Part shown: in pieces, positions 1-64,000 of the stretch
Numbering within the stretch: position 1 is the first letter of the stretch
How the letters are laid out: each line of letters begins with the position of its first letter
Source: Brevinematales bacterium
GTDB taxonomy: Bacteria > Spirochaetota > Brevinematia > Brevinematales > Thermospiraceae
Reading direction: 5' to 3'
Length of the DNA stretch: 64,000 nt
NCBI GenBank assembly: GCA_026417555.1
Contig: JAOADA010000001.1
Span: 399,245 to 463,244, forward strand
The notes under the pieces: model-generated
The model's input: only the letters and a program-made list of their open reading frames with translations
Told to the model about the DNA's origin: nothing
Databases searched by the model: none
Program-made: the position numbers and the translations under genes

Positions 1-663
<663 letters not shown>

Positions 664-665
664 CC

Positions 666-1628
666 ATGGCAAAGAACCAGCTTATTGGTGGGGCATTGTG
701 GGAGAACTACTCCCGCAAAGTTGCCCAGCGGATGAATCATCCCCGTTATCAGGGAGAACTCACGGAGGACGATGCTAAACGTTTGGGTGGCAGGCTTATT
801 GTTGCTGATTGGGGAGCCGAGAGTTGTGGTGATGCGGTGAGACTGTATTGGATTGTTGATCCTGTGACCCATACTATCCTCGATGCAAGATTCAAAAGCT
901 TTGGGTGTGGGACGGCTATTGCCTCGAGTGATATGATGGCAGAACTGTGTATTGGGAAAACTGTAGATGAAGCTGTTACCATCACCAATCTTGACGTAGA
1001 AAAAGCTCTCAGGGATGATCCTGATACCCCTGCGGTTCCCTCTCAAAAAATGCACTGTAGCGTGATGGCCTATGATGTGATTAAGCAGGCGGTAGCAATA
1101 TACAAAGGGGTAGATCGGGATTCTCTTGAGAAAGAAGAGATAGTCTGTGAATGTGCCCGCGTTTCTTTGAGGACTCTTCAGGAGGTTATTCGTCTCAATA
1201 ATCTCACTACCGTAGAGCAGATTACCCAGTATACAAAAGCGGGAGCATTCTGCAAGTCTTGTATTCAGCCAGGTGGACACGAAAAACGAAAGTATTATCT
1301 TGTCGATATATTACGGCAAGTAAGAGAAGACATGGCAAAGGAGAAACGTATGACTGAAGAGACAAGGTTTAGCGACATGACAATTGTTCAAAAGCACAAG
1401 ATCCTTGAAAAAATCCTTGAAGACGAGATTCGTCCTATGCTCGCAGCGGACGGTGGAAACCTGGAGATTGTGGATATTCAGAATGGGGAGAACGGCAAAA
1501 CCCTGGTATATATCCGTTATTTAGGGGCTTGTCATGGGTGTGCGAGTGCGATGACCGGAACTTTGTATGCCATCCAGGGATATCTCAACCGAAAAGTAGA
1601 CGAGAATATTGTGGTATATCCTATTTAA
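666..1628 (+). CDS. nifU: Three-domain NifU Fe-S cluster scaffold protein
   Basis: This scaffold assembles Fe-S clusters from sulfur delivered by the upstream desulfurase. Three modules are visible in 320 residues. The first is an IscU-like domain with three cysteines (in ESCGD, FGCGTA and MHCSVM). The second is a central [2Fe-2S] BFD-like domain with CEC and CKSC pairs (about residues 160-205). The third is a C-terminal Nfu domain with the CHGC pair (about 240-320). The full three-domain form is known from nitrogen fixers and epsilonproteobacteria, where it can be the general housekeeping scaffold. AAGGAG lies just before the ATG. The stop codon TAA overlaps the stop of the convergent nth gene in a shared TTAA. 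Confidence 0.95.
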
Positions 1629-2287
1629 CGGTGTCTTGTCACCCCTTTTTTTGGACAGAGATGATGGATGGGGCATCGGCTTTCGCAAAGAGGTGAAAGA
1701 GGTCTGCATATTGTTTGGCCAAAAGCCACCAAGATATCATTGTAGGTGATCCATTCGGAAGGGGGGAGTTTCTCACGAAGAGCAAACTCCGTTTCTTCTG
1801 GTGTTCTGGTCTGAACATAACCCCAGCGATTAGAAATACGGTGCACATGGGTATCAACACAGATACCTGGTTTGTTATATCCAAGGGTCACGACTAGGTT
1901 AGCTGTTTTTCTTCCAACACCCGGAAGTTTTAAAAGTTCATCTATCGTATCGGGAACGTTCCCCTGGTATTTTTCCAGGAGGATGTGGCTTATGTCTCTG
2001 ATACGTTTAGCTTTGGTTTTGTAGAAACCTACAGGGTAAATAAGAGTAATGATTTCTTTCTCTGAAAGCCTCAGCATCTCTTCTGGTGTTTTTGCTCTCC
2101 CAAAAAGTCTTTGGGCAGCTCCTTTGGTTACTTCGTCCTTGGTTCGTAAGGAGAGTAGCGTTGCGATAAGTACTTGGTAAGGTGTACCTTTTGATATCGC
2201 CACAAAGGTAACGACGGGGGCTTGCCAAGTAGGGTAGTGGGTTTTGAGAAGGGCCAAAGCTTCTAAAACCTCTTGTGTCGTCATCAT
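1625..2287 (-). CDS. nth: Endonuclease III, DNA glycosylase/AP lyase
   Basis: This base-excision repair enzyme removes oxidised pyrimidines and cleaves abasic sites. The helix-hairpin-helix LPGVGRKTA carries the catalytic lysine, and the motif [11 protein letters not shown] carries the catalytic aspartate. The C-terminal 4Fe-4S loop has four cysteines, but they are spaced C-x6-C-x3-C-x5-C, one residue longer between the second and third than the usual C-x6-C-x2-C-x5-C. The length of 220 residues is normal. Two tandem ATG codons begin the gene, with a GGAGG only 1 and 4 bases upstream of them, so the exact start is uncertain by one codon. It converges with nifU, sharing TTAA. Confidence 0.94.
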
Positions 2288-2299
2288 ACCTCCGGAGTA

Positions 2300-2968
2300 T
2301 TATTGTCGACTCCCAAAAAGAGCCCGACCCAAGCGAATCATAGTACTTCCCTCCTCGATGGCAAGAAGGTAATCATCACTCATTCCCATAGAAAGCTCCA
2401 AAGGATAATCAAACCATCGTTGGGCCTCATCTCGAAGGTGCCGAAGTAAACTGAAAGCCTTTCGGATACGTTTTTCATCATCCGTCAAAGGACCAACCGT
2501 CATGAGACCACGAAGAGAGAGGTGGGGGAGTTCTTTGATACGAGCAATCAATTCCAACGCCATGTCAGGAGATATCCCATACTTCGATGGTTCTCCAGAG
2601 GTGTTTACCTCAATAAAAATAGGAAGTTCCTTCTCAAGTCTTTTTGAAATACCCTCTGCCAGGGCCAAACTCTCCACAGACTGGATCACATCAAAGCAGT
2701 GCAAGGCTTTATTTATCTTGTTAGACTGCAGATGTCCCACCAGATGCCGAGTAAAATGAAAGCCCTGGAGTTGTGAAAACTTTTCCTCTGCTTCTTGGAC
2801 GCGATTTTCCCCAATATGAGAAATACCTACCTCAAGAGCTTCCCTCACTACCTCTGGTCCAAAGGTTTTGGTGACAGCAATAATGGTGACAGAAGAGTCA
2901 ATATGTTTTGTGGCTTTGAGACGCTCGATATTTTCTTGAATACGCTGGTAATTGTCGTATAGAGACAT
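2300..2968 (-). CDS. YggS/PLPBP-family PLP homeostasis protein
   Basis: This is a single-domain, fold-type III PLP-binding protein that buffers pyridoxal phosphate; no enzyme activity is known for the family. The PLP lysine lies in IAVTKTF near the N terminus. It is followed by the family signatures GENRVQE, HLVGHLQSNK and SMGMSDD, and by TMIRLGRALFG at the end. I place the start at the ATG at 2968 (222 residues), because GGAGG lies 5 bases upstream. A GTG four codons earlier overlaps that ribosome-binding site and is unlikely. The gene lies 12 bp upstream of nth on the same strand and is probably cotranscribed with it. Confidence 0.93.
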   Translation of the reverse strand: MSLYDNYQRIQENIERLKATKHIDSSVTIIAVTKTFGPEVVREALEVGISHIGENRVQEAEEKFSQLQGFHFTRHLVGHLQSNKINKALHCFDVIQSVESLALAEGISKRLEKELPIFIEVNTSGEPSKYGISPDMALELIARIKELPHLSLRGLMTVGPLTDDEKRIRKAFSLLRHLRDEAQRWFDYPLELSMGMSDDYLLAIEEGSTMIRLGRALFGSRQ

Positions 2969-3024
2969 GCTTTCCTCCACCTTATTACTGTAGGCAAAAA
3001 AAAAGATTTTTTCAAGTTTTCAAA

Positions 3025-3056
3025 ACAAAAGGGTACCCGTATGGGTACCCTTTTGT
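3025..3056 (-). terminator. Strong intrinsic terminator after the 3074-4507 barrel gene
   Basis: A perfect 14-bp inverted repeat (arms 3025-3038 and 3043-3056) encloses a 4-base loop. The arms contain GGGTACCC flanked by ACAAAA/TTTTGT, so the leftward transcript ends in a U-rich run. It lies just past the stop codon of the outer-membrane gene and before the YggS gene, separating the two transcription units. Confidence 0.85.
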
Positions 3057-3073
3057 CAGTTTTGTACTCGCTA

Positions 3074-4507
3074 TCAAAATGTGTAACGTATACTAACGGT
3101 TGCCGAAAAGCTATCAAAGCTATTGTTGCCGCTTATAAAATAAGGAAGTCCTCCCTTGGCAATAACATTAAAAATGAAAGGCTCACTCAACATCCAGTCC
3201 AGAGAAAATCCTCCAAAGTGAAGACTAAAACCCATTTGTGAGAGAAACATAGTATTTATCACAAACTCTGTCACCCCATCTCTCATAGTTTCTGTCGTCC
3301 CGGCATAGGTATAGGAGGTCTTTGTGAGGCTTTCAATGTGATACATGTTGGCAATTCCCATACGAAGAGTAAGCCATTTTTTAAGATAAACTTCTGCTCC
3401 ACCATTGAGTATCACATAGTTAAGGATCTGGCTCGCTGTTTCTTTATCCGTATAGACATCAGATCCTGTGCTTTGGTTTACCGTAAACCACTCCTGGCTA
3501 GAAAGTATTGTAAAATTATTCAAAGAGCCTAACACAAGAAAGTCTTTCGTTCCATAGGTGAAACCTGTTCCTACTCCAATGATTTGGAGTGAATAGGGAT
3601 GAGTATTTTTACTTTTGAGTTCTCCCGCATCAACAAAATCACTATCCCCATTGAGATCTATAGTTACCGTGTGAATACTATTTAAATTTAGGTATCGGTA
3701 GGAAACCATATTTTTCCATTCGAGAGAGGGAGAAAGTTTCCACTTTGGATAGACCTTGAACTCGATACCAAAATTTCCCTCGCTTGTTTGTTTTTCTTCA
3801 TTCTTATAATTTTGAATCTCTGTCATGGTAGTTTTCGTTTGAATAGTCACAGAGGGAACCCAAACCCCAACGGAGGCATCAACAATGAAGGGCTTAAGGA
3901 TATCTATACTTGCCCCAGCTCGTATCTTCCAGAGAAAAGCCGCTTCTTGTCCATACATAATGGCTTTTGTGGGATTGACGGGGGTAGGGATGTGTTCATA
4001 GTTTGTAGAATAGGCTGCTGCACTTATAGAGAACCCAAGATAAGGAGAGAAAGGAATTTTTTGGCTTCCTATAGTTACATCAAACCATGGTTGTCTATCT
4101 TTTGCATCCAGGGTATCATATCCATTGGGGGTATTGCCACCAGGAAATGTCGGAGGATTACACAGACCATTCCCAGGATGAATATTGAGATAATCCTCTG
4201 GCTCAGGTTGATCATTGACAAAAAGTCCTATGGTAAACACGGCATGATTGATAATAGCATAACCACTTGCGTCTTTCCAGCTTCCTGAATAGGGAGCCCG
4301 AAGGGGTTCAAGGGCGATCTCGTTAGAAAGGCGGTAGATAAGGGCACCGTTTTCACCGATCATGATAGGATCATCCACAATCCAGCCGTAACTTCGAAAG
4401 TTCATGTCAGGATGATAAAGACCGAGCCCTCCTAGACGAAGAAGGGACCCATACAAACTACTCACAACACCACAACACATAAGAAAAATAAGATAATTTT
4501 TCTTCAT
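3074..4507 (-). CDS. Predicted outer-membrane beta-barrel protein, unknown function
   Basis: I do not recognise the family. The 477-residue protein starts with a signal peptide (MKK, then a hydrophobic stretch to about residue 20). It has no lipobox-like position that convinces me. It is rich in alternating hydrophobic/polar segments and aromatic residues, and ends in ...SIRYTF. A terminal phenylalanine after an alternating strand is typical of barrels inserted by the BAM machinery. There is no helical membrane segment after the signal. GGAGG precedes the ATG, and a strong terminator follows the stop, so it appears monocistronic. The barrel assignment rests on composition and the C terminus only. 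Confidence 0.75.
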   Translation of the reverse strand: MKKNYLIFLMCCGVVSSLYGSLLRLGGLGLYHPDMNFRSYGWIVDDPIMIGENGALIYRLSNEIALEPLRAPYSGSWKDASGYAIINHAVFTIGLFVNDQPEPEDYLNIHPGNGLCNPPTFPGGNTPNGYDTLDAKDRQPWFDVTIGSQKIPFSPYLGFSISAAAYSTNYEHIPTPVNPTKAIMYGQEAAFLWKIRAGASIDILKPFIVDASVGVWVPSVTIQTKTTMTEIQNYKNEEKQTSEGNFGIEFKVYPKWKLSPSLEWKNMVSYRYLNLNSIHTVTIDLNGDSDFVDAGELKSKNTHPYSLQIIGVGTGFTYGTKDFLVLGSLNNFTILSSQEWFTVNQSTGSDVYTDKETASQILNYVILNGGAEVYLKKWLTLRMGIANMYHIESLTKTSYTYAGTTETMRDGVTEFVINTMFLSQMGFSLHFGGFSLDWMLSEPFIFNVIAKGGLPYFISGNNSFDSFSATVSIRYTF

Positions 4508-4624
4508 ATTTTCCTCCTTTTTTGTTTATGGCAACAATGTTTTTCTTGATTCTATCTTTTATACGTTTCTTTCTCTGAAAACTGAAATGGAGACTCTTAC
4601 TTATTTGTATTTTTTTGCTGTTGG

Positions 4625-5593
4625 TTACGGTATTTCTACTTCCTGCAAGAGAGTATCAATGACGTGATCTGTAGTGATACCTTCGGCTTCAGCCTCAAAA
4701 TTAAGAATCAGTCTATGACGAAGGATATCATGGGCGGTGTGTTTCACATCCTCTGGAATAACATAGCCACGCTCATCCATAAGGGCTTCTACTTTGGCTG
4801 CCTTGATCCATGCGATAGCCGCACGCGGGGAAGCTCCATAACGTATGTAGTCCTGATGGGTATGTCGCGTAGCCTGAACAAGATTCACCACATAATCATA
4901 GATCTTCTCGTCAACATAGATACGTGAGGTGAGTTTTTGAAGCTTTTGAATATCCGTTTTACTCGCCACTTTTTTCACAGAGGGTTCCACCACTCCTGTC
5001 ATTCGGTGAAGAATACGTTTTTCCTCCTTGGCAGAAGGGTAGGAAACGACAATTTTCATATAAAAACGATCTATCTGAGCCTCTGGAAGAGGATAGGTAC
5101 CTTCGTGTTCAATGGGATTTTGGGTCGCCATAACAAAAAATGGAGTAGGGAGATCATACGTTGTTTCTCCCAGGGTAACTGTTCTTTCCTGCATAGCCTC
5201 AAGAAGGGCAGATTGTACTTTTGCGGGGGCACGGTTGATCTCATCAGCCAAAACAAAATTGGTAAAAATAGGCCCTTTCTTGGCTTCGAATTGACCTGTC
5301 TGGATGTTGTAAATCATCGTACCCCGAATATCCGCAGGCAAGAGATCTGGGGTAAACTGAATACGCTTGAAATCCATATCAAAAAGTTTGGCAAGGGTAC
5401 TAATAGAGAGGGTCTTGGCAAGACCAGGAGCTCCCTCGACCAGTAAATGTCCCCCTGTGAGAAGAGCGGAAATCATACGCTTCAAAAGGTGTTCTTGGCC
5501 TACAATAACCTTCTCAAACTCGGCGACTATTTTTTGGAGTGTAGGGGCATGATCAACAATCTCCTCTGTGAGAACCTTGATTTCTTCATCCAT
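4625..5593 (-). CDS. MoxR-family AAA+ ATPase
   Basis: This AAA+ ATPase is of the MoxR/RavA clade, whose members act as chaperone-like ATPases, often with von Willebrand-A partners. Visible motifs are Walker A GAPGLAKT (residues 54-61), Walker B with DEINRAP, the sensor-1 segment ATQNPIEHEGTYPLPEAQ, and a C-terminal lid with GASPRAA. The length of 322 residues is typical. No VWA or DUF58 partner is visible. Instead the upstream neighbour, 27 bp away on the same strand, is a short RnfB-like Fe-S membrane protein. The client is unknown. Confidence 0.92.
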   Translation of the reverse strand: MDEEIKVLTEEIVDHAPTLQKIVAEFEKVIVGQEHLLKRMISALLTGGHLLVEGAPGLAKTLSISTLAKLFDMDFKRIQFTPDLLPADIRGTMIYNIQTGQFEAKKGPIFTNFVLADEINRAPAKVQSALLEAMQERTVTLGETTYDLPTPFFVMATQNPIEHEGTYPLPEAQIDRFYMKIVVSYPSAKEEKRILHRMTGVVEPSVKKVASKTDIQKLQKLTSRIYVDEKIYDYVVNLVQATRHTHQDYIRYGASPRAAIAWIKAAKVEALMDERGYVIPEDVKHTAHDILRHRLILNFEAEAEGITTDHVIDTLLQEVEIP

Positions 5594-5620
5594 GGATGTT
5601 CTCCTTAACAGAATGGTGGG

Positions 5621-5923
5621 TTAGGCATTGGTTGCGGTGGTGTTATCAAGGATATCCCTGATTTTCTTTCCTATATCTGGTCCACCGGGAGTACATTTGG
5701 TCGGAGAAACCCCATCATTGACAACAGCCGTAGCATATTGGATACAGCCTGGATATCCACACGAACCACAATTATAAGCTGGAAGAATACTATTGATAGC
5801 CTCAATACGAGGATCCACCTTCACTTCAAAGACCTTTGAGAAGACGAGGATCAATACACCCAAAAGTGTACTTAATCCTCCCATAAAAAGGACAGAGCGA
5901 AGTACCAATTCTCCAACGCCCAT
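5621..5923 (-). CDS. Stand-alone RnfB N-terminal-type membrane Fe-S protein
   Basis: This is a 100-residue protein with one N-terminal membrane helix (about residues 8-28), followed by the cytoplasmic RnfB motif FEVKVDPRIEAI and the cluster-binding set NCGSCGYPGC...C (C52, C55, C60, C77, then PGG). In the Rnf complex this domain begins the electron-transfer subunit RnfB and is followed by ferredoxin domains. Here the gene ends right after the first cluster domain. I chose the ATG at 5923 because GAGGAGG lies upstream; a longer frame to 6016 has no ribosome-binding site. It is probably cotranscribed with moxR. No other rnf gene is visible, so a role in an Rnf complex is not supported here. Confidence 0.8.
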   Translation of the reverse strand: MGVGELVLRSVLFMGGLSTLLGVLILVFSKVFEVKVDPRIEAINSILPAYNCGSCGYPGCIQYATAVVNDGVSPTKCTPGGPDIGKKIRDILDNTTATNA

Positions 5924-6041
5924 GGAAACCTCCTCATCAGGATGGGTTATTGTAGCATAGATTGATTTTTTTTGCAAACGAGAGAAGAGAGTGCCTTTCT
6001 CTTTTTCTGTAACCATATCTTCGGTGAATACACAAACATCA

Positions 6042-6074
6042 AAAAAAGGAGTAGGGGAAAACTACTCCTTTTTT
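6042..6074 (-). terminator. Intrinsic terminator overlapping the end of the CDF gene
   Basis: Arms 6042-6054 and 6062-6074 are perfectly complementary over 13 bp around a 7-base loop, with six A/T at the base so that the leftward transcript ends in U residues. The stop codon and last codons of the CDF transporter lie inside the right arm. It separates that gene from the RnfB-like/moxR pair. Confidence 0.75.
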
Positions 6075-6958
6075 CGAGAGGCCGTTTCGTAGGGTTCAAT
6101 ATGGATAATCACATCCTGGATACTCGGGCCATGCTCAAGGAGTTTGTGTTTTACTTCACCTGCAATATCGTGGCCCTTGGTAACTGTCAGATTTCCATCT
6201 ACTAACACATGGAGATCAACAAACATCGCATTTCCATGCTTGCGGGTACGGACAGCATGAACTTCACGAACCCCTTCAATGGATTCTGCCATTTTGACAA
6301 TCATCATGACATCGGCATCACTTGCCCCTTTATCAGAAAGCTCTTGAAGTACAGGAAAAAGTAAGTCCCAACTCGTTTTGAGAATAAAAAGCGATACAAC
6401 CACCGCTCCAATATGATCAAAGTAAGCAAGTCTCTTGTCAATAAGAGACAGTCCAATAGCTACAAAAGCAGGAAGAGAGCTCAAGGCATCAGACCGATGA
6501 TGCCAGGCATTGGCGATAATGGCAGGAGAACCAAGGCTTTTCCCCTGAAAAACTGTCCAACGATACAAAACCTCCTTGGAAACAATGGAGACCAAAGCCA
6601 TCACCAGGGCAATGATTCCCACTTGAGTTTCATCGGGGTCTCTGAGGCTTATCAAGCCCTCATATCCTATGCCAATACCGACCAAAGCGAGAAGAAGAGC
6701 AATGAGCCCTGTAATGAGGGTTTCAATCCTTTTATGCCCATAAGGATGTGTGGAGTCTGCCGGTCTTGACCAGTAATTGATTCCCAAAAGAACCGCCACA
6801 TCTGTAATCAAGTCAGAAAGGCTATGCGTAGCATCAGCAATCATTGTTTGACTATGTCCTACAAAACCAGCAATGTATTTGAGTGCGGAGAGGAGAACAT
6901 TCACCCAAAAACCAACCCATGTTACCATTTTAGATCGACGAAGAGAAGAAGTGGACAT
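6062..6958 (-). CDS. Cation diffusion facilitator (CDF) metal efflux transporter
   Basis: This inner-membrane proton/divalent-metal antiporter has 298 residues and about six transmembrane helices. The transport site is formed by H45xxxD49 in helix 2 (ATHSLSD) and HxxxD in helix 5 (WHHRSDAL). An HxxxD pair in helix 2 is usually associated with zinc preference, whereas FieF-like proteins have DxxxD. The C-terminal 80 residues form the cytoplasmic metal-sensing domain, ending in VIIHIEP. GGAGG precedes the ATG. The 196-bp upstream gap (6959-7154) is very A/T-rich and must hold its promoter, but I could not assign one convincingly. Confidence 0.93.
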   Translation of the reverse strand: MSTSSLRRSKMVTWVGFWVNVLLSALKYIAGFVGHSQTMIADATHSLSDLITDVAVLLGINYWSRPADSTHPYGHKRIETLITGLIALLLALVGIGIGYEGLISLRDPDETQVGIIALVMALVSIVSKEVLYRWTVFQGKSLGSPAIIANAWHHRSDALSSLPAFVAIGLSLIDKRLAYFDHIGAVVVSLFILKTSWDLLFPVLQELSDKGASDADVMMIVKMAESIEGVREVHAVRTRKHGNAMFVDLHVLVDGNLTVTKGHDIAGEVKHKLLEHGPSIQDVIIHIEPYETASRKKE

Positions 6959-7154
6959 AGAAAAATTTCCTCCTTTTTTCTACCATTTTTCTACCATAGG
7001 TATTGTAAAGCGAAAGAAAAAAAATCTCTTTTTTGTCCGTTTCAGCGTGTATTTTTTATTTCCTATAATATATATTATGTTAAGTTAAAGATATTTAGCT
7101 CACCCATAACCCTTTTTTCCATACAATACCGTCTTCACGAAAAAAGGCGTTTTT

Positions 7155-7643
7155 CTATTTTTTTCCTTCTTCCATCAAACGGAGAATCTCTGCCTTCACC
7201 TCTTCTGATGGCTTTTCCAGAGCAAGAGCTATCTCACTGATAAGAATACTCAGAGCACTTTGATAAAGTTTCTTCTCGGTTGTGGAGAGTTCTTTGTGGC
7301 AATTTCTCGTGTAGAGTGTTTTGACCACCAACGCCACATCCTCTATACTTCCGGATTTCAGAAGATCTTGATTCTTCTTGTAACGAATCTTCCAATCATC
7401 ATCCACGGCAATTTTGAGTGTTTTCAGCTTTTCAAGACAGTATTTAATTTCCAATGGGGTTGCTAAAGTTCGCAACCCTAACTGATCGCTATTTTCAGAG
7501 GGTAACATCACCGTAGTCTCTGTAAGAGGAAAACGAATAACATAATAGATCTTCTTTTCACCAAGGATCTCTTTTTCTTCTATGTTGGTAATCTCCCCTG
7601 CCCCATGATATGGATAAAAAACCCTATCACCAATGCGAAACAT
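7155..7643 (-). CDS. CarD/CdnL-family RNA polymerase-binding regulator
   Basis: This transcription factor binds the RNA polymerase beta subunit through an N-terminal Tudor-like domain and stabilises open complexes. The N terminus FRIGDRVFYPYHGAGEI is the family hallmark. The C-terminal half is a helical DNA-binding domain rich in leucine and lysine. The length of 162 residues matches short CarD proteins. CarD proteins are common in spirochaetes, actinobacteria and deltaproteobacteria. Upstream, a TATACT lies at 7660-7665, but no convincing -35 accompanies it. The gene stands alone between the phosphoesterase and the CDF gene. Confidence 0.93.
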   Translation of the reverse strand: MFRIGDRVFYPYHGAGEITNIEEKEILGEKKIYYVIRFPLTETTVMLPSENSDQLGLRTLATPLEIKYCLEKLKTLKIAVDDDWKIRYKKNQDLLKSGSIEDVALVVKTLYTRNCHKELSTTEKKLYQSALSILISEIALALEKPSEEVKAEILRLMEEGKK

Positions 7644-7738
7644 TCCTACCTCTTTTTTTAGTATAGAGCAAAAGCAGAAAAAAATCTACTTTTTCCATCC
7701 AAGAAAAAAATTTCCCAGAACAAAAGATATGGTTTTGG

Positions 7739-8437
7739 TTATTCTTCATTGATGAGGGCATACGTCCAGGTAGAAACATCCAGAAAAATGCCCTGAAACC
7801 GACCTTGAGAACATGTCCCACTGTTAAGATAATATTTTTTTCTCCCTCGTTGATAGAGAACTAAATCCTCTAGTTGATGGGTATGCCCCAGGATTACGGC
7901 ATCATACTGTTTGTCAAGGAGTCGGAGAGCATACACGACGTATTTGAAATCGTTCTCCTTTCTTGCATCGAGGGGTTTGGTATCAAGATGACGATATACC
8001 CTCATGTAAAGATTTCTTACCCAGTTCCAATGAGAAAGAAGTCTGAGTCCCTTCATGCCCAGCCGTACAAAAAAGCGAATGACTCGATTACCATTGAAAA
8101 AATCTGCTTGATGACCATGTACAATGAGAATACGTCGACCTTCATAAGAAATTTCATAATAATCTAACCCAACATGGCTAATACTATCATGATTTCCACG
8201 CACATAGATCACAGAATATCGTTGTAAAAAACGTAGGAGCTCTGGATACCTACGCACAATTTCTACTTTTCGGTAACGATAGAGTTCAAAAATATCTCCG
8301 TTGAGAACAATCTTGTCTGGTTGATAATGGGTAATGATCTTTTGAAGTTTTTTGATAAACTTTTTTTCGTCCCATCCAAACCAACCAAGCGCGTCTTTTG
8401 CATCGAGATGCCAATCAGAAAAAACAAGAATCTTCAT
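7739..8437 (-). CDS. Calcineurin-like metallophosphoesterase
   Basis: This is a two-metal phosphoesterase with every family motif in order: SDWH, NGDIFE, GNHDS, VHGHQAD and GHTH. The arrangement recalls UDP-2,3-diacylglucosamine hydrolase (LpxH), but the SDWH and GHTH signatures are also found in general phosphoesterases, so I do not name a substrate. The length of 232 residues fits either. Its ATG overlaps the stop codon of the upstream DUF362 gene (ATGA at 8434-8437), so translation is probably coupled. Confidence 0.9.
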   Translation of the reverse strand: MKILVFSDWHLDAKDALGWFGWDEKKFIKKLQKIITHYQPDKIVLNGDIFELYRYRKVEIVRRYPELLRFLQRYSVIYVRGNHDSISHVGLDYYEISYEGRRILIVHGHQADFFNGNRVIRFFVRLGMKGLRLLSHWNWVRNLYMRVYRHLDTKPLDARKENDFKYVVYALRLLDKQYDAVILGHTHQLEDLVLYQRGRKKYYLNSGTCSQGRFQGIFLDVSTWTYALINEE

Positions 8438-9549
8438 GAGCCTATACGGATGAGTTCATATGCTCGTGTTCCTAATCCAATAGCTTCAGCATAGGCCAAC
8501 CCTTCTTGCCAGTTGGTATGAGGATGGATAAGATAAAAGCGGTCATGCGAAGGATCGTAGTGAGGATGGTTGTCTGTAATCTTACTCCCCATGAGAATAG
8601 GAGCTTGATTGACAAGATCAGCGCTTGCCTGATCCAAAGCCACAGGATCATAAGAGGCAAGAATACCAATATCAGGCACAATTGGGGCATCGTGACTACT
8701 CCAGCAATCACAATCGGGGGAAATATCCATGAGAAAATTGATATGAAAGTGGGACTTGTCTTTCAGGACAGCAAAGGTATATTCATCGATTTTTTCCCAA
8801 GCGCTGTTGCCTCCCTCATTCCACACCACTTGTGCGGCATCATAACGACATACCGCCACACACTGCCCACAACCGACGCACACATCATAGGTGATAGCTG
8901 CTTTTCGATTCTGTCCCACCTTGATAGCCCCATAGTTGCAGTTTATTTCACATGCCTTACATCCAATACACTTCTCCTCTTTGACTTTTGGTTTGGAGTT
9001 TGAGTGCATCTCTAGTTTTCCAGGAACAGCTCCACACCCCATACCAATGTTTTTGAGGGCTCCCCCAAATCCTGTCATTTCGTGGCCCTTGAAGTGGTTA
9101 AGAGATATGATCACATCTGCCTCTGCAATGGCCGTACCTATTTTGGCATTTTTGACATGCTTGAGGTGAATTCCTATTTCACGATAGTCCGTTCCTCGTA
9201 AGCCATCAGCAATGATAATATCACATCCAACTGTTTCCGGAGTAAAGCCGTTTTCATGGGCTGCTTGAAGGTGATCTATAGCATTTGATCGTCTTCCTTT
9301 GTAAAGAGTATTGCAGTCTGTTAAAAAAGGAAGTCCACCTAACCTTTTTACAATCTCTACAATACGACGAATATAATTTGGACGAATATACGCTACATTT
9401 CCTGGTTCACCAAAGTGTACCTTGATAGCTACAAATTTTTTTTCCATGGAAAGTTCCCCCATACCTGCCTTGAGAACCAACGTTTCTAGCTTCTCAAGGA
9501 TACTCTTTCCACGGGAACGAAAATCTATCCAATATACAGGAGATCCCAT
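8434..9549 (-). CDS. DUF362-family protein with two 4Fe-4S ferredoxin motifs
   Basis: This 371-residue protein consists of a DUF362 domain split by a bacterial-ferredoxin insert. Two cluster motifs, CIGCKACEINC and CVGCGQCVAVC, lie in the middle, and the first half has the family segments VKVHFGEPGN and NHFKGHEMTGFGGALKN. The function of the family is unknown, and redox or metal handling is only inferred. I place the start at the ATG at 9549, preceded by AGAGGTG. A longer open frame to 9810 would run into the ndk gene. It is the first gene of a two-gene operon with the phosphoesterase. Confidence 0.92.
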   Translation of the reverse strand: MGSPVYWIDFRSRGKSILEKLETLVLKAGMGELSMEKKFVAIKVHFGEPGNVAYIRPNYIRRIVEIVKRLGGLPFLTDCNTLYKGRRSNAIDHLQAAHENGFTPETVGCDIIIADGLRGTDYREIGIHLKHVKNAKIGTAIAEADVIISLNHFKGHEMTGFGGALKNIGMGCGAVPGKLEMHSNSKPKVKEEKCIGCKACEINCNYGAIKVGQNRKAAITYDVCVGCGQCVAVCRYDAAQVVWNEGGNSAWEKIDEYTFAVLKDKSHFHINFLMDISPDCDCWSSHDAPIVPDIGILASYDPVALDQASADLVNQAPILMGSKITDNHPHYDPSHDRFYLIHPHTNWQEGLAYAEAIGLGTRAYELIRIGS

Positions 9550-9582
9550 ACCACACCTCTTTTTCTTTGCTAGAGTAACATT

Positions 9583-9611
9583 ATTATAGATTTTTTTCAA
9601 GAAAAAAGCAA
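9583..9611 (-). promoter_or_regulatory. Sigma-70-type promoter for the DUF362 operon
   Basis: Reading leftward, TTGCTT (9606-9611) and a perfect TATAAT (9583-9588) are separated by 17 bases. The -10 box ends 33 bases before the ATG at 9549. The same hexamer pair and spacing precedes the DUF4921 gene. Confidence 0.6.
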
Positions 9612-9712
9612 AAATTTCTGAAAAAGAAAAATTCCTTCTCAAGGATGAAAATATTTTTAAGAAAAGTCTCTTTTTTTCCGAAAATAAGATGGAATACCAA
9701 GAGGAGCCTGAT

Positions 9713-10165
9713 ATGGCTTTAGAGAGAACATTTGCCATGATTAAACCAGATGCTTGTAAAGCAGGACACATCGGGCATATCATAAGCATGATTGAAAAAG
9801 AGGGGTTCACAATAATTCATCTCCAAATGCTTAAGCTCACAGAGAAGTCGGTACGGATGTTTTATATGGAGCATGTCGAGAAACCTTTTTTCCCTTCCTT
9901 GCTTGAGTTTACTCTCTCAGGAAAGGTGGTGGCTATGGTCTTGGAGAAAGAAAATGCCATCGAAGATTTTCGCAAACTGATGGGGGCAACTGACCCCAAG
10001 AAGGCCACAAAGGGCACCATTCGACACACCTATGGTACAGAGATGCCTGCCAATGCTATCCATGGTTCTGACTCTAGAGAGAGTGCCAAAAGAGAGATTA
10101 CCCTCTTCTTTGGGGAGTTTGCCTCCATTCCCTCAACAGAAAAGCGGAATGCAAAAGAGTATTAA
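9713..10165 (+). CDS. ndk: Nucleoside diphosphate kinase
   Basis: This enzyme transfers the gamma phosphate between nucleoside triphosphates and diphosphates through a phospho-histidine. The catalytic H117 sits in NAIHGSDS, and the N-terminal ERTFAMIKPDA is the family signature. At 150 residues the length is close to the usual 140-155. The start at 9713 is chosen for the GGAG 6 bases upstream; an ATG eight codons earlier adds non-family residues. It is transcribed away from the DUF362 gene and converges on the DJ-1 gene, sharing TTAA as both stop codons. Confidence 0.97.
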   Translation: MALERTFAMIKPDACKAGHIGHIISMIEKEGFTIIHLQMLKLTEKSVRMFYMEHVEKPFFPSLLEFTLSGKVVAMVLEKENAIEDFRKLMGATDPKKATKGTIRHTYGTEMPANAIHGSDSRESAKREITLFFGEFASIPSTEKRNAKEY

Positions 10166-10716
10166 CCTTTTGAGAAAACTACCCGTTGTGCCAATTGTCG
10201 TGACTCTTCTTCAGAAACCCAGAGTTCTACGAGTTTGAGAGAAGCAAGAAGAGATGTCCCAACTCCCTGAGAGGTGACGATTTTCCCATCCACTACAACA
10301 GGCTCATCTATGTAGTTTCCAGAGGTAATGGAGGCGACCGTTCCCGGATAACAGGTAAAGGTTTTCCCCTTGAGAATACCTGCCCTATCCAAAAGCAAGG
10401 GGGCAGCACATACGGCATATATCCATTTCCCTGCCTGGAAAAATCGACGAATAAGTTCAAGAAGAGCTTCGTTCTTGACAAGTTGTTGTACTCCTGGTCC
10501 GCCTGGGAGAAGAAGGGCATCATAATTGTCGGGATCAATATCTTCTTCTTTTTCAAAGAGCTGATCTGCATGGACAAGAATATGATGGCTCCCTATGACT
10601 TCCTTTGTACCCACCCCATAAGAAACCACCTCTATCTGGGCTCTTCGAAGTATATCAAGTGGAGTGACAGCCTCAATCTCTTCAAAGTTTTCTCCGAGGA
10701 TAAGTGCTCCTTTCAT
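10162..10716 (-). CDS. DJ-1/PfpI-family protein (YajL/DJ-1 type)
   Basis: This is a small class-I glutamine-amidotransferase-like protein, linked in the family to oxidative or carbonyl stress. The nucleophilic cysteine C103 lies in the elbow AVCAAPLLL, and the conserved glutamate is E15 in FEEIEAV. The segment LLLPGGPG is typical. The length of 184 residues is normal. Family members include chaperones, glyoxalases and disputed deglycases, so I do not choose among them. It is the last gene of a leftward block that begins with gyrB. Its stop overlaps that of ndk. Confidence 0.92.
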   Translation of the reverse strand: MKGALILGENFEEIEAVTPLDILRRAQIEVVSYGVGTKEVIGSHHILVHADQLFEKEEDIDPDNYDALLLPGGPGVQQLVKNEALLELIRRFFQAGKWIYAVCAAPLLLDRAGILKGKTFTCYPGTVASITSGNYIDEPVVVDGKIVTSQGVGTSLLASLKLVELWVSEEESRQLAQRVVFSKG

Positions 10717-10730
10717 ATCCTCCTCCTTGA

Positions 10731-11138
10731 TTACTTTATGCCTTTATTGGCAAAAAATGGCTTGTAGGCCATGTCTGTTTGGAGAATATGTTTATTGAGC
10801 CACTCCTTGAGAAAATTGAGGGTATCTACTGACAAGAAAAGATCCCCACCTTGGTACTTGCGATAGAGTTTGGTTACCTCTTCGACAAATTTTTGGTGTT
10901 CTGCCTGATGGCCACTATAGGCAGGATATCCAAGCTCTTTCATTTTGTTTTCCTCAGCATTAAAATGGTACTCTGTATATTTGATCAATTCCTGAAGGAT
11001 ATCCCCAATCACGGTCTTTCCCTTGCCCTCGCTCATAGCATCAAAAAGTGTGTTAATGAGTTCAATAAGTTTTTTATGGTGATTGTTAAATTCCTCTACA
11101 CCAACACTCATATTTTCTGTCCAGACAAAAAAACTCAT
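10731..11138 (-). CDS. Bacteriohaemerythrin
   Basis: This is a four-helix di-iron oxygen-binding protein of 135 residues. The ligand pattern is present: H in FNNHHKK, HxxxE in YHFNAEEN, HxxxH in HQAEHQKF, and HxxxxD in NKHILQTDMAY. In anaerobes and microaerophiles such proteins are thought to sense or scavenge oxygen. A good GGAGG precedes the ATG. It lies between the DJ-1 gene and an unknown gene in the same direction, hinting at an oxygen-stress role, which is inference. Confidence 0.94.
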   Translation of the reverse strand: MSFFVWTENMSVGVEEFNNHHKKLIELINTLFDAMSEGKGKTVIGDILQELIKYTEYHFNAEENKMKELGYPAYSGHQAEHQKFVEEVTKLYRKYQGGDLFLSVDTLNFLKEWLNKHILQTDMAYKPFFANKGIK

Positions 11139-11167
11139 ATCCTCCTCCTTTCAAGATTCTTTTCTGT

Positions 11168-11626
11168 TTATGCCAAATCCCTCAAGGTAAAATGCATACC
11201 AATCGTTGAGACCTCTGGTAGAGAGGGATTTTCCGGATTCCAAAGAAGCTTGATATTCTCTGTTTGGTACTCAGAAGCATCTCGTATCACAAAAATTACG
11301 GTAAAAGGATCTCTTTGTGTAATAAGAAGATAAGACTTCGGATATAGTCTGTGTATCTGCATCATAATAATCTGAAAGAATTTCTCGTTTACAAGGATAG
11401 CATAATCAGAATCCCTGTCAGTAAAAGGAAAGGGAAGATTATGGGTTTTGATGATATCGTCAATAAAGGTTCGTAACTCTACATATCCTACTCTCTCTTC
11501 ACCCTCAGGATAGTAGAAACGGGTCCGAATACGTTTGTAGGTTTTATACTCGGATTTTACATAGCTCAGTGCTTCTTTCAAGAGGCGTTTTCCTATTGGT
11601 GAAAGGTGGAGATCCTCTAACGTCAT
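11168..11626 (-). CDS. Conserved-looking hypothetical protein, 152 aa
   Basis: I do not recognise this protein. It is soluble, with no signal peptide, membrane helix or cysteine cluster. It is rich in aromatic residues and looks like a mixed alpha/beta fold, with a basic N-terminal half (KRIRTRFYYPEGEERVGYVE). GGGAGG precedes the ATG. It starts 16 bp after the leuS stop and is followed 29 bp later by the haemerythrin gene, so it is probably in the same transcript. Clean ribosome-binding site and operon spacing support it as real. Confidence 0.7.
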   Translation of the reverse strand: MTLEDLHLSPIGKRLLKEALSYVKSEYKTYKRIRTRFYYPEGEERVGYVELRTFIDDIIKTHNLPFPFTDRDSDYAILVNEKFFQIIMMQIHRLYPKSYLLITQRDPFTVIFVIRDASEYQTENIKLLWNPENPSLPEVSTIGMHFTLRDLA

Positions 11627-11642
11627 ACCCTCCCCCTTCGTT

Positions 11643-14063
11643 TTACTTCACCACAATGTTGACAAGTTTGTCTGCAACAACAATCACTTTTCCTATACTT
11701 TTTCCTTCGATCCAGGGTTTTATCTTTTCGCTCTCAAAGGCTTTTTTCTTGAGTTCTTCTTCAGAAAGTCCTCGAGGAGCCTGAATCGTATCGCGAACCT
11801 TGCCATTCACTTGAAGAACCACCGTCACCGTGTCTTCAACAAGCAACGCCGGATCATAAGTAGGCCATGGGGCAAACAAGATCGAAGGGGTATGGCCCAG
11901 TTTTTCCCAGAGTTCCTCTGTGATAAAGGGCGCAAAGGGGTGCAAGAGTTTGACAAAATCTTCAGCTACTTCTCGTGATATTTCTTCTTCTCGACTCAAA
12001 GCATTGACAAAAACCATAAGCTGGCTGATAGCCGTATTGAATTCAAGGTTTTCAATACGCTCAGAGATAAATTGAATACTTTTGTGTCTGAGACGATTGA
12101 TCTCTTCTGAAGGTTTTTTGTCGACAATTGGCTTCTCATCAAACGTTTTCCATACTTTGTCGAGAAAACGTTTGATCCCCATGATCCCCTTTGTATTCCA
12201 GGGTTTATCCGCAGCAAGCGGACCCATAAACATTTCATAAAGTCGTAAAGTATCTGCTCCATATTCAGCAATCACATCATCGGGGTTGATAACATTTCCT
12301 CGTGATTTGGACATTTTTTCCCCGTTTTCTCCAAGGATCATTCCCTGGTTACGAAGTGCCATAAAAGGTTCTGGATAATCAACAACTCCAATGTCATACA
12401 AGAATTTGTGCCAGAAGCGGGCATACAAGAGATGAAGTACAGCGTGCTCTGCCCCACCTACATAGAGGTCTACCGGTCCCCAGTACTTGATTTTCTCAGG
12501 ATCAGCAAGAACCTTGTCATTTTTTGGATCAAGGTAACGGAGATAGTACCAACAACTTCCCGCCCACTGGGGCATAGTGTTGGTTTCCCTTTTGGCTGGT
12601 CCCCCACATCGTGGACAGGTGGTATTGACCCATTCATGAATAGCCGCAAGAGGAGACTCCCCTGTACCCGTCGGTTTGTAGCTTTTCACATTCGGAAGGG
12701 TGAGAGGAAGATCTTTCTCGTCCAAGGGAACAATTCCGCATAACGCACAGTGAACAATGGGGATAGGTTCTCCCCAATAGCGCTGCCGAGAGAATATCCA
12801 ATCCCGAAGTTTGTAGTTGACCATACGTCGCCCTATACCCTTCTCTTCGAGATAACGGATGATAGCTTCTTTCATTTCTTTGGTTTTCATGCCATTAAAT
12901 GGTCCTGAATTGACAGCAATACCCTCCTCTTCTTCAGCCTGCGTGAGTTCATAGAGAGTCCCATCTTTGCTCACCACCTGGATGATAGGGAGGTTGAATT
13001 TTTTAGCAAACGCAAAATCTCGGCTATCGTGAGCAGGGACTGCCATGATAGCTCCCGTCCCATATCCCATCAGTACATAATCTGAGATCCAAATAGGTAT
13101 TTTTTTGCCGTTCAAAGGATTGATGGCATAAGCCCCAATGAAGACACCCGTCTTTTCTTTGTTAAGATCCGTACGCTGGAGATCTGTTTTTCTGTTGGCT
13201 TCTGCCTGATAGGCTTTCACTGCCTCTTGGTATGGAGGGGGAGTGATAACATCAACAAGGGGATGTTCAGGGGCAAGAACCATATAGGTAGCTCCAAAGA
13301 GGGTGTCTGGTCTTGTTGTAAACACAGTGATCACCTCTGAACTTCCATCCACAGGAAATACTACTTCTGCCCCTTCTGATCGTCCTATCCAGTTTCTTTG
13401 CATGAGCTTGATAGATTCACTCCAGTCAAGGAGATCCAGGTCCTTCAAAAGTCTTTCTGCATACGCGGTAATTTTCAATACCCACTGGCGAATACGCTTC
13501 CGTTCAATGGGAGTTCCACAACGGTCACACTTTCCATCCTGAACCTCTTCATTGGCAAGACCCGTCCCACAGCTGGGACACCAGTTGATAGGCATCTCTG
13601 CTTCATAAGCCAGCCCTTTTTTAAACATCTGAAGGAAAATCCATTGTGTCCACTTGTAATAGGCGGGATCACAAGTGCTCACTTCTCGATCCCAGTCATA
13701 ACAGAAACCAATGGATTTGATCTGTTCTCGAAAGCGATCAATATTTTTGTATGTGGTTTCCGCAGGATGGGTTCCTGTCTGAATGGCATAATTCTCTGCA
13801 GGAAGTCCAAAAGCATCAAACCCCATCGGGTGAAGTACATTGAAGCCATTCATACGCTTGTAACGGGTATAGATATCGGTGGCTGTATACCCCTCGGGAT
13901 GACCTACATGGAGGCCTGATCCTGAGGGATAAGGAAACATATCCAAAACATACAATCGTTTTTCTTCAGGATACGAGGGGTCTTCCGTGACTTTGAAGGT
14001 CTTGTGCTTATCCCAGTATTCTTTCCATTTCTTCTCAATAGCAGTGAAATCGTATGCTGCCAT
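11643..14063 (-). CDS. leuS: Leucyl-tRNA synthetase
   Basis: This is a class I aminoacyl-tRNA synthetase. The HIGH-equivalent GLHVGHPEG follows PYPSGS near residue 50, and the KMSKS loop is [10 protein letters not shown]. Between them lies the CP1 editing domain ([14 protein letters not shown] and [15 protein letters not shown]). A zinc-binding pair of cysteines is visible (CPSCG...CDRCG). The C-terminal domain ends in VNIVVK. The length of 806 residues is normal for bacteria. It is preceded by gyrB with an 18-bp gap. Confidence 0.98.
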
Positions 14064-14081
14064 ACCTACTCCCCTTCTCTC

Positions 14082-16040
14082 TTATGCAATATCATCCACA
14101 TTGGTAACAAAGCTCACATTTTTGAGAATGAATTCCTTGCGTTGACCAGATACATCCTCTCCCATCAGTACTTTGAGCATAGTATTTGCCTCTTCAAAAT
14201 CCGTGATGCTCACTCGCAAAAGTTTTCGAGTCTCTGGATTCATGGTAGTTTCCCATAGTTGCTCCGGATTCATTTCCCCTAACCCTTTGTAACGCTGGAT
14301 ATCATATCGGGTATTTTTGAAAACCTTTTCAAGGAGTTCATCTTTTTCTTGATCCGTATATGCATATTCTATTTTCTTGCCAGAGGTGATCTTATAAAGT
14401 GGGGGTTGTGCAATATACACATGCCCCTCTTCGATAAGAGGCCGCATAAAACGATAGAAAAAAGTGAGAAGAAGGGTACGAATGTGGGACCCATCTACAT
14501 CTGCATCGGTCATAATGATGATCTTGTTGTAATTGAGTTTTTCAATATCAAAGTAACTGTGATAACCTGTTCCAATCACGGCAATCATTGTCTTTATTTC
14601 TTCGTTTGCCAAAATCGTATTGAGGTTCTGCCGTTCGATCTTTTTCTCGACGTTGAGGATCTTTCCTCTCAGAGGAAGAATTGCTTGAAACTCACGATTT
14701 CTTCCCTGTTTTGCTGATCCGCCAGCCGAATCTCCCTCAACAATGAAAAGTTCTCGGAGTTCTTTCTTACGAGAGGTGCAGTCAGCAAGCTTTCCTGCCA
14801 CAATGGTAGCTGTCTCTCGTTTGCTTCGCCCGACGTTGTTTCTTACCCCTTGACGGGCTTTTTCGGCTTCCTCAAGGGCACGCTGTTCAAGTAAACTCTT
14901 TTGTATGATCTTTTCGGCGAGATCAAGATTCTTCTCAAAGAAGACAAAAAGAGCTCCCTCAATAATATCTTTCATGACAGTTCTAGCACTGAGAGGCTCA
15001 GTGAGTTTGTCTTTGGTTTGACCCTTGAATTCGGCATTGGGGATAAGGGTATTGATGACACAGGTAAAGCCAAAAGAAAGTGTTTTTCTATCAATCTTTT
15101 CATCTTTTCGACCAAGATTCAATCGTTGGGCAAAATCTTGCATGATTTTCTCATAGGCCATCCAGAAGGCATCAACATGAATTCCATGTGATTTCGTATG
15201 GATGGAGTTGGTATAACTGTAGATCTCCGGATCATCACCTGTATTTCTGTATTGAAAAGCGATATGAAGTTTAAGAAGCCCCCCCTCAATGTCTTTTTCT
15301 CCGGAGAGGACAATGGGTTCTGGAAAAAGAAGTTCCTCGTCTTTGTTGAGCTCATGTTTAAGAAAGTCCACAATCCCCTGAGGAAAACAAAAAACTTCTT
15401 TGGTAGGTTCACCACTGACTGTATGATCCTCGAAAGTAACCTCAAGCCCGGGATTAAGAAAGGCTACCTCCCTCAATCGAGCCCGAAGGATGGCCTGGCT
15501 GAAATTATGCACCTGAAAAATACTATCATCTGGTTGAAATCTTACGGTTGTCCCGGTCGAAGATGCCTCCCCCTTCACCCTGAGAGGACTTTTTTTGATC
15601 CCTCTCTCATAGCGAATAGTATAGCTTTTTCCCCCACGAGAAACCTCAATCTCAAGAAACGAAGAAAGGGCATTCACAGCCGTAAGCCCTACCCCATGAA
15701 GTCCTCCGGAAACCCCGTAGGCCTGGCGATTGAATTTTCCTCCGGAATGAAGCTCTGTCAGAATCAATTCAATGGCTGGAACTTTTTTCTGGGGATGGGG
15801 GTCAACAGGAATACCTCGCCCATCATCAGTAATCTCAACAGTATTCTGAGTGAGAAGCCGCACCGTAATATGTTTGGCATACCCTGCCAAGTGTTCATCT
15901 ACAGCGTTATCTATCACTTCAAAGGCAAGATGGTGATAGCCATCTATTTCCCTATCACCAATATACATATCAGGACGAGTACGGATATTTTCAGGAAACT
16001 GCAAAACACTGATCGAGGCAGAGGTATACTCTTTACTCAT
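14082..16040 (-). CDS. gyrB: DNA gyrase subunit B (type IIA topoisomerase B subunit)
   Basis: This is the ATPase/TOPRIM subunit of a type IIA topoisomerase, with 652 residues. The GHKL motifs are EVIDNAVDEHL, DDGRGIPVD and GGLHGVG. The TOPRIM motifs are EGDSAGGSAKQGR, PLRGKILNVEK and TDADVDGSHI, and the C-terminal QRYKGLGEMNPEQLW is present. The start at 16040 follows GGAGG; a longer frame to 16064 has no such site. Length and motifs fit GyrB, but ParE cannot be excluded from sequence alone, and no gyrA or parC lies nearby. It heads a leftward block with leuS. Confidence 0.92.
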   Translation of the reverse strand: MSKEYTSASISVLQFPENIRTRPDMYIGDREIDGYHHLAFEVIDNAVDEHLAGYAKHITVRLLTQNTVEITDDGRGIPVDPHPQKKVPAIELILTELHSGGKFNRQAYGVSGGLHGVGLTAVNALSSFLEIEVSRGGKSYTIRYERGIKKSPLRVKGEASSTGTTVRFQPDDSIFQVHNFSQAILRARLREVAFLNPGLEVTFEDHTVSGEPTKEVFCFPQGIVDFLKHELNKDEELLFPEPIVLSGEKDIEGGLLKLHIAFQYRNTGDDPEIYSYTNSIHTKSHGIHVDAFWMAYEKIMQDFAQRLNLGRKDEKIDRKTLSFGFTCVINTLIPNAEFKGQTKDKLTEPLSARTVMKDIIEGALFVFFEKNLDLAEKIIQKSLLEQRALEEAEKARQGVRNNVGRSKRETATIVAGKLADCTSRKKELRELFIVEGDSAGGSAKQGRNREFQAILPLRGKILNVEKKIERQNLNTILANEEIKTMIAVIGTGYHSYFDIEKLNYNKIIIMTDADVDGSHIRTLLLTFFYRFMRPLIEEGHVYIAQPPLYKITSGKKIEYAYTDQEKDELLEKVFKNTRYDIQRYKGLGEMNPEQLWETTMNPETRKLLRVSITDFEEANTMLKVLMGEDVSGQRKEFILKNVSFVTNVDDIA

Positions 16041-16077
16041 GTTTCCTCCCAGGGTAGAAACCAAAAACGGCTCTCAT

Positions 16078-16106
16078 ATTATACAACAAAAAGAAAAAAA
16101 ATACAA
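16078..16106 (-). promoter_or_regulatory. Predicted promoter of gyrB
   Basis: Leftward TTGTAT (16101-16106), a 17-base spacer and a perfect TATAAT (16078-16083) lie 38 bases before the gyrB ATG. The -35 box is weak (three of six matches), while the -10 is consensus. Rightward signals for rlpA in the same 162-bp gap are not clear. Confidence 0.5.
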
Positions 16107-16202
16107 CCCTTCCACCAAAAATTCCCCGTTGCCTTTGGTTCAACCTTTTTTAAAAATTGCCGATACCCAAAACAAGAGCCAAAGGCGTATGAGAGGATGT
16201 AT

Positions 16203-17261
16203 ATGACAAGGATACTCATAGGAATGACATGTTTACTTCTAACGATGGGATGGGGACAACAATTTCCCAAATATCTCTATGGAGTTGCATCATGGTATGG
16301 AGAAGAGTTTGCCGGAAAAAAAACAGCAAATGGGGAAATATATGATCCGAATCTTTATACGGGAGCCCATCGTACGTTGCCTTTTGGAACCATTATTGAA
16401 GTAGAAAACCTTGAGAATGGGAAGAAGGTCCAACTGACTATCAACGACCGGGGACCATTTGTAGATAACCGTATTCTCGATGTTTCAAAAAAGGCAGCAG
16501 AAGATCTTGGGTTTGTGCAAAAAGGTACGGCCTATGTGAAGGTCACCGTGATTCGTCTTGGGAATGAGACGTTGGTAAATTCTCTTCCTCCTGTCTCCAA
16601 TACCAATACCTCGTATCCCCAGGGAAATCAGCCGACTATCCTCACCAATTATATCACTAACCATGTGGTAGTGACCAATTATACTACCACTCCCGCTCCT
16701 CAGGCTCTTGTGGTACCCTATGAAGAGAAACCTGTTTCTCAACCGAAACCCAATCCTGCTTTCATTCTTGATGAACCTGAGGAAATCTTTGTACCAGCCC
16801 TTGGGCAAAAAACCAATGCTAACCAAAATACTCCACCTCAGAATAGCAGAATTTCCAATACTCTCTCGAATGAACCCCAGATTATCTTTAGTGATATTCT
16901 TCTGCCAGAGGAACGGGTAATCCCTTTAGAGACAAAACCCCTCACGAACCGCTCCTCTCTTTCTCCCCAGAAAGTACAGGTAAGAGAAGAGCTCCAAGTT
17001 TCCCCTTACGATAGCCTCCAACCAGGAGAAAAATATGTGATTCAAGTAGGATCTTTCACCCGACAGGAGAATGCTCTTCGTCTCTACCAGCAACTTCGGG
17101 CTCGTGGTCTTCCTGTTTTTACTTCGGAGACCATCATCAATCACACTCGCTATGTTAGGGTAAGGGTGGGATACTATGTCTCCAAAGAAGAAGCACAAAA
17201 GATCCTCAATACCCTCTATGCACTCAATCTTAATCCTGTCTTATTAAAAGTGAAACCTTGA
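16203..17261 (+). CDS. rlpA: RlpA-like lytic transglycosylase with C-terminal SPOR domain
   Basis: This is an envelope protein of 352 residues. It has a signal peptide (to about residue 20), a double-psi beta-barrel RlpA domain (ASWYGEEFAGKKTANGE and INDRGPF, about 25-115), and a Thr/Asn/Pro-rich linker. It ends in a peptidoglycan-binding SPOR domain (YVIQVGSF..., about 275-352). RlpA proteins cleave denuded glycan strands at division sites. No lipobox cysteine is seen. GAGAGG lies 6 bases before the chosen ATG. The frame is open far upstream, antisense to gyrB, but that extension has no family similarity. Confidence 0.92.
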   Translation: MTRILIGMTCLLLTMGWGQQFPKYLYGVASWYGEEFAGKKTANGEIYDPNLYTGAHRTLPFGTIIEVENLENGKKVQLTINDRGPFVDNRILDVSKKAAEDLGFVQKGTAYVKVTVIRLGNETLVNSLPPVSNTNTSYPQGNQPTILTNYITNHVVVTNYTTTPAPQALVVPYEEKPVSQPKPNPAFILDEPEEIFVPALGQKTNANQNTPPQNSRISNTLSNEPQIIFSDILLPEERVIPLETKPLTNRSSLSPQKVQVREELQVSPYDSLQPGEKYVIQVGSFTRQENALRLYQQLRARGLPVFTSETIINHTRYVRVRVGYYVSKEEAQKILNTLYALNLNPVLLKVKP

Positions 17262-17277
17262 TTCCATGGAGAAGTGT

Positions 17278-17712
17278 ATGCCTTTTTGGTCTGATCTTCT
17301 CGCTAACAAAACACTCATAGCAGCCCTGTGTGCCCAGTCATCCTCACAAGGGCTAAAGATTATTCGAACGTGGTATAAAGAGAAAAAAATACGCTTTGAT
17401 CGTGTGGCTGTCTATGGGGATTTTCCCTCTGCCCATACAGCCTTTATCACCGCTGGCACACTCACCTCTGGGATGGCAGAAGGATGGTCCTCTCCGACCT
17501 TTGCCCTAGGAGTGATCTTCTCTGCTATTGTCATTTCCGATGCTCTTGTGCAAAGACGAGCCATAGAGCAAACACAAAAGGCCCTTGAGCTACTGGCCCA
17601 GAAACCCATCTTTGATTCTCCCTTTCGTGGTCACACTTGGCAAGAGATTCTCTCGGGAGGTATAGTCGGTCTCTTTTGGAGCCTTCTCATCACATTTCTT
17701 TGGCCCTTTTAA
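17278..17712 (+). CDS. DUF212/YuiD-family membrane protein (PAP2-like)
   Basis: This is a 144-residue protein related to acid phosphatase/vanadium-dependent haloperoxidase-like proteins. The signature is YGDFPSAHTAF, followed by the segment ISDALVQRRAIEQ and a C-terminal GHTWQEILSGG. Three or four membrane helices are likely, and no substrate is known. I choose the ATG at 17278, which has GGAGAAG 4-9 bases upstream; an in-frame ATG at 17266 lacks a site. It follows rlpA closely. Its stop overlaps that of the convergent gene in a TTAA. Confidence 0.88.
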   Translation: MPFWSDLLANKTLIAALCAQSSSQGLKIIRTWYKEKKIRFDRVAVYGDFPSAHTAFITAGTLTSGMAEGWSSPTFALGVIFSAIVISDALVQRRAIEQTQKALELLAQKPIFDSPFRGHTWQEILSGGIVGLFWSLLITFLWPF

Positions 17713-18995
17713 AGCCTCTCGGGGAAGACGAAATAGTATCCTTTGTGGGGTCTCTCAACAATCAAAAGTAAGACTCCCCCCTCATTCACCACTTCCAGAA
17801 GGGTTCCATTTCCATCCATGGCATGAATCTTGTCCACCGCCTTGTACCGATACACTTCATTCATATCCGAGGAAAACAAAAAGAGGGTGGGTATTTTGGC
17901 AAAACTCTGCTGGACAAGAAGACCATCCAATGTAAAGGCAATAAATTCCTTTTCAGGATTTTCCCCAGAAAACTCTCGAAAAAGCTTTTTGTTTTGTACA
18001 TCGTAGAGATGCCCACCAGCGGCATCGACGTAGACATTGAGAGTTTTGTCAGCATTCCATTCAAGGCTTCGGAGGTCAGTAAGTTTCCAATTTGTTCCCG
18101 TTATATCTCCCTGATACACCTTTTTGTCACTCAGAAGATACAGGGTCGTATTCTCTACACGATACGAAGAAAATCGCTGGAGACCTTTAGGCAGAGAAAT
18201 AGGGTTTTTCTCCACATTTCCTTTCGCGTTCAGCCACGAGGTAAGCTCAGAGACAAAAAGGGCATGGTTTTCTCGAAAAAGGATCTGGGTGTTTCCCACC
18301 CATCTCGTCTGGCTTATGTTCGTTACCCACCCCACCCATTGCAGGGTATTGAGATCCCAGAGATAGGTATAAGAATTTTTTTTGCTTCCTAAGCGTATCA
18401 CAGCATATCGGCTATCAGAAGAAATAGAAATATCATCAAACCAGAGAGTCTGGTTGTCAAAAATCCCTATCTTGATTTTTTTTTTCGTTTGTATGTCATA
18501 AAGCCATACCTCTCTGAGAGAGAGAGGCTTTTCCTTTTGGCCATCGGTATAGATCTTGTCACCCACAAGCCACCTCTCTCGATAGAGGCCATACACCGAA
18601 GAAAGGGTATCAAAATTGTCTTTTTTAACGACTTTTCGGTTTTCCACATCATACCACCAGAGCTGATTGTTGTATATCCAGAGAGCCAAAGGAACATCCT
18701 CTAAAATAAGGCGAGGAGAAAGAAGAAGGGGTTGTTCTTGGGTGAGTTTCCACTCTCGAGGAAGAGTAATGAGAGGAGCTTTTGTCCAACCCTTGAAGCT
18801 ATACCCCTCAATAAAAGACCACATGCCGTTGGTGGTTATGAGATTCACCCCTACTCCTGGTGGCAAAATAGCCAGGGGACGACTTTCTTCTTGTTTTTCA
18901 AAAACAAGAGCAAAATCAGCAAGTGTGGCGTTTTGAGACCAGAAAACAGTGATCATCCACACAAGGGAAAGACTACACAGAAACGTCTTCTTCAT
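17709..18995 (-). CDS. Secreted beta-propeller-like protein, unknown function
   Basis: I recognise no named family. The protein is 428 residues with an N-terminal signal peptide (MKKTFLCSLSLVWMITVF). A short region follows that resembles a bacterial SH3-like fold (about 30-75). After it come repeated Trp-rich segments such as LWWYDVENRK, VWLYDIQTKK, YLWDLNTLQW and HLYDVQNKK. These spaced 'W/LYDxxxxK' units suggest a beta-propeller facing the periplasm. Its start overlaps the end of topA by 23 bp, so the two are cotranscribed and probably translationally linked. Confidence 0.75.
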   Translation of the reverse strand: MKKTFLCSLSLVWMITVFWSQNATLADFALVFEKQEESRPLAILPPGVGVNLITTNGMWSFIEGYSFKGWTKAPLITLPREWKLTQEQPLLLSPRLILEDVPLALWIYNNQLWWYDVENRKVVKKDNFDTLSSVYGLYRERWLVGDKIYTDGQKEKPLSLREVWLYDIQTKKKIKIGIFDNQTLWFDDISISSDSRYAVIRLGSKKNSYTYLWDLNTLQWVGWVTNISQTRWVGNTQILFRENHALFVSELTSWLNAKGNVEKNPISLPKGLQRFSSYRVENTTLYLLSDKKVYQGDITGTNWKLTDLRSLEWNADKTLNVYVDAAGGHLYDVQNKKLFREFSGENPEKEFIAFTLDGLLVQQSFAKIPTLFLFSSDMNEVYRYKAVDKIHAMDGNGTLLEVVNEGGVLLLIVERPHKGYYFVFPERL

Positions 18996-21120
18996 AGGAA
19001 CATCCTTCTTTCAAACAGAGGAATGATGTCTTTTTCTTTTCCGTTTTGGTGAAAAGAAGAGAACCGCATTTTGGACACACCACCTGTTGGGTATCTCTTG
19101 TGGCAGGTTTCAGAAAAGTAGAGAAATCACAGTCAGGATACCGGTTACATGCATAAAAAACCCTTCTGCCTCGAGACTTTTTTTCTACCACCACTCCAGT
19201 GTCACATTTGGGACATTTTCCCAGTGGTAAGGGCTTGGCATTTCGGCATTCAGGCCAACCGGTACAGGCAAGGAAATATCCATATCGTCCGAGCTTTTTC
19301 ACCATGGGTTTCCCACAAAGTTCACACGTATAGGGGGTTGGTTCATCCAATGTTCCCTTGATACTATGAATATTCTCATAGGCTGTTTGCAGAATTTGGG
19401 AAAAGGGCTGGTAAAAGTCCTTGACCACCTCTTTCCATGGTTTTTGGCCAATTTCAACCTCGTCAAGCTCTGACTCCATGGCGGCTGTAAAAGAGACATC
19501 CACCAATTGAGGAAAATGGTTACTCAAGAGTTCATTGACTTTTTCTCCCAAGAGAGTAGGAACAAGGCTTTTTCCCTCTTTCTTTATGTAGTGACGCTCA
19601 AAAAGGGTTCGGATGGTAGGGGCATATGTGGAAGGGCGTCCAATACCTTTCTCTTCCATTTCTTTGACAAGAGAAGCTTCTGTGTATCTGGGAGGAGGAG
19701 TAGTAAACTTTTGTTCTGGTTCGATGGAGACAAGATCTACTTTTTCCCCAATACTGAGTTCTGGAAGGGTGCGAGTCTTTTCTTCTTTCTCAGCTTTTCC
19801 CAGATCATAAACCCGTTGGTATCCATCAAAGATGTATTTTGAAGCACTTGCTTGAAGCGTAAGACCATCAGCCTCAATTTCCACCAGCACCTGTTCGTAC
19901 TGACTAGCTACCATTTGAGAAGCTACAAAACGCTTCCAAATAAGGCTATAGATCTTGTACTGCTCTGGGGTAAGGTATTGAGCAATGCTCTCTGGAGTAT
20001 ATTCCACGTTGGTAGGACGAATCGCTTCATGGGCATCCTGAACACTCTGTTTGTTAGAAAACACTCTTGCTGTTTCGGGAAGATAGTCCTTGCCAAAGGT
20101 TTTTTCGATATAGGCTCTTGCCTGAGCTAAACCTACAGAAGAAATACGGGTAGAATCTGTTCGCATATATGTGATGAGACCTGTGCGTATACTCCCAATA
20201 TCTACTCCCTCGTAGAGTTGCTGGGCTATTTGCATAGTTTTGGCTGTAGAGTATCCATAGACGGTATTGGCAACTTGCTGAAGGGTACTGGTAATGAAAG
20301 GGGGTTGAGATTGACGACTGCTAATACGCGTTTTCATATCTTTGACACTATAGGTGGCCTTCTCAAGCCTCTCTACAATCTTTTTTGCCTCTGCTTCACT
20401 GAGGATCTCGACCTTTTTGCCGTCAATGCGAGAAAGTAAGGCTTCGAATTTCTTTTTTTGCTTCTGAAGGTGGACAGTAATCTCCCAATACTCCTCGGGC
20501 ACAAAACGACGAATCTCTGTTTCTCGTTCACAAATCATTCGAAGAGCGACTGACTGGACACGCCCTGCTGATAACCCAGACTTCACCTTTTTCCACAACA
20601 GGGGAGAAAGTTGGTACCCAAAGATACGATCAATGACCCGACGCCCTTGTTGGGCTTGGACAAGTTTTTCGTTGATTTCTTCTGGAGATTGGATTTTTTC
20701 TTCTATTTCATTTTTGGTGATTTCGTTAAACTTCACTCGCTGAATAGGCACAGAGAGATGATACTTTTGCAAGACATGTTTCATGAGATCATTTTTGATA
20801 TGCCAGGCAATAGCTTCTCCCTCTCGATCAGGATCAGAAGCCAAATATATAGCCTCAGCATTTTTTGCAGCCTGACGAAGTTCTTTGATGACTTTGGACT
20901 TGTCTCTCATCACAATATATTCGGGTTCAAAGGTTTCGAGATCAACACCCATGCGTGACTTCGGAAGATCAATCACATGCCCTACAGAAGAGAGAACTTC
21001 ATAATCTTTCCCGAGGTATTTCTTGATAGTTGTTGCTTTGGAGGGAGACTCTACCACAACCAATTTCTTTCGACGAAAAGAGGAAACCCTGGGGGATTTT
21101 TTTTTGTTTTGTGTCGCCAT
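18973..21120 (-). CDS. topA: DNA topoisomerase I with three C-terminal zinc ribbons
   Basis: This is a type IA topoisomerase of 715 residues that relaxes negative supercoils. The TOPRIM domain starts at LVVVESPSKATTIKKYLG and contains SDPDREGEAIAWH. The active-site tyrosine lies in LITYMRTDSTRIS. Three CxxC zinc ribbons end the protein (CELCG...C, CPKCD...C and CPKCG...C). The start at 21120 has GGAG 8 bases upstream, whereas the longer frame to 21192 runs through the promoter. It overlaps the next gene by 23 bp. Confidence 0.97.
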   Translation of the reverse strand: MATQNKKKSPRVSSFRRKKLVVVESPSKATTIKKYLGKDYEVLSSVGHVIDLPKSRMGVDLETFEPEYIVMRDKSKVIKELRQAAKNAEAIYLASDPDREGEAIAWHIKNDLMKHVLQKYHLSVPIQRVKFNEITKNEIEEKIQSPEEINEKLVQAQQGRRVIDRIFGYQLSPLLWKKVKSGLSAGRVQSVALRMICERETEIRRFVPEEYWEITVHLQKQKKKFEALLSRIDGKKVEILSEAEAKKIVERLEKATYSVKDMKTRISSRQSQPPFITSTLQQVANTVYGYSTAKTMQIAQQLYEGVDIGSIRTGLITYMRTDSTRISSVGLAQARAYIEKTFGKDYLPETARVFSNKQSVQDAHEAIRPTNVEYTPESIAQYLTPEQYKIYSLIWKRFVASQMVASQYEQVLVEIEADGLTLQASASKYIFDGYQRVYDLGKAEKEEKTRTLPELSIGEKVDLVSIEPEQKFTTPPPRYTEASLVKEMEEKGIGRPSTYAPTIRTLFERHYIKKEGKSLVPTLLGEKVNELLSNHFPQLVDVSFTAAMESELDEVEIGQKPWKEVVKDFYQPFSQILQTAYENIHSIKGTLDEPTPYTCELCGKPMVKKLGRYGYFLACTGWPECRNAKPLPLGKCPKCDTGVVVEKKSRGRRVFYACNRYPDCDFSTFLKPATRDTQQVVCPKCGSLLFTKTEKKKTSFLCLKEGCSYEEDVSV

Positions 21121-21163
21121 AGGGAAGCTCCTTCTCAATTTCGAGCACCACACATCAAAAAAT

Positions 21164-21192
21164 AGTATACCATAAAAAAAATAAAAAGTCAA
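21164..21192 (-). promoter_or_regulatory. Predicted promoter of topA
   Basis: Leftward TTGACT (21187-21192), a 17-base spacer and TATACT (21164-21169) lie 44 bases before the topA ATG. Both boxes match five of six consensus bases. The identical hexamers and spacing recur before the 34175-35065 gene. Confidence 0.7.
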
Positions 21193-21235
21193 AGAGAAAG
21201 ACTTTTTTCAGTTTATTGTTTATTTTGTCGATACA

Positions 21236-21241
21236 TATAAT
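21236..21241 (+). promoter_or_regulatory. Possible -10 box for the PQQ-propeller/SPOR gene
   Basis: A perfect TATAAT lies 26 bases before the ATG at 21268. No strong -35 is found; the best at an 18-base spacing is TTTATT. It shares the divergent spacer with the topA promoter. Confidence 0.4.
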
Positions 21242-21267
21242 AACTTTTTGTACAAAAGGTGGTTTTT

Positions 21268-22785
21268 ATGTTTCTCCTTTTTCTTGTGGTGGGGGTAGGT
21301 CTTACCATAGGGGGGTGGGCACAAACCCTTGTGTGGCAGACAAATCTCGGAAGTCTCGTTGTCTCAACTCCCACTGCCTACCAGGGAAATATTTATATTG
21401 GCACGTATAGAAAAGAAGTCCTGGGTTTCTCCTTAGAGGGCAATCTCCTCTTCCGCGTGGGAGGAAATGCGCCGTTTACTTCTTCTCCTCTTGCCCTCTC
21501 TAACTACCTGTACATAACCAGTCTCGATGGGATTCTTTATGCTCTCGATGCTGAAAATGGCACAATTCTCTGGAAGGTAAGTTTTCCCGACAGTTTTTCA
21601 AGTCCTATGGCGAGTGCAGACAATCTCCTCTATACCGGAAGTATCAGCAACACCCTTTATGCCTTTAGTGCCAACAATGGAATCTTGCAGTGGTATGCCT
21701 TTGTGAAGGGAAGTATCTATGCACGTCCCCTTGTTGATGAGGAAAGTGTCTATGTAGGGGATTTTGGGGGATATGTCAGCCGTTTCGACAAGAAAGGAAA
21801 ACTTGTGTGGCAAACAAACCTCGGAGGGAAATTTTTTGCTTCTCCTGTGAAATGGAACAATCTGATCATCATTGGATCCTCTACAGGCAATCTTTATGCC
21901 CTTACAACAACGGGCAATGTTCTCTGGAGAATAAGCAATACCAAACCTATTTCCTCAAGCCCTCTCGTGTATCAAGAAAGTGTGATTGTAGGAGGTTATG
22001 ATGGATACCTTTCTCGGATCCATATTTCCAATGGAAGTCTTCTCTGGCAGACAAAACTCTCCAATATTATTGAGGCATCCCCTGTTCTTGGGGATAATAA
22101 GGTATATGTGGCTGACTACTCGGGAAACCTCTTTTGTGTAAATGCTGACACAGGTGATATCCTCTGGAACTATTCACTCGGAGGAAGTGTGCGCTCAAGC
22201 CCTATTCTCGTTAATGGAAAAATCGTGATTTCAACTATCAATGGTATCCTTTCTGTTATTCAAGTAGCACAGGAAACCCTCACAGCTGGTCCGACTCTTA
22301 ATCCTTGGTTGACTGGAAGAGAAGTTGTATCACAAGAACCCCCTCCTCAAGAAGAAACCAATCTCACTTCCTCTGAGGAACTTGTCACGGAGATTCCAGA
22401 ACAAACAGAGGTGGTTTCCCTTCCTGAGATCGTTACCAATACCGTGATCCTTACCAACATAGAAACTATCCCCGTGTATGTGACGAATTTTGTCACTCTC
22501 ACTAACCGTATTACCCTCACATATGGGAGAGAAAAAAGGGACTTTGTGTCGGGAGGGGATTATCTTGTGCAAGTAGGAGCTTTCCGATCTCGAGCCAACA
22601 GTCAGGCTCTTATGAAACGCCTTACACAAGAGGGATGGAATGCTTTTGAACAAAAAGTAACCATCAAGAGAAAAACGTACTACCGCGTGCGAGTGGGATA
22701 TTTCGCCACCGTTGAAGAAGCCTATCAAGCAAGCAAAAAACTGAGGGAAAAAGGACTTCCGACAATGATTATTCGAAAAGAATAG
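21268..22785 (+). CDS. PQQ-type beta-propeller protein with C-terminal SPOR domain
   Basis: This is a 505-residue envelope protein. It has a signal peptide (to about residue 20) and a propeller of about seven to eight repeats with recurring 'LYALDAENGTILW'-like units (about 20-340). A Thr/Asn-rich linker with ILTN and VTNF motifs follows, and then a SPOR domain (YLVQVGAF... at about 430 to the end). The propeller resembles BamB, the outer-membrane assembly scaffold, but BamB is a lipoprotein without SPOR. A peptidoglycan-tethered scaffold is my inference. AAGGTGG precedes the ATG, and a strong terminator follows. Confidence 0.88.
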   Translation: MFLLFLVVGVGLTIGGWAQTLVWQTNLGSLVVSTPTAYQGNIYIGTYRKEVLGFSLEGNLLFRVGGNAPFTSSPLALSNYLYITSLDGILYALDAENGTILWKVSFPDSFSSPMASADNLLYTGSISNTLYAFSANNGILQWYAFVKGSIYARPLVDEESVYVGDFGGYVSRFDKKGKLVWQTNLGGKFFASPVKWNNLIIIGSSTGNLYALTTTGNVLWRISNTKPISSSPLVYQESVIVGGYDGYLSRIHISNGSLLWQTKLSNIIEASPVLGDNKVYVADYSGNLFCVNADTGDILWNYSLGGSVRSSPILVNGKIVISTINGILSVIQVAQETLTAGPTLNPWLTGREVVSQEPPPQEETNLTSSEELVTEIPEQTEVVSLPEIVTNTVILTNIETIPVYVTNFVTLTNRITLTYGREKRDFVSGGDYLVQVGAFRSRANSQALMKRLTQEGWNAFEQKVTIKRKTYYRVRVGYFATVEEAYQASKKLREKGLPTMIIRKE

Positions 22786-22801
22786 GATACAAACGTATAC
22801 G

Positions 22802-22833
22802 AAAGCCCTTGGCATAAGAATGCCAAGGGCTTT
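22802..22833 (+). terminator. Strong terminator between the SPOR-propeller gene and rpoD
   Basis: A perfect 14-bp stem (arms 22802-22815 and 22820-22833) with a 4-base loop ends in TTTT on the rightward strand, 16 bases after the stop codon. It lies in the convergent gap with rpoD and could also act on the leftward transcript, but the U run there is shorter. Confidence 0.85.
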
Positions 22834-22873
22834 TCTTCAAGGATAGACAATAGTACCGAGGGGGATGTTTTCT

Positions 22874-24574
22874 TTAGTAATCAAGGAGTTTTTTCACGTT
22901 TTTAGGGTTCCGTAATTTGCGTATAGCCTTGGATTCAATCTGGCGTACCCGTTCACGGGTAACCCCCAAGGTATACCCTACTTCCTCGAGTGTATGGGGA
23001 CATCCATCTTCAAGCCCAAATCGAAGAATAAGCACCCGTTGTTCCCTGTAGGGAAGTTGGTTGATAATCTCAAAAAGTTGTTCCCTGAGGATGTTTGACA
23101 TGGTAGAATTGAGGGGGCTAGTTGCCCGGTTGTCCTCAATGAAATCCCCAAGAGAGGAATCTTCATCACGTCCAACTGGGGTCTCCAAAGAAACGGGATC
23201 ACTGGCCACAGCCTTGATTTTGCGTACCTTGTCAGGGGAACACCCCATCCTCTGAGCAATATCCTCAATAGAGGGAAAATACCCAAGCTCTTGGGTCAGA
23301 TCCATCTCGATTTTTTTGATTTTGTTGATCTGTTCAATCATATGGATAGGAATACGTATGGTCCGTGACTGCTCTGAGATTGACCGTGTGATAGCCTGTC
23401 TAATCCACCACGTAGCATAGGTAGAGAACTTGTATCCCTTGTTGTGGTCAAACTTTTCTACCGCCCGAAGCAATCCCATATTGCCTTCTTGAATCAGATC
23501 AAAAAGATGGACTCCCCGATTGATATACCGTTTCGCAATGGAAACCACCAATCGAAGGTTAGCATTGACCAATTCTTGCTTGTGCTGATCAACAATCTGC
23601 TGCCCGCTTGTCACCTCTTTTCCCCAGTGAATGAGATCATCAAGGGTGGCAGTATACATTCGTTCATAGTTTGCAAACTTTTGATGGATACGTTCAATGT
23701 TGGCGATCACGGCTTGAAGACTTTGATTGTCAGGATAGATTTCTTTAAGGGCCAGGATATCGGCAATTTTCATATTATTGTTTTCTTCAATCGTACGCAA
23801 AATCTCTTGCGCTTCCTGAATCTCTCGATAAAGCATCTGAAGCTTTGCTGCGGCGTTCTCTGTGAGTTTTGGGTTGAGGTCCATATGCTGGACAAAAGCA
23901 AGAAAGGCATTGTTAAACTCGTTGATTTGTTTTTTGATGGCTTTTCTTTCTTCTGGTGACGCCGTAATCCATTTCTCCTTTAAGGGATCCACATGACGAT
24001 GGTAATCTACCAAAAACTCCCCTACTTTCTCCACCATCTTCATGCGTTCTTGTTTTTCCTTTCTATTCATGTTATAAATCTTAGGAAGATTGAAAAAATC
24101 ATAGAGACGTCCTGTATGTTTGCCCTCGCTTTTTGGATCAAGAAGTCGAGAAGAAATTTCCTCAACCTCGGGAATAAACATTCCAGAATCATGGACGGCA
24201 GTACGAATCTTGAGTTGTCCTTCTTCAATCTTGCGGGCAATCTCAATCTCTTGCTCAGAACTCAGAAGAGGCACACGTCCAATTTTTTTCAAGTACACGC
24301 GAAGAGGATTGTCTGTCTGATCTTCCTCAGACTCGATAATAAAACTTTCAAGATCCTCATCATCAAAGAAATCCTCAAACTCATCAAACATGTTCTCGGT
24401 GAGGGTAATATCATTCTCCTCGAGAATACGAACCACATACTCCACCTTCTCCTGGGAAGAAGCAATATCATCGGGTAATCTCTGGAGAAGTTCGTCGTAG
24501 GTAAGCACGCCTTTTTCTTTCCCGTACTTGATCAAAGGCATCAGGGTTTCCATGTCGATACCTTCGAAATCCAT
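22874..24574 (-). CDS. rpoD: Primary RNA polymerase sigma factor (RpoD/SigA)
   Basis: This is the housekeeping sigma factor, 566 residues. Region 1.1 is short. Region 1.2 starts at [13 protein letters not shown] non-conserved acidic/helical insert follows. Region 2 contains [13 protein letters not shown] and the -10-binding segment [15 protein letters not shown]. Region 3 follows, and region 4 has [19 protein letters not shown], which reads the -35. Its start codon directly abuts the dnaG stop, with its ribosome-binding site (AAGGAGG) inside dnaG, the classic macromolecular-synthesis arrangement without rpsU. Sigma-70-like promoters found in this window fit its presence. Confidence 0.97.
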
Positions 24575-26383
24575 CTATCTTTCCTCCTTGTATTCGCTTT
24601 CACACAATGCTTTCGTATGCAATTCTTCTAAACAAAACCGAGTAGTATCAATTTTTTTTTGCCATTCACTTTTTTCATATTGGAGATTCTTGAGTGTTTC
24701 AAAACCTTCCCCTTTCCGTTCAGCTTCCTCGATTTTCACCGTACATTCATGATGTTTTTTCTGAAAGTAGTGAAGAAGAAAGGTATACACTTGTTCCATA
24801 ATTCCTTCTTCATTGATGTGGGAATGAAGGGCAAAAAGCTTTTCATATAGAGCGTTGTCTTCTTTGACAAGATCGTACATCACATGAGCAGAAGGTTTTT
24901 CTGTGAGGAGATACCGATACCATTCCCGATACTTTTCACAGGTAAACATGTCTTCATCAATATACTTTTCTACCGCCTCTAACACGGTTACATCGTCTAA
25001 CACAATCAACGTGGCCAACATCATCCTCTCGTGTTCCTCGGTTTGCAATTGAGAGGCAAGCACCGAAAGGGATACAGTCTCTGACGGTGTTTGTGATGTG
25101 TTCTTTGCTCGAAACATCCATTGCCTGAAATCCTTATACACAATATCTGCCCCAACCTGGAGAAATGCCGCAAGTTTCTGCAATGCCTTTACCTGTTCAC
25201 TTTGAAGAGAGATTTTTTGAATAAAACGAAACATCTCTTCGACCTGTTTTTTCCTGGGTTGATCCTTCATCTGGTGAGTATGGAGATATTTCCATTTAAA
25301 GTCTAGGGGATCCATGGCATTTTTCTGAAGAAAAGAAACAAAATTCTCTTTTCCTTCCTTGAGGACCATCTCATCGGGATCTACCCCGTCAGGTAATATC
25401 ACTACCCTACTCTCCATATTGGTTTCGACAATAAGATCAAGGGAACGAGATGCCGCCTGTAAACCTGCTGCATCTCCATCAAACAAAAGCACTAATGTAT
25501 CGACATAACGTCCTAACAACTGTAGTTGTGAAGAAGTCAAAGCTGTTCCCAACGGAGCGACGGCAGAGGTTATTCCTGCCTGATGAAGACCTATCACATC
25601 CATATATCCTTCGACAATAAGGGCTTGCTTTTCCTTCATGAGGGTACCTTTTGCCTGGAAAAACCCATAGAGCACATCACTTTTTTTAAAATAAGGGGTA
25701 TCCGGGCTGTTGATGTACTTCGGACCATCTTCTTTTGCAAAGAGACGGGCACCAAAAGCAATAGGAGAACCTTCTCTGTCGTAGATAGGATAGAGGATGC
25801 GTCCAGCAAACCTATCCCTATGCTCATAAGTGGAAAGAAGTCCCCACCGAACCATGTGAGCATATTCGAAACCCTGTGAACGCAAGAAATCGGCTAATCC
25901 CCGGGGATCATGGCTATAGCCAATACGAAAGGCTTTGAGAGTCTCTGGTTGTAACCCTCGAGACATCAAGTAGGATCGGACATCCTCTCCCTCTTGAGAC
26001 CAGAGAACACGCTGGTAGAATTCAACAGCCTTCTGATACAAAGAAATATAGTCCTGTTTTTTCCCCTCGGAGGTTTTGTCAGACACAAGATAGGGTTTTA
26101 TATCCTCATGGGCGAGAGAGGCAAGATATTCCATCGCTTCGAGATAAGAGAAGCCTTTATACTCCCGCAAAAAGGTGATAGCATTGCCTTTTGCATGGCA
26201 TCCAAAGCAATAATATACTCCCTCCTCATTATTCACGGAGAAAGAAGGTGTTTTTTCCTTGTGAAAAGGGCAGAGTGCAGTATATTGTCGCCCACGTTTG
26301 ATAACCTTGATCCCCTCTTTCTCTATGATATCGACAAGGGAAACCTTGGAAAGGATTCTGTCTCGAATATGCTCTGGAATCAT
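24575..26383 (-). CDS. dnaG: DNA primase
   Basis: DnaG synthesises replication primers. Its 602 residues begin with a CHC2 zinc finger (CPFH...CFGC, about 38-65). The RNA-polymerase domain follows, with the TOPRIM motifs IVEGYMDVIGL and LLFDGDAAG. The C-terminal 170 residues form the less conserved helicase-binding domain. It is immediately followed by rpoD with no spacer. A 76-bp T-rich gap separates it from the YfiH gene upstream. Confidence 0.97.
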   Translation of the reverse strand: MIPEHIRDRILSKVSLVDIIEKEGIKVIKRGRQYTALCPFHKEKTPSFSVNNEEGVYYCFGCHAKGNAITFLREYKGFSYLEAMEYLASLAHEDIKPYLVSDKTSEGKKQDYISLYQKAVEFYQRVLWSQEGEDVRSYLMSRGLQPETLKAFRIGYSHDPRGLADFLRSQGFEYAHMVRWGLLSTYEHRDRFAGRILYPIYDREGSPIAFGARLFAKEDGPKYINSPDTPYFKKSDVLYGFFQAKGTLMKEKQALIVEGYMDVIGLHQAGITSAVAPLGTALTSSQLQLLGRYVDTLVLLFDGDAAGLQAASRSLDLIVETNMESRVVILPDGVDPDEMVLKEGKENFVSFLQKNAMDPLDFKWKYLHTHQMKDQPRKKQVEEMFRFIQKISLQSEQVKALQKLAAFLQVGADIVYKDFRQWMFRAKNTSQTPSETVSLSVLASQLQTEEHERMMLATLIVLDDVTVLEAVEKYIDEDMFTCEKYREWYRYLLTEKPSAHVMYDLVKEDNALYEKLFALHSHINEEGIMEQVYTFLLHYFQKKHHECTVKIEEAERKGEGFETLKNLQYEKSEWQKKIDTTRFCLEELHTKALCESEYKEER

Positions 26384-26459
26384 ACCCTGCTATTGCCACC
26401 TTGTTTCACGAAAGCTTGTGTAGTGTATAAAGAATATACGCATTTTTCTGTCAAAAATC

Positions 26460-27185
26460 CTAATTTTTTTTCTTTTTTTTCTTGCCTATGAAGTGAAGAT
26501 GACGACATTTTCTTTCTCCACGGCGATAGGAGTACCATAGCATACTCTCTCCACAATACGTACATACTGGAATACTCTCTATCATTTTCACTCCATCCTC
26601 TCTCAAATCTTTCTGTACCCTTGCCTCAAGGTCAAGGTACCAACGATGGTTTCTCTTGAGGGCATATGATGTGAAGGCTTCAGTGAGAACATCTTCTCCA
26701 ACCTCATAACAACAGGCTCGTATGTGTGGTCCAATGAGAACGTGGATTTCTGAAGAAGGGTATCCTGCCATTACAAGGTTTGACAACATGACTCTATGAA
26801 TTTCCTGGGAGATACCTTTTCTTCCAGCATGGACAATCCCAATGGCATCTCTCACCCAGTAGAAGATTGGCAAACAATCTGCCGTGAAAACCCCAAGAAG
26901 AAGATCCTCAAGGGTTGTCCAAAGGCCATCCCCCTCTCTCAAAGGATTTTCAAGGAAAAGAGCCATATTCTCTGGTGTAATCCTATGAATGATAGGAGAA
27001 TGGGTTTGATGAAGGGTAACAAGCTGAGAAAAACCCAACTGTCTTGTGAGCTGGTTTCGTGAATGATCCACAACCGAGACGTCTTCTGGCCTTTCCAAGG
27101 TATGGTAGGCATACTCATGGCTCCCTTTGAGGGTACTTCCCATGAGAGGAGAGTGATGATAGAGCACGAGGGGATGGCGAGTCAT
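26460..27185 (-). CDS. YfiH/laccase-domain family protein (purine nucleoside phosphorylase-like)
   Basis: This is a zinc enzyme family originally called multicopper polyphenol oxidase, with members showing purine nucleoside phosphorylase activity. The metal ligands are present: HQTH, FTADCLPI and VHAG. The usual HAGWRG appears as HAGRKG, and GPHIRACCYEVG is intact. The length of 241 residues is typical. The C terminus is a run of six lysines followed by asparagine, encoded by an A/T homopolymer. It starts 3 bases after the stop of the GAF-SpoIIE gene, so the two are cotranscribed. Confidence 0.9.
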   Translation of the reverse strand: MTRHPLVLYHHSPLMGSTLKGSHEYAYHTLERPEDVSVVDHSRNQLTRQLGFSQLVTLHQTHSPIIHRITPENMALFLENPLREGDGLWTTLEDLLLGVFTADCLPIFYWVRDAIGIVHAGRKGISQEIHRVMLSNLVMAGYPSSEIHVLIGPHIRACCYEVGEDVLTEAFTSYALKRNHRWYLDLEARVQKDLREDGVKMIESIPVCTYCGESMLWYSYRRGERKCRHLHFIGKKKKKKN

Positions 27186-27188
27186 AGC

Positions 27189-28940
27189 TTACGCCAACTT
27201 GAAGGCAAGCACCGTGATATCATCCCATGGAGAAACCCCTTCACTCCATTCTTCGACCTCACGGAAGAGTGCCTGAACAAAGGCAGAAGCGCTCATATTT
27301 CCATAGGTTTCAACAACCCGTTTGAGATTTGCAAAGCCAAATTCTATGCCATTTTGGTTATTCGCTTCGAGTACCCCATCAGTCACCAAAAATACAAGGT
27401 CATAAGGAGTGAGAACCATCGATTGGGCTTCAAACTCCGTGTCTGGTTGGATCCCAAGGGGAATACCCCTTCCAGAGAGAAGATGAATCTGGTTTGTTTG
27501 TCCTCGATACACATATTGCATGTTATGGCCTGCATTGGCATATCGGAACTCACAGGTTTCTAAATCCAAGACCCCATAAAATACGGTGACAAACATCCCT
27601 ACCCGAGAATCATCATAAAGGATATGATTGGCCATAGCCAAAACTTCTGAAGGCTCTTGAAGTTGATAGGCATAGGCCTTGAGAACACTTCGAGACACTG
27701 CCATAAAAAGAGAGGCAGGAAGTCCTTTCCCCGAGACATCCCCTATCACAAAACCAATGTGGGTAGGGTCAATCTCAAAAACATCATAGAAATCTCCCCC
27801 CACTACCTCAGCTGGCATCATCTTAGCAGAGAGAGAAAGTTTGGAAAAGCGATTGAAATCTTTGAGAAGAAGTGCATTTTGAAGCATACGCAGGATATCA
27901 ATCTCTCGACGAAGCTTCTCATGTTCAATCCGTTCCTGGTATATCTTGAGAGTATCATGGGTATATCCTACCTGTGAGGCAATCGTTTGGAGAAGCTTTA
28001 CCTTCTCTATGGAGTAGGTAACATTTTCTTTTGGTTCACTGACACTCAAGACCCCCACGGGGATATTCTTGCTTCGAATTGGAACGGCCATAAAAGCACC
28101 CTTCTGGTATCGCAAACGCTTGTTTTTGAGACCCTCTTGTTCTAAGTTATTGGTAAAAAAAGCCCTATTTTTTTTCATCACCATGGCTGAGATGCGATCA
28201 GATTCAAGGGGTATCTGAACTTTCTCAGCGAGGGTATCATCAATCCCTGTACCGGCGACAAGTACAAGACTATTTTTCTTCTCGTCAAGAAACATGATAG
28301 AGACCCGTTCTGACTCAAAAACATCTCGAATCAAGAGAGCAATGTGGGAAAAAACATCCTTTGGATTGAACGAAGATGTGGTAAGGTTACTGATGCGATA
28401 GAGATACTCCATTTCTTTCGCTCTGTCTTTGATCTCCTGATAAAGAAAGGCATTCCATATAGCAATAGCGGCTTGGTTAGCAAAACTCTGAAGAAGAAGG
28501 ACATCTTCCTCATCAAATCCCCCCTCTTTTGCATTCACAACCTCAAGCACACCAATCGCTATATCGTTTCTGATAAGGGGAACAGCGATGAGGTTTCGTG
28601 TTTGCATCTGTGTCATTCTGTCTACACCACTATAGAAATCCTTTTCTTGACTCGTATCATTCACAATTCGATATCTTTTGGTTTGAGCTACCTGTCCGGC
28701 AATACCTTTTCCTCTGGGTACCACAAGAGAGAGAAGTTTGTCAGAACTGATGCCAAAGGCCACCTCAAACCGAAGGTTTCCTGTTTCCTGATCAACAAGA
28801 AGAATAGAGGCTCCCTCAGCATTGAGTAGCCTCGCAGCATAAAGCGCAATATCCTGGAGAATATCTTTTGGTCTCGCCAAGGAGTTTATCTTTTGGCTAA
28901 TATCTAAAAGAGCCTGAAGATCCTGAAGACCGAGAGCCAT
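27189..28940 (-). CDS. GAF-GAF-SpoIIE serine/threonine phosphatase (RsbU-like)
   Basis: This is a 583-residue cytoplasmic sensor phosphatase. Two GAF domains (about 10-160 and 185-330) are joined to a PP2C-type SpoIIE phosphatase domain by a short helical linker. Metal-binding motifs are VGGDFYDV, GDVSGKGLPA and LVTDGVLEA, and the C terminus has DDITVLAFKL. Such proteins usually dephosphorylate an anti-sigma-factor antagonist; no partner kinase or STAS protein is visible in the window. GAF ligands are unknown. AAGGAG lies 6 bases before the ATG. YfiH follows 3 bases later. Confidence 0.92.
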   Translation of the reverse strand: MALGLQDLQALLDISQKINSLARPKDILQDIALYAARLLNAEGASILLVDQETGNLRFEVAFGISSDKLLSLVVPRGKGIAGQVAQTKRYRIVNDTSQEKDFYSGVDRMTQMQTRNLIAVPLIRNDIAIGVLEVVNAKEGGFDEEDVLLLQSFANQAAIAIWNAFLYQEIKDRAKEMEYLYRISNLTTSSFNPKDVFSHIALLIRDVFESERVSIMFLDEKKNSLVLVAGTGIDDTLAEKVQIPLESDRISAMVMKKNRAFFTNNLEQEGLKNKRLRYQKGAFMAVPIRSKNIPVGVLSVSEPKENVTYSIEKVKLLQTIASQVGYTHDTLKIYQERIEHEKLRREIDILRMLQNALLLKDFNRFSKLSLSAKMMPAEVVGGDFYDVFEIDPTHIGFVIGDVSGKGLPASLFMAVSRSVLKAYAYQLQEPSEVLAMANHILYDDSRVGMFVTVFYGVLDLETCEFRYANAGHNMQYVYRGQTNQIHLLSGRGIPLGIQPDTEFEAQSMVLTPYDLVFLVTDGVLEANNQNGIEFGFANLKRVVETYGNMSASAFVQALFREVEEWSEGVSPWDDITVLAFKLA

Positions 28941-28950
28941 ACTCTTCTCC

Positions 28951-30093
28951 TTAATACGCCGCTGAATAGATCTCTACCAATTCATTTTTGCTGGCTGGAC
29001 GAGGAATATACGTGAGAAACTCATACTGTCCAGCCACTCGTGCTGCTGCCTCAAGTCTGTCCTGTTCCACACCGTACTCTGATAAACGCTGAGGAATATG
29101 AAGATCGAGCATGATACGACGCATTGCCTCCACAGCCATAATAGCGGCTTCAATCACAGAGATATCGGTTACTTTTTCTCCAAGCGCTGCAGCAATTTGA
29201 ATGAACTTGTTGGCCGCAGCGGTGAGATTAAACTCCATCACATGAGGGAGAATAACGGCTGCCCCAATAGACTGGGAGATACCCGTTTGGGATTCAAGCC
29301 CCATGGAAGTGGCAGCACATGTTCCCAAAGCCGAACCATAAATAGCAAGGGACGCGAGCAAACTCCCCATGCTCAGGTTACCTTTGATCTTGGTGTTGGC
29401 TGTTTCCACAGCAAGACGTTTGAGGTTCACACTGAGGTACTCAATAGCACGAAGACTAAAAGCATCGGAAATAGGATTGGCCTTTTTGCAGATATAGGCA
29501 TCAAAGGAATACGCAATAGCCTCAAGACTTGAGTAGATGATATCATTGAGAGGAACTTCTTCACTCAAAGAAGGATCAATAATGACACTATGGGCTACCG
29601 AGTCCTTGTCAATATAGGGTTTTTTGATCTTGTCTGTATCGTCTGTGATATAGGTTTGTGGTAAAAGCCCCCAACAGATAGTCTGGAGTGTAGGAATTTC
29701 TATGTAGCGTATTTTCTTCATCAAAAGCTTTCGATGACTCTTCACCTCTTCCTGTTGAAACTCGTGGGTACTGAACTGAGCAATTACCTTGGCAATAGAA
29801 AGAACAGTAGCATCCCCTATCCCGATAACTACATCGGCACGGGCATGTTTGGTGATATTGACTCCCTCAAAGAGATCCTGGGTATTGTAACGTTTCATTT
29901 CATACATGATAACCCCATAGGCATACCCTTCAATCATCCGTTTCACCTTTTGAGCCACTGCAGAATTGTGCGGCTTTTTGTCTGTGACAATCACTACCTT
30001 TTCAGAATTTGGGGTTGCCAATTCAGGGAGACGGATAAGCGAATCCATTCCATACACAATAAGTGTAGGAACCTGAAATTCAAGAAAAGCCAT
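28951..30093 (-). CDS. Iron-ADH-family homologue lacking metal and nucleotide motifs
   Basis: The 380-residue frame aligns without gaps, from memory, to iron-dependent alcohol dehydrogenases through the helical C-terminal domain (ANPISDA and ILPHVMEFN are typical). All four metal ligands are replaced: Asp by E191, His by Y195, A260 and Q274. The neighbouring conserved histidine is M264. The NAD motif GGGS reads GIGD (91-94), and the TAGTGSE loop is missing. The protein is intact and full length, so it is likely selected for another role. It lies 10 bp upstream of the GAF-SpoIIE gene on the same strand. Confidence 0.85.
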   Translation of the reverse strand: MAFLEFQVPTLIVYGMDSLIRLPELATPNSEKVVIVTDKKPHNSAVAQKVKRMIEGYAYGVIMYEMKRYNTQDLFEGVNITKHARADVVIGIGDATVLSIAKVIAQFSTHEFQQEEVKSHRKLLMKKIRYIEIPTLQTICWGLLPQTYITDDTDKIKKPYIDKDSVAHSVIIDPSLSEEVPLNDIIYSSLEAIAYSFDAYICKKANPISDAFSLRAIEYLSVNLKRLAVETANTKIKGNLSMGSLLASLAIYGSALGTCAATSMGLESQTGISQSIGAAVILPHVMEFNLTAAANKFIQIAAALGEKVTDISVIEAAIMAVEAMRRIMLDLHIPQRLSEYGVEQDRLEAAARVAGQYEFLTYIPRPASKNELVEIYSAAY

Positions 30094-30166
30094 GGCTCTC
30101 TCCTTTTTTTCTCCTTTTTTTATTGTCGGCTTTTTTGGGCAAAAACTATGCTTTTTTGATCTTCTC

Positions 30167-31087
30167 TCATAAAAATCCTCCCTGAAGAAGACCTATCCAA
30201 AAGGTGAGCGTCACGGTACTTGCCAGGATCGAAAGAAAAACCACCTCACTGGCCATAGCTGAACGTCCCCCATAATGAGTGGTGAGAATAGCCGTATACA
30301 CTGCTGAAGGCATAGCAACCTGAAGAAGGCCTGCTTTGGCATACATTCCATCAATTCTCAGAAGCCAAAAAAGTGGAATAGCAAGCAAAGGTACCAATAC
30401 CAGTTTGGCAAGACTTATTCCAAAAGCCATGAAACTTTGCTTTCCAAATTTGACTGAAGCCAGTTGAAGCCCTACCTGGATAAGATTCAAAGGAATCGCA
30501 CTGAGTCCTATCATTTGAATAGGCTTGAAAATAGGATCAGGCAACGTTATCTTCAAGAGAACCAGACCGAGTGCCAAAAGAATAGCATAAAATACAGGCA
30601 CTTGTGCCATAGTTTTCAGGGCATCTCGCCAATGGAATTTTTCCCTCGCTGCTACAAATACCCCAAAGGTATGGGTAAAGAGAGAATAAATCACCAAAAG
30701 CAGGGAAGCGACTGCCAACCCCTCTCCCCCAAAAGCAGCTTCAGTAATCGGAAGACCAAAATTGCCAGTATTAGCCAACGTCGTCGTCAGGATAACTACT
30801 CTTGTGATACCCTCTTCCCAGTGAAAAATCTTGGCAAGCATCCATATGACCACAAAGGAAATACCAACAAGTAAAGCAACCACAACAAAAAGCTTTACAA
30901 AATAGAGGTTTATAACCTCAGGATGCGTATAAATAGCTTGAAAGATGAGAGCAGGCGTTAAAAGATACAGGGAAAGAGTAGAGAGCGTCTGGTGATGCCA
31001 ATGAAATATCCTTCCCAAGAGATAACCAACACCAAAGATCAAAAGGACAGGAAAAACAATCGTGAAGAAAATCCCCAACCACCCCAT
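30167..31087 (-). CDS. AEC-family permease (auxin efflux carrier-like)
   Basis: This is a 306-residue integral membrane protein with about ten helices in two halves. The N-terminal helix VLLIFGVGYLLGR is followed by TPALIFQAI. The motif NTGNFGLPI is diagnostic of the family, and the C-terminal half has MPSAVYTAILTTHYGG. Bacterial members carry malate, malonate and other carboxylates; the substrate here is unknown. It starts 1 base after the stop of the DUF4921 gene, so they form an operon. Confidence 0.9.
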   Translation of the reverse strand: MGWLGIFFTIVFPVLLIFGVGYLLGRIFHWHHQTLSTLSLYLLTPALIFQAIYTHPEVINLYFVKLFVVVALLVGISFVVIWMLAKIFHWEEGITRVVILTTTLANTGNFGLPITEAAFGGEGLAVASLLLVIYSLFTHTFGVFVAAREKFHWRDALKTMAQVPVFYAILLALGLVLLKITLPDPIFKPIQMIGLSAIPLNLIQVGLQLASVKFGKQSFMAFGISLAKLVLVPLLAIPLFWLLRIDGMYAKAGLLQVAMPSAVYTAILTTHYGGRSAMASEVVFLSILASTVTLTFWIGLLQGGFL

Positions 31088-31088
31088 A

Positions 31089-32408
31089 CTATCTCCTGGA
31101 ATACAGCAAGGGGTTAGGTTGCATACTCACTTCAGAACCAATTCGGATACCAGAAGCAAAAAGATTGCTTTCCCTGGCTTTCAAGAGACGCTCTATCATA
31201 ATCTCTGTGAGTTGCTCAGGAGAGATGGGGTTGATATAGATTTTGGTGTTGCCCTCAAAACCAGCGGGAACATTAAACCGAAGTTTTATTAATACCCTCC
31301 AGGGAAGGATATAAAGAGAATCAAAGGGGGTATAGTACCATTCCTCATTACAGGTAATCTCAGAGGTAAGGGCCACGTGCACAGCATGGACAAGGTCACT
31401 CATTCCTCGGATCTCCTGAGGGGTTTGCTGAAGAGGGGTCCCCTCCCGACTCTTTGAATAGACGGCAATGGTAGGATACCTGTGCCCTATTTCGACATAC
31501 CCTATAGCAAACTCATTCTCAAGAAGCAAAAATGAATTATAAATAGCAAAATTGACCCCGAATTCATTGTATATATTTGGATTTTTCATCACTTCTCGGA
31601 TCTCTCGCTCCAGTTGAACCCCCCACTCATCCAGTCCAACCAACTGCTTATGAAGATGATCAAAAGATGCCCCCGCGGGTTTTAGCCAGTTTTGGAAAAT
31701 AGAAATATACCGAAGAAAGGGATTTTGATCCTTGAGAGAGCGCATAGTATCAATCGTAAACATCATGTATTGGAAATGTTCTTCTGGTGTGAAATCCCCA
31801 GCCGAGAAAAGGTCCGTGGTATACTGAGCATGAGGCTTGTAATGACGAAGCCCAAGGATAAGCTCATGACAGCCCCCAAAAAAGGCATCAATCCGATCCA
31901 GTTTCTCTTCAAAACTCCATTCGTCCATATGTATACCAAGTTTCTCATATTTGAGGGCAAGAACGTTCATCACATGTCGCATGCCTTCAGCGTCACTGAG
32001 ATAGGCATCCCTCCATTTGCGGATATGGTCCTTCATTTGATATTGGTAGTTCTTTCTCCAATAGTTATACCCAACTATCTCAAAAAGATTACCTACCCGA
32101 CGAAAATGCACCCCTCTTTTTTCTTTTACTTGGTGGGGTAAAAGACAATATTCTGTTTTCCATTCCTTTCCATCGAAGAAATGACGGGCTTTTTGGGGAG
32201 TCACATACTCCCAATTCTTTTCACAAAAGTGGCAATAATCCTCTGGTTCTCTTAAAGGCTCTCTCAAAGGTTCTTTGTCCTGTCCATTGGGGAAAAAAGC
32301 CTTGTAGCCCCTTTCCGACACAGACCATACCTCTGTCTGATTGAAAGGGTTGATCTGCTTCACTGTGCCATCGGGCATCCGATGGTAGTAACGATCATAG
32401 GAGCCCAT
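31089..32408 (-). CDS. DUF4921 protein, GalT/HIT-like nucleotidyltransferase fold
   Basis: This is a 439-residue cytoplasmic protein. Its histidine motif SFDHLHKQ matches the HxHxQ active site of galactose-1-phosphate uridylyltransferases. The N-terminal pair CHFC resembles the zinc site of that family. It belongs, as far as I can judge, to the DUF4921 group, whose reaction is not known; a nucleotidyl transfer or hydrolysis is inferred. Few galactose-pathway genes are nearby. A clear TTGCTT-N17-TATAAT promoter and AAGGAG precede it, and the AEC permease follows at once. Confidence 0.75.
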   Translation of the reverse strand: MGSYDRYYHRMPDGTVKQINPFNQTEVWSVSERGYKAFFPNGQDKEPLREPLREPEDYCHFCEKNWEYVTPQKARHFFDGKEWKTEYCLLPHQVKEKRGVHFRRVGNLFEIVGYNYWRKNYQYQMKDHIRKWRDAYLSDAEGMRHVMNVLALKYEKLGIHMDEWSFEEKLDRIDAFFGGCHELILGLRHYKPHAQYTTDLFSAGDFTPEEHFQYMMFTIDTMRSLKDQNPFLRYISIFQNWLKPAGASFDHLHKQLVGLDEWGVQLEREIREVMKNPNIYNEFGVNFAIYNSFLLLENEFAIGYVEIGHRYPTIAVYSKSREGTPLQQTPQEIRGMSDLVHAVHVALTSEITCNEEWYYTPFDSLYILPWRVLIKLRFNVPAGFEGNTKIYINPISPEQLTEIMIERLLKARESNLFASGIRIGSEVSMQPNPLLYSRR

Positions 32409-32435
32409 ATAATCTCCTTAGAGATAGATACTATT

Positions 32436-32464
32436 ATTATATCCCTTCTTTTAAAAAAAAGCAA
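32436..32464 (-). promoter_or_regulatory. Predicted promoter of the DUF4921-AEC operon
   Basis: Leftward TTGCTT (32459-32464), a 17-base spacer and TATAAT (32436-32441) lie 28 bases before the ATG at 32408. The remaining gap (32465-32639) up to the rightward lipoprotein gene is A/T-rich, and I see no other clear element. Confidence 0.6.
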
Positions 32465-32639
32465 AAGAATCCAGAGAAAAAGAAATCTTTCACTTCTCTT
32501 TGAGGAGAGTAGAAAGAAAGTACACACTACGAAAAATTTTAAAAATTCTGAAAAAATCTTTACACAAGAAAAAATGAAATTTCTCTTTGGTTTTGTTTCT
32601 TCTTTTCCGATAATTTTTTATATAAAAAAGGAGAGAAAA

Positions 32640-32999
32640 ATGAAACGATGTACTTTGTTTTCTCTCTGCCTTCTTCTTGTATTTTTTTCTGCCTGTGACA
32701 TGAAAAAACAAACACGGACCACTCCGCCAGAGAAGCCAAAAACTGTCAAGGCTCACGAGACAGTTGGTGCTTCTTCTGAAGAGAGTCCCCCAAAACAAAA
32801 AGTGTCACACGGCGCTTCTTCCTGGTGGGAGAAAATCTGGTCTTCTTCCCCAAAAAAGAACATCTCCACATCCCCGAAGTCCTCATGGTACGTGCCTTTT
32901 CAAAGCTTTTCCAGAAAACTCAACCCGGCGAGCATAGTTTTTACCCTCACGGGGGGAGCCCTCGTGATCCATTTTCTTCTCAAGGCATGGAAAAAATAA
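32640..32999 (+). CDS. Small predicted lipoprotein with C-terminal membrane segment
   Basis: I recognise no family. The 119-residue protein begins with a signal peptide ending in FFSAC, a relaxed lipobox, followed by Asp at position +2. The middle is Ser/Lys/Pro-rich and probably disordered. The last 25 residues (ASIVFTLTGGALVIHFLLKAW) look like a membrane helix. An inner-membrane location is suggested by the +2 aspartate in enteric rules, which may not apply here. GGAG lies 6 bases before the ATG; an upstream extension in frame lacks such a site. Confidence 0.7.
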   Translation: MKRCTLFSLCLLLVFFSACDMKKQTRTTPPEKPKTVKAHETVGASSEESPPKQKVSHGASSWWEKIWSSSPKKNISTSPKSSWYVPFQSFSRKLNPASIVFTLTGGALVIHFLLKAWKK

Positions 33000-33015
33000 T
33001 CTCTTGCCTCAAAAA

Positions 33016-34191
33016 CTATTCGTCAAGATGCGTCTGAAAATCTTCATGGACTTTTTGCCATGTTCCCCGAACTTCTTCTTCTGTGTGGGTACTAAGATTG
33101 AGAAGAATACCCATAGCACAAGAAAACATCACCAGAGATGAGCCTCCGTAACTCAGGAAAGGCAAACTCACCCCTGTTGGTGGAAGGACACCAGTAGTGA
33201 CACCGATATTGAGCATGACATGGAGCCCCAAAAGAGAGGCTATTCCATAGCCAAGAAGCTGACCAAAAGGATCTTTCACATGCCTGGCAATCAAAAATGC
33301 CCGAAGAAAAATGAAGATATATACCCCAAGAAGCCCAAGGGCGAGCAACAGCCCCATCTCTTCTGTGATCACCGCATAGATAAAATCAGTATGAGGGGTA
33401 GGAAGAGGACCTAACTTTTGAAGAGAGTTTCCTAGTCCCTTTCCCCACCACCCAGCATTGGCAAAAGCACGATACGACTGGATCAGGTGATATCCTCGTC
33501 CGTAAGGATCATCCCACGGATTGAGAAAAGAGAGAATGCGAGCCTTACGGTAGGTTACCTGGATGACAAAGGTGACTAACACGGGAAGGCTCAAAAGTCC
33601 AACACTCAGTAAATGTTTGATAGATGCCCCACCCACGAAAAACATAATAAGTCCCACAGCAAGAAGCAAAGTTGCAATAGAAAAACCCGATTGCATCAAG
33701 ATGATAAAAAACATTGCCGTGACAATCAAAAGAGGCGGCAAAAACCCAAAGGTGAAATTCTTGAGTTTGTGTTGTTTTTTGGTGAGGATATGCGCCAGAT
33801 AGATAACCACTACCAATTTGGCAAACTCAGCTGGATTTACGTCAAAAAAACCCAAACTAATCCATCGTCTTGCACCACCGCGAATACTTCCCAACCCTGG
33901 GACAAAGACAAGAAGCAACAGAACAAAGGTAAGAAAAACCAGAGGCTTAATCCAGTTACGAAGCCTTGAATATGAGTAACGAGCCATGAATACCATAATG
34001 ACGATCCCAACACATACAAAAAGAAGTTGTTTCATCGCATAGGTATAGATGCTTCCCGTATACCGAAGGGAAAAAGAAGAACTCGCACTAAAAACAAAAA
34101 GCACCCCACTCACCATCAGAAAAAGAACCGCATACAGAAGAGGCCTATCCACTTTTGAAAACAAGGTATACTCCTTAGAAGCGATAGGCAT
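33016..34191 (-). CDS. ftsW: FtsW/RodA-family peptidoglycan glycosyltransferase (probably FtsW)
   Basis: This SEDS-family lipid II polymerase has about ten membrane helices and 391 residues. The motifs NPAEFAKL, GRGYHLIQS, LGPLPTPHTDFIYAVITEE, and GVLPPTGVSLPFLSYGGSS are all present. GYHLIQS and the PHTDFIFAVI-like segment are usual for FtsW. RodA cannot be excluded without neighbours such as mreBCD or murG. The ATG overlaps the end of the upstream barrel gene by 17 bp and has no obvious ribosome-binding site, so translation may depend on the upstream gene. Confidence 0.92.
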   Translation of the reverse strand: MPIASKEYTLFSKVDRPLLYAVLFLMVSGVLFVFSASSSFSLRYTGSIYTYAMKQLLFVCVGIVIMVFMARYSYSRLRNWIKPLVFLTFVLLLLVFVPGLGSIRGGARRWISLGFFDVNPAEFAKLVVVIYLAHILTKKQHKLKNFTFGFLPPLLIVTAMFFIILMQSGFSIATLLLAVGLIMFFVGGASIKHLLSVGLLSLPVLVTFVIQVTYRKARILSFLNPWDDPYGRGYHLIQSYRAFANAGWWGKGLGNSLQKLGPLPTPHTDFIYAVITEEMGLLLALGLLGVYIFIFLRAFLIARHVKDPFGQLLGYGIASLLGLHVMLNIGVTTGVLPPTGVSLPFLSYGGSSLVMFSCAMGILLNLSTHTEEEVRGTWQKVHEDFQTHLDE

Positions 34192-35065
34192 AACTGAGAG
34201 CCAAGCGGTAAGGCTTTATCTCTGTTTTTTCATACTTCCAGGTAGTGAAATGTCCTTCCTTCACGGAGAATTGCCTCTCAGTATACCATTGGAGAAGAAG
34301 AGTAAAGGTATGATGCTTTCCCTCAAAATAGGCCAAAGGGCCAAAGACCCATTCCGTATAATCTGAACCCCACCCATGAGAAGCCAAAGGGGAATCTTCT
34401 CGGTGAGAGATTCGTGTAGTCGTAGACACAAGCACTCCGACATTCTTGAGCACAAGGGGCATCTGGTAGGCAAGCACAGAAGTGGTAAGGTAACGCCATC
34501 CATTGTAGTTTTGCCCATTGTCTGCCTCATACAGCCAGGGAGTATCCTTATCCGCAGAGGTCAACATCCGATAATTGAGGGAATGCTCTGTATATAAAAG
34601 AACATGAGACCACTCCCCAGGGATGACCGCGCCTGTATCAAACTGAAAAGCCCCCTTGCCCCACATCTCTACAACACTCCCACCAAAGGGAGTGGGGGTT
34701 TGGGTAGGCTGAGTGTTTGTTAAGGGATTCAACGCAAGTCCCGTGAAAGAGAGAAAATTCCAACCTGTGCCAACTTTTCCTCCTATCCCAAAAACAAAAA
34801 TAGCCAACGGTGAAAAAGCCATCTCTCCCCCGGTATTCAGAGATACCGGTGAAATCTCCCCAAAAACACGCCAACTCAGAAAATTCTCTCTCGTGAGAAT
34901 ATTCTCTCCCTGCAAAAAAGGAAATTTTCTCTCGTGGGAGAGGACTACCTTGGTCTCCACTCCCCCACTCCAATACAAGGCATTGAGCCACTGAATCTGA
35001 TTCTTTGTTGTCACAGCAAAAAGCATAAGGGGAAAACTCATTATAACAAAAAAAACTCTCATCAT
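34175..35065 (-). CDS. Predicted outer-membrane beta-barrel protein
   Basis: This is an unrecognised 296-residue protein. A signal peptide (MMRVFFVIMSFPLMLFAV) is followed by alternating hydrophobic/polar stretches rich in Trp, Tyr and Phe. The protein ends in LALSYAYRF, a typical barrel C terminus. The start at 35065 has AAGGAG 6 bases upstream; a longer frame to 35137 overlaps the promoter. Its last codons overlap ftsW. The pairing of an outer-membrane protein with a division glycosyltransferase is unusual, but no functional link is shown. Confidence 0.75.
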   Translation of the reverse strand: MMRVFFVIMSFPLMLFAVTTKNQIQWLNALYWSGGVETKVVLSHERKFPFLQGENILTRENFLSWRVFGEISPVSLNTGGEMAFSPLAIFVFGIGGKVGTGWNFLSFTGLALNPLTNTQPTQTPTPFGGSVVEMWGKGAFQFDTGAVIPGEWSHVLLYTEHSLNYRMLTSADKDTPWLYEADNGQNYNGWRYLTTSVLAYQMPLVLKNVGVLVSTTTRISHREDSPLASHGWGSDYTEWVFGPLAYFEGKHHTFTLLLQWYTERQFSVKEGHFTTWKYEKTEIKPYRLALSYAYRF

Positions 35066-35108
35066 TTTTTTCTCCTTCAGATTTTGTTGTCGTTGTGTGT
35101 CGAAATAT

Positions 35109-35137
35109 AGTATACACGACAAAGACTCAGAAGTCAA
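35109..35137 (-). promoter_or_regulatory. Predicted promoter of the barrel-ftsW operon
   Basis: Leftward TTGACT (35132-35137), 17-base spacer and TATACT (35109-35114) lie 43 bases before the ATG at 35065. This is the same box pair and spacing as the topA promoter. Confidence 0.7.
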
Positions 35138-35179
35138 GGGTGGGGGGTCTTCTCCACCAAAAATTTTGCTGGGGAAATA

Positions 35180-35207
35180 TTGACTTTCTTCTATTTTGCC
35201 TTATGAT
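35180..35207 (+). promoter_or_regulatory. Predicted promoter of the GH57 gene
   Basis: TTGACT (35180-35185) and TATGAT (35202-35207) are separated by 16 bases, with each box matching five of six consensus positions. The predicted start site is about 24 bases before the ATG at 35238. Confidence 0.65.
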
Positions 35208-35237
35208 GATAGCATACAAAATCCTGAAGGAGCCTCT

Positions 35238-36833
35238 ATGAAACAAGGATACTGGATGTTAGTTCTCCATGCACATCTGCCTTTTGTGCGTCACCCAGAG
35301 TATAACGATGTGATTGAAGAACGTTGGCTGTATGAGGCTATTACAGAGACATATATTCCTCTCTTATGGGTATTTGAACGGCTTGCAGAAGAGAATATCC
35401 CTTTTCGGTTAACCATGTCTTTCACTCCGCCCCTGGCAAACATGCTCACTGACCCTCTCTTGCAAGAACGGTATGTTCAGCATATTGAAAAGCTTATTCA
35501 ACTGGCAGAACAAGAGGTAGTTCGAAACCGCTTTGTCCCTGAATATCTCACTCTTGCTCAGTTTTATCTTGAGCGTTTTAAGAGGGTACGAAAAAGCTTT
35601 GTAGAAACCTACAAAAAGGATCTGGTAAAAGCTTTTCGTCGTTTCCAAGACCTCGGATTTGTAGAAATCCTGACAAGTGGGGCTACCCATGGTTTTTTCC
35701 CCTTGCTGAGTGTTCATCCAGAGGCTGTGAGAGCACAAATCCAGGTAGCTGTTCGGGATTACGCTCGGCATTTTGGGCGATCCCCTCGGGGTATATGGAA
35801 CCCAGAGTGTGGTTACTATCCTGGTCTTGAGAATCTTCTGAAGGAAGCTGGTATTCGTTTCTTTTATACGGATACCCATGGCATACTTCATGCCTCTGAG
35901 AAACCCAAGTATGGGGTATTCGCCCCTATGCAAACACCCAATGGAGTAGCGTATTTTGCCCGTGATGTGGATACTTCCCATACGGTATGGTCTTCCACAG
36001 AGGGGTATCCTGGGGATGGGGTATATAGAGAATTTTATCGTGATATTGGCTTTGATCTGGAGCACCATTACATCAAACCCTATATTCATGAAAGTGGTCT
36101 CAGGGTGGCTACGGGTATCAAGTACCATAGAATCACCAGTAAAGAGACCCCCATGGATCACAAACTTCCCTATGATATTGAACTTGCCCAACAGAAACTT
36201 CACGAGCATGCCCAACACTTTGTGTATGGGCGCGAGCAGCAGATAGAGTATGTGGCTTCGCTCATGGATCGTCCCCCTGTGGTGGTTTCCATGTACGATG
36301 CGGAACTCTTTGGTCACTGGTGGTTTGAGGGACCAGATTTTTTGTACCATGTGATCAAAAAAATAGCCACCCATCCCAAGATGGGAATGATCACAGCCCC
36401 TGAGTACCTTGATATGTTTCCGAACAATCAGGTGGCCACCCCCCCACTCTGTAGTTGGGGATACAAGGGATATTGTGAATTCTGGCTCAATGGAACAAAC
36501 GATTGGATTTATCCCCATCTTCACAAAATGGCAGAAAGGATGCGAGAACTGGCCAACACCTATCGTGGTAACCAAAATCCGCTTGTAATCCGAGCCCTGA
36601 ACCAGGCAGCACGGGAACTGTTACTTGCCCAATCCTCTGACTGGGCCTTTATCATGCGCACAGGGACAATGGTGGATTATGCCGTCAAACGGACAAAACT
36701 TCACATCTCCCGTTTCAACAGGTTGTATGAGATGATCCATATCCAGGTATCTATCGATGAAGCGTGGCTCTCAGAGGTTGAAAAACGGGACAATATCTTT
36801 CCAGAGATCGATTTCAGGGTTTACGCCTCTTAA
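35238..36833 (+). CDS. GH57-family (DUF1957) 1,4-alpha-glucan branching enzyme
   Basis: This is a glycosyl hydrolase family 57 enzyme that likely makes alpha-1,6 branches in glycogen. The protein is 531 residues. The first catalytic-barrel motif is LHAHLPFVRH. The nucleophile region is WNPECGYYPG, and the acid/base region is SMYDAELFGHWW. The helical C-terminal DUF1957 part has the usual SSDWAFIM motif. Thermophiles and many spirochaetes carry such enzymes, but other members act as amylases. GGAG lies 6 bases before the ATG. The gene stands alone and faces the WYL relic and helicase. Confidence 0.9.
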   Translation: MKQGYWMLVLHAHLPFVRHPEYNDVIEERWLYEAITETYIPLLWVFERLAEENIPFRLTMSFTPPLANMLTDPLLQERYVQHIEKLIQLAEQEVVRNRFVPEYLTLAQFYLERFKRVRKSFVETYKKDLVKAFRRFQDLGFVEILTSGATHGFFPLLSVHPEAVRAQIQVAVRDYARHFGRSPRGIWNPECGYYPGLENLLKEAGIRFFYTDTHGILHASEKPKYGVFAPMQTPNGVAYFARDVDTSHTVWSSTEGYPGDGVYREFYRDIGFDLEHHYIKPYIHESGLRVATGIKYHRITSKETPMDHKLPYDIELAQQKLHEHAQHFVYGREQQIEYVASLMDRPPVVVSMYDAELFGHWWFEGPDFLYHVIKKIATHPKMGMITAPEYLDMFPNNQVATPPLCSWGYKGYCEFWLNGTNDWIYPHLHKMAERMRELANTYRGNQNPLVIRALNQAARELLLAQSSDWAFIMRTGTMVDYAVKRTKLHISRFNRLYEMIHIQVSIDEAWLSEVEKRDNIFPEIDFRVYAS

Positions 36834-36845
36834 TCGCCAGGTTTT

Positions 36846-37082
36846 TTATTCGTGGGGTGGGACTTTCTGGATCTCACGAATTCTGTCCACACGAAAGGTT
36901 TTTTCCTTTTATGGCTCTGAACATCATCCCCGAACCCCTTCAAGGGTTTTGCCATAGTATTGTATCTCTCCAACAAAAAGGGACTGGATTATTCGCCAAC
37001 TTTCAGTATCATGGCACTTGAGGTATAGAATCCTGAGGGAAAGTTTCTTCTCAATAGCCCCTTGGATGAGGTGTTTTTTATT
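36846..37082 (-). pseudogene. Decayed WYL-domain remnant with two in-frame stops
   Basis: Reading leftward in one frame, the sequence begins NKKHLIQGAIEKKLSLRILY, then VGEIQYYGKTLEGVRG, then TGA, then CSEP, then TAA, and then KEKTFRVDRIREI before a final stop. The AIEKK...ILY start and the TFRVDRI end are the typical borders of a WYL domain, and both sides of the stop codons align in the same frame. There is no start codon with a ribosome-binding site. It lies immediately behind the Pif1-like helicase stop at 37084, so it is either the lost C terminus of a longer helicase or a separate regulator. WYL assignment is from memory. Confidence 0.6.
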
Positions 37083-37083
37083 A

Positions 37084-38439
37084 TCAAGGGGATGAGGGTT
37101 GGGGTGTCTGATTGGACCCTTGTGACGTCATAAATGAGACAATTTGTTGGTCAACAAAGACATAATTCTTTTTAAAAGGAGCCTTGAGTACCAAACCATC
37201 CAGACTTGTCACACGGCTCAAAGCCACATAGGTTTGTCCACTGGCAAATGCCCCACGTGTCATATCCAGGATAACATGGCTAAAGGTTTTCCCCTGGGAC
37301 TTGTGCACAGTAATTCCCCAGGCTAAGCGAAGAGGAAGCTGGGTAAAACTCCCAGCAGGTGTTCTTTTCACGTCCCCAGTTTCGGTTATCTCGTACCGAT
37401 AGGATGTCCAGGTCCAGGGGGAAACCTCTACCTGTTCTCCATTTTCCAGTTCTACCTCGACACTTTCTTGTCCACAGGAGAGAACCTTTCCAAGGGTACC
37501 GTTTACCCAGACTCCCGATGGTTCATTGGTGAGAAACATCACCTGGGCACCCACTTTGAGAGTGAGATTTTCCTCTGTGGGCATATCTTTTTGAGGAAAG
37601 TCGTCCTGAATTTTCCCTTGGTAGCTTTTGGCTTTTGATGAAAGTTTCTCAAGCTCTTGAGAGTTGATTTTGTCCACAATCGCATTGTGGGTCGTCAGAT
37701 AGATGTAGGGCGTATCCGCTGGTGGCTCAAAGTCGGGAACACAGCGCTCATTCAAAAGAGCGATATCCTCATTAGTAACCTGACCATGTCGTATGTGGTT
37801 TAAGATATGGACAAACCTCTCATCATTTTGACGGTAAACTCTTTCAAGTTCATAGAGTCTCATCTGCAACGAGGGATAACACTTCGCAGAGAAAAAATAG
37901 GGAGACTCATACTTCAAGAGAAAGAGTTCTTTCTCTTCCGTTTTCAAAACAGGGGGAAGCTGGTAGAGATCACCGATAAAGAGAAGTTGTATCCCCCCAA
38001 AGGGGAGAGAGGCACGCTCTTTGTCCTTTTTCCTTTTGCTTTTGGAAAAAACATCCCGTGTTATTTTCTCTATCATATCGAGGAGGTCAGCCCTCACCAT
38101 CGAAATCTCGTCCACCACAAGGATATCGGTACGTGAGAGAACCTCATACAATGCGTCTCCTCGTCTCTCAAGAATTTGGGGGATATTGTTTTCTGTATCG
38201 GCAGGAAAAATACCATAAAAAGAGTGAATAGTTTGTCCCTCAACATTCAGGGCAGACACCCCTGTAGGGGCAAGAACAACCGCCCTTTTCCCCCCTTGCT
38301 GAAGAAAATAACGAAGAAAGGTAGATTTTCCAGTGCCGGCCTTTCCTGTGAGAAAGATATTTTCTCCCTTTTCAAGGGCCTCAAGCGCTGTGCGAAAATC
38401 TTCATGAATCTCGATTTGCATATTTTCTGGACTCTTCAC
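37084..38439 (-). CDS. Pif1/RecD-like superfamily 1B DNA helicase
   Basis: This 5'-3' helicase has 451 residues. Walker A is FLTGKAGTGKSTF (about 28-40), followed by LAPTGVSALNVEGQTIHSF. Walker B is VVDEISMV, then GGIQLLFIGDLYQLPPV, an inserted SH3-like part, and the C-terminal WGITVHKSQGKT and YVALSRV. The start is GTG at 38439, overlapping the ychF stop by four bases (GTGA); an ATG six codons later has no better site. The WYL relic immediately follows its stop. Confidence 0.9.
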   Translation of the reverse strand: MKSPENMQIEIHEDFRTALEALEKGENIFLTGKAGTGKSTFLRYFLQQGGKRAVVLAPTGVSALNVEGQTIHSFYGIFPADTENNIPQILERRGDALYEVLSRTDILVVDEISMVRADLLDMIEKITRDVFSKSKRKKDKERASLPFGGIQLLFIGDLYQLPPVLKTEEKELFLLKYESPYFFSAKCYPSLQMRLYELERVYRQNDERFVHILNHIRHGQVTNEDIALLNERCVPDFEPPADTPYIYLTTHNAIVDKINSQELEKLSSKAKSYQGKIQDDFPQKDMPTEENLTLKVGAQVMFLTNEPSGVWVNGTLGKVLSCGQESVEVELENGEQVEVSPWTWTSYRYEITETGDVKRTPAGSFTQLPLRLAWGITVHKSQGKTFSHVILDMTRGAFASGQTYVALSRVTSLDGLVLKAPFKKNYVFVDQQIVSFMTSQGSNQTPQPSSP

Positions 38440-39533
38440 ACAGAAAATCTTACAATCATTACATCTCCATCCTGCATCACATAGTCTTTGCCCTCAAGGC
38501 GTATGAGACCCTTGTCTCGGAGGGCTGCCCAGCTCCCATGCTTTACAAAATCCTCATACGACACCACCTCAGCCCGAATAAAACCCTTTTCCATATCTGA
38601 GTGAATAACCCCTGCCGCCTGGGGGGCTTTTGTCCCCTGGGGAATCGTCCAAGCACGGGTTTCTTTTTCTCCAGCAGTAAAGAAGGTGATAAGCCCAAGG
38701 AGTTTGTATCCCTCAATGATCAGACGTTCCAAGCCACTTTTCTCAAGTCCAATACCCGTGAGGTATTCTTTTGCCTCGAGGGGATCAAGCTCAGAGAGTT
38801 CTTGTTCAATTTTGGCAGAGAGAGCAAGAATATCGGCTTTCAAAGACTGGGCTTTGGTCTTCAGTTTGGTGTAGAGAGGATTATTTTCATAGGTGAGAAT
38901 CTCTTTTTCACTCACGTTGGCCACAATGAGAAGGGGTTTCGCTGTGAGAAATTGATACGCATCAAGGGTTTTCTTTTCCTCTGGAGTGAGAGGGATATTT
39001 TTGATGAGTTCCCCCTTCTCTATCTCGGATTTGACCCTTTCCAGAAGCTCTACTTCGTTTTGAGCCTCTTTGTTCCCAGCCTTGGCCATTTTGCTACGCT
39101 TGGCCAGAATGTTTTCTATAGTCTCAAGATCTTTGAAGATCAACTCCATGTTAATGATCTCTACGTCCCGAAGAGGATCTACCTCTCCAATATGGATCAC
39201 ATCCTTATCTTCAAAGAGGCGTACTACCTGCACAATGGCATCAACTTCACGAATGTGGGAAAGAAATTGATTTCCAAGGCCTTCTCCCTGACTTGCTCCT
39301 TTGACAAGCCCAGCTATATCCACAAAGTGTACCGTCGTAGGAGTGACCTTTTTGGCCTCGACTAGTTTTGCCAAGGTATCAAGTCTCTCATCAGGCACAG
39401 CCACAATACCCACGTTGGGATCAATAGTACAGAAGGGATAGTTTGAACTTGCTACCCCAGCTCTCGTCAAAGCATTAAAAAGAGTTGATTTTCCTACATT
39501 GGGGAGTCCCACAATGCCACAACTAAAGCCCAT
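38436..39533 (-). CDS. ychF: Redox-regulated P-loop ATPase YchF
   Basis: This is an Obg-family ATPase associated with ribosomes. The 365-residue protein has the P-loop [15 protein letters not shown], the switch segment [20 protein letters not shown] and VANVSE in place of NKxD. The C-terminal TGS domain has [14 protein letters not shown] and [11 protein letters not shown]. It is almost universal in bacteria. Its stop overlaps the start of the Pif1-like helicase, so the genes are probably cotranslated. Confidence 0.97.
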
Positions 39534-39560
39534 CGCTTTTCTCCTTATGTGTGTGCGCGT

Positions 39561-41153
39561 TTATTTTCCTAGCTTTCGTCTTGCATAATCCCGGTAATAT
39601 TGAAGTTGTTTATCATTAGGATAAGAAAGGAGTCCCTCCTCAGCGTACTGCAGCACAGACCTCCAGTCCTCTTTGTTGACGTATTCCTCGATGAGATTGC
39701 GATAGGTAACAAGAATAGCCCTCTCTATCTCCCAGTTCTCCTTGTCATATTCAAGGGCTTGTTTGTACCATGTGATTTTTTCTTTTTGAGATGGGGCATC
39801 ATTCCCTCGCATAACATACAAGACAGCAAGATTTTTTCTCAACACTGTGGCAGTGGGGAGAAAAGAAATCCCTCGCTGAAGAACCTCAACAGCCTTCTGC
39901 CAGAGCCCCGCATCCTTGTAGGATAAAGCAATACGGTTATAGTAATCTGCCAAATACATATCCCTCTCAATACCAGTGAGGTCCTGGTACCACTGAAGAA
40001 GAAGATCCTCATCCTTTGGATACATCTTCCACTCGGAGATCAATTTCTTGACAAGAGAGTCCATTCCGTAGAGAGACACCTTGGTGTACCAGTTTCGGTT
40101 CCCAAAATCTTTTTTGATATTCTGAAGATTACTCCACGCTTGCTTATAAGCATTGGTTTGAATAAGTCGGTAAAGAAGCTCTTGGTAGATAGCCCCTATG
40201 ATGTCCTCTCTTTCCAAAAGGAGGGGTTGGTACGTGTTTACCATCGTCGTGGCATCCATGAAGCGACCAGCCTTGAGAAGATCCATAACCATCTGGTACA
40301 CAAAAACCTGCATGTTATTACTCAAAACCCCGCTTTCAGGAAATAGCCGTATCCCCTCTTCTAGCACAGATATGGCTTCATTTGTGAAACCGCGCAACCT
40401 TAAAAAAGAAGAATACTCCTGGTAAGCAGCAATTCCATTGGTACGAACAAAAGGAAGAGTGCTTTCTAACTCTATAGCCCTCACGGCAAGTTGAAAAGCA
40501 TTCGATATCTCCCGTCTTCGCACCTGCATATATACCTCATTTGCATACCAAACTGCATACCATTGGAGAAGGTTGGTAGCCACAGATCGGGGAGTACGCT
40601 CATCAGCAAACGATGTTAACCGAATAAAATCCTGCTGGGCCTGTGCCTTTTGTCGAAAATTGTAGCCTACGGGGATGGTTGCCTCTACTTCTACCCACTG
40701 GCCTCCTACAAAAATCTCAGGTCTGGCATGGGTTGTATAGATATTCAATCGTACAGGGAATCCCAATGCCCGCGCTGAAAGGGCATAGAGAAGAGATGAA
40801 GATACGCAGTTAAACTCTCCTGTTTGGAACACACCAGAAACGGTATTGGCTGTTTCTCGATAGCGTTTCAAAAAACGCTCATGAAGTACGAGAAGAATTC
40901 GTTCTGCCCGTTCAGTATCATTGGTAAAACGTTGACGTTGGATTTCGGCGATCACTCCCTTCCATTGAGAGGCATACCATGCCACACTCTCTCTATTGGT
41001 GAGCCATGCTACTGTCAAAAATCCCTCAATAGGATCAAGTTCTCCCCGTTTCTCCCAGAAGGTTGCTTCCAAGGGATGAAAAGCCTCATTCCAGAAAGCA
41101 CTCTTTCCCCAAAAAAGAAAAGGGAAAAGCAAGAGAACAAGGACTTTTTTCAT
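39561..41153 (-). CDS. Secreted transglutaminase-like/TPR protein
   Basis: This is a 530-residue protein with a signal peptide (MKKVLVLLLFPFLFWG). A transglutaminase-like domain follows at about 60-190, with the catalytic cysteine in FNCVSSSLLYALSARALG, the histidine in TTHARPEIF, and a WVEVEAT segment where aspartate is often found. The rest is made of helical TPR-like repeats (about 215-530). Such proteins are common near envelope and peptidoglycan genes in spirochaetes; the substrate is unknown. It lies between ychF and hom in the same direction, with 10- to 30-bp gaps. Confidence 0.85.
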   Translation of the reverse strand: MKKVLVLLLFPFLFWGKSAFWNEAFHPLEATFWEKRGELDPIEGFLTVAWLTNRESVAWYASQWKGVIAEIQRQRFTNDTERAERILLVLHERFLKRYRETANTVSGVFQTGEFNCVSSSLLYALSARALGFPVRLNIYTTHARPEIFVGGQWVEVEATIPVGYNFRQKAQAQQDFIRLTSFADERTPRSVATNLLQWYAVWYANEVYMQVRRREISNAFQLAVRAIELESTLPFVRTNGIAAYQEYSSFLRLRGFTNEAISVLEEGIRLFPESGVLSNNMQVFVYQMVMDLLKAGRFMDATTMVNTYQPLLLEREDIIGAIYQELLYRLIQTNAYKQAWSNLQNIKKDFGNRNWYTKVSLYGMDSLVKKLISEWKMYPKDEDLLLQWYQDLTGIERDMYLADYYNRIALSYKDAGLWQKAVEVLQRGISFLPTATVLRKNLAVLYVMRGNDAPSQKEKITWYKQALEYDKENWEIERAILVTYRNLIEEYVNKEDWRSVLQYAEEGLLSYPNDKQLQYYRDYARRKLGK

Positions 41154-41162
41154 ACACCCTCC

Positions 41163-42458
41163 CTATTTTTCCTTGCCATCCAGGATACGGATCATCACCA
41201 CCCTATCCCTCACAAAAGAGAGACGGGAAATCTCATCAAGGGCAAGGCGCATTTTTTTCTCGGATGCTTGGTGTGTAGTCATAATAAGGGGAACATACTC
41301 ATTTTCACTCTGTTCTGGCTGAAGCACTGACGCAATACTGATACCATACTCTCCAAAAATACTCGCAATCTTGGCCAAAACCCCCATTTGATCAAGCACA
41401 TGAAAACGAAGATAATATCGACAGGACACCTCATCTATAGGTTTTACTTCAAGTTTCTGATAGGCACGAAAAAGCTCAAAAGAGCCACATTCAAGCTGTT
41501 CTGCAATAGCCATCACATCAGCAACCACAGCCGTAGCCGTAGGGTGAGATCCCGCCCCCCTTCCGTAGTACATGGAGGTACCAAGATACCTTCCTTCTAC
41601 CATAATAGCGTTGTATTCATGATGCACAAAAGCCAATTGATTATCGTGGGGAACAAGGGTAGGATGAACACGAAGTTCAAGGCGATTCCCATCATCTCTT
41701 TTGGCAATAGCTAACAGTTTGACAACGTACCCCATTTTCTCCGCATGGAGAATATCTTCAAGGGCAATATGTTCTATCCCCTCGAAATACACCTGGGAAA
41801 ACTCCACCTCTGTATGAAAGGCAAGTGAGGCAAGAATGGCGAGTTTATGGGCTGCATCATCCCCATTCAAGTCAAGGGTAGGATCCGCCTCCGCAAACCC
41901 TTTTTTTTGTGCCTCTTTAAGAGCCTCTTCAAGAGAACGATGAAACAGAGACATCTGGGTGAGAATATAATTCGTTGTTCCATTGACAATAGCATAAATA
42001 CCCTCAATCACATCACCCACAAGGGAATGAGTGATGGTCCGTAGGATAGGGATTCCCCCTCCCACACTTGCTTCAAAAGCGAGACTTTTTTTTACTTGTT
42101 TCGCAAGGGCAAAGAGCTCTCTTCCCCTCTCAGCAAGAAGGGCTTTATTGGCTGTAACTACGTGTTTCCCTTCTTTGAGCGCTTCCTCTACCAAGGTATA
42201 AGCAAAGGTTTTGCCCCCTACCAGTTCTATAACAATGTCTACCTGGGGATCAGCCAAAGCCTTTTTATAATCAGAGGTCAGGGTTGCTTTTTCAATCCTT
42301 ACGGGACGGGGAGTGGTTATATCTTTATCTACTACCCAGCGAAGCTCAGGACGAATCCCCACCCTTCGTTCTATGGTTTTGTCAAGCCTCTGAAGAATAT
42401 CAACCACCCCAGACCCAATAGTTCCAAATCCCACCAGGGCAATACCTACTGTTTTCAC
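41163..42458 (-). CDS. hom: Homoserine dehydrogenase with C-terminal ACT domain
   Basis: This enzyme reduces aspartate semialdehyde to homoserine for threonine and methionine. The 431-residue protein starts with a Rossmann motif, VGFGTIGSGVV. The catalytic region has GGGIPILRTI, NGTTNYIL, and EADPTLDLNGDDAAHKL. The last 80 residues form an ACT domain (LRFHVLDQMGVLAKIA) for feedback by threonine. The start is GTG, with GGGAGG 6 bases upstream. A near-consensus promoter with a palindrome over its -35 precedes it. The transglutaminase-TPR gene follows. Confidence 0.96.
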   Translation of the reverse strand: MKTVGIALVGFGTIGSGVVDILQRLDKTIERRVGIRPELRWVVDKDITTPRPVRIEKATLTSDYKKALADPQVDIVIELVGGKTFAYTLVEEALKEGKHVVTANKALLAERGRELFALAKQVKKSLAFEASVGGGIPILRTITHSLVGDVIEGIYAIVNGTTNYILTQMSLFHRSLEEALKEAQKKGFAEADPTLDLNGDDAAHKLAILASLAFHTEVEFSQVYFEGIEHIALEDILHAEKMGYVVKLLAIAKRDDGNRLELRVHPTLVPHDNQLAFVHHEYNAIMVEGRYLGTSMYYGRGAGSHPTATAVVADVMAIAEQLECGSFELFRAYQKLEVKPIDEVSCRYYLRFHVLDQMGVLAKIASIFGEYGISIASVLQPEQSENEYVPLIMTTHQASEKKMRLALDEISRLSFVRDRVVMIRILDGKEK

Positions 42459-42484
42459 CGCTGTCCTCCCTTGTTTGAGAGTAT

Positions 42485-42513
42485 ATTATACCTTGAGAAG
42501 TGATTTTTTGCAA
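42485..42513 (-). promoter_or_regulatory. Predicted promoter of hom
   Basis: Leftward TTGCAA (42508-42513), a 17-base spacer and a perfect TATAAT (42485-42490) lie 27 bases before the GTG. The -35 is in the centre of the 26-bp palindrome 42498-42523. Confidence 0.6.
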
Positions 42514-42523
42514 AAAATCACTT
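42498..42523. repeat. Perfect 26-bp palindrome over the hom -35 region
   Basis: The two 13-base halves (AAGTGATTTTTTG and CAAAAAATCACTT) are exact reverse complements. It lies after the flgI stop and before hom. It could be an intrinsic terminator of flgI, with a T-rich stem, or an operator for hom. Its centre (42510.5) falls inside the predicted -35 box. Confidence 0.7.
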
Positions 42524-42571
42524 GTTAGAAGAAGTTTTCAGGGATATTTTCCCAAAAAGAAAACAGGAGGG

Positions 42572-43573
42572 CTACAATACCTGCAAACGAGCCTTGATAT
42601 TTCCATTCTTGTGAAGAAGTTGGAGAATCTTGACAATATCCTGAGCTGACATTCCCAACTGGTTCAAACCAGTCACCAAATCCTGTACTGTAGTAGACGA
42701 AGGAAGAAGTTTGGCCACTTCCTTCGGAGAAGAAGAAGGCCATCCCCACGAAGCAGAGGATCCCCCGATGGCAATCTGGGATCCCTGATATACAATCGCT
42801 GCCTCAGTTACCACAATATTTCCTCCAGCCACAACCATTCCCGTTTTGCTGTCAATCGTAATACTGGGAACCTGAGGCACATCAATACGAGTCGAAAGAA
42901 GTTTGCCTAACCATTTGGCTGGTTGTTCGTTGTCTGGAATTTTCAAGCGTATAGTATAATTTTCTATGGTATACTCCACATCTGCAAAAGTCGTCTGCAA
43001 CGTACGTTCAATGGCAAGAAAAGCATCAAAAGAATAGTTAGGATCCAGATGAAGCACCACCGTATTGTTCTCCTGAAGCCAGGTTTGGGGTATAGATTTT
43101 TGAAGAATGGCCCCCTGGGGGATAATCCCAGCCACACTTTTGGAGGATATGTCCACAGAGAGTTTCCCACTGGCAACAGCATACATCTCATTATCTCCTC
43201 CTAGTAGAGGGGTAACTACCAATTCCCCCCCCTCAAGAGACTTGGCATCAAATACTGAAGCCACACGAACATCAAGACGATTGCCAGCTTGAGCAAAAGG
43301 AGGAATATCAGCGACTACCATAACCACTGCGGCATTCTTTGGCTTGAATTTTTCCATATTCGCTTGAATCCCAAAATGGTTAGCAATACGAGCCAGAAAT
43401 TCCTTTGTCTGAGACCCCCCTTCACTATCCCCTGTACCTTTTAACCCCACAACAATACCATATCCTATCAAGGGATTAAAAGAAAGACCTTCTACACTGA
43501 CGACGTACTTCATTTCTATAGGTTCTGCCCATACTCTACTTATCAACAAAAGAAAAAAGATACCCTTCTTCAT
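42572..43573 (-). CDS. flgI: Flagellar P-ring protein FlgI
   Basis: FlgI forms the periplasmic P-ring around the flagellar rod. The 333-residue protein starts with a signal peptide (to about 16). It has the family segments LIGYGIVVGLKGTGD, IPPFAQAGNRLDVRVAS, GGELVVTPLLGGD and VDVPQVP-like elements. The end VTGLNQLGMSAQDIVKILQLLH is diagnostic. Some spirochaetes keep FlgI but lack the outer-membrane L-ring FlgH; no flgH is present here. Its ATG overlaps the flgA stop (ATGA). Confidence 0.96.
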   Translation of the reverse strand: MKKGIFFLLLISRVWAEPIEMKYVVSVEGLSFNPLIGYGIVVGLKGTGDSEGGSQTKEFLARIANHFGIQANMEKFKPKNAAVVMVVADIPPFAQAGNRLDVRVASVFDAKSLEGGELVVTPLLGGDNEMYAVASGKLSVDISSKSVAGIIPQGAILQKSIPQTWLQENNTVVLHLDPNYSFDAFLAIERTLQTTFADVEYTIENYTIRLKIPDNEQPAKWLGKLLSTRIDVPQVPSITIDSKTGMVVAGGNIVVTEAAIVYQGSQIAIGGSSASWGWPSSSPKEVAKLLPSSTTVQDLVTGLNQLGMSAQDIVKILQLLHKNGNIKARLQVL

Positions 43574-44238
43574 AGACCCTCTATCTCTTGCCTCTTGAGT
43601 CGCAAGATGCGGTGATTTATTTTATTTTCGACTAAAATAATTTCTGATTGAGGAGAAGATACCAATTTCACAGGAATACGTATCCTCACTCCTTTCCCTC
43701 GATAGGTGAGAAACCCTTCCCTTTCACCTGTCCATTCAAAACCATAAGGAGAAACATTTTCTTTCCTCTCTGCTGATACGCGAAAAGGAATAGAAAATTG
43801 AGTGATTATCCATGATGTGGGTTGGTAAACCCTACACGTCAAAACGACACCATCTTGTCTTCTTTCCTCAGAAACTACCTCAAATCTCTCAGGAAGAGCC
43901 ACACTCTCCAACATCATGGGAGGGAAAGTTTCCTGTATTTGTTTATACCATTCTTCTGGAGTCAAGAGTCGTACCCTACGAAAAATAACAACCTCTTTGC
44001 CGATAACCCCCACATCCCTCAAGCCAAACCTTTGGAGCAATTTTCCCACCTCAAGAGCGGTGTACCTTGTTTTTTTCTCCTCAAGAATAAAGTTTGTCTC
44101 TAGTTTCTCTTCTATCATATCCTGAAGAGAAAGAACATCACCCGAAAGAATCACATACGGCTTTAGAGTAATCGTTATGGTTCCACCCTGGCTGATCCAC
44201 CCCAGAAGAAACATGAGTTGTATCATGTATTTTTTCAC
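43570..44238 (-). CDS. flgA: FlgA-like flagellar P-ring assembly protein
   Basis: FlgA is the periplasmic chaperone for P-ring assembly. This 222-residue protein has a signal peptide (to about 18), an N-terminal region resembling a SAF-like domain, and a C terminus rich in charged residues (NKINHRILRLKRQEIEGL). The sequence match to FlgA is weak by eye. The call rests chiefly on its position directly before flgI with an ATGA overlap, as in other spirochaetes. It starts with GTG, with GGTGG 8 bases upstream. Confidence 0.7.
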   Translation of the reverse strand: MKKYMIQLMFLLGWISQGGTITITLKPYVILSGDVLSLQDMIEEKLETNFILEEKKTRYTALEVGKLLQRFGLRDVGVIGKEVVIFRRVRLLTPEEWYKQIQETFPPMMLESVALPERFEVVSEERRQDGVVLTCRVYQPTSWIITQFSIPFRVSAERKENVSPYGFEWTGEREGFLTYRGKGVRIRIPVKLVSSPQSEIILVENKINHRILRLKRQEIEGL

Positions 44239-44343
44239 AAAGGAGTACCACCCTTTTTGAGAGTTTTTGCGACATTTCCTCGTTTATACATATCGGTATA
44301 TTCGAAAAAGACTGAAGAAAACCTATAGTTTGAGGTATTTTTC

Positions 44344-44372
44344 TTGACGCTTTTCCTTTTCATGAATATATT
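44344..44372 (+). promoter_or_regulatory. Predicted promoter of the glutaredoxin gene
   Basis: TTGACG (44344-44349), 17 bases, and TATATT (44367-44372); both boxes match five of six consensus positions. The predicted start site is about 24 bases before the ATG at 44403. A TATAAT also lies 5 bases downstream, but its spacing would be 22. Confidence 0.6.
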
Positions 44373-44402
44373 ATAATAAAATAATATAATAAGGAGTTTA
44401 CT

Positions 44403-44642
44403 ATGGAACCCAAAATTGTGATTTTTACTACTCCCACGTGTGTCTTTTGTCGCAAGGCAAAGGAGTATTTTCAGAGCAAGCGTCTCAGGTTCAAGGAAGT
44501 AGACGTCTCTCGTGATCCAGCAGCCGCTCAGGATATGGTGCGTCGCTCTGGTCAGATGGGTGTTCCCGTTATTCTCATCAACAATCACGTGGTCGTAGGA
44601 TTCGACGTGGCAAAAATCGAGAGACTCCTTGCTCTCCACTAG
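44403..44642 (+). CDS. Glutaredoxin-like (NrdH/YruB-type) thiol-disulfide protein
   Basis: This 79-residue thioredoxin-fold protein carries the active site CVFC (C13 and C16) and the cis-proline motif GVPVI. The C-terminal VVVGFDVAKIERLL matches small glutaredoxins. It is probably an electron donor to reductases or a thiol-redox regulator, and no specific partner is encoded next to it. AAGGAG lies 6 bases upstream. A longer leftward frame across it is a shadow. Confidence 0.92.
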   Translation: MEPKIVIFTTPTCVFCRKAKEYFQSKRLRFKEVDVSRDPAAAQDMVRRSGQMGVPVILINNHVVVGFDVAKIERLLALH

Positions 44643-44724
44643 TTTTTCCCGTTCTCTAACTCAAGCCCCTTTCTCTTTTTTCCGACAATAAAATAAGAAA
44701 GGAAAGAGAAGAAAGGGGTCCTTC

Positions 44725-45126
44725 ATGAAACGAGTGGTGGTATATATTTTCATCAATGGTGTCGCTTTCGCCATAATTATGAACTTCTTCTTTGGGAGTG
44801 GTGGCGTCAAAGATCTTGTCTATGAAAAGCAGCGGCTTGTTCGTCTCCAGATCGAGGCAAAAGAAAAAGAACTCTCTCTTCTCTCCCAAGAATCTGATCT
44901 TCTCTCAGACCGCTTCTCACGAAATATAGATGAATATCTCGTCAAACACGGTTACAAACCGGAAAATACTGTCATTTTTCGTTTTGTTTCCCCTCCACCT
45001 TCTCCTTCTTCACCCTCTTCTTCTTATGTGATCAGTCGCCTTTACCTTGTATGTGGAATACTTGTGCTGTCTCTCATTATCGGAGAGACGTGTCTTTATT
45101 TTTTGAGTAAAGGAGCCTTTCGATGA
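44725..45126 (+). CDS. Small two-helix membrane protein with coiled coil (FtsB/DivIC-like)
   Basis: This is a 133-residue protein. An N-terminal membrane helix (about 4-23) is followed by a predicted coiled coil (about 33-65). Next is a Pro/Ser-rich stretch and a second hydrophobic helix (about 104-125). The first part resembles FtsB/DivIC septum proteins, but the second helix is not typical of them, so the similarity is only topological. The stop overlaps the aroK start (ATGA), showing cotranslation. Confidence 0.65.
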   Translation: MKRVVVYIFINGVAFAIIMNFFFGSGGVKDLVYEKQRLVRLQIEAKEKELSLLSQESDLLSDRFSRNIDEYLVKHGYKPENTVIFRFVSPPPSPSSPSSSYVISRLYLVCGILVLSLIIGETCLYFLSKGAFR

Positions 45127-45659
45127 CAAAGATTGTCCTTGTAGGATATCGTGGTAGTGGGAAAACAACACTGGGAAAACATCTTGCTTCTCATCTCAAT
45201 ATCCCTTTTGTAGATACAGATCATCTGATAGAGAGTAAAGCAGGTATGAGTATACCTGAGATTTTCCAAAAAGAGGGGGAAGAGGGTTTTCGCTTACGGG
45301 AAACCATGGCTCTCAAGGAGGCCCTGCTTCTGAACAGCGCGGTAATCGCCACGGGGGGTGGAATTGTCCTTCGGCCAGAAAACCGTATCTTGATGCGGAA
45401 ATCTGACCTTATTGTGTACCTTGTGGCTCCTCTCTCTGTCCTCGTGGAACGTATCCGAGGAGATGATCATCGACCTCCTTTGACCTCTCTTCCACTTGAA
45501 GAAGAGGTCATGACTACATTGAAACAACGCATTCCTCTGTACGAAGAGGTAGCGGATATAATTCTTGATACTTCTCGTTATTCTGTTGAAGAAGCTACAA
45601 GAGAAATACTCAAAAAAGTAAAGAAGGAAGAGGCATGCAGCGAACCTTTGTGTTCCTAA
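45123..45659 (+). CDS. aroK: Shikimate kinase
   Basis: This enzyme phosphorylates shikimate in aromatic amino acid synthesis. The protein is 178 residues. Walker A is GYRGSGKTT (8-16). The shikimate-binding residues are DTD and GEEGFRLRE, ATGGG is the Walker B-like loop, and RPPL is the lid. The gene is linked by ATGA to the upstream membrane-protein gene and overlaps the next gene by 25 bp. Confidence 0.95.
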   Translation: MTKIVLVGYRGSGKTTLGKHLASHLNIPFVDTDHLIESKAGMSIPEIFQKEGEEGFRLRETMALKEALLLNSAVIATGGGIVLRPENRILMRKSDLIVYLVAPLSVLVERIRGDDHRPPLTSLPLEEEVMTTLKQRIPLYEEVADIILDTSRYSVEEATREILKKVKKEEACSEPLCS

Positions 45660-46633
45660 CAAAAATTCTTCTGCTTTTTGTCTTGATATGGGGTGTCTTC
45701 TTCGGCGTAGTAGTGATTACTACCGAACTTCACATTGAAAGTGGTATCTCAGAATATACTCTTTTTCTCTGGCATAAAAACTTTTACGAAAGAATTCGGG
45801 GTTTTATCCTTAATGACACAGAGAACAAAAACACCCAGCAAAAGATTCTTGCTTCCTTCGCTTCTCTTGATCAAGAAAAAGAGAGATTTTTCTCTCATAT
45901 CGAGGGTTTCAAACAAGACAAAAACCTTTACGATGCTATTTTTTTCTATGTGGTTTCTGGTAACCTACCCTCTCTCCGACCTATCGTAGATACCTATTGG
46001 CAGGATGATCCCTCTTTGGTAGAGTTTTATGTCTTGGGAGATAATGAAAGCCTTTTGTATAAATATGGGGCATATACCCTCAATCCTCAAAAAGCGCCAT
46101 CCGATGTTGCTTACACTTTTCGGCGTTATGACCAGCTGATTGACTGTATTTTGAACTGGAGGGACGAAACCTTTGAGAAGGAACTTCAGTTTCATTTCCT
46201 CTTTCGGGAGGACAAGTTTCTTTCCTGGATACAGAAGAGCCACTTTCCTTTGGTTCTTCGACTTGGAGAAACCTTCTTGAAAACCTCCAAAGTCCCACCC
46301 ATCGAGTCTTTTGATCTTCTCCTTACAAAGGATCATTATAGGGCTTTTGCCCTTTATCGTGTGCCCCTCATGTGGAAAAATACTCAGATTGGGGAGGCAT
46401 GGTATTTCGTCAAGCGGTATGGTATTGGTTGGTTTTTGGGGGTGGTGATTCGGTTTGTGATAGTAAGTGCTCTCTTTGGTGTGGTGATTGGTTTTTTCTT
46501 TTGGCTTGATCATAGGGTAAATCGCCTTTTCTCCCATCAAAAAAAAAGAGAGCACCAAACAAACGAACTGGAAGAACAAAATATTCAGTGGATCGAAGAA
46601 TTTATTGCCCAGCAAAGAGAGGACAAAAAATGA
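45635..46633 (+). CDS. Two-pass membrane protein with periplasmic domain, unknown
   Basis: I recognise no family. The 332-residue protein has an N-terminal helix (about 7-30), a periplasmic region of about 235 residues, and a second helix (about 270-292). It ends in a charged C-terminal helix (HQKKREHQTNELEEQN...), likely a coiled coil in the cytoplasm. This topology is that of a sensor-like or scaffold protein, but no signalling domain follows. It overlaps aroK by 25 bp and the next gene by four (ATGA), so the genes are closely coupled. Confidence 0.75.
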   Translation: MQRTFVFLTKILLLFVLIWGVFFGVVVITTELHIESGISEYTLFLWHKNFYERIRGFILNDTENKNTQQKILASFASLDQEKERFFSHIEGFKQDKNLYDAIFFYVVSGNLPSLRPIVDTYWQDDPSLVEFYVLGDNESLLYKYGAYTLNPQKAPSDVAYTFRRYDQLIDCILNWRDETFEKELQFHFLFREDKFLSWIQKSHFPLVLRLGETFLKTSKVPPIESFDLLLTKDHYRAFALYRVPLMWKNTQIGEAWYFVKRYGIGWFLGVVIRFVIVSALFGVVIGFFFWLDHRVNRLFSHQKKREHQTNELEEQNIQWIEEFIAQQREDKK

Positions 46634-47361
46634 AGTGGTTATGGCTTTGTCTTTTTCCCTTGTTTGGTTATGCCCAGTGGAGTGTCAATGATGTGTTCAA
46701 AATCTCGGTGAAATACACCAATACCTTTTCTTTGGTTAATGATTGGGAAAATATCTCATTCTCCCCACTTGCTATAACCCCAACACAGGAGCCGTCGTGG
46801 TTATGTTTGTTGGATGTTTCTTGTGGAGAGGGTTATCTTTTTTCTCACGTTTTTGTAGATTTCGAAGGAAACAGTGAGGTAACTCTCGAGGTACATAATA
46901 GCCAGGATAATGCCCTTCTCACAAGAACAAACCTCACCGAAAGCGGCTCTCTTTCTCTTGATCATATATACCAAAGACATATTGATGTATGGGTTTATCT
47001 CTCACCTCAGACAAAACTCTACAGTCTCGGCATAGTACGAAAAAAAGAAATACCCCTCTCTTCCTCCCATGTCCTCATCAACCCACGAATTCTTTACTAT
47101 CCAGAAGGAATTCTTGCTATTGATCTCAGCCTCCAGAGCCCTGCTTATCTTGAGATAGAACTCTACAACAAACGTGGGGATAGGCTTGCCTCCCTCATCC
47201 CCATGTCCTATTACACAGCGGGGCCTCTTTCCCTTCGGTGGACCCCACTTTCTCTTGCCAAAACCTACCTCATGTCCGGTTCTGCCTATGTTTATATTCG
47301 CTATCGCATCCCAAGTGGCTCTCAGGAATGGGCTCATCGGTTTGAGATTGTGTATCTCTAG
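46630..47361 (+). CDS. Secreted protein with FlgD-Ig-like C terminus
   Basis: This unrecognised 243-residue protein has a signal peptide (MKWLWLCLFPLFGYAQ) and beta-rich repeats. The last 80 residues fit the pattern of FlgD-type Ig-like or gliding-motility sorting domains: ELYNKRGDRLASLIP, then AGPLSLRWTP, then SGSAYVYIRY. The end, WAHRFEIVYL, follows. Whether it is secreted or periplasmic cannot be told. The start is at the ATG sharing ATGA with the upstream gene; the longer frame to 46588 is an out-of-frame overlap. Confidence 0.7.
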   Translation: MKWLWLCLFPLFGYAQWSVNDVFKISVKYTNTFSLVNDWENISFSPLAITPTQEPSWLCLLDVSCGEGYLFSHVFVDFEGNSEVTLEVHNSQDNALLTRTNLTESGSLSLDHIYQRHIDVWVYLSPQTKLYSLGIVRKKEIPLSSSHVLINPRILYYPEGILAIDLSLQSPAYLEIELYNKRGDRLASLIPMSYYTAGPLSLRWTPLSLAKTYLMSGSAYVYIRYRIPSGSQEWAHRFEIVYL

Positions 47362-47392
47362 GCTTTTGAATTGATCTTTCTTTTTCTGAAAT

Positions 47393-47421
47393 TTGATATT
47401 TTCTTTGATTGTGGGTATGAT
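47393..47421 (+). promoter_or_regulatory. Predicted promoter of the ABC/LolA-like export operon
   Basis: TTGATA (47393-47398), 17-base spacer, and TATGAT (47416-47421), each five of six with consensus. The predicted start site is about 21 bases before the ATG at 47449. This marks the operon start separately from the upstream FlgD-Ig-like gene. Confidence 0.65.
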
Positions 47422-47448
47422 ATATTCAAAGAAATACAAGGAGAACAT

Positions 47449-48138
47449 ATGCCTCTCATAGAAGTGAAGAACGCCAAAAAAGACTATCCACTAGGGAAAA
47501 CGCTTGTCCATGCCCTTCGTGGGGTGAGTCTCACCGTCGAACAAGGGGATTTTTTCTCCATTGTTGGTCCCTCCGGAAGTGGAAAAACCACCCTTCTCAA
47601 TCTGATTGGATGTATCGATCACCCAACAGAGGGAGAGGTTATCATTGACGGCAAAAACATCTCCCATCTCAGTGACAAAGAACTCACCAATATTCGTCTT
47701 TATAAAGTAGGGTTTATCTTCCAAACCTTTAATCTCATCCCTGTACTCAATGTGCGCGAGAATGTAGAATTCCCACTTCTTTTGATGAAGGACAAAGCAG
47801 GTCTCACCAAAAAAGAGATAAATGAGAGGGTCGAAAAACTCATTGAAGAGGTAGGGCTCAAGGATTTCATCACACACAAGCCTGCGGAATTGTCGGGAGG
47901 TCAACGCCAACGTGTGGCTATTGCCAGAGCCCTCGTCACAAAACCCGCCATAGTGTTGGCTGATGAACCTACCGCCAACCTTGACTCTGAAACAGGAGAG
48001 AATATCCTTGCCATTATGCGACGACTTAACGAGATAGAGAATACGACATTTATTTTCTCCACTCATAACCCTGATGTCCTCAAGTATGCCAAACGGATTA
48101 TCCGTCTCAGAGATGGCCTCATTATGAGTGAGGAGTAG
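47449..48138 (+). CDS. ABC transporter ATP-binding protein (LolD/MacB type)
   Basis: This ATPase of 229 residues energises an FtsX-type permease. Walker A is GPSGSGKTT, the Q-loop is FQTFNL, the signature is LSGGQRQRV, and Walker B is VLADEPTANLD. The H-loop is STHNPDV. The family includes LolD, MacB-type ATPases and FtsE. The start at 47449 has AAGGAG 5 bases upstream; a longer frame has no such site. It is the first gene of a five-gene operon ending in a barrel, with gaps of 3-15 bp. Confidence 0.95.
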   Translation: MPLIEVKNAKKDYPLGKTLVHALRGVSLTVEQGDFFSIVGPSGSGKTTLLNLIGCIDHPTEGEVIIDGKNISHLSDKELTNIRLYKVGFIFQTFNLIPVLNVRENVEFPLLLMKDKAGLTKKEINERVEKLIEEVGLKDFITHKPAELSGGQRQRVAIARALVTKPAIVLADEPTANLDSETGENILAIMRRLNEIENTTFIFSTHNPDVLKYAKRIIRLRDGLIMSEE

Positions 48139-48141
48139 GCT

Positions 48142-49662
48142 ATGCAACAACTTTTCTATAGCATTGCCTTTCGCAATCTATTTCGTCATAAAGGAAAAAG
48201 CCTTATTGTAGGAGGACTTCTTTTTCTCGTAGCCTTCATCCTCACCCTTGGAAATGCCACTATCAAAGGAATGAACAAGGCCATGGAGAAAAATATCATT
48301 CACGGTTTCACGGGAAATATGGCCATCATCTCCACCAATCAGCGGGACAAGGAGGTGTTTGGTTCCTTCACAGGACGTCCTATGGCCCTCATTGAAAACT
48401 ATACCCAAATGAGCAACATCCTTGCCTCTCTCGATGTGGTAGAAGACTTCATGCCAATAGGAAGGAATGTGGCCATGCTCTTCAACACAGGGGGAACCCC
48501 GCTTTTCTACATGATCTACGCTGTTGACCTTGACAAATACCAAGCATTTTTTCAAAATAAAATTCTCTTTCTTGAAGGGAAGGGTCTCGAAAAAGGGGAA
48601 AAAGGCATGATCATGGGTTCCCTCATCAGGAACCAAACTGCCGAAACAGTCAACCTTTGGCTCTATCCAGAGAAAAGTGAAATTATTTTCTCTAACATGC
48701 CCCCGAAAGTCTATAGCAATAGAGAAACCCTCACCTATGCACAAGACGCTGTTCTTGTAGGTTTGAGCGATGATGTCGGAAGTGATGTCCGACTCCCTGT
48801 GAAGGGTGTGTTTCGTTTTGAAAGTCTCAATGCCCTTTTTGGGGGATATATTGTCTTCGTAGATCCTGTTTCGTACGTCGAAATGTTCAATTATGTCGTT
48901 ACCCCCATAACCATGGCCCCCACAAAAAGAGATTCGCTACTTCTTCACACAGAAAATTTTGATACTCTCCTAGAAGAAAACCTCTTTTCCTCAGAACCCG
49001 TAATTTCAGGGACCCCCTACTCAGAAAAAACTCTTCGAGAAGCTATAAAACGACAAGAGACCTATACCTACACCACTGAGGCTTATAATGCTGTGATTGT
49101 CAAAACAAAGAAAGGGGTTTCTGACACCGTGGCTTTAAAAAAAGTTAACGCCGCTTTGAAAGAAGCAAGGGCGGATGGTATAGCTGTTTCGTGGAAAGAA
49201 GCCACTCCCCAACTCTCTCAATACATCGGTATTGTTCAGGGGCTTTTTGGGGTGATCATGTTTATGCTTTTTCTTGTCTCTCTTATCATTGTTATGAATA
49301 CCATTGCCATGTCTGTTGTAGAAAGAACCTCAGAGATGGGCATGATGCGAGCTATCGGGGCACAGAAATCCTTTCTTGGGTCCATGATTCTCATGGAAAC
49401 CTTAACGCTGGGGTGTGTGTTTGGGGGGAGTGGCATCTTGGCAGGATCGTTGGTCAGTTGGTTTTTGGCTAGTCTGAAGCTCAAGGCATCTGATGAGATG
49501 GTCCAGCTTCTCTTTGGGGGAGAGTACTTTATGCCCGTGGTAGGAATAGAAGATATGGTAGCTAATCTTCTTATTCTTCTTGGTGTGCTCTGGCTTGCCT
49601 CTCTTTATCCGATTCGTTTGGCCAAAAAAGTTACTGCCCTTGAAGCCATATCCCGGGAATAA
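48142..49662 (+). CDS. FtsX/MacB-type ABC permease (first of two)
   Basis: This is a 506-residue inner-membrane protein. One helix near the N terminus (about 22-42) precedes a large periplasmic domain (about 45-365). Three helices follow near the C terminus (about 370-395, 420-445, 470-490). The segment RTSEMGMMRAIGAQKS is the FtsX signature. MacB and LolC/E have the same layout. With the second permease it likely forms a heterodimer. The ATG is 3 bases after the ATPase stop. Confidence 0.92.
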   Translation: MQQLFYSIAFRNLFRHKGKSLIVGGLLFLVAFILTLGNATIKGMNKAMEKNIIHGFTGNMAIISTNQRDKEVFGSFTGRPMALIENYTQMSNILASLDVVEDFMPIGRNVAMLFNTGGTPLFYMIYAVDLDKYQAFFQNKILFLEGKGLEKGEKGMIMGSLIRNQTAETVNLWLYPEKSEIIFSNMPPKVYSNRETLTYAQDAVLVGLSDDVGSDVRLPVKGVFRFESLNALFGGYIVFVDPVSYVEMFNYVVTPITMAPTKRDSLLLHTENFDTLLEENLFSSEPVISGTPYSEKTLREAIKRQETYTYTTEAYNAVIVKTKKGVSDTVALKKVNAALKEARADGIAVSWKEATPQLSQYIGIVQGLFGVIMFMLFLVSLIIVMNTIAMSVVERTSEMGMMRAIGAQKSFLGSMILMETLTLGCVFGGSGILAGSLVSWFLASLKLKASDEMVQLLFGGEYFMPVVGIEDMVANLLILLGVLWLASLYPIRLAKKVTALEAISRE

Positions 49663-49677
49663 CAAGGAGAAAAAATT

Positions 49678-51390
49678 ATGAGAATATTAACCCTTCTCTC
49701 TCTTGCTTTTCGGAATCTTACCCGCCAAAAAAGACGAAACTTTTTTTTAGGAACAGGTATTGCTTTGGGAATGGCTATGCTTGTCTTGGCTGGAGCCTTT
49801 TCTCTCGGCTTGAAGGATCTCCTTATTGACCGTTGGATTACCTACATGAGTGGTCATATTCAGATCACTGTCTTGGGAAGTGTTAACGATTTCTATGGAA
49901 GGGGCAAGGGTTTTTTCAAAGACAAAGCCGTCGTAGAACATGTGCTTGATTCTTACACCAATGAGATTGATTTTTATTATACAGATGCCTCAGCCTTTGT
50001 CAGACTCATTGGAAATAAACGAGCTGACCTCATCCAACTGATTGGAATGGATGTGGGTGAAGGATTTATCGATTTCCTCAATGTAGTCGAAGGCAATCCC
50101 TGGGATCTCACCAACACCAACACGTATGAAAATCCGATTGTCCTCACAACAGACAAAGCAGAATACCTTCGAGTGAAATTGCATGATTCATTGCGGGCAT
50201 CATTCCCCACTATCCATGGTCAAATGCAGACAGCCCGTTTCACTGTGGTTGGCCTCTACAAAGCTGATGTGTCTTACATGGGCTGGGTAGGATACGTACC
50301 AAAATCTGCCATGAGAAGACTCCTTGACTACAAGGATCACGAATGGGGAAGTATTGTCGTTATCCTCAAGGATAAGAACAAAGCTCTCCCTCTCGCCACA
50401 GAAATCCACCAAAAGCTCACCCCCCCTCATCTTGTTTTTAGAGCCAAAATGCAAAACACCGATGTGACAGTGGCTGGTTTCTGGCGAGAAGAAAAACGGT
50501 TTCACTCTCTTACTCAGCACATCACCCTGATAGAGACTGAGAAAGATCTCAATATGCGAAAACAGGGAATTTTCGTTCCTGTTTCCCTCGCAAAAAAAGC
50601 CAACCTCTCCCTTGGAAAACCCTTCACCCTCACCTACAAGACACGGTTTGAAGGCATAAAGACGCTCTCCCTCACAGTATCAGGTTTGTATACAAGTGAG
50701 ACTCTTCCGTCTGATCTCCTTCTTATCAACGAGAAGGATTTTTATGCCCTCTTTCAATCCCTTCCTGCCAAGGAAACTCTTTTGTCTCTCTCTAACGCGG
50801 AAGCTTTTTGTACAGAATGGTATCTGTTTCCCCGTCCGAAAAGTGCTCAAGATATTAACGCACTCTATGATTCCCTTAAACAGAACCCTATCTATGCGGA
50901 TAAAATCCTGGTTTCCACTCTCTATGAATCAGCATCTACTTTTCTTCAATTTCTCTCTGCAATTAATATAGTGAGTCTGGTGTTTGCTTCCTTTCTCTTC
51001 TTGATTGTTATGGTTGGACTCACCAATTCTCTCCGTATGGTCATTCGCGAAAGAAGTAGAGAGATAGGCACCCTTCGCGCGATTGGTATGCAACAACGGG
51101 ATGTACGCTGGCTTTTTCTCCTTGAAGTGGGACTTCTCATGCTTTTTTCAGGTCTTGCGGGTATGATCCTTGGAAGTATAGCAGTGTTTGTTATCTCTTC
51201 TCTTCCTATGAACGAACAAGGGTTTATTGGTATGTTCTTGATCAATAAACGTCTCCATCTTGTTATTGACTGGGGATGGAATCTGTTCTGTCTTGCTTTT
51301 GTTCTCGTTTTGGGACTTCTCACTGCCAGCCGCCCTTCAAAACGAGCATCGCGAATGTCACCAGCAGAAGCCTTAGTCCATTACGAATAA
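49678..51390 (+). CDS. FtsX/MacB-type ABC permease (second of two)
   Basis: This is a 570-residue paralogue of the upstream permease. It has an N-terminal helix (about 25-48), a large periplasmic domain, and C-terminal helices (about 425-450, 477-500 and 530-550). The FtsX segment is RSREIGTLRAIGMQQRD. The periplasmic part is longer than in the first permease and differs in sequence, consistent with an asymmetric LolCE-like dimer. AAGGAG precedes the ATG. Confidence 0.92.
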   Translation: MRILTLLSLAFRNLTRQKRRNFFLGTGIALGMAMLVLAGAFSLGLKDLLIDRWITYMSGHIQITVLGSVNDFYGRGKGFFKDKAVVEHVLDSYTNEIDFYYTDASAFVRLIGNKRADLIQLIGMDVGEGFIDFLNVVEGNPWDLTNTNTYENPIVLTTDKAEYLRVKLHDSLRASFPTIHGQMQTARFTVVGLYKADVSYMGWVGYVPKSAMRRLLDYKDHEWGSIVVILKDKNKALPLATEIHQKLTPPHLVFRAKMQNTDVTVAGFWREEKRFHSLTQHITLIETEKDLNMRKQGIFVPVSLAKKANLSLGKPFTLTYKTRFEGIKTLSLTVSGLYTSETLPSDLLLINEKDFYALFQSLPAKETLLSLSNAEAFCTEWYLFPRPKSAQDINALYDSLKQNPIYADKILVSTLYESASTFLQFLSAINIVSLVFASFLFLIVMVGLTNSLRMVIRERSREIGTLRAIGMQQRDVRWLFLLEVGLLMLFSGLAGMILGSIAVFVISSLPMNEQGFIGMFLINKRLHLVIDWGWNLFCLAFVLVLGLLTASRPSKRASRMSPAEALVHYE

Positions 51391-51403
51391 GGGGAGTATG
51401 AAT

Positions 51404-52150
51404 ATGAGAAAAATTGCTGTGTTTTTGATTTTCTCTTCCACATTGTGGGGCATAACGGGAAGTGAGATCCTCTCCCGTATTGACAGGCTTTATGAGATTC
51501 GTACCGATATTACCGCCAAAATCAAACTCACTCAACAGAAGGGTGAGAGTGTCAAGATCATGGAAGCCATTTACTACCGACGGGATGCGGACGACTCTTT
51601 CTTGATTATCATGACAGCCCCCGACATCGAAAAAGGAAATGGGTATCTCAAGGTTGGAGAGAATTTCTGGATGTACAAAAGAAACACTCGTACCTTTCAG
51701 CACATCAACCGAGATGAATCTCTCTCAGGAAGTGATGCAAGAAGTGGCGACCTTGAAAAACGCAAGATGAGTGAACTCTATACCGTCGCGCAAGACGAAC
51801 AGAAACAAGAAAAGATATCCGAGGAGAAATTAGGCAATATCCCTGTCTACAGGATAGAAATCACTGCCAAGGTAAGTGATGTCACCTATCCAAAGCAGAT
51901 TCTCTGGGTTCACAAAGACAACTTTCTTATTCTCAAGACGCAGGCCTTTTCTCTTTCTGGAACACTGATGCAAACCATCTATTATCTGAAATATACCCAG
52001 ATAAGTGGACGGTACATTCCCCTTCAACAGATTTTTGTCGATGAGTTTGAGAAAGGAAACAAAACCATCTTGGAACTGTCTGGTATATCTTTTGATCCTA
52101 TCCCAGCACACATTTTTACCAAGGCTTATCTTGAAAACTTAAGCAAATAG
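51404..52150 (+). CDS. LolA-like periplasmic carrier (outer-membrane lipoprotein-sorting family)
   Basis: This is a 248-residue protein with a signal peptide (to about residue 19), then the family pattern: ILSRIDRLYEIRTDITAKIKL, FWMYKRNTRTFQHI and YTQISGRYIPLQQ. The family resembles LolA/LolB and includes Treponema TP0789, as I recall. It has no lipobox cysteine. It probably accepts a lipid or lipoprotein from the ABC permease. The ATG at 51404 has GGAG 7 bases upstream; another ATG two codons earlier is too close to the site. It is the fourth gene of the operon. Confidence 0.85.
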   Translation: MRKIAVFLIFSSTLWGITGSEILSRIDRLYEIRTDITAKIKLTQQKGESVKIMEAIYYRRDADDSFLIIMTAPDIEKGNGYLKVGENFWMYKRNTRTFQHINRDESLSGSDARSGDLEKRKMSELYTVAQDEQKQEKISEEKLGNIPVYRIEITAKVSDVTYPKQILWVHKDNFLILKTQAFSLSGTLMQTIYYLKYTQISGRYIPLQQIFVDEFEKGNKTILELSGISFDPIPAHIFTKAYLENLSK

Positions 52151-52159
52151 GGAAAAAGC

Positions 52160-53485
52160 ATGAAATACTTGATATTTCTTGGATTCATGATAGGAACTCC
52201 TCTCTTTGGGCAAATGATCGACGAGAATGCTCTTTTTCAGCAAGAAACCCTCATTACAGAGGCTCCACCACTGACAAATACACCTTCCAAAGGAGTTTTT
52301 CTCACAGGGAAGATCCAAAGTCAGTTTTCGTATGCCCTCCAAAAGGATAAGCTCACACATAAGGAGAGTCAAGCTACCAACCGTTTTTCCCATGGGATAG
52401 AAGGAGATATCTTTATTGACATGCGCCAGGAGGAAGGATACAAAGCCTTTGTGGACGTGGGGTTTCTCATCACGGCTGGGGGGATTCCTCTCCTTCATAC
52501 CTTTATCGATCCTCTTACCATGACCTCCTTCTCGGTTATAGAAACCAATACCATCATTCTTCAGGCAAAAGAGGCTTTTGTGGATTTCCCCCTTTTTCAT
52601 CTTTTTTACCTTCGACTGGGAAAACAATACCTTGCCTGGGGCACAACCTACTTCTGGAACCCTACGGATCTTCTCAATCGGGAAAGAAAAACCCTCACCA
52701 AACTCACAAGCACCCGTGAAGGGATTTGGGGGATCAAACTCCACATCCCGTACAAAACTCTCCTAAACTGGTATACCTTTTTTGATATGACAGACACGCA
52801 AACGCTTGAAAACATTGCCCTTGCTTCACGCATAGAAGCTGTTCTTGGGAACACCGAAATAGGTCTGTGTGGATGGTGGAGAAAGGACTGGATTTCCGTG
52901 TATGGAGCTGACCTCTCCTCTCGTTTCTTGGACTGGGATATCAAAGCAGAGGGAAGTGTCTCTTATGGAGACAATCGGCCTGTTTTACAAGAAGATATTC
53001 TCTCATATGGGCCGGTGACAGTCACCAACTATACCCTAGAGAAAATCACCAATGCGTGGGTATATCGCATAGCGTTGAATTTTTCCCGATCTTGGGAACT
53101 ATGGGATGTGAAAGAGAGGCTTTCCACGATGGTTGAAGTGTTTTACAATAGTCAGGGGAAAAATGACCATCTTTTCGAGAATCCCACAAAAACCCAAGTG
53201 GCTTTACTTTCTGGCGCCTACGTCCCCCATGAATACGGGAAATGGTACGGGCTGGTTTCCCTTGGTTTTCGAAAACTTTTTCTCACTGAGCTCTCTTCAC
53301 AGACGTATATACTCTGCAATATTGAGGACAAATCAGCTACTCTCAGCCAAACCCTCACGTACGCTCCCCTTGACGAGGTTCAAGCGTCCTGTGGGGTAGT
53401 ATGGTATACAGGAGAGGAAAAACGGGAATATACTACCACAGAGACTCCTCTTGTTTTCACGGTGCAGTGTGTGGTGAGGTTCTGA
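52160..53485 (+). CDS. Outer-membrane beta-barrel protein of the ABC/LolA-like operon
   Basis: This is a 441-residue protein with a signal peptide (to about residue 18) and a barrel-like C terminus (VFTVQCVVRF). It has many alternating aromatic strands, such as YKAFVDVGFLITAGG and LFYLRLGKQYLAWG. I know no close family, though DUF1302-type proteins in other bacteria pair with LolA-like carriers. It is last in the operon, 9 bp after the LolA-like gene. Its end overlaps the last 29 bases of the convergent regulator. Confidence 0.8.
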   Translation: MKYLIFLGFMIGTPLFGQMIDENALFQQETLITEAPPLTNTPSKGVFLTGKIQSQFSYALQKDKLTHKESQATNRFSHGIEGDIFIDMRQEEGYKAFVDVGFLITAGGIPLLHTFIDPLTMTSFSVIETNTIILQAKEAFVDFPLFHLFYLRLGKQYLAWGTTYFWNPTDLLNRERKTLTKLTSTREGIWGIKLHIPYKTLLNWYTFFDMTDTQTLENIALASRIEAVLGNTEIGLCGWWRKDWISVYGADLSSRFLDWDIKAEGSVSYGDNRPVLQEDILSYGPVTVTNYTLEKITNAWVYRIALNFSRSWELWDVKERLSTMVEVFYNSQGKNDHLFENPTKTQVALLSGAYVPHEYGKWYGLVSLGFRKLFLTELSSQTYILCNIEDKSATLSQTLTYAPLDEVQASCGVVWYTGEEKREYTTTETPLVFTVQCVVRF

Positions 53486-54128
53486 GCCACTCCTCAAAAA
53501 AACGTTTCTTCAGAATGATCACTCTTCGTTGTTGGATGAGATATTTCTTGTCTTCAAGTCTTCGAAACACCCGACAAAGCACTTGCCTAGCCACACAAAG
53601 ATAGTGAGCTAATTGCTCAATGGTCATAGGAAGAAGAATCGTCTCTTCTCCTTTGTAAACACTCGTTAAAAAAGAAAGAACTCGTTTTTCAACAGGTAAT
53701 TGCAAAAGTACCATCCGACGAGTGAGAATCACAAGTTTGTCTGCCACTTCCCTCAAGAAATTTTTTCTCAAGGTATCACATTTTCCCAAACATTTCTCCC
53801 ATTCCCTTTTTTCTATCAAAAGAGCACTCCCATCTTTTATTGCTTCCACATTTACAGGAAGAAAAGGCTCGTGTGCAAACAAAACAGCCGAAGCAATAAC
53901 CACGGGAGCGTGTAATATCTCTGCCACTACTGGTTCTCCTTCTCCAGAAGGAAAAATTGCCCTACATTCGCCTCTCGTAAGAATCCATAATGTCGTATAT
54001 TCTACCCCCGCTTGTAAAATAATGTCTCCCTTGCTAAAAAATTTTTCCCGCCACGGTAGAGTAAAGAGAAATTGTTTCTCTTCTTCCGATATGCCTTCAA
54101 ACAAGGAAAGATGCCACGGAATAAACAC
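53457..54128 (-). CDS. hcpR: Crp/Fnr-family regulator, HcpR-like
   Basis: This is a 223-residue transcription factor with an N-terminal cNMP-type sensor barrel and a C-terminal winged helix (MTIEQLAHYLCVARQVLCRVFRRLEDKKYLI). The start is the GTG at 54128, with a perfect AGGAGG 6 bases upstream. A longer frame to 54416 has no family residues and enters the divergent gene. HcpR proteins control hcp and frdX in response to nitric oxide or hydroxylamine, and the divergent genes here are exactly those. Naming by context; the ligand (often haem) cannot be read. Confidence 0.85.
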   Translation of the reverse strand: MFIPWHLSLFEGISEEEKQFLFTLPWREKFFSKGDIILQAGVEYTTLWILTRGECRAIFPSGEGEPVVAEILHAPVVIASAVLFAHEPFLPVNVEAIKDGSALLIEKREWEKCLGKCDTLRKNFLREVADKLVILTRRMVLLQLPVEKRVLSFLTSVYKGEETILLPMTIEQLAHYLCVARQVLCRVFRRLEDKKYLIQQRRVIILKKRFFEEWLRTSPHTAP

Positions 54129-54143
54129 AAAAGGCCTCCTTTT

Positions 54144-54159
54144 TGTCACCAAAGTGACA
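54144..54159. promoter_or_regulatory. Predicted HcpR operator (perfect dyad TGTCAC-N4-GTGACA)
   Basis: Six-base arms are exact inverted repeats around CAAA. With a -10 TATACT at 54181-54186 the predicted frdX start site is 54193, which puts the dyad centre (54151.5) at -41.5. That is the classic class II position for an activating Crp/Fnr protein. The site is 15 bases from the regulator's own start codon, so it could also repress that gene. Confidence 0.7.
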
Positions 54160-54180
54160 GAAAAAATCCTACAAAAGTAG

Positions 54181-54186
54181 TATACT
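54181..54186 (+). promoter_or_regulatory. -10 box of the frdX-hcp promoter
   Basis: TATACT matches five of six consensus positions, 32 bases before the frdX ATG. No -35 lies at 17 bases, as expected for an activator-dependent class II promoter, where the regulator overlaps the -35. Confidence 0.6.
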
Positions 54187-54218
54187 CTAAACAAAGAAAA
54201 AAAGCAAGGAGAAAAACG

Positions 54219-54998
54219 ATGAAACGGAAAATGATTGTTATTAACCACGATCTTTGTGATGGATGCGGACTCTGCATTCCTCAATGTCCAGAAGGAGCAC
54301 TTCAAATCATCGACGGCAAAGCAAGACTCGTGTCTGAGTTTTATTGTGATGGACTTGGTGCCTGTGTTGGGAGGTGTCCAAAAAACGCTTTGCGTATTGA
54401 AGAACGAGAAGCCCAACCCTATGATGAGGAAAAAACAATAGAAAATATCCTTTCACAAGGAAGAAATGTCATTGACGCTCATCTTAACCACCTTGTTTCT
54501 CACAATCAATGGAAAGACTATGAAATTGCTACTCACATTCTCTCAGAGAAAAAAATTCCATTTACTCCCATTGAACCTTCACCAAAAAAGTTTCCATCAA
54601 TATCTGGAGAAAATGAGGCCTTCACCCTCACCAATTGGCCTATTCAGCTTCATTTAGTCAATACTGATAATGAAATATGGTACCAATCTCATATTCTTTT
54701 TGCTGCTGATTGTACAGCCGTGAGTCTTCCTACATTTCACACCTACGCCAGAGAGAAGAAACTCCTTATTGCCTGTCCCAAACTCGATATTCACCAAGAG
54801 GTCTATAGAGAAAAACTCATTACCCTCTTCAAAAAAGGTGCGCCTGTCTCTTTTACTCTTATGATTATGGAAGTTCCATGTTGTCGAGGCCTTGCCATTC
54901 TTGCTCAAAAAGCTCGAGACATCAGCGGGAATAATATTCCTATTCGTGTCATCACCGTAGGTATTGAAGGTTCAATTGTAAAAGAAGAAGAAATCTAA
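54219..54998 (+). CDS. frdX: FrdX-like ferredoxin protein with partial second cluster
   Basis: This is a 259-residue protein. An N-terminal ferredoxin domain has CDGCGLCIPQC and, second, CDGLGACVGRC. The second motif lacks one cysteine, as I recall is usual for this family (C-x5-C-x3-C). The C-terminal part has the CPKL and VPCCRG segments, the latter resembling a cluster-binding loop. FrdX is thought to feed electrons to hybrid-cluster protein. AAGGAG lies 7 bases before the ATG; an upstream extension to 54072 runs through the operator. Confidence 0.88.
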   Translation: MKRKMIVINHDLCDGCGLCIPQCPEGALQIIDGKARLVSEFYCDGLGACVGRCPKNALRIEEREAQPYDEEKTIENILSQGRNVIDAHLNHLVSHNQWKDYEIATHILSEKKIPFTPIEPSPKKFPSISGENEAFTLTNWPIQLHLVNTDNEIWYQSHILFAADCTAVSLPTFHTYAREKKLLIACPKLDIHQEVYREKLITLFKKGAPVSFTLMIMEVPCCRGLAILAQKARDISGNNIPIRVITVGIEGSIVKEEEI

Positions 54999-55026
54999 TG
55001 CAAAAAAGAAACAAAGGAGGAAAATC

Positions 55027-56655
55027 ATGGAGAAGTCTATGTTTTGTTTCCAATGTCAAGAGACTGCTGGTGGAGTTGGTTGTACACTCAAGGGAGTATG
55101 TGGAAAAGACGGGAAAACTGCTCGCCTCCAGGATGCTCTTGTGTATGCCTTGCGAAAACTTGCCGCTACTCATCAGGCTCTCCGCCACCAGGGGAAAAAG
55201 GATCCTCATGTGCCACATATTGTCTATGAAGGATTGTTTACTACGATTACCAATGCCAATTTTCATCCTGAAGATCTCGTCTCTCGGATTATGCACATAG
55301 TTACGTATACACAAAAATTGCAGAAAGACTATTGTCTTTCGGTACCTTCTTTTGCGAAAGTATCTTCTTTTTCAGAGAATGATATTGCTTCCCTCGAAGA
55401 ATATGGTTCACTCCTTCAAGAAAAAGATGAAAATATCCGGTCTCTTCGAGAACTTATCACGTATGGTCTAAAAGGTATAGCTGCTTATGCTTATCATGCC
55501 CACCATCTGGGCTTTGAAGATGATGGTCTTGCAGAGTTTGTCGAAAAAGCTCTTGTAACCTCAAGAGAAGAAACAGAGGTTTCCAAACTCCTCTCCCTTG
55601 TCATGGAAACCGGTCAACATGGGGTAAAAGTGATGGAACTCCTGGATAGAGCCAATACCACCACTTTTGGTCACCCAGAACCCACCCATGTCTCCCTTGT
55701 TCCTCGTTCCAAACCAGGAATTCTTGTCAGCGGTCATGACCTCAAAGATCTACTTGAACTGTTAGAACAAACACAGGGATGCGGGATTGATGTATATACC
55801 CACAGTGAGATGCTTCCGGCACACTATTATCCCATATTTAAAAAGTACCCCCATTTCGTTGGGCATTATGGAAATGCGTGGTGGAAACAAACAGAGGAGT
55901 TTGAGGCCTTTCATGGACCTATTCTTTTTACCACAAACTGTCTTGTTCCTCCAAAAGAAAGTTACAAAGATCGTATCTATACCACAGGACCAGTAAGCTT
56001 TCCTGGTACAAAACATATTCCTCAAAATGTTGAGGGAAAAAAAGATTTTTCCCCTCTCATTGAACACGCTAAAATGTGTCCCCCACCTTCTCCTCTTGAA
56101 AAAGGTGAAATTATCGGAGGTTTTGCTCATAATACTCTTCAATCTCTCGCAGATACTCTCATAAAGGCTATCCAGCAAGGTTATGTGAAAAAATTTGTTG
56201 TTATGGCAGGATGTGATGGACGAATGTCATCTCGGGAATACTATAGTGATTTTGCACGAAAGCTTCCATCTGATACTCTGATTCTCACCGCAGGTTGCGC
56301 AAAATACCGCTACAACAAACTTTTCCTCGGCGATATCCATGGTATACCAAGGGTACTTGATGCAGGGCAGTGCAATGATTCCTATTCTCTTGTTAAAACG
56401 GCACTTTACCTCAAGAATATTCTCAACAAGGAAAGTATAAATGACCTCCCTATTCTCTATAATATTGCGTGGTACGAACAAAAGGCTGTAATTGTTTTGC
56501 TTTCTCTCCTTTCCTTGGGAGTGAAGAATATTCACTTAGGGCCTACTTTGCCAGCTTTCCTTTCACCCATGGTAAGAGATATACTTATGAAAGAATTTGG
56601 CCTCACCGAGGCTACCACAGTGAATGAAGATCTCATTTCTTGGGAACTCCTTTAA
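55027..56655 (+). CDS. hcp: Hybrid-cluster protein (hydroxylamine/NO reductase)
   Basis: This is a 542-residue prismane protein. The N-terminal 4Fe-4S cysteines are C7, C10, C19 and C25 (C-x2-C-x8-C-x5-C), the class I pattern of anaerobes. The C-terminal half carries the hybrid 4Fe-2S-2O ligand segments (GHDL, TNCLVPP, TAGCAKY and DAGQCND). Known activities are hydroxylamine and nitric oxide reduction; the protein protects against nitrosative stress. It is cotranscribed with frdX (28-bp gap with AGGAGG), and a strong terminator follows. Confidence 0.96.
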   Translation: MEKSMFCFQCQETAGGVGCTLKGVCGKDGKTARLQDALVYALRKLAATHQALRHQGKKDPHVPHIVYEGLFTTITNANFHPEDLVSRIMHIVTYTQKLQKDYCLSVPSFAKVSSFSENDIASLEEYGSLLQEKDENIRSLRELITYGLKGIAAYAYHAHHLGFEDDGLAEFVEKALVTSREETEVSKLLSLVMETGQHGVKVMELLDRANTTTFGHPEPTHVSLVPRSKPGILVSGHDLKDLLELLEQTQGCGIDVYTHSEMLPAHYYPIFKKYPHFVGHYGNAWWKQTEEFEAFHGPILFTTNCLVPPKESYKDRIYTTGPVSFPGTKHIPQNVEGKKDFSPLIEHAKMCPPPSPLEKGEIIGGFAHNTLQSLADTLIKAIQQGYVKKFVVMAGCDGRMSSREYYSDFARKLPSDTLILTAGCAKYRYNKLFLGDIHGIPRVLDAGQCNDSYSLVKTALYLKNILNKESINDLPILYNIAWYEQKAVIVLLSLLSLGVKNIHLGPTLPAFLSPMVRDILMKEFGLTEATTVNEDLISWELL

Positions 56656-56702
56656 CAAATCTCTACGCTTAATGATAAACACCTTCCTTTATCAAGACCC
56701 AA

Positions 56703-56735
56703 AAAGCCCCTCTGTTTTTCAAGCAGAGGGGCTTT
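56703..56735 (+). terminator. Intrinsic terminator after hcp
   Basis: A perfect 12-bp stem (arms 56703-56714 and 56724-56735, with CCCCTCTG/CAGAGGGG at its core) and a 9-base loop are followed by a CT-rich tail. It lies between the convergent hcp and amylase genes, 48 bases after the hcp stop. Confidence 0.75.
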
Positions 56736-56762
56736 CTCTTCGTAGTAAAGAGGAACCAGAGG

Positions 56763-58883
56763 CTAGAAGGTCACAGCAACAGAGACATTGTCAACATATG
56801 AATACTCTGAACTATCACTCATTTTGGTACGAAACCGAAGTTTAAAGTTTGCATTTCTGTATTGGGTCACATCATAAGAAACATTTGCCAAAGAAAGTGT
56901 GCCCGTAAAGGAAGCCACTTGAACCCATGCAGAACCATTGTAGACATCTATCGCAAGATATTCTCCACTATCAAGTCCCGTTACCTGACGCTTAAAGGCA
57001 AGAGTAACCGTTTTGGCATTGGTCACCTTAGAGAGTGACCATTTGAGAGTAAGAATTGATTCCGTAGTACATCCATACGCTCGTGCCATATAATTATAGT
57101 TATGCCATTTCCCTGTTCCTGTGTACCCACTAACCACCCAATTCTGGGTAATGACATCCATTGTATCATAGAAATTTCCATTGAACGTAGGTGTAATACT
57201 CATCGTTTGTCCACCTGTTCCGACATAATTCGCTCCATCTGACCAGGTTGTATCATTGATGAGAACTTTATATTCAAAAGTAGTCCCGGTAGGAATTTGG
57301 GTAGTACTCCATGTCCATACATTCCCCGTTGTCCACGTCATGGCTATCCCTTTATCCCATGAGAGAGGGGCTATATTTCCTCGGATATACATCGTATTGC
57401 CATACCCTACATCATAGGTAGCTTTTACGATAGTTGTAGCTGTCGTGTTGGTGGTAGTATTGGTATTGGTTGTCGTTCCAGAACTCCCATTGGTAGAGAT
57501 ACTATACACAGCATACCCCCTCGGAGGGGCAGAGACAGTCACTACCCCTGCACTGCTACACGTCACATTCGCTGGTTGGTAGTTTTGGCCACTTACCGTT
57601 GAGGACCACGCATAGGCCACAAGTGTCTGACCATAAAGATATGTATTGGCTGTGGTTACTTGAGCACTTTTCCACGATGTGGAGTCATTGATGGCCACAA
57701 TATAGCCCGGCGTTGAAGAAGAGGTTCCTTTACTTCCATAAATAATGAGATCTCCATCGTTACTCTTTAGGATCTCAATAGTGGGCGAACCTCCACCTAG
57801 CTTCTCTCTCACCCACACCAGCTTTTTAATACCGTTTCCCGTACTTGTTCCCGCTCCACCACCAGTAGCCAATCCATAGTTATAATAGTCTTTCCACCAA
57901 ATACACGGATACCCTTGATAAGTCAAGATAAAAGCATATGCCATCATCTTATCACTTACAATTTCATCTGTATCGTGGTTTCCTACAAAGGTAACCGCTC
58001 TGAGAGGGTTTCTTGCAGCATAACTCATACTTGTATTGAACACATTAGGAAGATATCCCCCACCCGAGGTATTGTTACAAATGTCCCTCAAGGTATAATA
58101 CAGAGCAAAATCAAAAACTGAGGTCCCCGACGCACTCACCCAACTATCAAGCACACTTACGCTTCCATCCCAACACTCCCCAACACTAAATGTAGGACTC
58201 GTCGCAGAATTCAGCTGCTGGACCACCCATCCCCCATACCCTTTTACATAATCATATCTCCAACTATCAAATCCCGCATTCGCACTATCTTTGAGCCAGT
58301 TCATCCAACTCTTGAGATCATCCATCACAAAGGTTTGGTTATGACAGACATCAGGAAAACCAGCAAATGTACCTTCATCACCCGAATGAAGATTATTGGG
58401 ATGAAAGGCACTGTATTGCCACGCAGCCTTGCCACTCGCCACATTTCGAAAATCTGTCCACGTGTTTCCCCCCGTATAAGGATTATACTCACTGGCTCCA
58501 CCAGAACGGTGGTTAGGTACAATATCTGCCATACAAGAAATACCATAGCCTTTAAAGGTAGCAATGGCTGCCTTGAGTTCTGCCTGAGAACCAAACCGAG
58601 TTTCTGTTGTCCCATCTTGATAATATTGGCCTAAATCATAATAATCATGTGGATCATATCCCATAGAAGTAGCCCCTGTCTGTCCTTTCGATGCTGGCGG
58701 AAACCATATACGATTTATTCCATACCCCCCCTCCATATAACGGAGTTCATAAGCCTTACTCTTCATGGTATCCCACCATGTTCCTCCCGCTGGTACATCC
58801 CAATAAAATCCTTGCATCATCACACCACCAAAAAAAGAACTCCCTAAAAGTATCCATCCTAACACAATGAACCACTTTTTCAT
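56763..58883 (-). CDS. Secreted GH13 alpha-amylase with starch-binding modules
   Basis: This is a 706-residue secreted enzyme that hydrolyses starch. After a signal peptide (to about 19), the GH13 barrel shows region I DIVPNH, region II GFDSWRYDYVKG (nucleophile Asp), region III GECWD (acid/base Glu) and region IV FVGNHDTD. A Thr/Asn linker (about 475-490) leads to a CBM20-like starch-binding domain with MYIRGN, LSWDKG, EYKVL and W residues. A C-terminal beta-sandwich follows. The long linker and modules suggest an extracellular or surface location. GGAGG lies 6 bases before the ATG. Confidence 0.93.
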   Translation of the reverse strand: MKKWFIVLGWILLGSSFFGGVMMQGFYWDVPAGGTWWDTMKSKAYELRYMEGGYGINRIWFPPASKGQTGATSMGYDPHDYYDLGQYYQDGTTETRFGSQAELKAAIATFKGYGISCMADIVPNHRSGGASEYNPYTGGNTWTDFRNVASGKAAWQYSAFHPNNLHSGDEGTFAGFPDVCHNQTFVMDDLKSWMNWLKDSANAGFDSWRYDYVKGYGGWVVQQLNSATSPTFSVGECWDGSVSVLDSWVSASGTSVFDFALYYTLRDICNNTSGGGYLPNVFNTSMSYAARNPLRAVTFVGNHDTDEIVSDKMMAYAFILTYQGYPCIWWKDYYNYGLATGGGAGTSTGNGIKKLVWVREKLGGGSPTIEILKSNDGDLIIYGSKGTSSSTPGYIVAINDSTSWKSAQVTTANTYLYGQTLVAYAWSSTVSGQNYQPANVTCSSAGVVTVSAPPRGYAVYSISTNGSSGTTTNTNTTTNTTATTIVKATYDVGYGNTMYIRGNIAPLSWDKGIAMTWTTGNVWTWSTTQIPTGTTFEYKVLINDTTWSDGANYVGTGGQTMSITPTFNGNFYDTMDVITQNWVVSGYTGTGKWHNYNYMARAYGCTTESILTLKWSLSKVTNAKTVTLAFKRQVTGLDSGEYLAIDVYNGSAWVQVASFTGTLSLANVSYDVTQYRNANFKLRFRTKMSDSSEYSYVDNVSVAVTF

Positions 58884-58951
58884 ACATTACCTCCTTTTGC
58901 AATGTTATGAATAAAGATGGCAAATTCTATGCCAAATTAAAGAAGAAAGAT

Positions 58952-59043
58952 ATTTCCTTATTTAGAAAGGAAATAAAAAATGAGCACAAAATCCATGAGA
59001 AATAAAACGCACAATAAAAAAGCATTTTGCCTATGCAAAAAGC
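58952..59043. repeat. Two inverted repeats upstream of the amylase gene
   Basis: One repeat is ATTTCCTT...AAGGAAAT (58952-58974). The other is GCATTTTGC-CTAT-GCAAAAAGC (59022-59043), with one mismatch. They lie in the 248-bp space before the amylase start that is otherwise A/T-rich. Either could be an operator for sugar control or part of transcript structure; no known box is matched with confidence. Confidence 0.4.
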
Positions 59044-59131
59044 ATGAAAATGAAATATGTTTTCTTTTTGTTTCAGGTGTTTCTCACGGTGTCTTCTCCC
59101 TCATCTCTTCGAATACATTCTTCAAATAAAA

Positions 59132-59156
59132 AAGGCTGTCTTCGAGAGACAGCCTT
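59132..59156 (-). terminator. Intrinsic terminator after the FecR-like gene
   Basis: A 10-bp stem (arms 59132-59141 and 59147-59156, with AGGCTGTC/GACAGCCT at its core) has a 5-base loop. Leftward it is followed by TTTTATTT. It lies 19 bases after the stop of the FecR-like gene. Confidence 0.8.
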
Positions 59157-59174
59157 GTGATTGTACAAGATTTT

Positions 59175-59966
59175 CTACTTCACTTTCGTTTTAATCTTAT
59201 TGACTGTTTCTTCTGTCTCATCTTCGCCGTTAGAAGTGTTCTCCTCATCATACTGCCTGAGTTCATCGAGGACACGTTCCGCATTCTTGATGGCCATAAT
59301 ACGAGACAACGTTTCTCGTTGAGATTGGGAAAGGGCTTCTTTGAGGGCTGCGAGGTTGTTCTTGCTTCGTTGTATCATCTCTTCTAATGCTTTATTCTCA
59401 GCCATGGTCATGGTGAGTTCTTGGTTCGCTTTCACCTGTACTGTGAGCAGATTTTTTACCTCAGGATCATTTTCCACCTGGGGAGGTAATTTTACCTGGC
59501 GAGTTAATGTGACCGTCCCTTCAACGACCGTACATTTGGAAGCCTTTCCCTCCTCATAGTCAATCACAAACCGTGTCCCTCGGACAGCCGCAACGGCAAC
59601 ATCATTCTCCACCTGAACTACTTCACCCTGCTTGAGCTTTGTAAAAACATTGAGATAAACTTTCCCTTTTTTCACGGCCACAGTTTCTTTTGTACCCAAA
59701 CTCTTGAGTTGGATAAGGGTATTTTGCAAAATCTGGAGACTTCGTTTATTTTGATACATTATCATCACTGAAGACTCTTGTCCTGTTCGAATCCAGGCAT
59801 TTTGTGAGAGTTTCATTCCTACCTCAATAGGTTTCCATATCTTCCCATCGGAAGAATATTCTACTTTTCCTACATAGGTATCCACCTCATACACTGGCTT
59901 AGAAGCCTGCGAGGAAATAAGAACTACTGCTATACTTACCATCACATAAAGCCACCCTCGTTTCAT
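59175..59966 (-). CDS. FecR-domain secreted protein with C-terminal helix
   Basis: This is a 263-residue protein with a signal peptide (to about 24) and a FecR-type beta domain (about 30-185): IRTGQESSVMI, KGKVYLNV and AAVRGTRFVIDYEEG are typical. A charged helical tail rich in Glu, Asn and Lys follows. In spirochaetes FecR-domain proteins without sigma-factor partners are common; iron regulation is not implied here. GGAGG precedes the ATG at 59966; the longer frame to 60026 covers the promoter. Confidence 0.88.
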   Translation of the reverse strand: MKRGWLYVMVSIAVVLISSQASKPVYEVDTYVGKVEYSSDGKIWKPIEVGMKLSQNAWIRTGQESSVMIMYQNKRSLQILQNTLIQLKSLGTKETVAVKKGKVYLNVFTKLKQGEVVQVENDVAVAAVRGTRFVIDYEEGKASKCTVVEGTVTLTRQVKLPPQVENDPEVKNLLTVQVKANQELTMTMAENKALEEMIQRSKNNLAALKEALSQSQRETLSRIMAIKNAERVLDELRQYDEENTSNGEDETEETVNKIKTKVK

Positions 59967-59997
59967 GGTTTCCTCCTTTGTTTTGTCTTTCCTGTAT

Positions 59998-60026
59998 ACT
60001 ATACCCCCAAAAAGAAAAAAATTCAA
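59998..60026 (-). promoter_or_regulatory. Predicted promoter of the FecR-like gene
   Basis: Leftward TTGAAT (60021-60026), a 17-base spacer and TATAGT (59998-60003) lie 32 bases before the ATG at 59966. Matches are four and five of six. Confidence 0.5.
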
Positions 60027-60097
60027 GAAAAACGTTTTTGATGCAACTTTTTTTTCCCTTTTCTCCTTATTTTACTAAAGACTTTTAAGGAGCTGCT

Positions 60098-61333
60098 ATG
60101 AAAAGATTTTTTTGGTTCGGGTTTGTTTTTTCCTATGCTTTTTCAGCCACATCTCTTCAGGATCTTCTCACTCTTCTTTCCACAAACAATTCATCCCTTA
60201 GGGAACTCAGAAGTGAACAAAGGATGGCCTATTTTCAGTATGAGGCTTCTCTGGCGTCATTATGGCAACCCTCTGTTCGTCTTGCAAGCGAGCTGAGCGT
60301 GAGTGAGGGGTCTGAGCCTTCTCCTCATGCCTCACTCACCCTTTCGAAATCCTTTAACCTCGGAGGAAAAGAATGGTTCACACTCAAGCAAATAATCCTC
60401 CAAAAAGATCTCCTCAAGAAAAAAGAAACCTCCTTGATATGCTCCCTGAAAAAAGATCTTATCTCTGCCTACTTTACCTCCCTGTGTCTGGAATCTGAAG
60501 TCGAAGCCTCTCAAAAAAACTATGAACTTGCTTTAAAGAAAGCGGAATACGCTAACCTCCAGTATAGTTTAGGGAAAATTTCTCTCAGCTCCTTTCAAGA
60601 ACAACAAAACAAAGTTCAAGAGGCCTATTTGGCTTGGCAGCAAAAAAAGCAATCCCTTCAAGAAAACCTTTCCACCATCTCTTCTCTTGTTGCACAGGAT
60701 ATATCCTTGCTCTCCCCTTCGGAAGAGGAACTTTCCAACTTTATCAAGGCTCTTCGCTTTTCGACTAACACTCCACTCTTTGAAAGAGACACCTCTTATC
60801 TTTCTCTTCTCTATACTCTCTCAAATGCTTCTCTTACCACTCTTGTAGAAAATGCCACCTCTTCTCCAGATATTAGCCTTGGTGCTGGCTACCAAGTAGG
60901 CATGGGGAAAGAAGGTCTTCAAGGAAGATGGACAGCAACTCTTTCTCTTTCCCTTGACCCCTTCTCGTGGCTTCCTGGGAGTGCATCTTTCTTTACTCGC
61001 CAAAAAAACAAAGAAAATATCTCCAACATTTTCCTTCAGATAGAAGAACAACGTTATTCTCTCCAACGTAATCTTCGCCTTCTTCACCTGAAGGAGGCTA
61101 CTGCCCTTGACAATCTCAGTGTTGCTCAACTCTCACTTGAGAGTGCTTCCCGTCAACTTCTCAAAGCCCAAGAGGAATATAATCTTGGTCAGATATCAGC
61201 TCTCGACCTTCTTGCCACAGAGGCTTCTTATCTCTCAGCCAAGGCCTCTACCCTCTCTGCCCTTGTTACCCTTCTCACCATTCGGTGTGAACTTGCTTTC
61301 TGGTATGATACCAATTGGCAAAATCTTCAATAA
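60098..61333 (+). CDS. TolC-family outer-membrane efflux protein
   Basis: This is a 411-residue outer-membrane channel of tripartite pumps. It has a signal peptide (to about 18) and two OEP repeats. Long helical segments with YANLQYSLGKISLSSFQ and EEYNLGQISALDLL mark the repeat units. The family usually has about 450 residues, so it is slightly short. AAGGAG precedes the ATG. It heads an operon with MacA-like, ATPase and permease genes, with gaps of 9-13 bp. Confidence 0.9.
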   Translation: MKRFFWFGFVFSYAFSATSLQDLLTLLSTNNSSLRELRSEQRMAYFQYEASLASLWQPSVRLASELSVSEGSEPSPHASLTLSKSFNLGGKEWFTLKQIILQKDLLKKKETSLICSLKKDLISAYFTSLCLESEVEASQKNYELALKKAEYANLQYSLGKISLSSFQEQQNKVQEAYLAWQQKKQSLQENLSTISSLVAQDISLLSPSEEELSNFIKALRFSTNTPLFERDTSYLSLLYTLSNASLTTLVENATSSPDISLGAGYQVGMGKEGLQGRWTATLSLSLDPFSWLPGSASFFTRQKNKENISNIFLQIEEQRYSLQRNLRLLHLKEATALDNLSVAQLSLESASRQLLKAQEEYNLGQISALDLLATEASYLSAKASTLSALVTLLTIRCELAFWYDTNWQNLQ

Positions 61334-61342
61334 GGAGAATAT

Positions 61343-62644
61343 ATGAAACGATGGCTTTTTCTCGTACTCTCTCTTCTCTTCCTCGGAGGAGGAATGGTAT
61401 GGTGGTTTGGGAAAAAAACCTCCTCTCCCTTGTATGGTATCTCTACCATTGAAAGAGGAACCATCTCCCAAAGCATAAGTGCTACAGGAAACCTGGAATA
61501 TTCCCTGAAACACTATGTGTATGCCAAGGTCACAGGTATAGTCAATAGAGTGTACGTCTCTTCAGGAGAAAAGGTAAAAACTGGTGCACTGCTTGCCACC
61601 ATTGATGACTCGGATCTTCGCCTTACCTATGAAAAGAAGAAACAAAACCTTGTTCAGGTCTCAAATACCTTGATAAGCGCCAAACAGACCTATGACTATA
61701 CTAGAAACCTGTACGAAAAACAGTTCGCCGCTTCTTCTGAATTGGAAAACGCCCGACTCAATTACGAGAATGCTCTTGCCACGTATCACATCTCCCTTCT
61801 TGAGGTAAAGGAAGCCCAACAACAACTTGCCTATTGTAAGCTAACAAGTCCTGTTGATGGTATTATTGCCATCAATAACCTCAAAACAGGCACGAACCTC
61901 ACGATGGCTCCTTTTTTGGCTTTTGTCATTGCAAGTCGTCCTACGGTCATGCAGATCCAAGCACTTGTAAGTGAAGGAGATATTTCCCTTGTCAAAAAAG
62001 GACAAAGCGTTCGTTTCACTGTTTCTGCCTTTCAGGATACCTTTCAAGGATGGGTAGAAGACATTTGGTATCAACCCCAAACCTCCCAGGATGTGGTGTA
62101 TTATCCTGTTTTGATTCGTGTGGATAATTCTTCTCAAAAACTTCTCCCAGGAATGTCCGCTTCTCTCGAGATTGTTGTTGCAGAAAAAAAGAATGTCCTC
62201 CGTGTTCCCTCTCGGGCTCTCCGCCTCCAACCAAATTCTCAGATGCTTGCTACTCTCACCAACCAGAAAAAAGAGGGAGATTTCACTTTTTCTCCCACAA
62301 ATAGGCAAAGAAAAAGAGAGCCTCTCACCTCCCCCCAGAGACAAGAAAATACAAGCCTCCTTTGGCTCATCAATACAAATACAGGAGAAATCTTGCCAGT
62401 GCGGGTAAAAACAGGACTCTCCGACGGACAATACACGGAGATTCTCCCTCTTCAAGAAAAAGACAATCTTGAAGGGAAAACCATCATTGTCTCTCTTTCT
62501 CCGACCAAAAAAACCTCTTCCTCGCAGATCTCCTCCCCTTCTTCCCAAAAGATCACCACCCCACAAACTGGAACTGTTCCTCGTGGGGGTGAAATACCGG
62601 GTGGTATGCCTGGTGGCGGAAATACTCCTCCCCCTATGTTTTAA
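61343..62644 (+). CDS. MacA/HlyD-family periplasmic adaptor
   Basis: This is a 433-residue membrane-fusion protein. An N-terminal membrane anchor (about 4-22) is followed by a lipoyl half, then a coiled-coil hairpin (about 90-160) and the second lipoyl half (LTSPVDGIIAI). A beta-barrel and a membrane-proximal domain follow. The last 30 residues are an unusual Gly/Pro-rich tail (GGEIPGGMPGGGNTPPPMF). It joins the TolC-like channel to the MacB-type ABC transporter downstream. Confidence 0.92.
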   Translation: MKRWLFLVLSLLFLGGGMVWWFGKKTSSPLYGISTIERGTISQSISATGNLEYSLKHYVYAKVTGIVNRVYVSSGEKVKTGALLATIDDSDLRLTYEKKKQNLVQVSNTLISAKQTYDYTRNLYEKQFAASSELENARLNYENALATYHISLLEVKEAQQQLAYCKLTSPVDGIIAINNLKTGTNLTMAPFLAFVIASRPTVMQIQALVSEGDISLVKKGQSVRFTVSAFQDTFQGWVEDIWYQPQTSQDVVYYPVLIRVDNSSQKLLPGMSASLEIVVAEKKNVLRVPSRALRLQPNSQMLATLTNQKKEGDFTFSPTNRQRKREPLTSPQRQENTSLLWLINTNTGEILPVRVKTGLSDGQYTEILPLQEKDNLEGKTIIVSLSPTKKTSSSQISSPSSQKITTPQTGTVPRGGEIPGGMPGGGNTPPPMF

Positions 62645-62657
62645 CAAGGAGTATCGT

Positions 62658-63377
62658 ATGACAGAATTTTTCCCTTTGATTGAACTTTATCGAGTTTCTC
62701 GTACCTATGAACTTGATCACTCTTCGGAAGCAGCCATCCCTGCTCTGAAGGATGTTTCTCTCACTATTTATGAGGGAGAGTTTATTGCCCTTACAGGACC
62801 CTCTGGTTCAGGAAAAAGTACCCTCATGAATATTCTTGGTCTTCTGGATACCCCAGATAAGGGACAATACTCCTTTAGGGGCAAACCTATTCATCATATG
62901 TCATCAGACGAACTTGCTGATCTCCGTAACAAAACCATGGGCTTTGTATTTCAAAACTTCCAACTTATTCCTCGAACAACTGCTTTAGAAAATGTAGAGG
63001 TTCCCCTCTTCTACCGCCATCCCCCTCTCCCACCTCGAGAAATACGAAACAAAGCCAAAACAATGTTGGAAATGGTAGGTTTGAAGCATCGTCTCCACCA
63101 TTATCCCAACCAGATGTCTGGAGGACAACAGCAAAGAGTAGCCATAGCCAGGGCTTTAGTAGGAAACCCTTCCCTCCTTTTGGCTGATGAACCTACCGGA
63201 AATCTCGATAGCCATACAAGCAAAGAAATTATGGAACTTCTCACAGAACTGAATACACAGGGAATTACTATTGTGATGGTTACCCACGAAGAAGATATTG
63301 CCGCCTATGCCAAACGGGTTATACGGATGCGAGATGGTGAGATTATTGATGACGGTGAGAGGAGGAATTCATTATGA
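62658..63377 (+). CDS. MacB-type ABC transporter ATP-binding protein
   Basis: This is a 239-residue ATPase of the LolD/MacB group. Walker A is GPSGSGKST, the Q-loop FQNFQL, the signature MSGGQQQRV, and Walker B LLADEPTGNLD, with VTHEED as the H-loop. The start at 62658 has AAGGAG 7 bases upstream; a longer frame to 62469 runs over the MacA end. Unlike E. coli MacB, the ATPase and permease are separate proteins. The stop overlaps the permease start (ATGA). Confidence 0.94.
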   Translation: MTEFFPLIELYRVSRTYELDHSSEAAIPALKDVSLTIYEGEFIALTGPSGSGKSTLMNILGLLDTPDKGQYSFRGKPIHHMSSDELADLRNKTMGFVFQNFQLIPRTTALENVEVPLFYRHPPLPPREIRNKAKTMLEMVGLKHRLHHYPNQMSGGQQQRVAIARALVGNPSLLLADEPTGNLDSHTSKEIMELLTELNTQGITIVMVTHEEDIAAYAKRVIRMRDGEIIDDGERRNSL

Positions 63378-64000
63378 TATATCACATGCTTCTTCTTGCT
63401 TTCCGTTCTTTTTCAAGAAACAAGGTAAGAACCATCCTTACGATGCTTGGTATTGTGATAGGTATTGCATCTGTTTCTGTTATGGTATCTTATGGTCAAG
63501 GTATGCAATACCAAATAGAAAAAAGAATCACCAGTATGGGTGTGAATCTTCTTACGATATTTCCTACTCGATACCGAAGTGGAGGAAATTCTTTGACTGG
63601 AGCCAACCGTCTCACCTACAGGGATTATGAAACATTGAAAAAAGAACTCGCCACCATCAATGGAATAACACCTCTCGCCAGAAGTTCCGTGAACGTAACC
63701 ACAAGAGAAGAAAGTTATTCTACTACTCTCTATGGAGTTTCTGCTGAATTCCCTCTTATTCGAAACTGGCAAATCAAATGGGGAGAATTTTTCTCAGAAG
63801 AAGAGGTCAAAAGCGCTCAGTTTGTCTGTGTGCTTGGGACTACGACAAGCCAAGAACTTTTTGGTGAAGAAATAGATCCAACTGGCCAATACCTCAAAAT
63901 CCAGAATACTCTTTTTCGAGTGATTGGTGTTCTTGCCAAAAAAGGATCAACCGGTCCACAGGACGAGGATGATGTTGTTCTTGTTCCTTATACCACTTAC
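63374..64000 (+). CDS. MacB-type ABC permease, 3' truncated by window end
   Basis: The visible 209 residues show an N-terminal helix (about 20-42) after the segment RSFSRNKVRTILTMLGIVIGI, which is typical of MacB permeases, and then part of the periplasmic domain. The gene continues past base 64000. GGAGG lies 8 bases before the ATG. With the three upstream genes it completes a MacA-MacB-TolC tripartite exporter, with the usual single MacB split into two genes. Confidence 0.93.
   Translation, partial: MIYHMLLLAFRSFSRNKVRTILTMLGIVIGIASVSVMVSYGQGMQYQIEKRITSMGVNLLTIFPTRYRSGGNSLTGANRLTYRDYETLKKELATINGITPLARSSVNVTTREESYSTTLYGVSAEFPLIRNWQIKWGEFFSEEEVKSAQFVCVLGTTTSQELFGEEIDPTGQYLKIQNTLFRVIGVLAKKGSTGPQDEDDVVLVPYTTY

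Follow-up and report, generated by a model that had tools for sequence, protein, structure and literature searches.

What function can be left to a full-length member of the iron-containing alcohol dehydrogenase (Fe-ADH) family when its catalytic site has disappeared? This question is raised by a gene for a protein of 380 aa, P0001, located at 28951..30093 on the reverse strand of a 64,000-nucleotide stretch of Brevinematales DNA; this whole stretch is called the window. The gene and its relatives are referred to here as pseudo-ADH.

Fold and lost active site of the window protein

The frame runs from an ATG at 30093 to a stop at 28951 with no internal stop codon, and its product matches two Pfam models above their cut-offs (PF00465, 70.8 bits; PF25137, 102.1 bits). 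Solved Fe-ADHs match P0001 over the full length (115.7 bits for the best), and its AF2 model (pLDDT 90.5, pTM 0.89, poor only at residues 112–123) agrees with the solved structures at a TM-score of about 0.90 over about 380 residues, and thus both profile and fold identify P0001 as a homologue of the iron-containing ADHs. No curated NCBIfam model reached its own cut-off with P0001, and a search for viral relatives gave no match with E <= 0.001. The first-pass annotation judged decay to be unlikely from the full-length frame, and this judgement is strengthened by dN/dS values of 0.01–0.07 in eight close pairs of family members from five lineages (dS is saturated in several), which support purifying selection on the pseudo-ADH family. 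A pseudogene or an assembly error was rejected on the basis of the intact frame, the dN/dS far below 1 and the identical residues in independent assemblies.

In canonical enzymes the metal is held by one Asp and three His residues. In P0001 these are replaced by Glu at codon 191 (29521..29523), Tyr at codon 195 (29509..29511), Ala at codon 260 (29314..29316) and Gln at codon 274 (29272..29274), all on the reverse strand. Pairwise and family alignments return exactly these four residues, which had first been assigned by a gapless alignment, and agree also that M264 takes the place of the nearby conserved His; the same E191/Y195/A260/Q274 set is present in two other genomes of the window's genus. 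The NAD pyrophosphate motif GGGS had likewise been called lost and equated with GIGD at 91–94; the loss is correct and the register is off by two, because G93, G94, G95, S96 and D99 are invariant in 48 canonical sequences and the motif therefore belongs at 93–96, where P0001 has GDAT (codons at 29806..29817, reverse strand). The whole GGGSxxD pattern is missing, with Ser at the position of the invariant D99. When Asp plus three His is taken as the mark of the enzyme, P0001 falls outside, and so do all 126 members of its family, which keep only zero to two of these residues. An alternative metal site arising from a shifted alignment was also rejected, since the alignments have no gaps near the sites and no other set of His/Asp residues is conserved.

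A ligand-poor branch in the Spirochaetota

Homologues were collected from 60 genomes of the phylum, from a species-representative collection and later from a sample of 295 genomes. Of the four ligands, none remains in 87 of the 126 family homologues, one remains in 36 and two remain in 3, whereas 43 of the 48 canonical comparison proteins have all four and the other 5 have three; an intact GGGS was seen in no family homologue. Across lineages, position 191 is occupied by D, E, A, S, Q or N (Asp in 34/126), position 195 by L, I, Y, A or N, and position 260 by T, S, A, F, L or Y, while the commonest residue at position 274 is K. This Lys in place of the third His, found in 45/126 pseudo sequences, may reflect a single inherited change or several. 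The first-pass annotation had proposed looking for a clade with the same substitutions. A clade does exist: one branch of an unrooted quick tree divides 102 pseudo from 27 canonical rows with an SH-aLRT of 100. The same substitutions are not found in it, because the residues differ between lineages, and there is therefore no conserved replacement site. P0001 is assigned to the family by its score with profile A1 (485 bits, P0001 being itself a member of the profile), by its poverty in ligands and by its place on the pseudo side of this branch.

The catalytic and cofactor positions have lost their conservation, and conservation has risen modestly at R336, E315, E322, R325, 62–65 and 81–84. Near-invariant polar positions do exist (D151, D173, S202, E315 and R365), and these are probably structural because they are frequent in canonical enzymes, too. 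The pattern bears on whether the protein could be an enzyme of a different kind, with the old fold and a metal-free or differently coordinated site. Retention of the fold and of the nucleotide-loop glycine G93, the recurrence of Lys at 274 and Asp at 191 at the above frequencies, and the good conservation among close relatives within the genus would all suit such an enzyme. We regard it as improbable, because the pocket offers no new polar site with family-wide conservation, and because the ligand and NAD positions vary by lineage, the GGGS motif is lost in every member and the score of P0001 is below every curated NCBIfam cut-off. We infer that the dehydrogenase activity has been lost and that no other catalysis has replaced it.

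A profile score is insufficient as a test for this family, since members and canonical enzymes share a score range of about 210–280 bits in Treponemataceae-like and Sphaerochaetaceae-like genomes, and for this reason ligand residues and the position relative to flgM have been used as criteria. One genome (G145) has two ligand-poor Fe-ADH-like genes (L270 and L252), of which one lies behind flgM and is cut at a contig end, and the other lies elsewhere, with S/S/T/F at the ligand positions and 157 bits. Outside the Spirochaetota, the best 80 loci of the species-representative search contained no ligand-less homologue except one (L041; DYJV01000004.1, 4788–7140), labelled Candidatus Methylomirabilis. 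Its gene order, rsmI-flgM-pseudoADH, is of the spirochaete type, and the contig may be mis-binned, misnamed or transferred.

Linkage to flgM

On the same strand of the window, the pseudo-ADH gene adjoins a gene for a GAF-GAF-SpoIIE phosphatase (27189–28940, reverse strand), followed by pgeF, dnaG and rpoD. The first-pass annotation had noticed that this gene starts 10 bp past the pseudo-ADH gene, which is correct, and had suggested a possibly linked role. In a link of this sort pseudo-ADH might, for example, bind a ligand and act in partner switching of the stress type. The short gap on one strand and the maintenance of the order in five further genomes (G001, G002, G003, G006 and G007) speak for such a link. 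The suggestion does not hold up well and has become highly improbable, because the neighbour is present only in some Brevinematales: it is missing in G004, in the other families of the class, in f4 and f5 and in other classes, where the pseudo-ADH family persists. As a general explanation, the GAF-SpoIIE partnership was thus rejected as lineage-limited.

Clustering of neighbouring genes across the phylum has revealed a different recurrent order, namely rsmI, then a small gene product of about 96 aa, then pseudo-ADH. This product is the anti-sigma28 factor FlgM; seven of eight sequences tested exceeded the Pfam cut-off, and the eighth scored 22.5 against 25 bits. In the four sets of pseudo-ADH loci inspected, 30/53, 29/40, 30/32 and 6/7 have flgM as the immediate upstream gene on the same strand, and the loci without an adjoining flgM concentrate in the Brevinematia-like class, in families f14, f31 and f42, and in one genus (g26) of f22. 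Even strongly diverged copies (74–126 bits with the profile) are found directly behind flgM, and most other Fe-ADH genes of the genomes with such copies keep DHHH or DQHH. The phylum-wide partner is therefore flgM and not the GAF-SpoIIE gene, and the order with pseudo-ADH directly behind flgM, which is the commonest, is probably ancestral. The window genome itself has flgM behind rsmI with no ADH gene (G000:C27), P0001 lying apart from it, and this separation is common to the window's whole class. A mirror-tree comparison gave a modest partial r of 0.59 with FlgM given RsmI and of 0.20 with RsmI given FlgM. In two loci (L239 in G023 and L240 in G061) there is a second, weak FlgM-like match (26 bits, E 1e-5) with two in-frame TAG codons, perhaps a decayed copy.

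Presence and absence were compared in 295 genomes, each at least 90% complete, after doubtful pseudo-ADH hits had been settled by ligands and gene position; profile hits between about 1e-85 and 1e-60 were read as a sample rather than all, and those behind flgM were all ligand-poor. FlgM was found in 231/295 genomes and FliM in 261/295, the window genome having both, together with FliA above the cut-off. Pseudo-ADH is present in 216/231 genomes with FlgM vs 1/64 without it, the lone exception being a fragmented assembly (Fisher p ~1e-48, a value that ignores phylogeny, the FlgM-negative genomes belonging mostly to two clades). One such family, the Borreliaceae-like f35 (name inferred), has FliM and lacks FlgM, and in two of its genomes that were tested neither FliA above the cut-off nor pseudo-ADH was found. 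Another family, f47, resembling the non-flagellated Sphaerochaetaceae, is without FliM and FlgM, and its Fe-ADH hits, as far as they were read, have retained the ligands.

No pseudo-ADH was detectable in the 15 remaining genomes with FlgM, in one of them at a contig end, and FlgM is therefore able to function without it. In five of the loci (L222 in G176, L229 in G221, L230 in G193, L302 in G272 and L313 in G273) the gene next behind flgM is the one for a SpoU-type methyltransferase that elsewhere follows pseudo-ADH, which suggests clean losses of the ADH gene. At another locus (L238 in G065, a single-contig genome of 1.1 Mb, about as large as that of T. pallidum) flgM is strongly diverged (43 bits) and the gene after it is pheS-like and on the opposite strand; no pseudo-ADH was found genome-wide. 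According to this pattern of presence, pseudo-ADH depends on FlgM more than the reverse.

We have also compared promoters. In 91% of 92 loci, flgM is preceded by a sigma28-type site (TAAA, 15–16 bases, GCCGATAA), mostly 44–57 bases before the start; the percentage has some circularity in it, since the matrix was trained on 39 of these very sites. The pseudo-ADH genes located behind flgM have a site of their own in 6.6% of 91 cases, which is the chance level and is expected if the two genes share the flgM transcript. When pseudo-ADH lies away from flgM, a significant site of its own was found in 19/35 cases vs 5.2% of 541 neighbouring control genes (Fisher p ~8e-14 with relatives counted separately, the cases representing perhaps four to five independent lineages), and no site was found before the three canonical Fe-ADH genes on this promoter list. 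In the window, a weak sigma28-like site CATAGTTTTTGCCCAAAAAAGCCGACAA lies at 30123..30150 on the reverse strand, between the gene for an AEC transporter and pseudo-ADH, its first base preceding the ATG of P0001 by 57. Its score of 8.0 is marginal (shuffle p 0.049); it aligns with counterparts in other Brevinematales, several of which have TCCGATAA/ACCGATAA, and three genomes (G003, G006 and G009) have stronger sites at the same place.

These data bear as well on plain operon inertia, in which an rRNA-modification cluster (rsmI and the SpoU-type gene) would simply hold flgM together with a drifting paralogue. Because rsmI is upstream in most loci and the SpoU-type gene is downstream in several lineages, some of the linkage could reflect operon stability of this kind. 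As an account of the whole association it is hardly credible, since presence tracks FlgM across the 295 genomes, relocated copies often carry a sigma28-like site of their own at a frequency far from that of the controls, and pseudo-ADH is under purifying selection.

Proposed role and comparison with known systems

Both the regulon link and the disappearance of the metal site are supported by the above observations. From these we favour, with a probability of roughly 60%, the reading that pseudo-ADH belongs to the late flagellar regulon of sigma28/FlgM and has no catalytic role, its most likely binding partner being FlgM or FliA. A binding or structural role had been suggested from P0001 alone, and the family-wide loss of the metal and NAD sites, the purifying selection and the retained fold are all in its favour. 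The proposed course is as follows. A protein with the Fe-ADH fold, deprived of its metal site and canonical NAD motif, would have no dehydrogenase function; in the commonest arrangement it would be expressed from the sigma28 promoter of flgM, and in the window's lineage, where it is apart from flgM, possibly from the weak sigma28-like site of its own. Its action would be through binding, most probably to FlgM or FliA, and the binding may modulate the amount of free sigma28 while the periplasmic flagella are built. In the review PMC12655853, which cites Kurniyati 2023, the FlgM of T. denticola is described as unusual, in that it stabilises FliA and that deletion of flgM lowers flagellin expression; a further component is plausible in view of this behaviour.

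Synteny and co-regulation could go with any late flagellar product and are no proof of a physical interaction. The main alternative is therefore that pseudo-ADH is such a product, for example a cytoplasmic assembly factor, a chaperone or a structural piece, made under sigma28 and having no direct part in the regulation of FlgM or FliA; the sigma28-like promoters and the operon with flgM indicate only co-expression with late genes. In other bacteria flgN, which encodes a filament-junction chaperone, often follows flgM, and the slot behind flgM is thus able to hold an assembly gene. We consider this alternative possible and rather unlikely, because pseudo-ADH tracks FlgM and not FliM, the genomes that have FlgM and lack pseudo-ADH being mostly FliM-positive, and because the Borreliaceae-like family is flagellated without it. 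Moreover, flgN of T. denticola is elsewhere, having been reported in flgN-flgK-flgL-fliW-csrA (PMC9481697).

Pseudo-ADH, which nearly all flagellated spirochaetes with FlgM possess, mostly next to flgM and apparently under one flagellar switch with it, is probably an unrecognised part of spirochaete flagellar control. More tentatively, and with less confidence than we place in the binding itself, a dead iron-ADH may have been recruited a single time near the base of the Spirochaetota as a co-regulator binding FlgM/FliA, which would make the spirochaete sigma28 checkpoint a three-protein one where other bacteria have the FlgM-FliA pair, and the emptied substrate and cofactor pocket may sense a ligand. 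Spirochaete flagella are periplasmic and drive both cell shape and motility, and the control of their late genes is poorly understood; in a near-universal protein behind flgM, apparently switched by sigma28, there is now a concrete candidate for a control part still missing. The family also provides a clean example of an enzyme family that has lost its active site, apparently once, while its fold has been retained under strong selection. In many genomes its members are probably annotated as 'iron-containing alcohol dehydrogenase', and such annotation would place false reactions in metabolic models.

Pseudo-ADH is tied to the known FlgM-FliA (sigma28) checkpoint, including that of T. denticola, by its place behind flgM and, apparently, by a common sigma28-like promoter in most of the phylum. 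The difference is the ADH fold, as we know of no FlgM system with a partner of this kind. In the open literature, most subscription journals lying outside the scope of the search, there was no report on an flgM-linked Fe-ADH or on an Fe-ADH pseudoenzyme, and while the fold family is well known, its flgM-tied ligand-less branch appears to be new to that literature. The group III Fe-ADHs, such as the lactaldehyde reductase FucO (1RRM/2BI4), 1,3-propanediol oxidoreductase (3BFJ) and the methanol dehydrogenase of Bacillus (8ZWD), have the same fold; in contrast to these, P0001 lacks each of the four ligands and GGGSxxD, and across most of the phylum the gene is associated with flgM and with sigma28-like promoters. 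Deletion of AdhE, a bifunctional aldehyde/alcohol dehydrogenase, alters flagellar expression in E. coli O157:H7 (PMC4249723). AdhE has an Fe-ADH domain in common with pseudo-ADH, but it is an active enzyme and works at least partly via acetate, whereas pseudo-ADH is a single-domain protein without a catalytic site.

A regulatory annotation on the same fold exists for ErcA, the 'alcohol dehydrogenase-like regulatory protein' (NF041833). The context of ErcA is ethanol oxidation in Pseudomonas and not flagella. All of the 41 pseudo-ADH family members that were tested match the NF041833 model, P0001 with 138.8 bits, a score below the model's cut-off of 550.

Follow-up and report, generated by a model that had tools for sequence, protein, structure and literature searches.

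Probable recent loss of the C-terminal WYL domain from a Pif1-family helicase in the Brevinematales

We describe a gene for a Pif1-family helicase that, judging from sequence comparisons, very probably descends from a Pif1-WYL fusion helicase and has lost its C-terminal WYL domain in one lineage. The gene lies in a 64,000-nucleotide stretch of a Brevinematales contig (the window), and the broken remains of the WYL domain still follow it. For the comparison within the genus we used three genomes: the window's own (G000), G001, and G002. Among these, the loss is seen in the window's lineage only. Pif1 helicases with and without WYL are both already known. What is new here is a recent loss within one genus, with the relic still in place. 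In a search of mostly open-access literature, we found no report of a Pif1 protein that had lost WYL and left a relic.

The helicase gene is on the minus strand at 37084-38439, with its start at 38439 and its stop codon at 37084-37086. It encodes 451 amino acids and ends just past the helicase core. The match to Pfam's PIF1 (E = 4.4e-32) scores 111.9 bits, against a cutoff of 25.9 bits, and 95 of the 99 near-invariant columns of the core are kept; the match covers the helicase motifs, including Walker A and the HKSQG motif. Upstream, on the same strand, is a YchF GTPase (38436-39533; YchF-GTPase_C, E = 2e-39). On the other side, convergent with the helicase, is a GH57 enzyme with a branching-enzyme C-terminal domain (35196-36833, plus strand; Glyco_hydro_57, E = 2e-40; BE_C, E = 2.6e-40). 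Three stop codons stand in tandem in the helicase frame, at 37078-37086 of the minus strand, as seen in both the sequence and its translation. In relatives, this site is the linker between the helicase and WYL.

The earlier note had described a minus-strand frame of 79 codons that is interrupted by TGA and, five codons on, by TAA. Translating 36846-37082 reproduced it: the TGA is codon 53 (36924-36926), the TAA is codon 58 (36909-36911), and a final TAA is at 36846-36848. The note had also called this frame WYL-like. With X in place of both stops, the match to Pfam's WYL (PF13280) is weak (E = 5e-4) and its 20.4 bits do not reach the curated cutoff of 21.8 bits, but a profile for Pif1-linked WYL domains, which we built from 73 tails while leaving out the window's own genus, gave a strong match (E = 2.9e-22, 74.5 bits) that covers profile positions 9-85. 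A second, overlapping piece of the site also matched this profile (E = 7.4e-10). Elsewhere in the window, nothing did better than E = 2.9, and the best match in the reversed window, which served as a control, had E = 0.84, so the match to WYL is not due to chance. These results confirm that the frame holds a WYL relic and not an intact WYL domain. A scan of the relic frame against NCBIfam gave no match, and a search of the whole genome with PF13280 (E ≤ 0.001) did not have the relic among its matches. An Rfam scan of the window gave no match at the gathering scores, and our search for a promoter or terminator near the helicase-WYL junction found nothing exceeding shuffled sequence.

The WYL frame is open upstream beyond the helicase's stop codon, at least to 37094, so the relic frame (36846-37094, minus strand, from its translation) overlaps the end of the helicase gene. 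The two frames are offset by one base. The earlier note had placed the relic within 2 bases of the helicase stop, which understates the link between the two. In a DNA alignment with G001 and G002, the window's linker differs in length from theirs by a single base, shortly before the triple stop, and the alignment places this difference beside a short run of C. The WYL stretch is otherwise co-linear with the WYL regions of G001 and G002, except for a small gap near its very end. WYL is not in frame at the C-terminus of the window's helicase, whose ORF ends at 451 amino acids.

In both relatives, the same locus holds one continuous Pif1-WYL frame, of 533 amino acids in G002 and 523 amino acids in G001, between the same YchF and GH57 neighbors. 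The C-terminal part of the GH57 enzyme is on the same side of the helicase at both loci (L002 and L003). The earlier note had proposed, as its first option, that a C-terminal WYL domain used to be part of the helicase, which was then shortened, and had suggested comparing it and its downstream region with close relatives; the longer, WYL-ending helicases that we found in the same place bear this out. It had also said that its proposal would be contradicted if many relatives shared the stops and none had a WYL-bearing homolog, or if a profile search gave no WYL match; we found WYL-bearing homologs as well as a match. As a separate observation from the comparison of these genomes, an ABC-transporter ATPase of 255 amino acids (47371-48138, plus strand) corresponds to a frame of 269 amino acids in G001 and 523 amino acids in G002. 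The frame in G002 has a second ATPase joined in front, which could mean that G002 has a fusion or that the frames differ.

At E ≤ 0.001, G001 and G002 have one WYL match each, which is their Pif1 protein. We found no WYL match in the whole genome of G000 at this threshold, using a search that missed the relic too and that weak matches could escape. The window's helicase is the only Pif1 match in G000 (1 match, E ≤ 0.001), so no WYL-bearing back-up copy was found. A DNA-level search of the genus with the relic gave only the relic itself as a meaningful match; the site in G001 had E = 0.28 and the site in G002 was not listed.

Intact Pif1-WYL proteins are also present in two other families of the order (G003, G006, G009, and G011 from one, which we call f2, and G007 from another, f3). 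We did not find a Pif1 of this kind in G004 (f3) or in the four genomes from family f4, with only a weak match of 54 residues in G008. In G003, G006, and G011, the Pif1 gene was flagged as having a TAG inside. We considered recoding and rejected it, as all three genes have a clean frame of about 510 amino acids; translation shows that in G006 and G011, the flagged TAG falls before the start of the helicase. Similar flags were raised for G001, for a second Pif1 copy in G006 (G006b), and for G244 and G321; the ORF in G001 is nonetheless clean.

To survey the phylum, we scored at most three candidates per genome and kept those with E ≤ 1e-60. This gave 18 copies of the window's kind of Pif1, from 17 of 392 genomes. 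WYL is at the C-terminus of eight of them and is absent from the other 10, including the window's. We then built a tree of 33 cores, from 17 of the 18 phylum copies (L009, which is cut by its contig, was left out) and 16 of 18 other loci chosen from the 80 available. The window's helicase is sister to G002 (support 100/98), and these are joined by G001 (100/99) and then by G007 (94/86). All three have WYL, which places the window's helicase among Pif1-WYL proteins. Given this nesting, the simplest reading is that the ancestor had WYL and that the window's lineage lost it.

Across the 33 cores, the well-supported branches force at least three changes of WYL state, whether gains or losses. G006b (L013, G006:C3:95018-96343) is without WYL and shares its genome with an intact copy, G006a. 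It branches basal to its genus's WYL-bearing copies, in a group of five with support of 100/100, and it probably represents a separate loss. Like the window's enzyme, it has four changes at the 99 near-invariant core columns. In the stretches that we examined around the WYL-less copies of G006 (L013) and G036 (L010), a profile search found no WYL relic. Elsewhere in the phylum, G034 has a WYL match with an in-frame TAA (G034:C38:108859-108996), which is possibly another broken WYL gene. Also, three loci (L028 from G203, L029 from G162, and L035 from G316) have Pif1 cores with other C-terminal stretches, of 287 to 389 amino acids, in place of WYL.

A scan of genome contigs with the window's helicase alone did not confirm any relative, but a scan with an alignment as the query did. 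The 80 best of 577 loci, from many phyla, match through most of WYL; these were picked with a WYL-bearing query and so give no measure of the frequency of WYL-less copies. The matches (L055-L134) carry labels that include Patescibacteria, Omnitrophota, bins from sediment and groundwater, and other phyla. In PMC9964779, the emphasis for Pif1-WYL proteins is on thermophiles, and the range of these matches is wider. Going by their labels, Pif1-WYL seems not to be limited to thermophiles, at least in a set selected for resemblance to a query with WYL.

We then asked how far the WYL stretch has decayed. In this stretch, sequence identity is 48% for the window and G002, 38% for the window and G001, and 61% for the two relatives; in the helicase core, the corresponding values are 72%, 67%, and 71%. 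Across the three genomes, the excess divergence of WYL therefore belongs to the window. To identify near-invariant positions in WYL, we kept 75 of 82 distinct tails (those with lengths of 125-189 in which the motif YLK or FLK is present). The seven that were dropped are the window's truncated tail, two that lack WYL (L010 and L013), and four WYL-like tails in which the motif is missing (L081, L083, L122, and L126), so the conservation of the YLK/FLK motif is overstated. At the 16 positions that are at least 90% conserved in the 75 intact tails, the window has four changes, against one in G002 and none in G001. Of the intact tails, 71/75 have two changes or fewer, and one has four. One of the positions that changed in the window aligns with R495 of DdPif1 (from Deferribacter desulfuricans) in an alignment to structure 8bnv, taken here to be DdPif1, and R495 is among the arginines that PMC9964779 names as possible contacts with single-stranded DNA.

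Substitution rates alone do not show relaxation in the relic. The ratio pN/pS is 0.48 against G002 and 0.46 against G001, as compared to 0.41 between G002 and G001, although these ratios are rough because synonymous sites are near saturation (pS of 0.62-0.76). Of the 46 changes in the relic that are unique to the window, 23 fall at third positions, which is more than one third (p = 0.014, one-sided binomial test); the core of the window's helicase has the same share (Fisher p = 1.0). Because pN/pS in the relic is close to that of its relatives and the third-position bias is kept, a recent loss fits: the loss of WYL looks recent, with most of the branch spent under constraint.

The helicase core itself is whole and still constrained. 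Its reading frame is open throughout the 451 codons, and its pN/pS is 0.27 against G002 and 0.32 against G001, much as between the intact relatives (0.26). These results stand against the idea that the entire gene, core included, is becoming a pseudogene, which we consider unlikely but the most credible of the alternatives to the loss of WYL alone. In its favor, the core has a longer branch than its sister, with a length of 0.30 as compared to 0.12 for G002. The four changed columns among the 99 that are near-invariant also point this way, as 77 of 79 other cores have three or fewer changes; two of the four are non-conservative, one of them at the very start of the linker. In the last part of the core plus the linker, two of 25 near-invariant columns are changed, against at most one in 75 others. 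First- and second-position changes in the core are in excess relative to the sister (Fisher p = 0.007) if the genome's own rate is ignored.

To take that rate into account, we compared the helicase to its neighbors. We began with 23 ortholog triples and set aside four shadow frames, in which most changes were at first codon positions (three of the frames are antisense to a listed gene), which left 19 including the helicase. The core has 51 replacements unique to the window, against 28 in G002; the 18 neighboring genes together have 355 and 311. The helicase's excess is not significant (Fisher p = 0.07), and four of the 18 neighbors have a higher ratio of window to sister replacements than the helicase does. 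We therefore rejected the acceleration as proof of relaxed selection, although mild decay of the core is possible.

An error in the assembly or sequencing, with an intact Pif1-WYL gene in the actual genome and with the offset and the stops as artifacts, is very unlikely. The one-base difference in length beside a short run of C is the sort of lesion that an error could explain, and our comparison is of three genomes of the genus at the assembly level. However, some 180 bases contain three lesions. Two are in-frame stops in a stretch that is otherwise free of changes in length, and the contig is 689 kb long. Four of the 16 near-invariant residues of WYL are changed, and the entire WYL stretch is excessively divergent. 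Given the three lesions and the lost near-invariant residues, an error in the consensus is unlikely.

The earlier note had offered, as a second option, that a regulator gene decayed in place beside the helicase, and this found no support. WYL proteins apart from the helicases include transcription regulators such as PafBC, DriD, and BrxR, which share the WYL family (PF13280) with the relic. These regulators are defined by a DNA-binding part in the same gene. Here, the helicase core directly precedes the relic, and a Pfam scan of the relic and the helicase (for the helicase, the best 25 of 34 families) did not find a regulator's DNA-binding domain; the relic corresponds to a helicase tail. A separate gene would account for the difference between the WYL and helicase frames, but in G001 and G002, this stretch is fused in frame to the helicase between the same flanking genes, with no separate gene, and the relic's match to the profile of Pif1-linked WYL tails spans positions 9-85. 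We give a separate regulator hardly any credence. Equally implausible is recoding to yield a full-length fusion: the WYL frame is open save for two stops and keeps its third-position bias, but producing the fusion from one message would take a frameshift plus readthrough at two different stop codons, in spite of three tandem stops in the helicase frame and the loss of near-invariant WYL residues, and neither G001 nor G002 needs recoding.

The known Pif1-WYL helicases include TePif1 from Thermotoga elfii, DdPif1, and SsPif1 from Sulfurihydrogenibium, and the window's locus shares with them its core, the place of the linker, and the WYL sequence. It differs in that stops interrupt its WYL, which is also out of frame and, going by the sequence, would not be made. 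The solved structures that are nearest to the window's helicase by sequence are 8bnv, which we infer to be DdPif1 from the numbering of its arginines, and 8bns, which is SsPif1 by elimination; both chains also align through the WYL domain of G002. Residue 439 of the window's helicase aligns with residue 429 of 8bns and residue 421 of 8bnv, and just 12 more residues precede the stop. The core constructs described in PMC9964779 are residues 1-438 of SsPif1 and residues 1-430 of DdPif1. By this alignment, the natural end of the window's helicase appears to be near the cuts that crystallographers chose in related Pif1-WYL enzymes.

Pif1 helicases without WYL include BsPif1 from Bacteroides and ToPif1 from Thermus oshimai. 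These are core-only proteins with chains of 433 amino acids (5fhd and 5ftb) or 444 amino acids (6s3e), similar in length to the window's 451 amino acids. The labels BsPif1 and ToPif1 follow the PDB codes in PMC9964779, which also states explicitly that ToPif1 lacks WYL. Unlike these enzymes, the window's helicase is nested among Pif1-WYL proteins in the tree and has a WYL relic behind its gene.

According to PMC9964779 and PMC6628001, which in part report it second-hand, the WYL domain of T. elfii Pif1 binds the 5' end of single-stranded DNA and regulates and couples the ATPase and unwinding activities. The same sources give the WYL domain of DdPif1 the same role with single-stranded DNA, as modeled. 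Deletion experiments on T. elfii Pif1, cited in PMC9964779, have addressed the role of the WYL arm.

Returning to the loss of WYL from a fusion helicase, we propose the following history. The ancestor would have encoded a Pif1-WYL fusion in one continuous frame, flanked by YchF and GH57. In the window, the one-base offset in the linker makes the reading frame stop where the helicase core ends. The orphaned WYL stretch holds two further stops and has changed at near-invariant positions, and most likely the relic has no function. The product would be a WYL-less Pif1 of 451 amino acids. From its intact core, and by analogy to WYL-less Pif1 enzymes elsewhere, we infer that it would still be a 5'-3' helicase. 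The loss of WYL would be the loss of an accessory surface for binding single-stranded DNA, and by analogy, binding may be weaker or differently coupled.

For annotators, this locus is a caution: a WYL match behind a helicase's stop codon can be a lost tail rather than a regulator. More tentatively, we speculate that Pif1 proteins have shed WYL repeatedly and that the core then adapts. The window's loss would be a recent instance, with a core that is changing faster than its sister's, and G006b would be an independent loss. If so, the WYL arm may tune helicase activity without being essential, and its loss may be tolerated or even favored by selection. The window's helicase and its relatives form a natural domain-deletion pair in one genus: their cores are about 70% identical, with and without the WYL arm. 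Such a pair is suited to studying whether cells require the arm and how a core manages in its absence.
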